37,714 nt of DNA. Origin: Burkholderiales bacterium (GTDB taxonomy: Bacteria > Pseudomonadota > Gammaproteobacteria > Burkholderiales > Burkholderiaceae_C). The stretch lies in NCBI GenBank assembly GCA_017302655.1, contig JAFLDE010000034.1, forward strand, positions 1 through 37,714, given 5' to 3'. Shown piece after piece: positions 1-37,714 of this stretch. The position numbers and the translations under genes were made by a program. Under the pieces are notes generated by a model that worked only from the letters and a program-made list of their open reading frames with translations, was not told the origin of the DNA and did not search any database. Numbering within the stretch: the stretch's first letter is position 1; every line of letters begins with the position of its first letter.

Positions 1-6
1 CTGCCC

Positions 7-1104
7 ATGGCCGAGGTGCTGCAGCAGTTCGCCTTCGAGCGCCTGCCGGGCTCGCAGGTCTACACGGCGCTGGGCGCGCTCGACACCAAGCTGACCCCGC
101 AGGCCGCCTGGCCCGGCCAAGGCCACGGCCTGCGCCGCTGGCGCAATGGCGCGCTGGAGCCCTTCATCGACCCGGCGGCGGTGAAAGGCAAGGCCCTGCT
201 GATCTTCATCCACGGCACCTTCAGCAACAGCGAGTCCCTGCTCGACCAAGGGCTGATGAAGAAGAAGCCCGGCCAGGACTTCCTGGCCGACGCGCAGCGC
301 AAGTACGACCTGCTGCTGGCCTACGACCACCCGACCCTGTCGGTGAGCCCGATGCTCAACGCCTTCGACCTGGCCGCCTTGCTGCGCGCGGGGCCCAAGA
401 GTGTGGACATCGTTTGCCACAGCCGTGGCGGCCTGGTGGCGCGCTGGTATTGCGAGGCCTTTGCCGATCCGGCCCTGCGTCGCCGTGTGGTCTTCGTGGC
501 ATCCCCCTTGGGCGGCACCAGCCTGGCGGCCGCGCCCAGCCTGAAGAACGCGTTGGACCTGCTGACCAATGTGGCCGATGCCTTGCGCATCGGCGGCGAC
601 AGCTTCATGGCCAATGCCCTCTTCACGGCGGTGAGCGGATTGCTGCGCGTGCTTTCTTCGGTGACCGGTGCGGTGCTCAGCGGCCCGCTGCTGGATGCCG
701 CGATCGCGCTGGTGCCGGGCCTGGACGCCATGTCCCGCGTGGGCAACAACCCCGAGCTGCTGCGCCTGCAGGCCAAGGCCCAGGGGCAGGACTTCCGCCA
801 GGGCCTGCTGCGCTACGCCGCCATCCGCTCGAACTTCGAGCCCCAGGCCATCGGCTGGAACTTCCTGCGCCTGTTCAGCCAGCCCATGCTGCGCGCCGGC
901 GACTGGGCGGCCGACCTTGTCTTCGACGGCCCGAACGACCTGGTGGTGAACACCGACGCGATGGCGCTCACCGCCGACCGCCAGCCCATCGAGCTGGCGC
1001 ACGACTTCGGCCGCAGCCGCACCGTGCACCACTGCAACTATTTCGAGCAGCCTCAGACCGTGGAGGCGCTGCGCAGCGTGTTCGAGGTGGGATCACGCGT
1101 CTGA
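7..1104 (+). CDS. alpha/beta hydrolase (lipase-like), possibly 5'-truncated
   Basis: A 365-residue protein if it begins at the ATG at 7. The frame is still open to base 1, so the real start may lie before the window. It has an oxyanion-type HGTFSNS stretch near residue 69, a nucleophile elbow CHSRGG near residue 138 (Ser nucleophile), a candidate acid in DGPNDLVVNTD near 305 and a late His pair (VHHCNYF) near 340, the order expected for a Ser-Asp-His hydrolase. The family suggested is the lipase/PGAP1-like esterases; the substrate is unknown. No signal peptide is visible from this start. Its stop overlaps the 3' end of the convergent EamA gene by 12 bases. Hydrolase fold is confident; function is not. 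Confidence 0.75.
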   Translation: MAEVLQQFAFERLPGSQVYTALGALDTKLTPQAAWPGQGHGLRRWRNGALEPFIDPAAVKGKALLIFIHGTFSNSESLLDQGLMKKKPGQDFLADAQRKYDLLLAYDHPTLSVSPMLNAFDLAALLRAGPKSVDIVCHSRGGLVARWYCEAFADPALRRRVVFVASPLGGTSLAAAPSLKNALDLLTNVADALRIGGDSFMANALFTAVSGLLRVLSSVTGAVLSGPLLDAAIALVPGLDAMSRVGNNPELLRLQAKAQGQDFRQGLLRYAAIRSNFEPQAIGWNFLRLFSQPMLRAGDWAADLVFDGPNDLVVNTDAMALTADRQPIELAHDFGRSRTVHHCNYFEQPQTVEALRSVFEVGSRV

Positions 1105-2037
1105 AGAGCGCGAAGCGTTGCCAGCCATGCGCCGCAGCAGCATGCGGTGCAGCAACCCCTGGTTGATGAGCAGACCCAGCAGCACGGCGCCCGTGCCCAG
1201 CCACTGCAGCGGCGAAGGGTGTTCGCCGAACACCGCGGCCGCTGCCCACAGACCGACCACCGGCACCAGCAGCGACCAGGGCACGATGCGCCCCGGGCTG
1301 TGGCGCTGCAGCAGGCGCGTCCACAGGCTGTAGGCCAGCAGGGTGGCCAGCAGCGCGAGGTAGAGCACGGCACCGATGCCAAGCGCGTTCAGTCCGGCCA
1401 ATTGCTGTTGCAGCGCCGCCGGCCCGTCCTGCCAGGCCGCCAGGGCGAAGAAGGGCACGATGGGCACCAGGCTGCTCCAGACGATGAAACCCAATGGGTC
1501 GTAGCCGCCGTGCTGGGCGGCGGCGACGCGACTCACCAGGTTCGACACGGCCCACATGAGCGCCGCGCCCAGAGTCAGCACGAAGCCGACCAGCGTCATC
1601 TGCCCCGGCCCTTGGCCATGCGCGCTGGCGATGGCCACCAGCCCGGCCAGCGCCACCGCGAGGCCCAGCCACTGGCGCGGCAGCGTGCGTTCACCCAGCA
1701 GCGGTGCAGCGAGCAGCAGGGTGAAGAAGGCCTGCGTCTGCATCACCACCGAGGCCATGCCCGCCGTCATGCCCAGTTGCAGTGCGGTGAAGAGCAGGCC
1801 GAACTGCCCCACGCCCTGCGCCAGGCCGTAGCCCAGCAGGAAGCGCATGGGCAGCCGAGGTGGCCGCACGAAGACCAGCAGCGGCAGCGCGGCCACGCTG
1901 AAGCGCAGTGCGCCCAGCAGCATGGGCGACAGACCCTGCAGGCCCAGCTTCATGACGACGAAGTTCAGGCCCCAGATGAGCACCACGGCCGCCACGCGGG
2001 CGATATCGCCCGCTGACAGCGGCGCTTGCCCGCTCAC
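1093..2037 (-). CDS. EamA/DMT-family membrane exporter
   Basis: About 314 residues with some ten hydrophobic segments in two homologous halves, as in drug/metabolite transporters of the EamA family (RhaT/YdcZ-like). The first half begins VVLIWGLNFVVMKLGLQGLSP and the second near VLTLGAALMWAVSNLVSRV, the typical first helix of each repeat. The frame stays open far upstream, but the better start is the GTG at 2037, which overlaps the TGA of the epimerase gene (GTGA) and gives a normal family length. It is the last gene of the five-gene minus-strand operon, so it probably exports a product or metabolite of that pathway. Substrate cannot be read from sequence. Confidence 0.85.
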   Translation of the reverse strand: MSGQAPLSAGDIARVAAVVLIWGLNFVVMKLGLQGLSPMLLGALRFSVAALPLLVFVRPPRLPMRFLLGYGLAQGVGQFGLLFTALQLGMTAGMASVVMQTQAFFTLLLAAPLLGERTLPRQWLGLAVALAGLVAIASAHGQGPGQMTLVGFVLTLGAALMWAVSNLVSRVAAAQHGGYDPLGFIVWSSLVPIVPFFALAAWQDGPAALQQQLAGLNALGIGAVLYLALLATLLAYSLWTRLLQRHSPGRIVPWSLLVPVVGLWAAAAVFGEHPSPLQWLGTGAVLLGLLINQGLLHRMLLRRMAGNASRSSDA

Positions 2038-3002
2038 AGCGGCCGGCCCTGCTGCTGGCGCGCGGCGATGAAGGCCAGCAGAGCCTCGCGGCTGGTCTTG
2101 CGCGGCTGGTAGCCCAGCTCTTCCTTCAGCCGCCGGTTGGCGAGCACGGGGCGGTAGCGCAGGAAGTCGAGCTGTTCGGGGCCGTAGCGCGAGACGCCCA
2201 GACGCGAGCCCACCCACAGCGCCGCGCGTAAGAGAGCGGGTGGGAACTCGCGCGTGCGCTTGCCCAAGGCGGCGGCGATCTCGTGGATGCTCAGCGCACC
2301 GTCGCCCGCCACATTGAAGCAACCTGCCTTGCCTGTCTCGATGGCATGCAGGAAGGCGCCGACCACGTCCTCGTCCCAGATGAAGACGAAGGGGCTGTCG
2401 CTGCCTCGGATCGCGATCAGCCGTGGCTTCTCGAACAGCGCGGTGATCTGGTTGTCCACCCGCTCGCCGAGGATGGTGCCGATGCGCAGCACCGTCTGCT
2501 GCAGCCGCGGGTGCGTGCGGCGAGTCTCAGCGAGCATCTCTTCGACCAGGCGCTTGTGGTGTGCGTAGGCGAACACCTCGTTGCCGCGCAGCGTGTCTTC
2601 CTCGCTGAGCCAGGCCGGGTTGTCCGCGTGGTAGCCGTAGGCCGCACCGCTGGAGCTGACGAGCAGGTGCCGCACGCCGTGGGCGATGCAGGCATCGAGC
2701 ACATGGCGCGTGCCGCCCACGTCGACGGCGTACTCGAGTGCGCGATTCGAATCGCGCCCTGGCGTGACGATGGACGCCAGGTGCGCCACGGTGTCGAAGC
2801 CGTGACGGGCGAAGCTGGCCGACAGAGCGGCGGCTTCGCGAACGTCCTGCTGCTCGTAGATCACGCCTGCGATGCGGCGCGCTTCGGGCACCACGCGCAC
2901 ATCCTGCGCGACGACGACATGGCCTTGGGCGGCGAGCGAGGCCACCAGGCTGCGGCCGAGAAAGCCGTCTCCGCCGGTGACGAGGATGCGCTTGGGCTTC
3001 AT
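2034..3002 (-). CDS. NAD(P)-dependent epimerase/dehydratase, extended SDR
   Basis: A 322-residue extended short-chain dehydrogenase. The N-terminus MKPKRILVTGGDGFLGRSL carries the TGxxGxxG nucleotide-binding motif. The catalytic Tyr-Lys pair is YAHHK, preceded by the serine-rich SSSGAAYG. The ATG at 3002 overlaps the stop of the symporter gene (ATGA), so translation is probably coupled; a start 12 codons upstream is possible but would overlap that gene further. The family acts on nucleotide sugars, steroids or other carbonyl/hydroxyl substrates. Its neighbours are an SDR and a monooxygenase rather than sugar-nucleotide genes, so a catabolic oxidoreductase role is as likely as sugar epimerisation. 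Confidence 0.85.
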   Translation of the reverse strand: MKPKRILVTGGDGFLGRSLVASLAAQGHVVVAQDVRVVPEARRIAGVIYEQQDVREAAALSASFARHGFDTVAHLASIVTPGRDSNRALEYAVDVGGTRHVLDACIAHGVRHLLVSSSGAAYGYHADNPAWLSEEDTLRGNEVFAYAHHKRLVEEMLAETRRTHPRLQQTVLRIGTILGERVDNQITALFEKPRLIAIRGSDSPFVFIWDEDVVGAFLHAIETGKAGCFNVAGDGALSIHEIAAALGKRTREFPPALLRAALWVGSRLGVSRYGPEQLDFLRYRPVLANRRLKEELGYQPRKTSREALLAFIAARQQQGRPL

Positions 3003-3910
3003 TGCGGACGCCCCTCGGCCGGCTTGCGCCCCCACCAACTGGCCAGCGCCAGGCCCGCGATGATGTCCCAGAAGCCCCAGACGCCGGCCACCACCGCCAT
3101 GCCGCCCAGGCCACCGAAGAAGCTGAAGATCAGCACCAGACCGAGGCCGGCGTTGCGGATGCCCACCTCGATGGACACGGCGCGACGTTCGTACTCCTTG
3201 AGGCCGGTCAGGCTGGCACAGACATAGCCGATGCCGAAGGCCAGCGTGTCGTGCAGCACCACGGCCAGGATGACCAGGCCCACGTAGTCCAGGAAGTAGC
3301 GCCAGTTGCCGGCCACGGCGGCCAGGATGAACAGCACCAGGCAGGCGAAGCTGGCGATGCGCGCAGGCTTCTTGATGCGTTCGGTGAGCGCGGGGAATCG
3401 GTTCGCGAAGGCGATGCCCAGCACGAAGGGGAGGCCGATGATGGCGACGATGTGGCCGCCCATCTCCAGCGGGTCCAGCGCGATCGAGCGCAGCAGCGGC
3501 GCAGCGGTGGGATGCATGCTGCCCCAGAAGGCGACGTTCAGCGGCATCAGCACGATGGCCAGCGCGTTCGAGATGGCCGTCATCGACACCGACAGCGCCA
3601 CATTGCCGCCGGCCCGGTGCGTGAGGATGTTGGAGATGTTGCCCGGCGGGCAGCAGGCCACCAGGATCATGCCCAGCGCGATGCTCGGGCCGGGTTGCAG
3701 CAGCAGCGTCAGCGCGAAGGTGGCGGCCGGCAGCACGATGAACTGCGCCGCGATGCCGACCGCCATCGCGAAGGGCATGCGCAGCACGCGCTTGAAGTCC
3801 TCGGCCTTGGTGTCCAGCGCGATGCCGAACATCAGGAAGGCCAGCACCCCGTTGAGCAGCATCAGCGAGGCAGGGTTGAAGTTGAGGCGGATCTCGTCGA
3901 CGGGCAGCAT
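2999..3910 (-). CDS. bile acid:sodium symporter (BASS) family transporter
   Basis: A 303-residue integral membrane protein with about nine or ten hydrophobic segments. The conserved BASS motifs are visible: LMFGIALDTKAEDF near residue 28 and CCPPGNISNILTHRAGGN near residue 86, the sodium/substrate-site region (G-N-x-S-N). Family members import bile acids, organic acids or other organic anions with sodium. It follows the monooxygenase gene by 20 bases and shares an ATGA overlap with the epimerase gene. In this operon it would import the substrate that the SDR and the monooxygenase oxidise; that role is inferred. Confidence 0.88.
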   Translation of the reverse strand: MLPVDEIRLNFNPASLMLLNGVLAFLMFGIALDTKAEDFKRVLRMPFAMAVGIAAQFIVLPAATFALTLLLQPGPSIALGMILVACCPPGNISNILTHRAGGNVALSVSMTAISNALAIVLMPLNVAFWGSMHPTAAPLLRSIALDPLEMGGHIVAIIGLPFVLGIAFANRFPALTERIKKPARIASFACLVLFILAAVAGNWRYFLDYVGLVILAVVLHDTLAFGIGYVCASLTGLKEYERRAVSIEVGIRNAGLGLVLIFSFFGGLGGMAVVAGVWGFWDIIAGLALASWWGRKPAEGRPQ

Positions 3911-3930
3911 CTGGGTCTCGGCGTCCTGGT

Positions 3931-5256
3931 TCAGCGCAAGGCTTCGCTTGCGGCGCGCACGGCGGCGCGGTAGGTGTCCTTGTGGACGTAATAGGCCATG
4001 CGTTCGAGCTTCAGGTACCTGAAGCCGCCGCTGAGGTCAGGCGCCGGGCCGGCCTTGGTGGCGGCAAACCGCCTGCCCTGTTCGGAGCCCTGCGCCTTGA
4101 AGGCGCGGGCAATCAGCTCAGCCTGCTCGTAGCGACCCTGCCAGCCGATGCCGCTGGCTTCGATCATGCCCATCACCGCCAGGTTGTCGAATCGCGGCGC
4201 AAAGATGTTCAGGTAGAGCTGCGGCGCCTGGCCGTGCCAGTTCAACAGTTCACGGGCGATGAAGGGGTAGTGCAGCTTGTAGCCGGTGGCGGCCAGCACC
4301 AGGTCGTAGTCGCCCTGGCTACCGTCCTTGAAGTGCACCGTCTTGCCCTCGAAGCGCGCGATGTCGGCCTTCACTCGGACATCGCCGTGTCCGAGGTGGT
4401 AGATGATCAGCGAGTTCACCACCGGGTGCGACTCGTACATCTTGTAATCGGGCTTGGGGAAGCCGAAGCGCACCGGGTCGCCGGTGAACCACTTCAGGAT
4501 CACGCTGTCGATCTTCTGCTTCAACCAGGGCGGCAGCTTCAGCCCGCCCAGCGTGTCGGCCGGCTTGCCGAACACGTACTTGGGCACGAAGTAGTAGCCA
4601 CGGCGCACCGAGATGTCCACCTGGGCGGCGCGGTGCACCGCGTCCACCGCGATGTCGCAGCCCGAGTTGCCGGCGCCGACGATGAGCACCCGCTTGCCTT
4701 CGAACAGCGCCGCGTCCTTGTAGGCACTGGTGTGCAACAACTCGCCGTCGAAGCGGCCTTCGAACGGCGGCATGTTCGGCTCGGCCAGCGTGCCGTTGGC
4801 AATGATCACGCCCTTGAACAAGGCCTCGCGGGTCTCGCTGCCTTCGCCCTCCGTGCCTTCCCGCCAGCGCACGCGCCACAGCGGCGCGCTGCCTTCGCCA
4901 GCCGGCTCGACCTGAAGCACGCGGGCGTTGAAGCGGTAGTGCTCGCGCAGGCCGAAGTGATCGGCGAAGGCGCGGAAGTAGGCGCAGAGCTCGCGGTGGC
5001 TGGGGTAGTCGGCCACGCGGTCCGCCATCGGGAACTCGGCGAACTCGGTCATGCGCTTGCTGGAGATCAGGTGCGCCGATTCATAGACCGTGCTGCGCGG
5101 GTTGGCGATGTTCCACAGCCCGCCGACGTCGGCATAGGCCTCGAAGCCGACGAAGGGCAGGCCCAGCTTCTGCAGGTTGCGTGCGGCGGCGAGGCCGGAG
5201 GGGCCAGCGCCGATCACGGCATAGCGGGGCTCGGATGCGGGGGAGCTCATGGACAT
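3931..5256 (-). CDS. flavin-containing monooxygenase (FMO-like)
   Basis: A 441-residue flavoprotein. The FAD-binding GxGxxG is GAGPSG (residues 16-21), followed by the second FAD-domain glutamate (FEAYADVGGLW). The FMO fingerprint FxGxxxHxxx(Y/F) is present as FDGELLHTSAY, and the NADPH-binding second Rossmann motif is VLIVGAGNSGCDIA. Tyr at the end of the fingerprint points to a class B FMO rather than a Baeyer-Villiger enzyme, which has Trp there. It would add one oxygen atom to a soft nucleophile or carbonyl substrate using NADPH and FAD in the cytosol. ATGs at 5256 and 5250 are both possible; neither has a strong ribosome site. It lies 11 bases after the SDR gene. Confidence 0.88.
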   Translation of the reverse strand: MSMSSPASEPRYAVIGAGPSGLAAARNLQKLGLPFVGFEAYADVGGLWNIANPRSTVYESAHLISSKRMTEFAEFPMADRVADYPSHRELCAYFRAFADHFGLREHYRFNARVLQVEPAGEGSAPLWRVRWREGTEGEGSETREALFKGVIIANGTLAEPNMPPFEGRFDGELLHTSAYKDAALFEGKRVLIVGAGNSGCDIAVDAVHRAAQVDISVRRGYYFVPKYVFGKPADTLGGLKLPPWLKQKIDSVILKWFTGDPVRFGFPKPDYKMYESHPVVNSLIIYHLGHGDVRVKADIARFEGKTVHFKDGSQGDYDLVLAATGYKLHYPFIARELLNWHGQAPQLYLNIFAPRFDNLAVMGMIEASGIGWQGRYEQAELIARAFKAQGSEQGRRFAATKAGPAPDLSGGFRYLKLERMAYYVHKDTYRAAVRAASEALR

Positions 5257-5267
5257 GGGCAGGCGAC

Positions 5268-6095
5268 TCAGTGCTGACGGTTGTTCTGGCGGGTCGGGGC
5301 GTCCAACCCGGGAATGGCGGTGCTGCCGGCTTCGCCGATGCGAGGCTTGCGCGGCTGGTTGAGCAGGATGCGGTCGTGGACGGCTGCGGGCAGCAGGCCC
5401 AACGCACGGGCGAGCCAGCCCATGCGTCGCGGCAGCACGATCAGCTCGGCGCCGCGCGCTGCGCGCACCAGCAAGTGGCGCGCTGCTTCATCGGGTTCCA
5501 TCAGACCCGGCATCCTGAAGCGGTTGCCCGCGGTGAGCGGCGTGCGCAAGTAGCCCGGGCACACGGTGGCCACGCGCAAGCCGCTGCCGCGCAACTCCGC
5601 GCGCAGGCTCTGCAGGTAGGCGATCACGCCGGCCTTGCTGGCGCAATAAGCGCCGTTGCCCGGCAGGCCGCGCCAGCCGGCCAGGCTGGCCACGCCCACC
5701 AGGCTGCCGCGGCCAGCGCCACGCATGGCAGTGAGATAGGGGTGAAAGGTCGTGGCGACGCCCAAGACATTGATCTCCAGCATGCGACGCATCACGGCCA
5801 GGTCGCCACGCTGCTCGGTGTCGAAGCCGCCCGCCACGCCGGCGTTGGCCAGCACCAAATCGGGCACCCCGTGACGGGTCATCCAGTCTTGCGCCGCAGC
5901 CTGCATCGCGGGCGCGTCGCTCACATCCAGGGTGTAGAGCTCGCTGCGCTCGGGTGCCAATGCCCGGAGCGCTTCGAGCCTGCCGCGGTCCAGGCCCAGC
6001 AAGGCCACCCGGGCGCCCTGCGCCAGCAGCCTGCGGGCCAGCGCCTGGCCCAAGCCGCCGCAGGCGCCGGTGATCACCGCATTGCCATAACCCAT
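5268..6095 (-). CDS. short-chain dehydrogenase/reductase, first gene of the operon
   Basis: A 275-residue classical SDR. It has the cofactor motif TGACGGLG at the N-terminus, LANAGVAGG (NNAG equivalent), the catalytic Ser in GVASLAGW and the Tyr/Lys pair in YCASK, followed by CPGYLRTPLT. The frame is open for 32 more codons, but the ATG at 6095 has a clear AGGAG nine bases upstream and gives a normal N-terminus, so it is preferred. It oxidises or reduces an alcohol/carbonyl with NAD(P). As the promoter-proximal gene of SDR-FMO-BASS-epimerase-EamA and divergent from an IclR gene, it probably acts in catabolism of a hydrophobic or organic-acid compound. Substrate unknown. Confidence 0.88.
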   Translation of the reverse strand: MGYGNAVITGACGGLGQALARRLLAQGARVALLGLDRGRLEALRALAPERSELYTLDVSDAPAMQAAAQDWMTRHGVPDLVLANAGVAGGFDTEQRGDLAVMRRMLEINVLGVATTFHPYLTAMRGAGRGSLVGVASLAGWRGLPGNGAYCASKAGVIAYLQSLRAELRGSGLRVATVCPGYLRTPLTAGNRFRMPGLMEPDEAARHLLVRAARGAELIVLPRRMGWLARALGLLPAAVHDRILLNQPRKPRIGEAGSTAIPGLDAPTRQNNRQH

Positions 6096-6220
6096 CCGCT
6101 TGGTCTCCTGCCCGGACCCCTCGTGCCGCCCGATCCCCATCTTGAGGTGGGCGCGGAGCTTAACGAGTCGCGACAATCGTCTTGATTTCAAACGCTGTTT
6201 CGTCTCAATATTCGAGATTC
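6096..6220. promoter_or_regulatory. divergent promoter region between the SDR operon and the IclR gene
   Basis: A 125-base intergenic stretch that must hold both promoters. Close to the IclR start is an imperfect palindrome TCTCAATATTCGAGA (6203-6217), a plausible IclR-type operator by size and position. A TTGATT hexamer lies at 6183 on the plus strand. No strong -10 box can be assigned on either strand. The control relation is inferred from the divergent layout, which is common for IclR regulators. Confidence 0.35.
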
Positions 6221-6985
6221 ATGTCGATCAACGACGCTCCGCCCAGCCTTCGACTGTTTGAACTGTTGGAGCTGCTGGCCCAGCAAGGCCGCCCGCAGAG
6301 CTTGGCCGACCTGCTGGCGCTGGGCCGCTGGCCCAAGCCGACGCTGCACCGCATGCTGACGCAGCTGGAGGCGGGCGGCCTGCTGCAGCGCGAGCCCGAC
6401 GGGCGTCGCTATGCGCTGGCCGCCCGCAGCCTGCGACTGGCCGAGGGCCTGCTGGCCGCCAGCGCGCAGCAGGGCGTGCGCCGTGCGGTGCTCAGGGCCC
6501 TGGTGGCCGACATCGGCGAGAGCTGCAACCTCACCGCGCTGTCGGGAGCCGAGGTCGTCTACCTGGACCGTGTGGAGACGGCGTTCCCGCTGCGCCTGGA
6601 GCTCAGGCCCGGCACGCGCGTGCCGCTGCATTGCTCGGCCAGCGGCAAGCTGTTCCTGGCCTTTGCGCCGGCGCGGCAGCGCAAGACCTTGCTCGACGGC
6701 CTGGCGCTGACCCGCCATACCGCCACCACCCTGGCCGAACGCCGAGCGCTGGACGCCGAACTGGAGCGCATCCGCCGCGACGGTCATGCGGTGGATGACC
6801 AGGAGTTCGTGGAAGGGCTGAACTGCGTGGCGGTGCCGGTGCGGGAGGCAGGGGCTGGCGAAGACGCGCCGGTGCGCTGCGCCGTGGCGCTGCAGGCGCC
6901 GGCGGCGCGGCTGCCTTTGGCGCAGGCGCTAAACCTGCTGCCGCGCCTGCGCGAAGCGGCGGCCACGCTGGGCCGAAGCCTCTAG
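6221..6985 (+). CDS. IclR-family transcriptional regulator
   Basis: A 254-residue protein. A winged helix-turn-helix lies at about residues 7-60 (RLFELLELLAQQ, then PTLHRMLTQLEAGGLLQR). The effector-binding IclR domain follows, with its signature region VPLHCSASGKLFLAF and a late D-Q-E-F-VEGLNCVAVPV stretch. A TTG start at 6182 would add 13 residues unlike the family; the ATG at 6221 is preferred. These proteins act as dimers and respond to small aromatic or organic-acid effectors. The gene is transcribed away from the SDR-FMO operon, its most likely target. It ends convergently with the LacI gene, 22 bases away. Confidence 0.9.
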   Translation: MSINDAPPSLRLFELLELLAQQGRPQSLADLLALGRWPKPTLHRMLTQLEAGGLLQREPDGRRYALAARSLRLAEGLLAASAQQGVRRAVLRALVADIGESCNLTALSGAEVVYLDRVETAFPLRLELRPGTRVPLHCSASGKLFLAFAPARQRKTLLDGLALTRHTATTLAERRALDAELERIRRDGHAVDDQEFVEGLNCVAVPVREAGAGEDAPVRCAVALQAPAARLPLAQALNLLPRLREAAATLGRSL

Positions 6986-7011
6986 GCCGCCTGGCTGGGC
7001 ATCTGGCCTAG
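6982..7011. terminator. inverted repeat carrying both convergent stop codons (possible terminator)
   Basis: CTAGGCC (6982-6988) and GGCCTAG (7005-7011) pair perfectly around a 16-base loop. The TAG stop of the IclR gene and the TAG stop of the LacI gene each lie inside one arm. There is no T-tract, so intrinsic termination would be weak in either direction. Confidence 0.3.
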
Positions 7012-8024
7012 TACTGGCCGTTGCTGTCCTTGCGTGCCGTGGATTGGCGCAGCATGAGGCGAGGGCTGAGGCGCTCTTCGCTGGCGTCCAGGCTGCCGTC
7101 GATCAACTCGACCAAGCGCGACAGCGCCAACTCACCCATGGCCTCGCTTTGCATGTCCACCGTGGTCAAGGTCGGACTGCTGAAGCGTGCAAAGGGAATG
7201 TCGTCGAAACCCGCCACCGAGACCTGTTCGGGGATGCGGATGCCGGCCGCCTGCGCTTGTTTCATGAATCCCAAAGCGAGCATGTCGTTGAAGCAGACCA
7301 CGGCATCCGGTCGGGCCTCGCCCATCAGCACCTCGCCCACTGCCTTCTCGCCAGCTTCCAAGGTGGGCGACTCGGCGTTGAAGAGCAGTGCCTCGCAGCC
7401 GGCCTTCTTGACCGTCTCCACAAGGCCGGCACGCCGCTCGCCGTCCCAGCGCGCGCCGGGATAGCCCAGGTACGCGATGCGGCGGTGGCCGAGGTCGAGC
7501 AGGTGGCGCGCCAGCATGATCGCGGCGGCACGCCCATCGGCGCTCACGCTGTGCACGCCGTGCTGGCTCGCGCGGCCGAAGAAGACCACTGGCTTGTCCA
7601 GGTCGCGCAGCGTGCTCAGCGCGGCGTCGGGCATGCGCGAGCTGACGATCAGCCCGTCGACCCGGCGGCTGAGGTCCCGCAGCATGTCGCCCTCGGCACT
7701 CAAGCGTTCGCCGGTATCGACGAAGAGCAGGTTGTAGCCGAGTTGTTGAGCCTTGCGGTTGGCGCCCTTCACGATGCCAGTGAAGTGCGGATTGCGGATA
7801 TCCAGGATTACCACCGCAATGGTGTTGGTGCGGCCGGTGATCATGCTCCGCGCCAAGGGGTCGACGCTGAAGCCCAGGGTGTCGATGGCATCGCGCAAGC
7901 GCTGCTCGGTGCTCTCGGTGAAGCGCTGCACACCGTTGACGAAGCGGGAGACGGTGGCGATGGAGACGCCCGCCGTGCGGGCGACGTCCCGCATCGTTGG
8001 GGGGCGTGGGGTACTGGTTGCCAT
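7008..8024 (-). CDS. LacI-family transcriptional regulator of the uronate locus
   Basis: A 338-residue LacI/GalR regulator. The DNA-binding helix-turn-helix with hinge is at residues 11-31 (MRDVARTAGVSIATVSRFVN), and the periplasmic-binding-protein-like effector domain follows from about residue 66 (NTIAVVILDIRNPHF to FDDIPFARFSSPTLTTV). It follows the ABC ATPase gene by 18 bases and is probably cotranscribed with the transporter genes. Two LacI-type operators in the divergent promoter at 12285 and 12405 are the obvious targets. The effector is probably a breakdown intermediate of the imported uronide, for example 2-keto-3-deoxygluconate; that is inference. Confidence 0.92.
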   Translation of the reverse strand: MATSTPRPPTMRDVARTAGVSIATVSRFVNGVQRFTESTEQRLRDAIDTLGFSVDPLARSMITGRTNTIAVVILDIRNPHFTGIVKGANRKAQQLGYNLLFVDTGERLSAEGDMLRDLSRRVDGLIVSSRMPDAALSTLRDLDKPVVFFGRASQHGVHSVSADGRAAAIMLARHLLDLGHRRIAYLGYPGARWDGERRAGLVETVKKAGCEALLFNAESPTLEAGEKAVGEVLMGEARPDAVVCFNDMLALGFMKQAQAAGIRIPEQVSVAGFDDIPFARFSSPTLTTVDMQSEAMGELALSRLVELIDGSLDASEERLSPRLMLRQSTARKDSNGQY

Positions 8025-8042
8025 TGCCGGAATCTTCGTCGA

Positions 8043-9137
8043 TCAGCCGTGGGAGATCAGGCGCTCGCCTTGGGCATCGAACAAATGAAGGCGGTCGGTG
8101 CTGGCGTGCAGGCGAGCACAGTCACCGCGTCTCCAGGGCGACCGGTCGTCCGCCAGGGCGCTCAGCCGGCCAAGCGGCGTATCCAGCAGCACCAAGGTGT
8201 CGGCGCCACTGAACTCGGTATCGACCACCTCGCCCTGGATCACCAAGCCATCGCTGGGCGTCTCGCCCTCGGCGGGCAGCAGTTGCAGATGCTCCGGCCG
8301 CAAGCCCAGCGTGGCTTTCCCCTGACCGTCTGCGCGCAAGGGCAGGCTCACCGGTCCTTGGCCTGCGGCAACGAAGTTCACGCGATCGCTTTCGTGCAGC
8401 AAGTCTCCTTCGATCAGGTTCATCGCTGGGGATCCGATGAAGCCCGCCACGAAGCGATTGGCCGGTTGCTGATACAGCTCTTGCGGCGTACCGGTCTGTT
8501 CGACGCGACCTGCTCGAAGCACCACGATGCGGTCGCCCATCGACATCGCTTCGACCTGGTCGTGGGTCACGTAAACCGCGGTGCTGCGTAGCCGGCGATG
8601 CAACTCGACGATCTCGCGGCGCACTTGCGCTCGCAGCGCAGCATCGAGGTTGGAGAGTGGTTCGTCGAAGAGGAACACCGCAGGCTCACGGACGATGGCG
8701 CGTCCCATGGCCACGCGCTGGCGCTGCCCACCGCTGAGCTCCCGGGGGTAGCGATCTAGCAGCGCAGTGAGGCCCAGCATCTGCGCAGCGGTGTCGACCT
8801 TCGCGCGAGCGGCTTTGCGCTCCATGCCGGCCAGATGCAGGCTGAAGCCCATGTTGTCTCGCACCGTCATCTGCGGGTAGAGCGCGTAGCTCTGGAACAC
8901 CATGGCGATGTCACGCCGCTTCGGGGGCTCTTCGGTGACGTCGCGCTCGCCGATGTGAATGCTGCCTTCATTGGGCGCCTCCAGGCCGGCGATCAGGCGC
9001 AGCAGCGTGGACTTGCCGGACCCACTGGGACCGACGAGCACACAGAACTCGCCATCGGCGATGTCCACGGACACGTCACGAATGATCTCGGTGTCGTTGA
9101 AGCTCTTGCTGATGTGGCGGAGTTGGATGGCAGACAT
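8043..9137 (-). CDS. ABC transporter ATP-binding protein, UgpC/MsmK type (CUT1)
   Basis: A 364-residue ATPase. Walker A is GPSGSGKST (residues 36-44), with the Q-loop MVFQSYALYPQMTV, signature LSGGQRQRVAMGRA, Walker B VFLFDEPLSNLDA and switch His in VYVTHDQVEA. A C-terminal OB-type regulatory domain (about residues 235-364, LGLRPEHLQLL) marks the MalK/UgpC class that powers carbohydrate import. The frame extends upstream through the intergenic space, but the ATG at 9137 gives the family N-terminus MSAIQLRHISKSF. It lies 65 bases after the second permease gene and just before the LacI gene. It should energise uptake by the two permeases and the binding protein encoded upstream. Confidence 0.93.
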   Translation of the reverse strand: MSAIQLRHISKSFNDTEIIRDVSVDIADGEFCVLVGPSGSGKSTLLRLIAGLEAPNEGSIHIGERDVTEEPPKRRDIAMVFQSYALYPQMTVRDNMGFSLHLAGMERKAARAKVDTAAQMLGLTALLDRYPRELSGGQRQRVAMGRAIVREPAVFLFDEPLSNLDAALRAQVRREIVELHRRLRSTAVYVTHDQVEAMSMGDRIVVLRAGRVEQTGTPQELYQQPANRFVAGFIGSPAMNLIEGDLLHESDRVNFVAAGQGPVSLPLRADGQGKATLGLRPEHLQLLPAEGETPSDGLVIQGEVVDTEFSGADTLVLLDTPLGRLSALADDRSPWRRGDCARLHASTDRLHLFDAQGERLISHG

Positions 9138-9202
9138 GGCGAAAGGGATGTTGCGTGGAGCGCGGTCTGAAGCGGACCGCAGAGCCCCGATTCGTCGGGT
9201 GT

Positions 9203-10039
9203 TCAGCCTTTGACGGCACCCATCAGCAGGCCGCGGTTGAAGGCTTTCTGCATCGCAAGGTAGATGAGGATGGACGGCGCCATGGCGATCAAAGTGATGG
9301 CGACGAACACGGCAGGGGGCATGGTTTCGTCGGCGCGCACCGTGGCCAGCGCCACCGGCAGGGTGTAGAGCGAATCTTGGTTGGCGACGATCAAGGGCAG
9401 CAGGTACTGATCCCAGATCATGATGAATCCGAACACTGCCACGGTGCCCAGCGCTGGCCTCACCAGCGGCAGGATGACCACCCAAAAGATCTGCCACTCG
9501 TTCGCACCATCAACGCGCGCGGCCTCTTCCAATTCGGCCGGTACGCGCCGCATGAACTCGGTGAGCATGAAGATCGAGAACGCCCAGCCGACCACCGGAA
9601 GGATCATGCCGGCGTGGCTGTTGAGCAGGCTGATGCCGAGCAGCGGCAGGTCACCCAGCACGATGTAGAGCGGAATGGCGATGACTTCTTCCGGCAGCAT
9701 CATGGTGCTGAGCATGAGCAGGGACACCAAGGCCGCGCCACGAAATTTCTTGCGAGCCAGGGCATAGGCGGCCAGTGCACTGACTGTCACCTGCAGCACG
9801 GTGCCGATGGTGACCACGATGACCGAGTTGAGCAGGTAGCGCCAGACGCCACTTTGCACCCAGGCGTAGTGAAAGTTGTCGAAGGTGGGCTGCTTGGGCC
9901 AGAGCAGCAGTTGACCTGGCTGAAGGCTGCTGCCGCTGAACGCCGTCACGGCAAAGCCCCAGAAGGGCCCGACAAAAACCAGCAGCAGAGCGGCCAGAAA
10001 AATTCCGCGTCCTGCTTGTTGCCACAGCTTGAAGTTCAT
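9203..10039 (-). CDS. carbohydrate ABC permease, MalG type
   Basis: A 278-residue inner-membrane permease with six predicted helices. The EAA loop that docks the ATPase is seen as LEEAARVDGANEWQIFWVVI, ending in LP. The frame is open much further upstream as a shadow of the other permease gene. The ATG at 10039 overlaps the stop of that gene (ATGA) and yields the normal MalG-type length, so it is chosen. With its partner it forms the translocation path of a CUT1 importer. Confidence 0.92.
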   Translation of the reverse strand: MNFKLWQQAGRGIFLAALLLVFVGPFWGFAVTAFSGSSLQPGQLLLWPKQPTFDNFHYAWVQSGVWRYLLNSVIVVTIGTVLQVTVSALAAYALARKKFRGAALVSLLMLSTMMLPEEVIAIPLYIVLGDLPLLGISLLNSHAGMILPVVGWAFSIFMLTEFMRRVPAELEEAARVDGANEWQIFWVVILPLVRPALGTVAVFGFIMIWDQYLLPLIVANQDSLYTLPVALATVRADETMPPAVFVAITLIAMAPSILIYLAMQKAFNRGLLMGAVKG

Positions 10040-10932
10040 CGCTCGCTCCGGCGGCGCCATTGCAGGTAGATCACGGTGCAGGTGGCCGTGAACGCAAACA
10101 GCAGCACCGAGGCCGCCGACGCATAGCCGTAGTCGAACTGCACGAAACCCTGCTTGTAGATGTGGGTCATGACCACCTCGGTCGCTCCCGCCGGACCGCC
10201 ACCGGTGGTGGCATGCACCTCTGCAAACACGCGGAAGCCGCGGATGAGACCGAGCGTCATCACGATGGTGATGGCGGGGGAAAGTCCCGGCAGAGTGACA
10301 AAGCGCAGCCGATGCCACGCGTTGGCTCCATCGACATCTGCCGCTTCGTACAGCTCGCGGTTGATCGTGGCCAAGCCTGCCACGAAGATCACCGTGTCAT
10401 AGGGGACATGCTTCCAAACGGCCATCGACATCAGCCAGTAGAGGGCAGTCTCGGGGTCGTTGAGGAATTGCTGCAACCCAAAGCCCAGGGCGCCAATCAC
10501 CACGTTGGCGACCCCGTCGGGCGTTGGGGCGTAGAGGATTCGCCAGACCTCGGCGAGCACGGCGGCGCTGGTCACGGCGGGCAGGAAGATGGCCGTGCGC
10601 ACGATGCGCAAGCTGCGCGTGCTTCCCTCCAGGGCAATGGCCAGCAGGAGGCCGAGCACTGCCGAAAGTCCGACGGTGCCGACAACATAGACCAGGGTGT
10701 TGAGGGCGGCCTCTCCCAGCAGCGGGTCGGTGAACACCCGGCGGAAGTTGTCCAGTCCGACGAAGCGGCTCTCCTCCCCGAAGCGAACCTCGTACAGACT
10801 CATCTGCAGGCCGCGAGCCATAGGGATGAACTTGAACCAGGTGAACACGAGCAGCGCTGGCGCAAGGAACAGTGCCGGCATGAGCGCTGCCCGCCAACGA
10901 CCGGCCTTCCGTGCAGGGGTCTTGCCGCTCAT
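10036..10932 (-). CDS. carbohydrate ABC permease, MalF/UgpA type
   Basis: A 298-residue permease with a first helix near residues 16-36 (LMPALFLAPALLVFTWFKFI) and five more helices. The ATPase-docking EAA motif is YEAADVDGANAWHRLRFVTL. It starts at the ATG at 10932, overlapping the stop of the binding-protein gene by ATGA, and ends in the same overlap with the next permease. Such coupling usually keeps the subunits in equal amounts. Neighbouring uronate genes suggest an oligouronide substrate. Confidence 0.92.
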   Translation of the reverse strand: MSGKTPARKAGRWRAALMPALFLAPALLVFTWFKFIPMARGLQMSLYEVRFGEESRFVGLDNFRRVFTDPLLGEAALNTLVYVVGTVGLSAVLGLLLAIALEGSTRSLRIVRTAIFLPAVTSAAVLAEVWRILYAPTPDGVANVVIGALGFGLQQFLNDPETALYWLMSMAVWKHVPYDTVIFVAGLATINRELYEAADVDGANAWHRLRFVTLPGLSPAITIVMTLGLIRGFRVFAEVHATTGGGPAGATEVVMTHIYKQGFVQFDYGYASAASVLLFAFTATCTVIYLQWRRRSER

Positions 10933-12248
10933 GGAGCCTTCACCTTTTGCGCGCTGAGCTCGGCGTCAATGCGCCCGTTGAGCTGGCGCAGGGCCGTACC
11001 GAGGTCGCCATCGCAGCGCGCCAGCGCAGCGTTCAAGCCGTCGGCGATCAGCTGTTGCATGCGCGTCCAGTTGGGAATCCTCGGTTGCATGCGGCCGTTT
11101 TGGGCGTATTGCTGCGCCACCACGTCCCAGCGCGGGTCTTGGTGGACGGCGCCGACGCTCACGGACTTGTGGACCGGCAGGCGCACCACGGACAGGCCGC
11201 CTGGCGGTGGCTTCATGCCCAACGCTTGACCCTCAGGCGAAATCAAAAAGGCGATGAATTTCATCGCCCCCGCCTTGTTCTTTGCGGCCTTGGGCAGGTA
11301 AGCCAGTTCGCCGCCGGCCAGCACCGCCGCACCCCCCGGGCCGGAGGGAGCCGGCAGCACTTCGATGCGGTCACGGCCCGGTTCGCGATCGAAGAGTTGG
11401 ATGTGGTACGGACCGGAGAAATAGATGCCGGCCTGTCCCGACAGGAACGCCTTGTTGGCATCCTGCGTGGTGGCCGTCATGGCGCCCGGCTGCGTCACTT
11501 TCAGCTCGCAGTGCAACTTGCGAAGGAAACCCACTCCCTGTGCCACTTGGGGGCTGTCGGCGCTGGCCTTGAAGCGGCCGTTGCCGGCGTCGCGAACGAA
11601 TTCACCGCCGGCTTGCCAGACGTAGGAGCTGGCGAACCAGGCCGTGTAGCCACGCTGAGACGAAGCCGGCAGCGCAAAGCCATGCGTGTCGGCCTTGCCA
11701 TTGCCGTCTGGGTCCCGTCGGCTGAATGCGATGGCCAGCGCTTCCAATTCCGCCCAGTTGCGAGGCGCCGGTAGACCCAGCTTCTCGCGCCAGTCCTTGC
11801 GCACAAACAGCACATTGGCCTGTGCCGAAACAGGCACGCCGTAGTAGCGACCGTCGACACCGCGCGCCATGTCCCACGCGCGCTCATGCAAATCTCCGCC
11901 GCCTGGCACCGCAGCTGGGTCAACCACATCCAGCAGCCCCATCATCTGAAACTGGCCGGTCGAGCCACTGTCATTGATGATCAGGTCAGGCAGTCCACCC
12001 CCAGCAGCGGCACGCGAAACGCGTTGCTCGAAGTCGGTGGTGGCGTTGAAGTACTCGACGCGGATGCCGGTCTTTGCCGTGAACGCCGTGGCAATGCGGT
12101 CGTAGGTCCGACGACCGTCCGCCCAAGAGCGCGTCCACACCTGGATGCTGTCCTGGGCGTGTGCAATCTGGGGTGCCACTGCAGCCGTGGCCAGCACCAA
12201 GCTGGCCAGCGGGCGCAATCGCGGAAGGCAGTGAAGCAGTCGGTTCAT
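10929..12248 (-). CDS. extracellular solute-binding protein of the CUT1 importer
   Basis: A 439-residue periplasmic protein. The signal peptide has a basic N-terminus, a hydrophobic core LASLVLATAAVA and a likely cut after AHA near residue 31. The mature part resembles family 1 sugar-binding proteins: VWTRSWADGRRTYDRIATAFTA near the start, the VPVSAQANVLFVRKDW hinge region, and GELAYLPKAAKNKAGAMKFI late. It would capture the sugar ligand and pass it to the two permeases. The gene is the first of the minus-strand arm. A LacI-type operator lies 37 bases upstream of the ATG. Confidence 0.92.
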   Translation of the reverse strand: MNRLLHCLPRLRPLASLVLATAAVAPQIAHAQDSIQVWTRSWADGRRTYDRIATAFTAKTGIRVEYFNATTDFEQRVSRAAAGGGLPDLIINDSGSTGQFQMMGLLDVVDPAAVPGGGDLHERAWDMARGVDGRYYGVPVSAQANVLFVRKDWREKLGLPAPRNWAELEALAIAFSRRDPDGNGKADTHGFALPASSQRGYTAWFASSYVWQAGGEFVRDAGNGRFKASADSPQVAQGVGFLRKLHCELKVTQPGAMTATTQDANKAFLSGQAGIYFSGPYHIQLFDREPGRDRIEVLPAPSGPGGAAVLAGGELAYLPKAAKNKAGAMKFIAFLISPEGQALGMKPPPGGLSVVRLPVHKSVSVGAVHQDPRWDVVAQQYAQNGRMQPRIPNWTRMQQLIADGLNAALARCDGDLGTALRQLNGRIDAELSAQKVKAP

Positions 12249-12283
12249 GAGGGCGCTCTGGACGGATTTGTTGCGCGATTTGA

Positions 12284-12296
12284 GTTAAACGTTTGC
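12284..12296. promoter_or_regulatory. LacI-type operator 1 (binding-protein side)
   Basis: GTTAAACGTTTGC, a near-palindrome centred on the CG step at 12290-12291, the form typical of LacI/GalR operators. It is 37 bases before the binding-protein start codon, a position suited to repression. The core AGTTAAACGTTT is identical to that of the second site. Confidence 0.65.
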
Positions 12297-12404
12297 GTCG
12301 ATTCTTCCACCAATGGCGTGGCTTGTGCTCCGGTGCAACCCTAGTCTTGGCGAAGCATTCATGACTTTCCCTAGGTTTTGCTTGCGGTCATTTGCGCAAA
12401 AGAA

Positions 12405-12417
12405 GTTAAACGTTTAC
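12405..12417. promoter_or_regulatory. LacI-type operator 2 (kduD side)
   Basis: GTTAAACGTTTAC contains the perfect 10-base palindrome TAAACGTTTA centred at 12411-12412. It lies 80 bases before the kduD start and overlaps the weak -10 candidate. The centres of the two operators are 121 bases apart, so both single-site repression and looping are possible. Confidence 0.7.
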
Positions 12418-12432
12418 CGTCTGTGTGTCGCC

Positions 12433-12458
12433 GGGGACCGGGGGCGCCGCCGGGGGGG
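12433..12458 (+). other. G-rich tract able to form a quadruplex in the kduD leader
   Basis: G-runs of four, five and seven are separated by ACC and by CGCCGCC. The seven-G run can supply two tracts, so the segment fits the usual G3+ loop 1-7 rule on the coding strand. It lies between operator 2 and the kduD start and would be in the 5' untranslated RNA. This is a pattern observation only. Confidence 0.35.
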
Positions 12459-12496
12459 CGGTGCGGTTCTTGGCGACGTTTCCACCAACATCGTTC

Positions 12497-13246
12497 ATGA
12501 ATCAGCATTCCTTTTCCTTGCAAGGTCGCCGCGCTCTCGTCACCGGGTGCAACACGGGCCTGGGGCAAGCGATGGCCGTGGCTCTGGCGCAGGCTGGCGC
12601 CGACATCGTGGGCCTGAATCGCAGTGCCCCAGAGGCCACGCAGGCTGAAGTCGAGCGTTGTGGTCGCCAGTTTCTCGATTTGCGCCACGACCTCGTAACC
12701 GGCGGCGATTTGGAGCCCATCTTCGAACAGGCGGGGCGTGTGGACATCCTCGTCAACAACGCGGGCCTGATTCGCCGGGCAGATGCGATCAGCTACAGCG
12801 AGTCTGATTGGGATGCGGTGATCGACGTCAACCTGAAGGCGAGCTTTCGCCTCGCTCAAGGTGTGGCGCGCCGCTGTATGGATCAGGGGCGCCCCGGCAA
12901 GATCATCAACATTGCCTCCATGCTGTCCCTCCAGGGCGGCGTTCGAGTGGTCGCTTACACCGCCAGCAAAAGCGCAGTGATGGGCTTGACTCGCGCCTTG
13001 GCCAACGAGTGGGCGCCGCACGGCATCCAGGTCAACGCGATTGCGCCCGGCTACATGGTGAGCAACAACACGGCGGCGCTGCGCGCCGATGCCCAACGCA
13101 ACCAGGCCATCCTGGCGCGCATTCCCGCTGGTCGCTGGGGACAGCCGGACGACTTGGCTGGGCCCGTGGTGTTCCTGGCCTCTTCGGCCTCCGACTACGT
13201 GAACGGCGCCACCCTGGCGGTGGATGGCGGCTGGTTGGCGCGCTGA
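12497..13246 (+). CDS. kduD: 2-dehydro-3-deoxy-D-gluconate 5-dehydrogenase
   Basis: A 249-residue SDR that closely follows the Escherichia coli KduD pattern: TGCNTGLG (residues 16-23), LVNNAGLIRR, the catalytic Ser141 in IINIASMLS, Tyr154 and Lys158 in YTASK, and the KduD-like end SDYVNGATLAVDGGWLAR. KduD interconverts 2,5-diketo-3-deoxygluconate and 2-keto-3-deoxygluconate with NAD(H), the step after KduI in the breakdown of unsaturated uronates. The ATG at 12497 matches the family N-terminus, although no strong ribosome site precedes it. It is the first gene of the plus-strand arm. Its presence indicates that the locus handles a uronic-acid polymer. kduI is not in the window. Confidence 0.92.
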   Translation: MNQHSFSLQGRRALVTGCNTGLGQAMAVALAQAGADIVGLNRSAPEATQAEVERCGRQFLDLRHDLVTGGDLEPIFEQAGRVDILVNNAGLIRRADAISYSESDWDAVIDVNLKASFRLAQGVARRCMDQGRPGKIINIASMLSLQGGVRVVAYTASKSAVMGLTRALANEWAPHGIQVNAIAPGYMVSNNTAALRADAQRNQAILARIPAGRWGQPDDLAGPVVFLASSASDYVNGATLAVDGGWLAR

Positions 13247-13254
13247 GGTTGAAG

Positions 13255-15045
13255 ATGCAGACGCTGCCGCTGTCCCACCTGTCGATGGATGAGTTGGTGC
13301 AAACCAAGCTCTACCCGCAGCTGGACTATTTCTTCGACAAGCTCAGCCAGGAGATGGACGGGCTGCGCATCGACGGCGTCGAAGCGCTGCACAGCAAGGA
13401 CAAGTTCTTGCCCGGAAAGGTGGCGCTCGGCCTGGGGCATGTGCTGCTCAACACCCCGGCCGACGATCCTCGACTGGACGCCTACCTCGCGCGCTACCGC
13501 GACGTGGCGGAGCTCACAGCGCCGCTGGAGAACCAGAGCTGGGGCATTTACTACTACTTGCTGATGCTGGTGCGATTGCAGCAGGCCGGGTTGCTGGAGC
13601 GGGCGATCCGTCCCGAGACCTTGGACCTGCTGCGTGAGCGGCTTGACTGGCGCAGCTTCGTGGACTTCGCCGACCTGCGCCTGATCAACCTGCCGACCAA
13701 TTACTACGGTGTGGCGTTCAGCGTGGCCCGGCTGCGCGACATGCTGGGCTGGGAGCACGAAGACTTCGCCTCTCGGTTGCTCGACAAGATGCTCGAGCAC
13801 TACGAGCGCTATTCCGGAGAGTTTGGCTTTTCCGACGAGACGGAGGGCGAAGGGCGCTTTGACCGCTACAGCGTGCTGCTGATCGCCGAGGTTTGCCAGC
13901 GCTACGTGCAGACCGGCATGACGGTCCCCGAGCGTTTGCACGCGTTGCTGCGCCGTTCGGTGGATCTCGTGCTGGGCATGGCGAACGCCGACGGTCATGG
14001 ATTCGGGTTCGGTCGCTCGATTGGCCCTTATGGCGACTCGGCCGTGGTGGAGATCCTGTCGGTCGCGGCGTATCTGAAAGTCCTGAACGAGACCGAGCAA
14101 GTTCAAGCCTACGCGTACTCGGTCTGCTGCCTGGCCAAGTACTTGAGCTTTTGGTTCAACCCCGCCATCCAATCGGTCGACATGTGGGGCGGTGGCCGGC
14201 GTACCGATGGCTACCGGGCCAAGCATCGAATCCTGGGTGAGAACTTCTCGCTGATCCACCAGTACATCAGCAGCAGTGCGTTGTGGAATGCCTGTGGTTT
14301 TCAGGGTCGCACACCCCAGCTCGGTCTGCAGCAGTGGTTGCATGAAACACGACCCGCATTCGCTTTGACTTGGTTCTCGCGCGGTCGCTATGACCGCGCG
14401 TTGGCCGTACGACGCGATGCCGACCTGGTGATCTGTTTGCCCCTGATCGATGGGGGCATTGATCAACACGACAACAGCCCGTATTACCCCATCCCCTTTG
14501 CCGAAGGCGTGGTGGCCGGCATCGCCGACAGTGGTCCGGCCCATCCACAGCTGCTGCCACGTTTCGAACTGGAAGACGGCAGTGTGCTGCTCCCGACTTC
14601 GTTCATCCGAGGGGTCCAACACGAAACCCACGAGGACCGAGCCGCACTGAGCTATCGCTTGGATGAGCTCAATCGTGTGGGGAAGCGCAAGCCCGAACCG
14701 GACGACAGGATTCAGGTTCACACCCGCTACGAGTTTGAAGCGGGGCGCATCACGCGCATCGACACCATCCGCTCGACCGAACCGCTTCGACTGCGCGAAC
14801 TGAGCCTGGAGTTCTTGAGTTTCTCCAGTGATGTCCGTCTCAGCGACAACGCCGTCGAATTTGGCGAGGGCCGCGTGACCCGATTCGAGGTGGAGGGACT
14901 GGGCTTGCAGCACGCCCTACCGACGACGCCTGACGACGACTTCAAGTCGCCATCCGGTCCCATGCGCAGTTGGCTGCGCTACCGGTTGGTCGACCACTTC
15001 CTCGATGCCCCTCTGACCCTGCGCTGGACCCTGCACTACCGCTGA
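13255..15045 (+). CDS. unrecognised 596-residue protein, putative uronide-active (alpha/alpha) toroid plus beta-sandwich enzyme
   Basis: I do not recognise a named family with confidence. There is no signal peptide, so it is probably cytoplasmic. Residues 1-350 look like paired helices (an (alpha/alpha)-toroid pattern) with conserved-looking polar motifs: WGIYYYLLML near 96, LPTNYYGVAF at 146-155, FDRYSVLLIAEV near 202, GFGFGRSIGPYGDSAVVE at 249-266 and WGGGRRTDGYRAKH at 311-324. Residues 365-596 look beta-rich, with HDNSPYYPIPFAEGV near 405. The order of motifs recalls DUF2264-type proteins and the two-domain layout of many polysaccharide lyases. It starts 8 bases after kduD and precedes the TonB receptor, so a role in cutting imported oligouronides to monomers is likely but inferred. 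Confidence 0.55.
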   Translation: MQTLPLSHLSMDELVQTKLYPQLDYFFDKLSQEMDGLRIDGVEALHSKDKFLPGKVALGLGHVLLNTPADDPRLDAYLARYRDVAELTAPLENQSWGIYYYLLMLVRLQQAGLLERAIRPETLDLLRERLDWRSFVDFADLRLINLPTNYYGVAFSVARLRDMLGWEHEDFASRLLDKMLEHYERYSGEFGFSDETEGEGRFDRYSVLLIAEVCQRYVQTGMTVPERLHALLRRSVDLVLGMANADGHGFGFGRSIGPYGDSAVVEILSVAAYLKVLNETEQVQAYAYSVCCLAKYLSFWFNPAIQSVDMWGGGRRTDGYRAKHRILGENFSLIHQYISSSALWNACGFQGRTPQLGLQQWLHETRPAFALTWFSRGRYDRALAVRRDADLVICLPLIDGGIDQHDNSPYYPIPFAEGVVAGIADSGPAHPQLLPRFELEDGSVLLPTSFIRGVQHETHEDRAALSYRLDELNRVGKRKPEPDDRIQVHTRYEFEAGRITRIDTIRSTEPLRLRELSLEFLSFSSDVRLSDNAVEFGEGRVTRFEVEGLGLQHALPTTPDDDFKSPSGPMRSWLRYRLVDHFLDAPLTLRWTLHYR

Positions 15046-15096
15046 ACCCGGAGGACCGGCTTGACCGGCCCCATCTTTCCCGACTGGAGACACCCG

Positions 15097-17682
15097 ATGA
15101 CCCGTGAATCGCGCCGACCGCTTTCCCAAGTCAACCCACTGGCCCTGGCCGTGACCCTGCTGGCCTCCGGTGTGCACGCGCAGTCTGCGCAGCCCGCCAC
15201 CAGCAAGCCCGAGGCCTTAGAAACCGTCATCGTCACTGGCATTCGCGGTGCGCTGCAACTGGCCAATGATGTCAAGCGCAACGCGCCGCAGGTGATGGAC
15301 GCGATCAGCGCCGAAGACGTCGGCAAGCTGCCCGATGCCAACGTCGCCGAGGCCTTGCAGCGCGTCACCGGCGTGCAGGTCACGCGGGTTTTCGGCGAGG
15401 GCCAGTCGGTGTCCGTACGCGGCCTGCCGCTGGTGCGCGTGGAGGTCGATGGCCGTACGCTGCTTGGTTATTCCGCTCGCCTGTCGCCGCCGGAGAACGA
15501 GCAGCTCGGTCGTAACTCCGGTCTGGACACCGTGCCCTCGGGGCTCTTCGGCCGCCTGGAGGTCCGCAAGTCGCCCACTGCGGCGCAGGTCGAAGGTGGC
15601 TTGAGCGGCTCGGTGAACCTGGTCACGCCTGACCCCCTGGACTTCCGCGGCAACACCCTGGCGGTGCGTGCTGCGGCCGAGTATTCCAAGCGCGTCAACA
15701 AGGTGCAGCCGGTGGCTTCGGCCCTGATTGCGCAGCAGTTCATGGATCGCCAGTTCGGCGTGTTGCTCGCCGTTGACCACACCGAGCGCGTGACGTCGAC
15801 GCAGGCCTTCGAGCGCAACAACTTCTTCAATCGCACCGGCGCGACCAGCGATCTCAACGGCGACGGCGTGGCCGACATCAGCGGCGACCGCATGCAGTAC
15901 GAGGAATTCACCACCGACCGATCGCGCACCGGCGTCACCGCCGAAGCGCAGTGGCGGCCGAGCAAAGCGCTGGAGTTCAAGGCGGAGGCCATCTGGTCCC
16001 AGCTCAAGACCGAGCGCGAGCAGGATTTCCTGATGTGGCGCTACGCCGGTAAGGCGATCACCAACCCGGTGTTCGACGGCAATTTCATCGTCGCCGGCGA
16101 TTCGCTGGGCACGATGCAGCAGGCTGGCCTTTACCGTGCCGAACCGACCGAGAGCCGCCTGCTCGCCCTGAGCGCCAAGTGGAAGCCCTACGACGCACTG
16201 ACCATCAAGCCCGAACTGAGCATCAGCCGCGGCACCCTGGAGCAGACGATTCGTCAGATCACCATCGACTCGGTCAATGCCAATGTGCCCGGTCGCTTCG
16301 ATTACCGTGCCGGCGAAGTGCCGAGCCTGAGTCTGGGCAACTTCGATGTCACCAACATCGCCAATTACAAGCCGGCCACCAACGGCGTGCGCGCCAACCT
16401 GCTGGTGGCCAACATGGAGGAGAAGGTCGGCAAGCTCGACCTGCAGCACGCGCTGCAGGCCGGGCCCTTGACCGGGGTGTCGGCGGGCTTGCGTTGGCGC
16501 AATCTGGAGGCGCGCTCCAACGCCTACCGCAGCCAGATCACGCCGACGCTTGCGGAGATCCAGCCTTACCTGCGCGTGCGGCCGGGCGACTTCCTGCCGG
16601 ATGTCGGCGTGAGTTTCCCCCGCCCCTTCCTGACCACCGTCGCGGCGCGTGACTACATCCTGGAGCGCGCCTCGGGGGGCAAGCCGCTGCTGCCCAACGC
16701 CTCGCGGGACTACGACCTGGAGGAACGCGCCTTGGCCGCCTATGTGATGGCCGACTTCGACGGTGAGCTCTTCGGAATGGAGGTCTCGGCCAACGCCGGC
16801 CTGCGTGCCGTGCGCACTGACTTCGGCGTCAATACCCTGCTCAACGGCGTGACTCCGGTGCGCGATGAAAACCGCTACACCAACACGCTGCCCAGCGGCA
16901 ACCTGGTGCTGCATGTGAACTCCGATTTCCTGGTGCGGCTGTCCGGGTCGCGCACTCTGCAGCAGGCCGGCATTGCCGAGCTGGCGCCGTCGATCTTCGT
17001 CAACATCACCAACCGCACGGCCACCGGCGGCAACGCCAGCCTACGCCCGACCTTGTCGGACAACCTGGACCTGAGCTTCGAGCTCTACGGAAAGGGAAGC
17101 TCGTTGATCTCAGGGGCGGTGTTCAGCAAGCGCGTCAGCGATGTACAAGCCAACAGCACCGAGCTGCGCACCTTTGGCGGCTTCGAGCAACTGGGCGCGA
17201 TTCCCTACACACGCCCAGATAACGTCGGTTCGGCGCGGGTCAAAGGTCTGGAACTGGGCGTACAGCGCTTCTTTGACTTTCTGCCCGCGCCCTTCAATGG
17301 CTTCGGGGTGATTGCCAACTACACCTTATCGGACGGCGAGGGCGACGGTGGCCTGCCCCTGGTCGGCGTCTCCAAGCACAGCTACAACCTGATCGCGTTG
17401 TATGAGCGTGGCGCCTTCAGCGCCAGACTGGCTTACAACGCCCGCGACAAGGCGGCCTTCGAGTTCACTCAAGGTCGGCCCAGCTACATCGACAAGCGCT
17501 CGCAACTGGACCTGCAGTTCGGCTACGAGTTCGCCAAGGGCATGTCTTTGCAGATCCAGGCGCAAAACCTTAACCCGAAGCAGTCTGCCACGGTGGAGTT
17601 CAGCCAGATCGGCGCGGTGGCCCTCAACAGCTACGCGCTGGCCGAGACGCGCTACTCCGTCGGGCTGCGCGCCAAGTTCTGA
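15097..17682 (+). CDS. TonB-dependent receptor, Xanthomonas/Caulobacter sugar-uptake type
   Basis: An 861-residue outer-membrane receptor. After a signal peptide (core LALAVTLLASGVHAQ) comes a TonB-box-like ETVIVTGIRGALQ, then a plug domain with the phrase SAEDVGKLPDANVAEALQRV, characteristic of the TonB-Xanth-Caul group that imports carbohydrates. The plug continues to about residue 190. The rest is a beta-barrel ending in a C-terminal Phe (YSVGLRAKF), the outer-membrane insertion signal. The ATG at 15097 has GGAG seven bases upstream; a TTG at 15061 is less likely. It lies 51 bases after the 596-residue gene. It would import the uronic-acid glycan fragments that the lyase and the ABC system then process. 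Confidence 0.9.
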   Translation: MTRESRRPLSQVNPLALAVTLLASGVHAQSAQPATSKPEALETVIVTGIRGALQLANDVKRNAPQVMDAISAEDVGKLPDANVAEALQRVTGVQVTRVFGEGQSVSVRGLPLVRVEVDGRTLLGYSARLSPPENEQLGRNSGLDTVPSGLFGRLEVRKSPTAAQVEGGLSGSVNLVTPDPLDFRGNTLAVRAAAEYSKRVNKVQPVASALIAQQFMDRQFGVLLAVDHTERVTSTQAFERNNFFNRTGATSDLNGDGVADISGDRMQYEEFTTDRSRTGVTAEAQWRPSKALEFKAEAIWSQLKTEREQDFLMWRYAGKAITNPVFDGNFIVAGDSLGTMQQAGLYRAEPTESRLLALSAKWKPYDALTIKPELSISRGTLEQTIRQITIDSVNANVPGRFDYRAGEVPSLSLGNFDVTNIANYKPATNGVRANLLVANMEEKVGKLDLQHALQAGPLTGVSAGLRWRNLEARSNAYRSQITPTLAEIQPYLRVRPGDFLPDVGVSFPRPFLTTVAARDYILERASGGKPLLPNASRDYDLEERALAAYVMADFDGELFGMEVSANAGLRAVRTDFGVNTLLNGVTPVRDENRYTNTLPSGNLVLHVNSDFLVRLSGSRTLQQAGIAELAPSIFVNITNRTATGGNASLRPTLSDNLDLSFELYGKGSSLISGAVFSKRVSDVQANSTELRTFGGFEQLGAIPYTRPDNVGSARVKGLELGVQRFFDFLPAPFNGFGVIANYTLSDGEGDGGLPLVGVSKHSYNLIALYERGAFSARLAYNARDKAAFEFTQGRPSYIDKRSQLDLQFGYEFAKGMSLQIQAQNLNPKQSATVEFSQIGAVALNSYALAETRYSVGLRAKF

Positions 17683-18851
17683 TGCGACGCTGGCTTGCCC
17701 TGGCGTTGGCCGGCCTGCTGCTGAGGCCGGTGGCGGCTGAGCCCTGGCTGCGCCCCGCCGACCTCCCTTGGGCTCCGCCGGCGCTGGCTGCCGAGGCGCG
17801 CGCTGTGCTGCTGGCGCAAGCCGATGTGGCGCTTCAACTTGTGCCGCCTACGGTGCTTGACAAAACCCTGCTGCCGGCTAGCGGCGATCGTCGGGACTAC
17901 CTGAGCTTTGGTCCCTACTGGTGGCCGGACCCGACCAAGCCCGACGGTTTGCCCTATGTGCGCCGGGACGGCCAGCGCAACCCGGCGTCCGCCAACGGGA
18001 GCGATGCGGCCGCACTGGCGCGAATAGGTCGTGCTGTTGAAGTGCTCGGTCTGGCTTACGAAGCGACCGGCGACGAACGCTACGCGAGCAAGGCTGCGCA
18101 ACTCGCCAGGGTCTGGTTCCTTGACGATCAAAGAGGCATGAGGCCCAACTTCCTGCATGCGCAGGCCATCCCAGGTGTCACGTCGGGGCGCGGCATCGGC
18201 ATCATCGAAGCGCGCTGGCTGATCGCCATCAACGAAGGCCTGGCTCGGCTGGCGGGATCGATCGCCTGGGGCGAGGCCGAGCAGGCAGCGCTGCGCGAAT
18301 GGATGGCAGTTTTCTACGGCTGGTTGCGCAGCCATCCCAATGGCTTGGACGAGGAGGCCGAGCACAACAACCACGGCAGTTGGTACGACGCGCTGGTGGT
18401 CCACCTGGCCCTGGTGCTGGGGGAGCAGGGTCAGGCGCGGGAGCGACTGCGAGTGGGCCTGCAGCGCCGGCTGGAGGCGCACGTCGATCCGGACGGCAGC
18501 CAGCCGCATGAACTGGCTCGCACGCTTTCGCTGGACTACTCCCTGTTCAACCTGGAGGCCTTGGCCATTTGCGCCGAACTGGGCGAGCGCGTCGGCGTCG
18601 ACTGGTGGGGCCATGTCAGCAGCGACGGCCGCAGTCTGGCCAAGGCGCTTCGCTACCTCCTGCCTTACTTGCTGGATCCGAACAAGCCCTGGCCCCATGC
18701 GCAGCTCAAGCCTGCCGATCGCCGCCGTCTCATTCCAATGATTGCGGTTGCGGCCCGGGGGCGAGCCGATGCCGAGTTGACGGCCGCCCTGCGCGCGGCC
18801 TTACCCACGGCCGAGGCGGGCAAGCTCGGGCGCATCCTTTCAGGGTGGTGA
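17682..18851 (+). CDS. secreted alginate-lyase-family polysaccharide lyase
   Basis: A 389-residue protein with a signal peptide (LALALAGLLLRPVAAE), so periplasmic or outer-surface. The alginate_lyase (PF05426) pattern is clear: RDYLSFGPYWWPDPTKPDGL at 71-90, VRRDGQRNP, VWFLDDQRGMRPN, IPGVTSGRGIGIIEARWL, then the active-site stretch HNNHGSWYD (Asn230, His231) and Arg280 with Tyr286, matching the Asn/His/Arg/Tyr set of PL5-like lyases. These enzymes cut (1,4)-linked uronic acids by beta-elimination, leaving a 4,5-unsaturated end. Substrate could be alginate, glucuronan or another uronan; families PL5 and PL38 are both possible. Its ATG overlaps the receptor stop (TGATG), so translation is probably coupled. 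Confidence 0.85.
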   Translation: MRRWLALALAGLLLRPVAAEPWLRPADLPWAPPALAAEARAVLLAQADVALQLVPPTVLDKTLLPASGDRRDYLSFGPYWWPDPTKPDGLPYVRRDGQRNPASANGSDAAALARIGRAVEVLGLAYEATGDERYASKAAQLARVWFLDDQRGMRPNFLHAQAIPGVTSGRGIGIIEARWLIAINEGLARLAGSIAWGEAEQAALREWMAVFYGWLRSHPNGLDEEAEHNNHGSWYDALVVHLALVLGEQGQARERLRVGLQRRLEAHVDPDGSQPHELARTLSLDYSLFNLEALAICAELGERVGVDWWGHVSSDGRSLAKALRYLLPYLLDPNKPWPHAQLKPADRRRLIPMIAVAARGRADAELTAALRAALPTAEAGKLGRILSGW

Positions 18852-18854
18852 CCG

Positions 18855-19568
18855 TCAACCAAACAACCCCGTGAAGCGGCCCTCGGCATCGCCGGCGAAC
18901 AGCTGGGCCGCCCAGTCGGCCTCGCGTTGTGCGATCAGTTCGAGAAAGGTCTGCGCACCTCCCATGGCCTTGAAGGTGTCGAAGCCGCACTCCAGGAAGG
19001 CCTGAAGCTCCCCTAGGCCGGCCATCTGCGCGGGCCTGCGCATCATGTGCAGCATGCCGCGCAGGAGGGGCTTGCGGGTGTAGATGTCGAGCGCTCGGCC
19101 CACGGCCAGCACCAGTTCTACCTGCTGTGCTCGTGCCGCGGGTTCCCCCACGCGGCACCAAGCCTGTACGTAGTCGGCTGGCGAAAACCTGGCAGGCACT
19201 TGTTCGGCCATGCGCGTGTCCAGGCGCTCGGACAGCGCATGCAGCGCGCCCAGGTGCGCCACGGTCTGCACCACCTCGGCAGGAAACAGGCGCACCAGCG
19301 GCCGGACGATGCGCTGGAACTGCGCGTCGCGGCGCGTGAAGTCGCGCGGCCCGTAGAGCTCTTCAAGGAAGAAGCGCGCGGCGCCGCCGAAGCGCGGATG
19401 CGCCAGCAGGTCGTGATACCCGCGCCGGAAGCGATCCTGCTGAAAGGTCTTGAGCGCCAGCACGCGCTCGGCCAAGCCTGGCGTCCCGGCGCGGTGCGCG
19501 CGCTCTCGCGCCACTGCGTCCAGGTCGTCGTGAATGGCTTGGCCGATGGAAGCTTGCGGGTCCTGCAT
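18855..19568 (-). CDS. FFLEELY-motif conserved protein
   Basis: A 237-residue, mostly helical, soluble protein carrying FFLEELYGPRDFTRRD near residue 67, the motif by which this proteobacterial family is named. Other conserved-looking parts are LALKTFQQDRFRRGYHDLL and ECGFDTFKAMGGAQTFL near the end. No catalytic motif, signal peptide or membrane segment is visible. It follows the hppD gene by 12 bases on the same strand and is probably cotranscribed. Function is unknown. It ends three bases from the lyase stop on the other strand. Confidence 0.8.
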   Translation of the reverse strand: MQDPQASIGQAIHDDLDAVARERAHRAGTPGLAERVLALKTFQQDRFRRGYHDLLAHPRFGGAARFFLEELYGPRDFTRRDAQFQRIVRPLVRLFPAEVVQTVAHLGALHALSERLDTRMAEQVPARFSPADYVQAWCRVGEPAARAQQVELVLAVGRALDIYTRKPLLRGMLHMMRRPAQMAGLGELQAFLECGFDTFKAMGGAQTFLELIAQREADWAAQLFAGDAEGRFTGLFG

Positions 19569-19580
19569 GACCCGCCATTC

Positions 19581-20717
19581 TTAGGCCGGCGTCTTCTCAT
19601 CCTTTAGAACGCCGCGTCGAATCTGGTCGAGCTCGATGCTCTCGAACAGGGCCTGGAAGTTGCCCTCGCCGAAGCCCTCGTTGCCCTTGCGCTGGATGAC
19701 CTCGAAGAAGATCGGCCCGATCACTTCCTTGGTGAAGATCTGCAGCAGCAGCTCCTTCTCGGCGCCCAGATGCGCGGCGCCGTCGATGAGGATTCGCAGG
19801 CGGCGCAGTTCGTCGAGCTGCTCGCCGTGGCCGGGCAGGCGCTTGTCGATGAGGTCGAAGTAGGTCTCGATGGTGTCCTGGAACTGCACGCCGGCGGTCT
19901 TCATGCCATCGACCGTGCGGTAAATGTCCGGGGTGGACAGCGCGATGTGCTGGATGCCTTCGCCGTTGTAAAGATGCAGGTACTCGGCGATCTGGCTCTT
20001 GTCGTCGCTGCTCTCGTTGATCGGGATGCGGATCTTGCCGCAGGGGCTGGTCATGGCCTTGCTCTTCAGGCCGGTGAGCTTGCCCTCGATGTCGAAGTAG
20101 CGCACCTCGCGGAAATTGAACAGGCGCTCGTAGAAGTCCGCCCACTCCTTCATGCGCCCGCGGTAGACGTTGTGCGTGAGGTGGTCGATCTCGAGCAGGC
20201 GGTGGCCGGGCACTTCGCTGGGCACTGCGTGGCCCTCGGCATCCAGCAGGGGCACGAAGTCGACGTCGTAGATGCTGATGTTGCCGATCTGACCGGGTTG
20301 GCCGCCGTCCTTGCCATGCCAGCGGTCGACGAAGTAGATGAGCGAGTCGCCGATGCCCTTGATGGCCGGGATGTTCAGCTCCATCGGGCCGGTCTTGTTG
20401 TCGAAGCCCCAGGCTCCCAGTTCCAGCGCGCGCTGGTAGGCAAACGCGGCGTCCTTCACACGGAAGGCAATGGCGCACACGCAAGGCCCATGCAGACGCG
20501 CGAAGCGCTGTGCGAAGGATTGCTCTTCGGCGTTGACGATGAAGTTGATCCCGCCTTGGCGATAGAGCAGCACGTTTTTGTGCCGGTGCCGGGCCACCGC
20601 GCGGAAGCCCATGGTTTCAAACAGCTTGCCCAACGCCACCGGATCGGGGGCGGCGAACTCGACGAACTCGAAGCCGTCGGTCTGCATTGGGTTGTCCCAG
20701 GGGGTGAAAGCGGCCAC
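19581..20717 (-). CDS. hppD: 4-hydroxyphenylpyruvate dioxygenase
   Basis: A 378-residue two-domain VOC-fold iron enzyme. The iron ligands are His179 (IDHLTHNVYRG), His257 (GIQHIALST) and Glu339 (GPIFFEVIQR), the same 2-His-1-Glu set as other HPPDs. The product-like end GFGEGNFQALFESIELDQ is typical. It turns 4-hydroxyphenylpyruvate into homogentisate in tyrosine breakdown. The GTG at 20717, with AGGAG six bases before it, gives the Burkholderiales-like N-terminus MAAFTPWDNPMQTDGFEF and is preferred to the longer frame; an ATG at 20687 is an alternative. The 111 bases upstream, up to the HDOD gene, would hold its promoter. hmgA is not in the window. Confidence 0.95.
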   Translation of the reverse strand: MAAFTPWDNPMQTDGFEFVEFAAPDPVALGKLFETMGFRAVARHRHKNVLLYRQGGINFIVNAEEQSFAQRFARLHGPCVCAIAFRVKDAAFAYQRALELGAWGFDNKTGPMELNIPAIKGIGDSLIYFVDRWHGKDGGQPGQIGNISIYDVDFVPLLDAEGHAVPSEVPGHRLLEIDHLTHNVYRGRMKEWADFYERLFNFREVRYFDIEGKLTGLKSKAMTSPCGKIRIPINESSDDKSQIAEYLHLYNGEGIQHIALSTPDIYRTVDGMKTAGVQFQDTIETYFDLIDKRLPGHGEQLDELRRLRILIDGAAHLGAEKELLLQIFTKEVIGPIFFEVIQRKGNEGFGEGNFQALFESIELDQIRRGVLKDEKTPA

Positions 20718-20828
20718 GGCGGTCTCCTCGCAGATGAAGCGCGAGACTGTAGGCCGATGGCCGGGAAAGATGTGTGCATCCTCGGCTTGCAGGCGACCGC
20801 TGCGGCGCAAGAACCGTGCGGCCTGGGC

Positions 20829-21686
20829 TCAGTAAGTCGTGTTCACCGGCGGCAGCGGTTCGCCGAGGATGTCGTGCAACAAGCGCAGCGTGGGTTCATG
20901 ACCGAGGTTGAGCAACGCGCCCACGTCGCGCACGTCATCCGGCAGAGCGGCGTTGTCCCAGCCCTCCGCGGTGTGTCTGGCCAACCGGGTGGCGTAGAGC
21001 ACGCAAAGCTCGGAGGCATCGGGGGTTCGCGTCTTGTCGTTGCTGAAGTGGGCCAGGGTTTGAGGCAGGTGCCAGGCCTTCATCAAGGCTTGCTGCAGGT
21101 CGGCCAACTCGACGCCCAGCACTTCCTTCTGCACGCGGCTTGAGCGCAGGCTCGCGTCCATCCGCTGGCGCAGGCGAATCTGCAACATCAGTGACGGCGC
21201 CTCACACCACATCAGCAACTCGGCAAAGTCGTGCAGCAGCGCAGCGCCATGGATGAGTTGGGCGTCCGGGTCCATCCGGTGCGCGGCAAACCCCAGCGCA
21301 AAGCGTGCGGCACGTTCGCTGCGGCTGAACACGGCATCGGCACCATCGAGCGCGTCCGGTCCGCCGGCCAGCACGGTTTCGATGGAGGTCTGCGGGCCAA
21401 AGGCGGCAAAGAAGGGGGTGATGCCCATCAGCACCACCGCGGTGGTGGTGGTCTCGATTTCACCGCTGCGGCGCTCACGGCCCAGACTGGCCGCATGGCG
21501 CAGCACCTTCAGCGTCATCAAGGGGTCATTGGCGAAGGTCTCCCCAATCAGGTGCGCGTCCACGTCGTCTTCATTGGCGCGCAGCAACTCCAGTTGTTCC
21601 GCACTGTGCGCGAGCACCGGGAAGTCGTAGTCGCGGAAATGCTGAACCCAGGCCTCCAGGCTGTGCAGCGGACGGAGCAGGGGCAT
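20829..21686 (-). CDS. HDOD-domain protein
   Basis: A 285-residue soluble protein. The HDOD core runs from about residue 20 to 220, with LIGETFANDPLMTLKVLRHA (HDOD first helices) and HGAALLHDFAELLMW (the degenerate HD-like motif). HDOD proteins usually act in signalling or stress control, often binding nucleotides or partners rather than hydrolysing phosphodiesters. It stands alone here: a terminator precedes it and hppD follows after 111 bases on the same strand. The start at 21686 gives MPLLRPLHSLEAWVQHF. Its partner is unknown. Confidence 0.8.
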   Translation of the reverse strand: MPLLRPLHSLEAWVQHFRDYDFPVLAHSAEQLELLRANEDDVDAHLIGETFANDPLMTLKVLRHAASLGRERRSGEIETTTTAVVLMGITPFFAAFGPQTSIETVLAGGPDALDGADAVFSRSERAARFALGFAAHRMDPDAQLIHGAALLHDFAELLMWCEAPSLMLQIRLRQRMDASLRSSRVQKEVLGVELADLQQALMKAWHLPQTLAHFSNDKTRTPDASELCVLYATRLARHTAEGWDNAALPDDVRDVGALLNLGHEPTLRLLHDILGEPLPPVNTTY

Positions 21687-21704
21687 AGGCGGCGACGTGA
21701 AAAA

Positions 21705-21732
21705 GGGCGACGCCTGATGTTAGGCGCCGCCC
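21705..21732 (-). terminator. rho-independent terminator after the 91-residue gene
   Basis: On the minus strand an 11-base-pair stem with one mismatch (GGGCGGCGCCT / AGGCGTCGCCC) and a six-base loop AACATC is followed directly by TTTTTC. It sits 20 bases after the stop of the 91-residue gene and 18 bases before the HDOD gene start, separating the two transcripts. Confidence 0.8.
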
Positions 21733-21751
21733 CTCGGAAAGGAATCAGGAA

Positions 21752-22027
21752 TTACAGGCGGTCGAGGCCGCGAACAAAGGTGAACTGACGCTCCCCGTTC
21801 ATGTAGACCACGGCGAAGCCGGTGTGCGGATCGCGCACGACTTCGATCTGGCTGGGACCCACGGGCACGCTGATGCGTTCTTCGGGGTACTCCAGCGCGT
21901 AGGCGCGCTGATCCAGCCAGCGACTGGCGGTCTGCAGACCGCGCGCGAGCGCGCGGCGCAAAGGGGAGATGCGGATGGAAGCCTGGGTCGGCGTGGCCAG
22001 TCCGAAGGGGGCAGCGTGAGCGTTCAT
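21752..22027 (-). CDS. small conserved-looking protein of unknown function
   Basis: A 91-residue protein. The N-terminal part is basic and Ala-rich. The C-terminal half reads as a small beta-hairpin-like unit (ISVPVGPSQIEVVRD, then TGFAVVYMNGERQFTFVRGL). No signal peptide or membrane segment. Coding is supported by a good terminator just downstream, a purine-rich stretch AGAGAGAAG before the ATG and a like-strand small ORF 30 bases upstream. I do not recognise the family. Confidence 0.65.
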   Translation of the reverse strand: MNAHAAPFGLATPTQASIRISPLRRALARGLQTASRWLDQRAYALEYPEERISVPVGPSQIEVVRDPHTGFAVVYMNGERQFTFVRGLDRL

Positions 22028-22057
22028 GGTCTTCTCTCTGGCGACCTCGGTCGCGAT

Positions 22058-22243
22058 TCAGTCGGTCGTGGGCGGGTGCGTGAGCTGGCGGATCTCGCCG
22101 CGCAGCGCCTGTTGGGCGGCTTGCCGGGCATGCGGAGGCTGGTGCTTGCCCGCCTGTCGCCGCTGGCCGTGGGCCGCAAAGGGGTTTCGCGGTTTGCAGA
22201 CCGGCACGAAGAGGGCCGGGCGCGGTGAAGTGAACTGGGGCAT
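22058..22243 (-). CDS. small basic protein of unknown function
   Basis: A 61-residue ORF beginning MPQFTSPRPALFVPVCKPRNP and rich in Arg, Gln and His in its second half. The ATG at 22243 has AGGAG six bases upstream, an ideal spacing; the other in-frame ATG at 22249 abuts the AGGAG and is less likely. It probably forms a two-gene unit with the 91-residue gene, which starts 30 bases after it and ends in the terminator at 21705. No domain recognised. The basic composition would allow nucleic-acid binding, but that is a guess. Confidence 0.5.
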   Translation of the reverse strand: MPQFTSPRPALFVPVCKPRNPFAAHGQRRQAGKHQPPHARQAAQQALRGEIRQLTHPPTTD

Positions 22244-22312
22244 GGGCATCTCCTGTTGACCAAGCTAGATAAACGAGGCGCGGATGATAAATAAACGTTG
22301 CGCAAGAAAGCA

Positions 22313-22329
22313 AGGCCCGCCAAGGGCCT
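22313..22329 (-). terminator. possible terminator after the DNA-binding-like gene
   Basis: AGGCCC and GGGCCT pair perfectly around a five-base loop. On the minus strand the stem is followed by the T-rich but interrupted TTGCTTTCTTG. It lies about 155 bases after the stop of the gene ending at 22486 and before the small ORF at 22243. The T-tract is imperfect. Confidence 0.4.
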
Positions 22330-22485
22330 CAAACAGGGGGTGCGGCGCGGCCGCCACAAGGTGCGCTTCCGGTGCGGTTTCGGAGGGGCCTCGGGATGCG
22401 CCCTGCCTCGGCCAAGCCGCCATGGCGGGCCGCCTCTGCCTCAGGAGCGGGGCGGTGTGGGCTCCGTTGGGTCGAACAGCCCGCG

Positions 22486-23121
22486 CTACTTCTTGCGCGG
22501 CTTCAGCGGCGCCACGCCCGCAGCCAACTGCTGCCAGGCGTCGGGAGCCGGGGCTCGCACACTGGCGGTGGCAGGGCCGGCCGGCGCAGGCTTGGCAGGC
22601 GCAGCCAGAGGGCTGGCGGCGGGCGACGGCGCGGGCGCCAGCACCTCGCCGAGCAAGTCCAGCAGGCGCGTGCGCGCGCGCTGAGGGTGGCGGCGGTAGT
22701 AGGTGAGCACCAGACCGACGATGAAGCGTTCGTCGTCGTCCTGGGGCGCGCTGAACGAGGCTTCCGCCGGCACCGGTGTTGGCTGGGTGCCCGTCGCCAT
22801 GGCGAAGGGGCTGCGGGTCACCGGCCCGGGGGCGCTCGGCGCATGCGCGCCATGCTCCTGGTCCATCCAGAAGGCCGGCTTGTGGCAGCACTGCTCGAAC
22901 TGGCGTGCCAGGCGCTCCCCAATCTGCCTTGAGCGACTCTTGATCTGGCTCCAATAGCTGGGCTGGATCTGCAGGCGCTCCGCAAAGCGGCGCTCCAGTC
23001 CGCGCAGCACGGCGGCATCGGGGTGTCTGACGGTGGCGTGCACGAATTCGTCGAACAGGCGCAAGGCGTTGTCCAGGCGAATCCGCGCCACGTCGCGGGG
23101 CGCGGTCGGCATGGGCGGCAA
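22486..23121 (-). CDS. putative DNA-binding protein with a Pro/Ala-rich tail
   Basis: A 211-residue protein. Residues 10-90 contain a helical unit with IQPSYWSQIKSRSRQIGERL then ARQFEQCCHKPAFWMDQEH, which resembles phage-repressor-like helix-turn-helix proteins (the usual motif is I-x-R-x-x-E-x-x-x-x-KPxGWMD). A middle helical part (ERFIVGLVLTYYRRHPQRARTRLLDLL) and a long Pro/Ala-rich low-complexity tail follow, ending in a basic LKPRKK. DNA binding is inferred from the motif. Two nearby ATGs (23121 and 23112) are possible. It is divergent from the SRPBCC gene. Confidence 0.65.
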   Translation of the reverse strand: MPPMPTAPRDVARIRLDNALRLFDEFVHATVRHPDAAVLRGLERRFAERLQIQPSYWSQIKSRSRQIGERLARQFEQCCHKPAFWMDQEHGAHAPSAPGPVTRSPFAMATGTQPTPVPAEASFSAPQDDDERFIVGLVLTYYRRHPQRARTRLLDLLGEVLAPAPSPAASPLAAPAKPAPAGPATASVRAPAPDAWQQLAAGVAPLKPRKK

Positions 23122-23186
23122 TGATAAATGGCACTTGCCTGGGACTAGCCCCAGAATGCCGGCCTCCCACCCTAACGGAGCCTGCG

Positions 23187-23741
23187 ATGCGTCAAGTTCT
23201 CCTTCTCTTGCTCGGTTTGTGCCTGCAGGGCGCTCAGGCCGCCGAGCGGGCCATTGATAAAGAAGTCGTCATCCAGGCGACGCTGGAGCAGGCCTGGGCC
23301 AGCTGGACCACCCGCGAGGGCATCCGCAGCTTCTTCGCGCCCGACGCGGTGGTCGAAGCCCGTCCAGGGGGCGCCTTCCACATCCACATCGATCCCGGTG
23401 CGGCGCCAGGCATGAAAGGTGCCGACGACATGCGCTACCTGGCGCTGCAGCCCATGAAGATGCTGAGCTTCGACTGGAACGCACCGCCCTCGCTGCCCGA
23501 AGCGCGGGCGCAGCGCACGGTGGTCATCCTGCGCTTCACGGCAGTGGATGCGCAGAACACGCGCATCACCCTGCACCACGTGGGTTGGGGCGAGGGCGGC
23601 CAATGGGACCAAGCCCACGCCTACTTCGATCGCGCCTGGGGGAACGTGCTGGGCAACCTGAAGAAGCGCTGGGACACCGGCCAGGCGCAGGACTGGACGG
23701 CCTGGCTGGCCCAGTTGGAAGCGATGCGGCAGAGGAAGTAG
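23187..23741 (+). CDS. secreted SRPBCC/AHSA1-like protein
   Basis: A 184-residue protein with a signal peptide (LLLLLGLCLQGAQA, cut near residue 19) followed by a START/Bet v1-like AHSA1 domain: IDKEVVIQATLEQAWASWTT, the GGAFHIHI strand, MLSFDWNAPPSLPEA and a late VGWGEGGQWDQAHAYF helix. The fold binds hydrophobic ligands; a periplasmic version is less usual. The ATG at 23187 has GGAG six bases upstream; the frame extends 22 codons further without support. The gene lies 36 bases before the antiporter gene on the same strand. Ligand unknown. Confidence 0.8.
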   Translation: MRQVLLLLLGLCLQGAQAAERAIDKEVVIQATLEQAWASWTTREGIRSFFAPDAVVEARPGGAFHIHIDPGAAPGMKGADDMRYLALQPMKMLSFDWNAPPSLPEARAQRTVVILRFTAVDAQNTRITLHHVGWGEGGQWDQAHAYFDRAWGNVLGNLKKRWDTGQAQDWTAWLAQLEAMRQRK

Positions 23742-23777
23742 CCGTCACAATGCGCGCCGCAAATTTGGCTGCGCCGC

Positions 23778-24980
23778 ATGAACACTACCGAGCTGTATCT
23801 GGTCGCGATGGCGATCGTTTTCACCGTGCCCTACCTGATCTGGCGGCTCGGTCGAACGGACTATTGGGCGCCGCTGGTGGTGGTGCAGATCGTCACCGGT
23901 GTGCTGCTCGGGCCGGGCGCCCTGGGCAAGGCGTTCCCGGAGTACTACCAAAGCATCTTCACTCCAGCGGTCATCGGTGCCTTGAATGGCGTGGCTTGGT
24001 GGGCGGTATCGCTCTTCGTGTTCATCGCGGGCCTGGAACTGGATCTCAAGAAGGCCATCCGCTACCGCGGCGAGAGCGCCGTCACCGCCGGCTTGGCGCT
24101 GTGCACGCCGCTGCTGTTCGGCTGCGCGGCCGCGCTGGTGCTGGTCGCCGTTGGGCCCGGCTGGGAGGGGGCGAAGGCCCAGCACTGGCAGTTCGTGCTG
24201 GGCGTGGGCATGGCCTGCGCGGTCACGGCGCTGCCCATCCTGATCCTGCTGATGGAGAAGATGGGCATCCTGCGCTCGGCCCTGGGCCAACGCATCCTGC
24301 GCTACGCCAGCCTGGACGACATCGCCATCTGGGGCGTGCTCGCGCTCATCCTGCTGGACTGGCAGCGCGTGGGCAAGCAGGCCATCTTCTTGCTCATGTT
24401 TGCGGCCGCCACCTGGGGCATCCGGTGGTTGATGCGCAAGCTGCCGGAACGCGACCGCTGGTACGTCGCCCTGATCTGGCTCATCGTCGTCGCTCTGGGG
24501 GCCGATTGGTGCGGGCTGCACTACATGGTCGGAGCCTTCCTGGCCGGCGCGGTGTTGGATGCGGATTGGTTCGACCAGACGCAGATGGATCAGTTGCGCC
24601 ACCACGTGCTGCTCGTGCTCATGCCGGTCTTCTTCCTGAGCACCGGGCTGCGCACCAACTGGGAACTGGGCGGCGTGGCGGTGTTCGGTGTGGCGGCGCT
24701 GCTGCTGCTGGCCTCGGTGTCGGGCAAGCTCATCGGCGTGCACCTGGCCGGGCGCGTGCTGAACTGGGCGCCGGGCGAGGCTTTCATCGTCGGCTGGCTG
24801 CTGCAGACCAAGGCCCTGATCGAAATCATCTTCGCCAACATCCTGCTGGACAAAGGCGTGATCAGCAGCGGCACCTTCACCGCCCTGCTGCTCATGGCGG
24901 TGGCGAGCACCATGCTCACGACCCCCGTGGTCAGCCCCAAACTGGCCAAGCAGCGCGAGCTGCTGGCCAAGTCAGGTTGA
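23778..24980 (+). CDS. cation:proton antiporter, CPA2/Kef-like
   Basis: A 400-residue membrane protein with about 11-13 hydrophobic helices matching the Na+/H+ exchanger fold. The motifs are LFVFIAGLELDLKKAIR near 79, the unwound-helix region TALPILILLMEKMG near 150, and the ion-site pair Asp180-Asp181 in ASLDDIAIWG. No C-terminal RCK/TrkA domain is present, unlike KefB and KefC, so regulation differs. It should exchange protons for Na+ or K+ at the inner membrane. It ends convergently 29 bases from the CurA-like gene. Confidence 0.87.
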   Translation: MNTTELYLVAMAIVFTVPYLIWRLGRTDYWAPLVVVQIVTGVLLGPGALGKAFPEYYQSIFTPAVIGALNGVAWWAVSLFVFIAGLELDLKKAIRYRGESAVTAGLALCTPLLFGCAAALVLVAVGPGWEGAKAQHWQFVLGVGMACAVTALPILILLMEKMGILRSALGQRILRYASLDDIAIWGVLALILLDWQRVGKQAIFLLMFAAATWGIRWLMRKLPERDRWYVALIWLIVVALGADWCGLHYMVGAFLAGAVLDADWFDQTQMDQLRHHVLLVLMPVFFLSTGLRTNWELGGVAVFGVAALLLLASVSGKLIGVHLAGRVLNWAPGEAFIVGWLLQTKALIEIIFANILLDKGVISSGTFTALLLMAVASTMLTTPVVSPKLAKQRELLAKSG

Positions 24981-25009
24981 GGGCGGTCTGACGTCGGTCT
25001 GACGCGACT

Positions 25010-26032
25010 TCAGTCGGCGAGCTGAAGCACCAGCTTGCCGAAGTTCTCGCCGTTGAAGAGCTTGAGCAGCGTGGCCGGGAAGTCGTCCACGCTGCCGCGC
25101 ACCACGTCTTCCTTGCTCTTCATGCGGCCCTCGCGCAGGTAGCCGGCCATCTCGGCAATGGCCTCACCGTAGCGCGGCGCGTAGTCGAAGACCACGATGC
25201 CTTCCATGCGTGCTCGGTTCACCAGCAGGCTCAGGTAGTTCTTCGGGCCTTGCACCGCCGTCGTGTTGTTGTACTGGCTGATGGCCCCGCAGATGACGAT
25301 GCGTGCCTTGCGCTTGATGCGGGTGAGCACGGTGTCGAGGATCTCGCCGCCGACGTTGTCGAAGTAGATGTCGATGCCGTCGGGGCAATGCTGCTTCAGG
25401 CCGTCGCGCACCGAGCCGGTCTTGTAGTCGATGCAGGCGTCGAAGCCCAGCTCCTTGACCACCCATTCGCACTTGGCCGCACCGCCGGCAATGCCGACCA
25501 CGCGGCAGCCCTTGATCTTGGCCAATTGCCCCACGGTCTGGCCGACGGCGCCAGCCGCGCCACTCACCACCAGGGTTTCGCCGGCTTGGGGTTGGCCGAC
25601 GTCCATCAGGCCGAAATAGCCCGTCATGCCCGGCATGCCCAGCACGTTCAGCCATTGGCTCACCGAGCCGAGCCGCGGGTCGATGCGGGCCAGGCCCGAG
25701 CGCTTGATCTGGTCGGCCGGCACCAGGCAATAGTCCTGCACGCCGGGGCCGCCGGTCACCAGGCAGCCTTCGGGGAAGGCCGGGTTCTTCGAGGCGATGA
25801 CGCGCCCGATGCCGCCGGCGCGCATCACCGCGCCGATCTCCACCGGCGGGATGTAGCTCTTGCCCTCGTTCATCCAGCCGCGCATGGCGGGGTCGAGGCT
25901 GATGGCCAGGGTCTGCATCAGCACGCCGCCCTCGTCGGGCTGGACGACGGGCTCTTCGGTGAGCTGCCAGCATTCGGGGCCGGGCAGGCCGACAGGGCGT
26001 TGGGCAAGGCGGATTTGGCGGTTCACGGTCAT
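25010..26032 (-). CDS. NADPH-dependent medium-chain reductase, CurA-like
   Basis: A 340-residue zinc-independent MDR enzyme. N-terminal catalytic part with SLDPAMRGWMNEGKSYIPPV, typical of CurA/LTB4DH-type 2-alkenal reductases, then the cofactor motif VSGAAGAVGQTVGQLAKI, FDNVGGEILD and CGAISQYNN. It reduces activated double bonds with NADPH. The ATG at 26032 has GGAG six bases upstream and is preferred to a TTG six codons earlier. Its upstream DNA is wholly occupied by a MITE-like element that begins 29 bases before the start codon, so its native promoter may have been displaced or replaced. Confidence 0.9.
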   Translation of the reverse strand: MTVNRQIRLAQRPVGLPGPECWQLTEEPVVQPDEGGVLMQTLAISLDPAMRGWMNEGKSYIPPVEIGAVMRAGGIGRVIASKNPAFPEGCLVTGGPGVQDYCLVPADQIKRSGLARIDPRLGSVSQWLNVLGMPGMTGYFGLMDVGQPQAGETLVVSGAAGAVGQTVGQLAKIKGCRVVGIAGGAAKCEWVVKELGFDACIDYKTGSVRDGLKQHCPDGIDIYFDNVGGEILDTVLTRIKRKARIVICGAISQYNNTTAVQGPKNYLSLLVNRARMEGIVVFDYAPRYGEAIAEMAGYLREGRMKSKEDVVRGSVDDFPATLLKLFNGENFGKLVLQLAD

Positions 26033-26061
26033 CGCGGGCTCCAGGGACAAGGGCGCGATGT

Positions 26062-26350
26062 TAGGGAAGCGCTGATCAAGTCTCTGCGGGCGCGCCGCGA
26101 CTTTTCGGGATGAGGGGCCAAGGCGCGGGCCGCGGCCCTGGCTGGAGCCAGGGCAAGGATCGCAACGCCGGCCATCGCCAGAAAGGTCGATGGCCCCGAC
26201 CCTGGAGAGTTCTGGTTTGCGAGCTAACCGGCCTGCTCGGTCGTTGGCGCTGCTGCAGCTTCGGACAGCGAGTCCGACCAGCGCGCCGCCTACGAGCCGG
26301 CCGGTTCTCTCGCAAACGCGCTCCGCAGAGACTTGATCAGCGCTTCCCTA
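26062..26350. mobile_element. MITE-like element 1 with 28-base perfect terminal inverted repeats
   Basis: The left end, starting TAGGGAAGCGCTGATCAAGT (26062-26089), is repeated perfectly in inverted form at 26323-26350. Inside are further hairpins: GCCCTGGCT/AGCCAGGGC (26135-26154, perfect nine-base stem) and an 18-base imperfect pair at 26216-26233 and 26299-26316. No convincing ORF. The GGGAAGCGCTGATCAAGT end and the TTAG/CTAG flanks resemble IS5-type ends and YTAR target sites, so it may be a non-autonomous relative of an IS5-family element; that assignment is inference. Confidence 0.7.
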
Positions 26351-26625
26351 GTGTGCTGTCCCGCAAATAGCTGGCATATGGATTCGATCAGATGGCGATG
26401 ATCGCGCGCTCGCGGATCCGGGCCCATACCGAGTGGTATGCGCCCGGGTCCGCGAGCGTGCGAGGGTGGCATCTGGTCGAACCCCTGTGGGGCGGGCCGA
26501 AACGGGGCGATCCGGTCGCTGCCTGGCTATGGAGATACCACTGGGTATCTCCATAGCCAAGCGCCTACGGCTCATCCCCGTTGCGGCCCGTCCATATGCC
26601 AGTTATTTGCGGGACAGCACACTAG
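26348..26625. mobile_element. MITE-like element 2: 35-base inverted repeats and two long internal hairpins
   Basis: The ends at 26348-26382 and 26591-26625 are inverted copies matching at 34 of 35 bases, each beginning CTAGTGTGCTGTCCCGCAAA. Between them lie two long imperfect hairpins of roughly 50-base arms: one centred on the loop GAGT (26431-26434), the other on ACTG (26540-26543), whose inner 15 base pairs (26525-26539 with 26544-26558) are perfect. No convincing ORF. A TA-flanked end suggests an IS630/Tc1-type non-autonomous element, by inference. The element abuts element 1, sharing CTA, and its right end supplies the stop codon of the next gene. Confidence 0.7.
26525..26558. repeat. 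perfect 15-bp hairpin inside MITE-like element 2
   Basis: GGCTATGGAGATACC and GGTATCTCCATAGCC pair without mismatch around the four-base loop ACTG. The outer arms continue with partial pairing, including 26475-26489 region CGGGCCGAAACGGGG against CCCCGTTGCGGCCCG at 26576-26590 (one mismatch in 15). Confidence 0.8.
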
Positions 26626-27296
26626 GTGTCCGACCACATCCGCAGCAGGTGGTGGTACGTGCCCATCAGGGCGACGGCCTCGGCGCTTTCTCCATCGCGG
26701 CTTCGCAGGGCGGTCAGTGCCTGATCCATGTTGAACAGCAGCTCTCGCTGGCCCGGGTCGCGCACCAAGCTTTCGATCCAGAAGAAGCTGGCCAGGCGCT
26801 CGCCACGCGTCACCGGCTCCACGCGGTGCACGGTGTGGCCGAGGTAGAGCACGGCGTCGCCGGCGCGGCCTTTCACGCGGTGCTCCACCTGACCGATGCG
26901 CGTCACCAGTTCGCCGCCTTCGTACTCGTCGGGCTGGCTCAGGAAGAGGGTGCAGGAAAGATCGGAGCGCAGGCGCATCTGCGCTTGGGTTCGGATCGCC
27001 TGGTCGACATGGTCGCCGTAGGTCTGGCCGCCGGCGTAGCGGTTGAAGGCCGGCGGCCAGATCTTCTTGGGCAGGGCGGCGCTAAAAAACAACAGGTGGC
27101 GCTCCATGGCCTGGAGCACCAGCTGCTGCAGCTTGATCGTGCCGGCATCCATCGGGTCCAGCTGTTCGTTGTCCTTCACCTGCGCACTCTGGCGGCCGGC
27201 GGTGTGGCGGCCGCCGGTCCAGCGGCCGGCGGCCAGCAGCTTGCGCGCCTCGTAGAGGGCTTGCTCGTCGAGCACACGGGGCAGGGTGAGCAACAT
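26622..27296 (-). CDS. piuC: PKHD-type Fe(II)/2-oxoglutarate hydroxylase
   Basis: A 224-residue protein with the YbiX/PiuC pattern. The metal ligands are His96 and Asp98 (YGDHVDQA) and His157 (GHTVHRVEPVTRG), with Arg167 as the likely 2-oxoglutarate contact. The YHHLLRMWSD end matches the family C-terminus, so the protein seems complete. It follows the siderophore receptor gene by 8 bases, the usual fiu-piuC partnership in iron uptake; its substrate is not known. Its TAG stop lies in the terminal repeat of MITE-like element 2, so the element inserted exactly at the gene's end. Confidence 0.9.
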   Translation of the reverse strand: MLLTLPRVLDEQALYEARKLLAAGRWTGGRHTAGRQSAQVKDNEQLDPMDAGTIKLQQLVLQAMERHLLFFSAALPKKIWPPAFNRYAGGQTYGDHVDQAIRTQAQMRLRSDLSCTLFLSQPDEYEGGELVTRIGQVEHRVKGRAGDAVLYLGHTVHRVEPVTRGERLASFFWIESLVRDPGQRELLFNMDQALTALRSRDGESAEAVALMGTYHHLLRMWSDT

Positions 27297-27304
27297 GATG
27301 TTCC

Positions 27305-29527
27305 TTAGAAGACGTAAGAGCCGGTCAGCTGGAACAGGCGGCCGGCACCCGGGACGTAATGGCCCGGGTACAACGCATCCGCGTACAGCTTGTTGGTGAC
27401 GTTGCTCAGGTTGGCCTTGAATTTCAACGCGTGGCTGTGCCGGTACTCGGCCATCAGCTCGCCGGTCACCCAGCCCTTGGCGTAATAGCCGGGGTTGCGG
27501 ATGGGCTGCATGCCGCTGCGCGCGTTCAAACCACCGCCCACGCGCACGTCGGGTGTGAGCTGGTAGGTCGTCCAGATGCTGCCGCTGTGCTCGGGGGTCA
27601 GCGAGGGACGCTGGCCCTGCAGCTCACCGCCGGTGGCGCTGCTTACGTCAATCTTGGCCACCGGCAACCAGCTGTAGGAGCCGAACACCTCCCACTGCGG
27701 AGTGAGCCGCCCGGCCAGCTCCAGTTCGAAGCCCGCCACATGGCGCTTGCCCGACAGCGTGACGATGCTCAGCAGCGGATCGGTGTTGCGCTCGTGCAGT
27801 TTGGTGGAGCGGAACACCGCCGTGCGCACGCTGAAGCGACCGTCTTCGGAGTCCCATTTCGCACCGGCTTCGACGTTGATGGCCTTCTCCGGCGGGATGT
27901 CCACGTTGGCAGCGGAGAGCGAGTAGGCGTCGCCCGAGGTGTTGAAGGAGGTGGCGCTGCCGAGGTGGAAGCTCCACTGCGCCGAGGGCTGGAAAAGCAG
28001 GCCGGCGCGGTAGCTCCAGTCGCCGATCTCCATGCGGTAGGCGGTGGTGGTGACGGGGCCGGCCGCGTTGTTCGGGATGGCGTAGGTTTCGTAGTCGCCC
28101 TGGAGCGAGTCGTAACGCGCGCCGACCAGCAACTTGAGCGCCGGTGCGACCTGGATCAGGTCTTGCGCGTAGGCGCCCCAACCCTTGGAGACATAGGCGT
28201 TGGCCAGGCGCAGCACGCGAACCGATTCGTCGACGCTCGCCCCGTCGTCGGGCGTGCCGAAGCGAGTCTGCAGCTTGGTGGGCACCACGCCGCCTTGCGC
28301 GACGTTGCGTGCGCCGTAGACCCACTTCTTCTCCCGGGCCATGTCCACGCCCGCCTGCACGCTGTGCTTGAGGCCGGCCAGTTGGAAGCTGCCGCTGTAG
28401 TCGCTCTGCGCCAGGACGTTGTCCATGTCCTGCATCTTCAGCTGGGTGCCGCGGTTGATCAGGCTGTTCGGCGTCAAGGTCGCCAGGGTCACGGTCTGGC
28501 GGTCGGGCTGCGACGCCGCCGCGGCAAAGCGCACGGTGCCGGCGCGCTGGTCGCGTTCGTATTCGCCCTTGCGCACCTTGGTCACCAGCTCACTGTTCGG
28601 GCCCAGGCGCCAGGTGTGCTGCAGGTTCAGGGTGCTGGCGCTGCCGTGGTTGCGGTCACTGGCCAGGCCGTAGTAGGCGGTGGGGTCGGCGGGCAGCAGG
28701 GTGGTGTCGCTCACCGGCGAGCTGGCGCTGGGGCGGATGAAGGGCATGCCGTAGTTCATGCCGTTGTGGTTGTCCAGGTGGTAGAGGCTGACCTGGAATT
28801 CGTGCCGCTCGCCGATGCCGGTGCGCCAACTGGCCGCAATGCCGGCCTTGCTGATGGAGCTGCCGGCGCCGTTGTTGTCGGCTTCGGTGGCCATGGTGCC
28901 GATGCGCACCGCGCTGTTCTCGTCCAAGCGAACGTTGAAGTCGCCGATGGCGCGCACATGGCCGTGGCTGCCCACGGTCACGTCGATGGCGTGCCGGTCG
29001 ATCAGGCGCGGTTGCTTGTTGACCTGGTTCACCGCGCCGCCGGTGGAGCCGCGGCCGAAAAGCATCGAGGCCGAGCCGCGCAGCACTTCCAGGCGCTCGT
29101 AGTTGAACGAGTCGCGCTCGTAGAAGGCCGGGTCGCGCATGCCGTCCACGAACACGTCGCCTGTGGCCTGCAGCGGGAAGCCGCGCAGGCGGATGTCCTC
29201 CTCGCCACCCTCGGCGGCCAGGAAGCTGATGCCGGCGGTTTGCTTCAGCGCTTCCTTCAGCGTGTCGAGGTTGCGGTCGTCAATGAGCTTCTCGGTAACG
29301 ACCGAGATCGACTGCGGGATGTCGCGCAGGTCCTGCTTGCCCTTGCCGATCCGGGTTTCGGTGGCTTGGACGCCGTCCTTGCCCTCTTCCTCCTTGGTGG
29401 CCTTGGCCTTGACGGTGGGCAGCGCCCGGTCCGCGCTGGGTGTGGGCGCGGGAGCTTGGGCGAAGGCGGAGAGCGACAGGCCGAAACCTGCCGCCAGGGC
29501 CCCGAGGGGCAGCAGCGTGTGCTTCAT
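27305..29527 (-). CDS. fiu: TonB-dependent catecholate siderophore receptor, Fiu/PiuA type
   Basis: A 740-residue outer-membrane receptor with a signal peptide (LGALAAGFGLSLSAFAQ). The siderophore-receptor plug follows: IPQSISVVTEKLIDDRNLDT, RLRGFPLQATGDVFVDGMRD, then ERLEVLRGSASMLFGRGSTG. The 22-strand barrel ends in Phe (FQLTGSYVF). A high-confidence TonB siderophore type; the catecholate assignment rests on resemblance to Fiu/PiuA and on the adjacent piuC. It is the middle gene of tonB-fiu-piuC, 21 bases after tonB. Fur control is likely from the box upstream of tonB. Confidence 0.9.
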   Translation of the reverse strand: MKHTLLPLGALAAGFGLSLSAFAQAPAPTPSADRALPTVKAKATKEEEGKDGVQATETRIGKGKQDLRDIPQSISVVTEKLIDDRNLDTLKEALKQTAGISFLAAEGGEEDIRLRGFPLQATGDVFVDGMRDPAFYERDSFNYERLEVLRGSASMLFGRGSTGGAVNQVNKQPRLIDRHAIDVTVGSHGHVRAIGDFNVRLDENSAVRIGTMATEADNNGAGSSISKAGIAASWRTGIGERHEFQVSLYHLDNHNGMNYGMPFIRPSASSPVSDTTLLPADPTAYYGLASDRNHGSASTLNLQHTWRLGPNSELVTKVRKGEYERDQRAGTVRFAAAASQPDRQTVTLATLTPNSLINRGTQLKMQDMDNVLAQSDYSGSFQLAGLKHSVQAGVDMAREKKWVYGARNVAQGGVVPTKLQTRFGTPDDGASVDESVRVLRLANAYVSKGWGAYAQDLIQVAPALKLLVGARYDSLQGDYETYAIPNNAAGPVTTTAYRMEIGDWSYRAGLLFQPSAQWSFHLGSATSFNTSGDAYSLSAANVDIPPEKAINVEAGAKWDSEDGRFSVRTAVFRSTKLHERNTDPLLSIVTLSGKRHVAGFELELAGRLTPQWEVFGSYSWLPVAKIDVSSATGGELQGQRPSLTPEHSGSIWTTYQLTPDVRVGGGLNARSGMQPIRNPGYYAKGWVTGELMAEYRHSHALKFKANLSNVTNKLYADALYPGHYVPGAGRLFQLTGSYVF

Positions 29528-29548
29528 GACGTTTCAGTGGGTTGGGAT

Positions 29549-30214
29549 TCAGTCCAGCTCGTAGGCGAGCGTGGCTAGGGCGACCACTTCGATCGCCTGG
29601 CCGTCTTCGGTGTAGGGGTGAATGCGCGCCTGGCGCATCGCTTCCAGCGCTTGCGCGTCCAGGCGGGCAAAGCCTGAGCCACGCACCAGGTCGATCTGGC
29701 GGGGTTGGCCGCTGCGGTCGAACAGCACGCGCAGCTGCACCTGGCCGGACTCGCCGGCGCGGCGCGACAGGCGCGGCACTTCCACCGGGGGTTCCACGCG
29801 GTAGCGCAGGCTGCCGCTGCTCACCACCTTGGGCTGCGGCGGCGCCAGTGACACGACGCGCGGCGGCGGTTCCACCACCAGCGGCTGAGGGCTGGCCGGG
29901 GGCGGCTGAACCGGGATTTCGCGAACCACCTGGGCGCTGACGAACTCCGGAACCGGCACTGGCGCGACCGTGGGTAGGGGCAGGGCCACGCGCACCGTGT
30001 GCGCCGGGGGCTGAACAGGAGCGGGCGGGGGCGGTTTGTGCGCCTCGACCACGCGCACCTCCACCGGCGCAGGCGCAGCGGCTTTGAGCAGGTGGCGGCC
30101 CGCCTGCGCCAGGGCCAGCAGCGCCAGGGCGTGCAGGACCAGCACGGCCATCAGCGACCAGGCGCGTGACGGCGTGGCCAGCGTGGGTGGAGGGAGGGGG
30201 ATGGCCGCTTGCAT
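29549..30214 (-). CDS. tonB: TonB-type energy transducer
   Basis: A 221-residue protein with one N-terminal transmembrane segment (about 19-41, SLMAVLVLHALALLALAQAG), a Pro-rich periplasmic linker from about 50 to 140 (KPPPPAPVQPPAH and similar) and a C-terminal TonB domain (GQVQLRVLFDRSGQPRQIDL, then SGFARLDAQALEAMRQARIHP). It links the inner-membrane proton motive force to the receptor encoded next. ExbB and ExbD genes are not adjacent and must be supplied elsewhere. First gene of the iron operon. Confidence 0.9.
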   Translation of the reverse strand: MQAAIPLPPPTLATPSRAWSLMAVLVLHALALLALAQAGRHLLKAAAPAPVEVRVVEAHKPPPPAPVQPPAHTVRVALPLPTVAPVPVPEFVSAQVVREIPVQPPPASPQPLVVEPPPRVVSLAPPQPKVVSSGSLRYRVEPPVEVPRLSRRAGESGQVQLRVLFDRSGQPRQIDLVRGSGFARLDAQALEAMRQARIHPYTEDGQAIEVVALATLAYELD

Positions 30215-30234
30215 GATGGATCAGAAATGTACCA

Positions 30235-30253
30235 GCGAATACGAACGATTCGC
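30235..30253. promoter_or_regulatory. Fur-box-like palindrome upstream of tonB
   Basis: GCGAAT (30235-30240) and ATTCGC (30248-30253) form an inverted repeat around ACGAACG, with AATGCGAAT-like extension on the minus strand, as in Burkholderiales Fur boxes. It is 21 bases upstream of the tonB start codon, so it fits iron repression of tonB-fiu-piuC. Confidence 0.6.
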
Positions 30254-30342
30254 ATTTGAGATGAATCAAAGCACACGCATCTGGCGCCTACGCACCACCG
30301 CTTCGTCACAATCCGCGCCCTGATTTCAAGGCCCGGACGGGC

Positions 30343-30921
30343 ATGCGGCGCATGGCAAAACTCTTCTGGCGCTATGGCGCCATGGCGGCTGGCAAGACCT
30401 TGGCGCTGCTGGGCGTGGCCCATAACTACGAGCGCCTGGGTCGCTCGGTGCTCATCTACACCGCGCGCATCGACGACCGCTATGGCGAAGGCGTCGTCGG
30501 CACGCGGCTGGGCATCCAGCGTCCGGCGCGCACCTTTGGGCCGGACACCCGATTCAGCCCGCAGGACGTGCCCCCTGGCACCGCTTGCATCCTGTTCGAC
30601 GAGGCGCAGTTCCTCACCTGTGAGCAGGTGACGGAACTGCACCGCCTGGCGGTGCTGCACGGCTTTCCGGTCATCTGCTACGGCCTGCGCAGCGACTTCC
30701 AGGGCAAGGCCTTCGAAGGCGCAGCAGCCTTGTCCACGCTGGCCGATCAGATCGAGGAACTGAAGACCGTCTGCGCCTGCGGGCGCAAGGCCAGCTTCAA
30801 CATCCGCGTGGATGCTCAAGGCAAGCGCCTTTGGGAGGGCGAGCAAGTCAGCATCGGTGGCGACGCGCAGTACATCGCCGCCTGCCCGCATCAGTTCTAC
30901 ACCGGGCACTGCAAGCCTTGA
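30343..30921 (+). CDS. tdk: thymidine kinase (type II)
   Basis: A 192-residue enzyme that phosphorylates thymidine to dTMP for salvage. The N-terminus KLFWRYGAMAAGKT carries the P-loop (Gly12 to Thr19), here with Ala-Ala-Gly-Lys-Thr where Ser-Gly-Lys-Ser/Thr is common. The Walker-B-like FDEAQF is at 85-90, the lasso segment is KAFEGAAALSTLAD, and the zinc ligands are Cys144 and Cys146 with Cys181 and His183 or Cys190. ATGs at 30343 and 30352 are both possible. It is divergent from the tonB operon and its stop overlaps the next start (TGATG). Confidence 0.92.
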   Translation: MRRMAKLFWRYGAMAAGKTLALLGVAHNYERLGRSVLIYTARIDDRYGEGVVGTRLGIQRPARTFGPDTRFSPQDVPPGTACILFDEAQFLTCEQVTELHRLAVLHGFPVICYGLRSDFQGKAFEGAAALSTLADQIEELKTVCACGRKASFNIRVDAQGKRLWEGEQVSIGGDAQYIAACPHQFYTGHCKP

Positions 30922-32141
30922 TGGTTCCGGCGCTGTCCGCCGACACCGGCATTGCCATCGTCTTCGCGGTGGTCTACGCCGGCATGTTCCTCGGAGGGCT
31001 GCCCAAGCTACGCCTGGACCGCAGCGGGGTTGCCCTGCTCGGCGCCATCGCCGTCATTCCCATGCTCGGCGAGTCGGTGCCCGACATTGCCCGCCAGGCC
31101 ATCGACCTGCCGACCCTGGTGCTGCTCTTTGCCTTCATGGTGCTGTCGGCGCAAATGCAGCTCGGAGGCTTCTACGGCGCGGTGCTGTGGCGCGTGTCAG
31201 CATGGCCCTTGTCGCCGCGCGCGCTGCTGGCCGCGCTCATCGCCGTGGCGGCGCTGCTGGCGGCGGTGTTTTCCAACGACGTCGTCTGCCTGGCACTGAC
31301 GCCCCTGGTGCTGCGCCTGGCCCGGGTGCGGGGCTTGCCACCCTTGCCCATGCTGGTGGCCTTGGCCTGTGCGGCCAACATCGGTTCGGCCGCCACGCTC
31401 ATCGGCAACCCGCAGAACATGCTCATCGGCGCCACCCTGCGACTGGACTTCGCCGCCTATCTGCGCGACGCGCTGCCGGCCGTGGGCGCCAGCCTGCTAT
31501 TGCTGTGGGCCTGGCTGGCGCGTGGGCTGCCGGCGCAAGCGCAGAAGGCTTCGGTGCCCGTCGACGTCGAATCCCCGCCGGTGGATCGCTGGCAATGCGC
31601 GAAGGGCCTGATCGTGGCGCTGGCGCTGATGGCAGTTTTTCTCTTCACCCGCTGGCCGCACGAGGTGGCCGCGCTGGTGGGCGCCGGCGTACTGCTGCTC
31701 AGCCGCCGCCTGCACTCGCGCGAGGTGATGGGCTATGTGGACTGGCCGCTGCTGTTGCTCTTCATCGGCCTCTTCGTCGTGAACCATGCCTTCCAACAGA
31801 CCGGTCTGCCCGCGCAGGCGGTGGCCTGGTTGCAAGGCCAGGGCTGGGCGCTGACGGACCTGGAGGTGCTGGCGCCGCTCACCGTGGGCCTTTCCAACCT
31901 GGTGAGCAACGTGCCGGCGGTGATGCTGCTGCTGCCGCACCTGGATGCCGCGCAGGGCACGCTGCTGGCGCTCCTGAGCACCCTGGCGGGCAACCTGCTT
32001 CTGGTCGGCTCGATCGCCAACCTCATCGTGGCCGACCTGGCTGCCAAGCAGGGCGTATCCATGGGTTGGCGCGACCACCTGCGCCTGGCGGCGCCGGTGG
32101 CTGTGGGCTCGGTGGTTTTCGCGCTCCTGCTCAGGCCGTGA
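30921..32141 (+). CDS. anion permease of the SLC13/ArsB-NhaD superfamily
   Basis: A 406-residue membrane protein of about 10-12 helices. The superfamily motifs are [40 protein letters not shown] and [17 protein letters not shown], the paired substrate-binding hairpins of ion-transporter-superfamily proteins. Possible substrates are arsenite, dicarboxylates, sulphate or Na+; none is shown by context. The ATG at 30921 overlaps the thymidine kinase stop by one base, and the longer open frame upstream is a shadow of that gene. It ends 13 bases from the EF-G2 stop on the other strand. Confidence 0.88.
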
Positions 32142-32154
32142 GCAGGTCGGCGTC

Positions 32155-34194
32155 TCACTCCGCGTCGTCGTCCTTCAGCTTGTAGCCGGCCGCCAGCTGC
32201 GCCTGCTGGTTTGGCGGCACCGGGTCGTAGTGGCTGAAGGCCAGCGTGTAGTTGGCCTGCCCGCTGGTCATGGCATTGAGCCGGGTCTGGAAGGCAGCCA
32301 GTTCGGCCAGCGGCGCCAGGCCCTGCACCACCAGTTGCCCTGGCATGGAGGCGCGGGTGCCGGTGACTTGGCCTCGGTGGCTGCTGAGGTCGCCGCTGAC
32401 GTCGCCCACATGGCTCTCGGGCGTCAACACCTCGACGCTGACGATGGGCTCCAGCACCACCGGGCGGGCGTTCTTCACGGCTTCCTGCACCGCCTTCTTG
32501 GCGGCGGTGACGAAGGCGATCTCCTTGCTGTCCACGCTGTGGTGCTTGCCGTCGTACACGGTGACCTTGACGTCCACCAGCGGATAGCCGGCCACCACGC
32601 CCAGACTGCAGGCCTCGCGCACGCCCTTCTCGACGGCCGGCATGAACTGCCCTGGAATGACGCCGCCCTTCACGGCATCCACGAAATGGATGCCCTCGCC
32701 GCGCGCCAGTGGTTCGATGCGCAGGTAGACCTCGCCGAACTGCCCCGCGCCACCGGTCTGCTTCTTGTGGCGGTGATGGCCTTCGGCGCTGGCCGCAATC
32801 GTCTCGCGGTAGGCGATGCGGGGGGGTTGCGTCTTCACCTCGAACTTGAAGGTCTCCTTCAAGCGCTCCAAAAGCACGCGCAGGTGCAGCTCGCCCAGGC
32901 CATAAACCAAGGTCTCGTGGGTCTGCGCGCTCTGCTCCAACTTCAGGCAGGGGTCTTCCTCCACCAGGCGGTGCATCACGTCCCACAGGCGTTGCTCGTC
33001 GCCATGGCGCACGGGTTGCAGGGCCAGGCCGTGCACGGGGGTGGGCACCTTGAGCGGCGCGAGGTGCAGGTGCTCGTCCTCGGCGGCGTCGTGCAGCACG
33101 GCGTCGGGGTGCAGCTCGTCCAGCTTGGCCACGGCGCAGAGGTCACCGGGCACGGCCTTGTCGATGGGCACCTGGGTCTTGCCCTGCAGCGCAAACAGGT
33201 GCCCCACGCGCACCGGCTTGCGGCCGTGGCCGACGTAGAGCTGCATGTTCTTCGTGAGCGTGCCCTGGTGAACGCGCAGCAAGCCCATCTTGCCCAGAAA
33301 AGGATCGGCACGCACTTGGAACACATGGGCCAGCACATGTTCGGTGGGGTCGATCTTCACGCGCACCAGCTCGGTGGCCTCGCCCTCGCTGCGCTCGAAG
33401 GCCGGCGGATTGGCTTCCAGCGGATTGGGCAGCAGCTTGTCGATGACGGTCAGCAGCTCCTTCACCCCCACGCTGCTCTTGGCTGCCATGAAGAGCACCG
33501 GCACCAAGTGGCCCTCGCGCAGCGCCTGTTCCAGCGGCTCGTGCAATTCGGTGGCGGGCACGTCGCCGTCATTCAGATAGCGGTCGACGAAGGCGGCATC
33601 CACCTCCACCACCTGCTCCACCAGCGCGCGGTGCGCGGCCTCGACGCTGCCGAAGTCGCTGCTGCCCTGGCTCGCGAAGAAGCAGTCCTGCACGCCGCCT
33701 TGGTTCGGCAGGTTCAGCGGCAGGCACTCGCGGCCGAAGGTCTGCTGGATCTGCGCGAGCAGGCCCGGCAAGTCGATGCCGGGCGCGTCGATCTTGTTGA
33801 TGACGATGACGCGGTCGCGGCCGCGTTCCTTGGCGGCGTCCATCATGCGCTGCGCCATCAGCTCAATGCCCCGCTGCCCGTCGATCACCACCACCGCCGT
33901 TTCCACGGCCTCCAGCGAGGGCAGGGCCTGGCCGGTGAAGTCGGGGCTGCCGGGGGTGTCGATCACATGCACCCGCAGGCCGTCCTGGGTCTCGAAGTGC
34001 AAGAGGCTCGACTGCAGCGAGTGCAGCATGCGCCGCTCCAGGGGCTCGTGGTCGCTGACCGTGTTGCCCTTTTCCACGCTGCCCATCTGCGCGATGGCGC
34101 CGGCTGCGTGCAACAGGCTTTCGGCAAGTGTGGTCTTGCCACTGCCGGTGGGGCCCACCAGGGCCAGGGTGCGGATTCGAGTCAGGTCGGCCAT
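32155..34194 (-). CDS. elongation factor G-like protein EF-G2
   Basis: A 679-residue translational GTPase. G1 is [10 protein letters not shown] (residues 14-23) rather than the AHIDAGKTT form of canonical EF-G. G3 is DTPGSPDF and G4 NKID. Domain II, III, IV ([18 protein letters not shown]) and V ([20 protein letters not shown]) are all present. The altered G1 and the His-rich linker near HHRHKK place it with EF-G-like paralogues rather than the housekeeping fusA, which usually sits in the str operon. Role is probably a specialised or stress-related GTPase; not established. A GGGAG ribosome site precedes the ATG at 34194. Confidence 0.88.
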
Positions 34195-34380
34195 TCGGCG
34201 ATCTCCCGGGAGCTGCGATGCACTGCGGCGCAGGGTAGCCCCGCCAACAGCCCGCTTCGCCTAGGGGGAAACCAGTCCCTTCAGCGTGCGCCGGGAAGCC
34301 ATCGCACCGTGGGGTCGGCAAGGTTGGAGTCCGGCGCCAGCTGCGCTACCGTGAAGCACCTTTACGCCCAGGAGACCCGC

Positions 34381-34752
34381 ATGCAGCTCGGTGCCTTTTC
34401 CCTCAGCCTGGCGGTGAAGGACATCGCCGCCAGCCGCGCCTTCTACGAAAAACTCGGCTTCGCGGTCATAGCCGGCGACCAAGCGCAAAACTGGCTCATC
34501 CTGCGCAACGCCGACAAGGTCACGCTGGGCCTCTTCCAAGGCATGTTCGAGCGCAACAGCCTGACCTTCAACCCGGGCTGGGACGCCGAGTGCGCCGAAA
34601 TCAACCCGTTCACCGATGTGCGCCAGCTCCAGGCCCAGGCCGAGGCCGCCGGCCTGCAGCCCGAGGCGCGGGCTGAAGGAGAGAGTGGCCCGGCCTTCTT
34701 CACCCTCACCGACCCCGACGGCAATCCCATCCTGATCGATCAGCACAGGTGA
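34381..34752 (+). CDS. VOC-family (glyoxalase-like) protein
   Basis: A 123-residue single-domain vicinal-oxygen-chelate protein: [20 protein letters not shown] at the start and [18 protein letters not shown] at the end, the beta-alpha-beta-beta-beta units with a metal-ligand-like Glu/Asp region. The ATG at 34381 has AGGAGA six to ten bases upstream; the frame is open far upstream but without coding character. Enzymatic or ligand-binding role unknown. It lies just before yqgE. Confidence 0.85.
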
Positions 34753-34761
34753 TTTCCTAGA

Positions 34762-35349
34762 ATGCCGGCCATGTCGAAGGCTCAGATGGATCTCACCAAC
34801 CAGTTCCTCATCGCCATGCCCGGCATGCTGGACGACACCTTCGCCGGCTCGGTGATCTATCTGTGCGAACACAACGAGCGCGGGGCGCTCGGCCTGGTCA
34901 TCAACAAGCCGATCGAACTCGACCTCAACGGCCTGTTCGAAAAGGTCGACCTGACCCTCAACCGCGACGACCTGCAGCACGCGCCGGTGTTCTTTGGCGG
35001 GCCGGTGCAGACCGAGCGCGGTTTCGTGCTCCACGAGAAGCTGGACGACGAAGGTGGTCACTACAACGCCACGCTGCAGATTCCCGGCGGTCTGGAGATG
35101 ACGACCAGCCGCGACGTGCTCGAAGCGCTCAGCCACGGTGCCGGGCCGCGCAAGCTGCTCGTTACCCTGGGCTACAGCGGCTGGGGGGCCGGTCAGCTGG
35201 AAGAGGAGATCGGCCGCAACGGCTGGCTGAACGTCGATGCCGACCCGGGCCTGATCTTCGACACGCCCGTCGACCAACGCTACGACAAGGCGCTGGCGCT
35301 GCTCGGCATCGATCCGCGCATGCTCAGCCAGGAAGCGGGGCACGCTTGA
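34762..35349 (+). CDS. yqgE: YqgE/AlgH family protein (UPF0301)
   Basis: A 195-residue protein with the family signature: LTNQFLIAMPGMLDDTFAGS, YLCEHNERGALGLVINKP, and VFFGGPVQTERGFVLHE, ending VDQRYDKALALLGIDPRML. Soluble, of unresolved molecular function. ATGs at 34762 and 34771 are both possible. It opens the conserved yqgE-ruvX-pyrR-pyrB-pyrC' run, and its stop overlaps the next start. Confidence 0.93.
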   Translation: MPAMSKAQMDLTNQFLIAMPGMLDDTFAGSVIYLCEHNERGALGLVINKPIELDLNGLFEKVDLTLNRDDLQHAPVFFGGPVQTERGFVLHEKLDDEGGHYNATLQIPGGLEMTTSRDVLEALSHGAGPRKLLVTLGYSGWGAGQLEEEIGRNGWLNVDADPGLIFDTPVDQRYDKALALLGIDPRMLSQEAGHA

Positions 35350-35747
35350 TCGGCGCGGCGCAAGTCGCGGTCGCGCTGGGATTCGATTACGGCTTGCGGC
35401 GCGTGGGGGTGGCCAGCGGCAACCGGCTCATCGGCAAGGCGGAACCACTCACCACCCTGCAGGCGCAAGGGCGCTTGGTGTACCCGCTCATCGAGGCCCT
35501 TCTGAACGAATGGGAGCCGCAGGCCCTGGTGGTCGGCGTGCCACGCCACCCCGACGGCGCCCCGCACGCCATGACCGCCGCGGCGCAAAAGTTCGCCGCC
35601 AGCCTGCGCGGCCGTTTTCACAAGCCTGTGTTCGAGGTGGACGAGCGCTACACCAGCGTCGAGGCGATGGCGCAGGGTGCGCAGGACGTCGATGCCGCCG
35701 CGGCAGCCCTCATCCTCGAACAATTCTTCCGGGAGAACCCCCCATGA
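35346..35747 (+). CDS. ruvX: Holliday junction resolvase-like RuvX (YqgF)
   Basis: A 133-residue RNase H-fold protein. The motifs are [19 protein letters not shown] (first catalytic Asp), [18 protein letters not shown] and DERYTSVEA, with the last acidic site in [15 protein letters not shown]. YqgF proteins act in 16S rRNA processing and possibly DNA junction resolution. The only sensible start is the TTG at 35346, which overlaps the yqgE stop as TTGA; the long open frame upstream is a shadow of yqgE. The stop overlaps the pyrR start (ATGA). Confidence 0.9.
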
Positions 35748-36253
35748 GCGCCCTGGCCTTGGACGCCGAACACCTCTACGCGGAGCTGCTCGCTCAGGTC
35801 CGCGCCTTTCTGGCGCAGCCGGCCTGGGTGGGCGCGCAGCTGGTCGGCATCTGGAGCGGCGGCGCCTGGCTGGCCGAACGCCTGCATCGCGACCTCGGCC
35901 GCGAGGGCTTGCATGGCGTCATCAGCAGCCGTCTGCATCGCGACGACTTCGGTTCGCGCGGCTTGGCCGCCACCGCCGACGCCACGCAGCTCAAGCAGTC
36001 GATCGACGGCGCTCCGGTGCTGCTGGTGGACGACGTGCTGTGGACCGGGCGCACCACGCGCGCGGTGATCAACGAACTGTTCGACTACGGCCGCCCGGCC
36101 CGCGTGGCCCTGGCCGTGCTGGTGGACCGAGGCGGGCGGGAGCTGCCCATCGAGGCGCAGCTGGCGGCCGCGCGCATCAGCCTGCCGCGCGAGCAACAAC
36201 TGCACCTGCGCCGCAGCGGCGACGGGTTCGAACTGGAGGTGCAGGCATGCTGA
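35744..36253 (+). CDS. pyrR: PyrR-type phosphoribosyltransferase/regulator
   Basis: A 169-residue type I phosphoribosyltransferase. The PRPP loop is [20 protein letters not shown], and the PyrR-specific stretch [20 protein letters not shown] follows. PyrR proteins convert uracil and PRPP to UMP and can regulate the pyr genes. It begins in an ATGA overlap with ruvX, with GGGAGAA nearby as ribosome site, and its end overlaps pyrB by seven bases. Confidence 0.92.
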
Positions 36254-37209
36254 GCCGCCGCCATCCGCAACTGAACAAGAACGGCGAGCTGATCCATCTG
36301 CTCTCCATCGAGGGTCTGCCCAAGAGCGTGCTGACCCACATCCTCGACACCGCCAGCACCTTCGTCTCGGTGAGCGACCGCGACGTGAAGAAGGTGCCCC
36401 TCCTGCGCGGCAAGTCGGTGTTCAACCTGTTCTTCGAGAACAGCACACGCACGCGCACCACCTTCGAGATCGCCGCGAAGCGCCTCTCAGCCGACGTGCT
36501 GAACCTGGACATCGCGCGCAGCTCCACGGCCAAGGGCGAGACCCTGCTCGACACGGTGGCCAACCTCTCCGCCATGCACGCCGACATGTTCGTCGTGCGT
36601 CACTCGGAGAGCGGCGCGCCCTACCTGATTGCCCAGCACTGCGCGCCGCATGTGCACGTGGTGAACGCGGGCGACGGGCGGCATTCGCACCCGACCCAGG
36701 GCCTCTTGGACATGTACACCATCCGCCACTACAAGCGCGACTTCACGCAGCTGTCGGTGGCCATCGTGGGCGACATCGTGCACAGCCGCGTGGCGCGCTC
36801 GGACATCCACGCGCTCGCCACCCTGGGCGTGCCCGACATCCGCGCCGTCGGCCCCAAGACCCTGGTGCCGGGCGACCTGCGCGAGATGGGCTGCCGTGTC
36901 GTGCACGACATGGACGAAGGCATCGCCGGCGCCGACGTGGTCATCATGCTGCGCCTGCAGAACGAGCGCATGGCCGGCGCGCTTCTGCCCTCCAGCGGCG
37001 AGTACTTCCAGCACTACGGCCTCACCGAAGAGCGCCTGGCCAAGGCCAAGGCCGATTGCATCGTCATGCACCCCGGCCCCATCAACCGCGGTGTCGAGAT
37101 CGACAGCCGCGTCGCCGACGGCCCGCATTCGGTGATCCTGCCGCAGGTCAGCTTCGGCATCGCCGTGCGCATGGCCGTGATGGCGATCCTGGCCGGCAAT
37201 GAGGCTTGA
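36247..37209 (+). CDS. pyrB: aspartate carbamoyltransferase catalytic subunit
   Basis: A 320-residue enzyme of de novo pyrimidine synthesis that makes carbamoyl-aspartate. The carbamoyl-phosphate site is [12 protein letters not shown], with [27 protein letters not shown] and [12 protein letters not shown] also as in other PyrB proteins. It overlaps pyrR by seven bases and is followed after one base by a dihydroorotase-like gene. In this arrangement PyrB usually forms a dodecamer with the inactive PyrC' protein instead of using PyrI. Confidence 0.95.
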
Positions 37210-37588
37210 GATGAAGCTGCTGATCGACAACGCCCAACTCCTGGATCCCTCCACCGGCCTGGACGCGCCCGGCGCGCTGGCGCTGGCTGAAGGGCGCATC
37301 GTGCCGCTTGACGGCTTCACCCCGGACCACACCCTGGACGCACAGGGCGCCGTGCTCGCGCCGGGCCTGGTGGACCTGCATGCCCGCCTGCGCGCGCCGG
37401 GTGCTTCGCTGGAGGGCAGCATCGAGAGCGAGCTTCGCGCCGCGGTGGCCGGCGGCGTCACCACCCTGGTCTGCCCGCCCGACACCGACCCCGTGCTCGA
37501 CGAGCCCGGCCTGGTGGACATGCTGTGCTCGCGCTGCGAGCGCGCCGGCTTGGCGCGCGTGGCGCCGCTCGGTGCGCTGACGCGCGGT

Positions 37589-37714
37589 AGATATTCGATT
37601 ATTTTTAAATCATTATTTTTTATTAATCAGGCAGCTCTTCGCAATGGTAATTCATGCCTTCAAGCACTTTTACTATCTGTCCGGGTAATATTCCTGCTGC
37701 TTCTACTCTTAAAA
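37589..37714. other. AT-rich segment of different origin
   Basis: From 37591 to the end, 40 of 124 bases are G or C (about 32 %), against a clearly GC-rich composition immediately before. The change is abrupt within a few bases of 37588. The segment contains poly-T/poly-A runs and the end of a minus-strand ORF. Confidence 0.85.
37623..37714 (-). CDS. partial AT-rich ORF, C-terminal 29 residues
   Basis: Reading from the window end on the minus strand, 29 codons give LRVEAAGILPGQIVKVLEGM followed by nine residues NYHCEELPD, then TAA at 37623-37625. The AT-rich codon use and sensible amino-acid mix suggest the 3' end of a gene from a low-GC genome. The rest is outside the window. The family is not recognised. 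Confidence 0.4.
   Translation of the reverse strand, partial: LRVEAAGILPGQIVKVLEGMNYHCEELPD

Follow-up and report, generated by a model that had tools for sequence, protein, structure and literature searches.

The enzymes that the protein described here probably works most like belong to the GH154 and PL33 groups. BcGDH and BT_3677 are glucuronate dehydratases, an activity that has been proposed for the entire GH154 family; in the accessible text of that report, Y229, R285 and Y289 are the proposed key residues of BcGDH and the name DUF2264 is not used (PMC12269599). For PL33 lyases, the accessible part of the source gives N238, Y291 and H444 as key residues (PMC11848413). The PL38 enzyme 8BDQ is described as a helical barrel lyase in the available text of the PL35 paper, which also states that alginate lyases carry a histidine at the position where other GAGases have an asparagine (PMC12088678).

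Here we analysed a 37,714-nucleotide stretch of DNA (the window), which is the entire contig C132 of a 4.4 Mb Burkholderiales genome with a completeness of 99.96%, and focused on a 596-residue protein without family assignment, termed X. With a probability of about one half, we consider X to be a two-domain beta-eliminase of a new kind with a toroid fold, which most likely acts on oligouronides as an exo-lyase. The PF05426/PL38-like lyase encoded nearby would cut the polymer extracellularly, the TonB-dependent receptor and the ABC importer would carry oligouronides into the cytoplasm, and X would strip off uronate units singly by beta-elimination, providing the exo-acting, monomer-forming step, with KduD passing the products on toward ketodeoxygluconate.

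The location of X between kduD and the TonB-dependent receptor gene, proposed in an earlier sequence-only reading of the window, was confirmed by translation of the open reading frame and by the TIGR01832 and TIGR01782 matches of the two neighbours (Table 1). The LacI regulator, ATPase, two permeases and binding protein are encoded in that order on the minus strand, followed by kduD, X, the receptor and the PF05426 lyase on the plus strand. The X start codon is found 8 nt past the kduD stop codon with GAGG immediately 5′, the gap between X and the receptor ORF is 15 nt (~50 nt with the later receptor ATG), and the receptor stop and the lyase ATG share one base; given this spacing, the four plus-strand genes look like a single operon. 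X is a real gene, beyond what chance would produce, since its open frame is kept by 13 homologues at 33–53% identity to the window protein. A long ORF (13195–14913, minus strand) runs antisense to X. Neither Rfam families at the gathering threshold nor tRNAs were detected in the window.

Table 1. Coordinates of the genes, operators and candidate active-site motifs in the window.
Feature	Coordinates	Strand	Remarks
LacI-family regulator	7008..8024	-	Relatives adjoin X in L022 (57%), L023 (52% and 42%) and L018 (49%)
ABC importer ATPase, MalK/UgpC type	8043..9137	-	Start chosen by us within ORF 8043-9497
ABC importer permease 2 (BPD_transp_1)	9203..10048	-	Start chosen by us within ORF 9203-10318
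ABC importer permease (BPD_transp_1)	10036..10932	-	Pfam domain
ABC importer solute-binding protein (SBP_bac_1)	10929..12248	-	Pfam domain; divergent from kduD
LacI-type operator, copy 1	12284..12297	+	2 mismatches to GKTAAACGTTTAMC
LacI-type operator, copy 2	12405..12418	+	Exact match to GKTAAACGTTTAMC
KduD, 2-dehydro-3-deoxy-D-gluconate 5-dehydrogenase	12497..13246	+	TIGR01832, E 4.9e-117; ATG picked by eye within ORF 12425-13246
X, 596 aa, family-less	13255..15045	+	Stop included; helical ~50-365, beta ~371-596 (weak model)
N149-Y150	13699..13704	+	Invariant 14/14; candidate enolate-stabilising Asn
D203-R204-Y205-S206	13861..13872	+	Invariant 14/14; Y205 candidate catalytic residue
G253-R254-S255-I-G-P-Y259	14011..14031	+	G253, R254, S255 and Y259 invariant; resembles DUF2264/GH154 GRSxxY
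H405-D-N-S-P-Y410-Y-P-I-P-F	14467..14499	+	Beta part; Y410 invariant, H405 in 9/14
TonB-dependent receptor	15061..17682	+	TIGR01782, E 1e-168; Pfam; TTG start, alternative ATG ~36 nt in
PF05426 lyase, 389 aa	17682..18851	+	N-terminus looks like a signal by eye; nearest chains in the PDB are 3nfv and the PL38 enzyme 8bdq

X could be placed in none of the families tested. At E ≤ 1 it had a single Pfam match, well under the cut-off of that model; there were no NCBIfam matches at E ≤ 0.01 and none to PDB sequences at E ≤ 1, or at E ≤ 10 with a 14-sequence profile. These searches agree with the sequence-only reading, which could name no family for X and had listed DUF2264, polysaccharide lyase families and GH88/GH105 as places to look. 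PF07940 (heparinase II/III), PF05426 (the family of the PL38 neighbour) and PF07470 (GH88/GH105) matched neither X nor its 14-member family. DUF2264 (PF10022) fared likewise as an HMM, with 0/14 members matching at E ≤ 1, although X and DUF2264 do have motifs in common, as described below. Matches to alpha-amylase (E 0.37), BRK, prenyltransferase and DUF7345 models involved one member each and were put down to chance. Kinship with PL5/PF05426 proteins was rejected: although the Asn-Tyr spacing looks alike by eye, the hhalign probability was 0.7% and its 37 aligned columns lay in another part of the sequence. Kinship with heparinase II/III proteins was also rejected (hhalign 0.2%); the alignment used (A6) comprised five of nine PF07940 loci, with L036 and L037 left out and L038 and L039, termed PL15-like (43% identity; the L038 ORF is cut by the locus end), moved to alignment A7. 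A phage or viral origin of X was discarded, as we obtained no matches in 50,697 phage records and no confirmed ones in two viral-contig scans. A literature search of titles and abstract openings found no papers describing the X family, nor any that could be traced through the Asticcacaulis homologue by its accession or locus tag.

The X family is rare and its distribution is patchy. Homologues were detected in 4/300 genomes of the order, 2/369 of the class, 4/299 of the family and 3/398 of the phylum (the two besides the window genome had already been met in the order search), all counts including the genome of the window wherever it was searched. In searches centred on other genomes, homologues are carried by two of 47 genomes in the family of G521 (G521 itself among them), by one of four in the genus of G879 (G879) and by the sole genome in the genus of G746; others were found on two Rhodocyclales contigs and in five of 72,556 plasmid records. 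The alignment of X with its 13 homologues (A2, n = 14), which omits two of the five plasmid matches, H2 (Paraburkholderia) and H5 (Burkholderia cenocepacia), as well as the G1326 homologue, contains 82 invariant residues. In G1326, a genome related to G521, the homologue (C2:106640–111047; L026, L027) is split into two matching parts ~3.5 kb apart, possibly by an insertion.

Structure models suggest that X consists of an (alpha/alpha) toroid and an antiparallel beta domain. The two AlphaFold2 models were both built from the same three sequences, so that they are not independent, and have pLDDT values of 53.1 and 54.0 and pTM values of 0.43–0.49. Each shows, at low confidence, 16–17 helices up to about residue 363 and mainly strands from residue 371, in line with the helical N-terminal and beta-rich C-terminal halves recognised in the sequence-only reading. 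The models hint at the toroid fold proposed along with that layout: PL33 lyases ranked first in Foldseek searches with both models (matches 1–10 for model 1 and 1–9 for model 2), but the models are weak and their TM-scores to PL33 are 0.24–0.33. The top structural matches are PL33-type lyases (cf. PL12, PL15, PL17, PL21 and PL39), which have a helical-then-beta layout like that predicted for X. In the list of model 1, PL33 is followed by PL39, dermatan-sulfate (DS) epimerase and a glucanotransferase, and glucuronate dehydratase takes rank 17. In that of model 2, the next matches are to GH154 and to glucuronate dehydratase, and after them come xanthan lyase, alpha-2-macroglobulin and an endoglucanase; the glucanotransferase in the first list and the alpha-2-macroglobulin and endoglucanase in the second have unrelated folds.

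The four motifs quoted in the sequence-only reading are all present, at residues 146, 251, 311 and 405. Invariant stretches of the helical part are W96-G-x-Y-Y, N149-Y150, G191-F-x-D-E195, R201-x-D-R-Y-S206, G253-R-S...Y259 and W311..R315..D318-x-Y-R321..R325..G-E-N330, and those of the beta part are R387-D388 and P409-Y410; many of the invariant residues are placed by the weak model in or near turns that precede helices. The candidate active site (residues 187–206 and 244–259) has pLDDT values below 50 in the models. The Asn-Tyr spacing of 56 in X (N149–Y205) is near the 53 of the PL33 residues N238–Y291, and PL33 H444 would compare with H405 (Table 1), as far as the accessible text of PMC11848413 goes. 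The H-x-H-x-D motif of heparinase-type lyases was found in 1/14 X proteins, compared with 7/7 heparinase/PL15 proteins and 4/164 unrelated ORFs. In the beta-elimination that we propose, N149, together with R254, would neutralise the carboxylate, Y205 would abstract the proton at C5, and either this tyrosine or Y259 would protonate the leaving oxygen to yield a 4,5-unsaturated uronate. An asparagine at the putative position of N149, read against the available text on GAGases cited above, and the UxaC gene near X in L023 weakly suggest that the substrate is D-glucuronate.

X resembles DUF2264/GH154 in its motifs. A D-x-Y...GRS-x(2,3)-Y pattern is found in 14/14 X proteins, 10/10 DUF2264 proteins and 0/179 other proteins (6 PF05426, 5 heparinase, 2 PL15, 2 GH88 and 164 other ORFs); as it was framed after both families had been seen, it is supportive and does not amount to a blind test. 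Adding N-W/Y to its front keeps 10/14 X and 10/10 DUF2264 proteins, the four Burkholderia-type members failing because their Asn-Tyr distance is 75 rather than 55–57. In both families, N-W/Y, D-x-Y and GRS..Y follow one another in this sequence and at roughly similar intervals, and six two-domain DUF2264 proteins are similar to X in length and in the residue numbers of the motifs (149, 202 and 255 in L044; 149, 203 and 253 in the window). Structures of GH154 type that are matched by a DUF2264 protein are 8oi4, 9o4u and 9nwf, the last two being of the beta-D-glucuronate dehydratase BcGDH. The BcGDH residues Y229, R285 and Y289 named in the accessible text of PMC12269599 would correspond, with a presumed offset of 5, to the tyrosine in D-x-Y and to the arginine and the second tyrosine, both in GRSxxY. 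Homology between X and DUF2264 is not proved by the profile comparisons. The profile-profile score of 25.94 stands against a maximum of 25.71 in 150 shuffles (probability 3%), the two-domain DUF2264 subset scores 21.5, inside its 100-shuffle null (maximum 28.8), and a 10-row set, which has no null of its own, scores 28.98. The DUF2264 alignment (A9, n = 10) holds all three proteins from 150 genomes and seven of 259 from plasmid records, L050 being left out as a record without annotation. The DUF2264 HMM does not place X above unrelated proteins either, and with hhalign values of 0.4–3% and no rise in HMM rank, we treat the likeness as motif resemblance alone.

This resemblance underlies the main rival explanation, that X is a GH154/DUF2264-like uronate dehydratase, which would take water, not sugar, off a saturated non-reducing-end glucuronate and leave a 4,5-unsaturated end for hydrolysis by another enzyme. 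The invariant Y205, R254 and Y259 follow the order of the three BcGDH residues in our mapping (PMC12269599, accessible text), the two-domain motif positions and the matches of model 2 to 8oi4 and 9nwf point the same way, and GH88 genes adjoin some members of DUF2264/GH154 as well as of X, GH88-family proteins being found near X in L015 and L018. However, PF10022 is unmatched in all 14 members, the Arg and Tyr of GRS..Y are one residue further apart in X than in DUF2264, and 7/8 X-bearing genomes lack the partner family: PF07470 was not found in them, including the genome of the window, and G269 is its sole carrier (among those without it, G746 is 86% complete). We regard the dehydratase explanation as unlikely, though it is the one that survives best beside the lyase.

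The same missing family invites the explanation that X is itself a hydrolase, either a new unsaturated uronyl hydrolase or a beta-glucuronidase with a toroid fold, that takes the place of GH88/GH105. The two would occupy the same proposed position in the pathway and share the toroid; of 189 proteins searched with the HMM of the X family, the two from GH88 score best outside that family (E 0.17 and 0.32), and the invariant residues include the acids D194, E195 and D203. Yet these GH88 matches are weak and lie over differing toroid segments, L015 and L018 hold GH88 besides X, PF07470 is unmatched, the best fold matches are lyases, and the invariant residues of X are of lyase or dehydratase type. 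A hydrolase thus appears improbable, and ranks behind the dehydratase. In the sequence-only reading, X may be a new exo-lyase or unsaturated uronyl hydrolase in a locus otherwise devoid of a monomer-forming enzyme; the latter point is supported, as GH88/GH105 is absent from the nearly complete genome of the window, and of the two activities, which the context supports and the predicted fold supports in part, an exo-lyase fits better because GH88 is unmatched and the invariant residues resemble those of beta-elimination enzymes. A last alternative makes X a uronyl C5-epimerase, or some further enzyme of this fold that acts on sugars without cleaving them, as the match of model 1 to DS-epimerase (6hzn, match 13, E 1.9e-5) and the link between these folds in the accessible part of the PL33 paper (PMC11848413) might suggest. 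It is very improbable, since a cytoplasmic epimerase would leave the monomer-forming step unfilled in a locus that appears to be catabolic.

The context of oligouronide use claimed for X is upheld beyond the window, with uronate or oligouronide genes within ~10 kb of X in 7/9 main-clade loci. These genes encode KduD and the PF05426 lyase in the window; GH88 with DUF4861, two PF05426 proteins, two annotated KduI proteins, GH2 and GH3 in L015; a GH88-family protein and an epimerase-like protein in L018; three PF05426 proteins in L021; KduI, KduD at 68%, an enolase-superfamily protein, a PfkB kinase and an epimerase-like protein in L022; glucuronate isomerase UxaC in L023; and a galactarate/altronate dehydratase with a TRAP transporter in L024. 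PL38/PF05426 proteins, to which X has no detected sequence relation, are thus genetic partners of X in the window, L015 and L021. In L002 and L003, and in the four loci of Burkholderia type (L016, L017, L019 and L020), no uronate genes were recognised among the six neighbours scanned by Pfam or with the window proteins as tblastn queries. The window, L015, L018, L020 and L023 have TonB receptors in the vicinity of X, and in L022 a protein of the same cluster, a candidate receptor, adjoins X. The three PF05426 proteins around X in L021 (782–18321) are large (795–1028 aa), and two more proteins of that region (536 and 474 aa) have no Pfam family. In L018, a 476-aa ORF without a Pfam match (17325–18752) adjoins the GH88-family protein.

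KduI (PF04962) was not found in the genome of the window or in three others, and was found in four. This leaves a gap ahead of KduD in the genome of the window, where an isomerase other than KduI may act as a replacement. A contig of this genome other than that of X (C5:9320–11705; L033, L038) has two genes, one per strand, for proteins with heparinase II/III domains; one of the proteins is itself PL15-like and shares 43% identity with a PL15-like protein from G677. The two could be further oligouronide-acting enzymes, and the pair possibly represents a second polyuronate or exopolysaccharide system.

The suggestion that X is cytoplasmic and lacks a signal peptide fits the window copy and one of the two G746 copies, but judged by hydropathy and pattern, the N-terminus resembles that of exported proteins in 12/14 members, of which seven look Sec-like and five carry a lipobox. 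By hydropathy alone, the most hydrophobic N-terminal 12-mer averages 0.66 in the window protein, 1.18 in the other signal-less copy and 2.0–2.7 in the 12 exported-looking relatives. The two signal-less copies are sisters in the tree, with a support of 85/88, which is below its 95/80 mark, and adjoin an exported pair from G746 and G879 (support 100/100). One duplication and one signal loss would be the simplest reading of this arrangement.

Binding-protein ABC importers often serve oligosaccharides, and SSF, TRAP and MFS transporters are typical of monomers. The signal-less window copy accompanies a binding-protein ABC importer, and loci with exported copies carry SSF (L022, L023), TRAP (L024, which additionally has a family-3 binding protein) or MFS (L015) transporters; no uptake system was assigned to X in L018, L021, L002, L003 and the four Burkholderia-type loci. 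This pairing is the pattern expected from a monomer-forming enzyme. The rule is imperfect, because no ABC importer like that of the window was found by tblastn on the 38.7 kb contig with the signal-less G746 copy (L023). The exported and signal-less paralogues of L023 (260–2104 and 7880–9676) belong to a single cluster, with the genes for an SSF transporter and a TonB receptor between them.

A fuller version of the lyase reading, which we put forward tentatively and with less confidence than the activity itself, is that X represents a new polysaccharide-lyase family in which a GH154-dehydratase-like toroid site is joined to a lyase-like beta domain. It would degrade oligoglucuronides as an exo-lyase in place of GH88/GH105, and duplication and signal loss would have moved the monomer-forming step from the periplasm to the cytoplasm together with the ABC importer. 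If this is true, X would be a candidate for a new CAZy family, filling the step from oligouronide to monomer in bacteria without GH88/GH105, and a link from the toroid lyases to the GH154 dehydratases, a recently recognised group; uronate pathways would also become easier to predict wherever the X family occurs.

The LacI regulator encoded beside the importer would control the proposed pathway. Both LacI-type operator copies of the window are located between the binding-protein gene and kduD, where two were observed against 0.01 expected in the window at that stringency. Their palindromic core, TAAACGTTTA, occurs twice in the window and upstream in L018 and L022, with exact operator copies near the LacI genes of these two loci; in L018, a one-mismatch operator is also present ~20 nt 5′ of the X start that we chose, and another at 7910, distant from X. 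A one-mismatch operator lies ~5 kb from X in L002, and none was found in L003, L015, L016, L017, L019, L020, L021, L023, L024 or L062. The shared core predicts a common regulon and, together with the related LacI genes beside X (Table 1), suggests that X probably belongs to a uronide regulon under LacI control, at least in the window and in L018, with L022 as a likely further case. Allowing one mismatch, the core is found at 7910, 10985 and 12195 in L018, at 4202 in L022 and at 15060 in L002, mostly 5′ of uronide genes.
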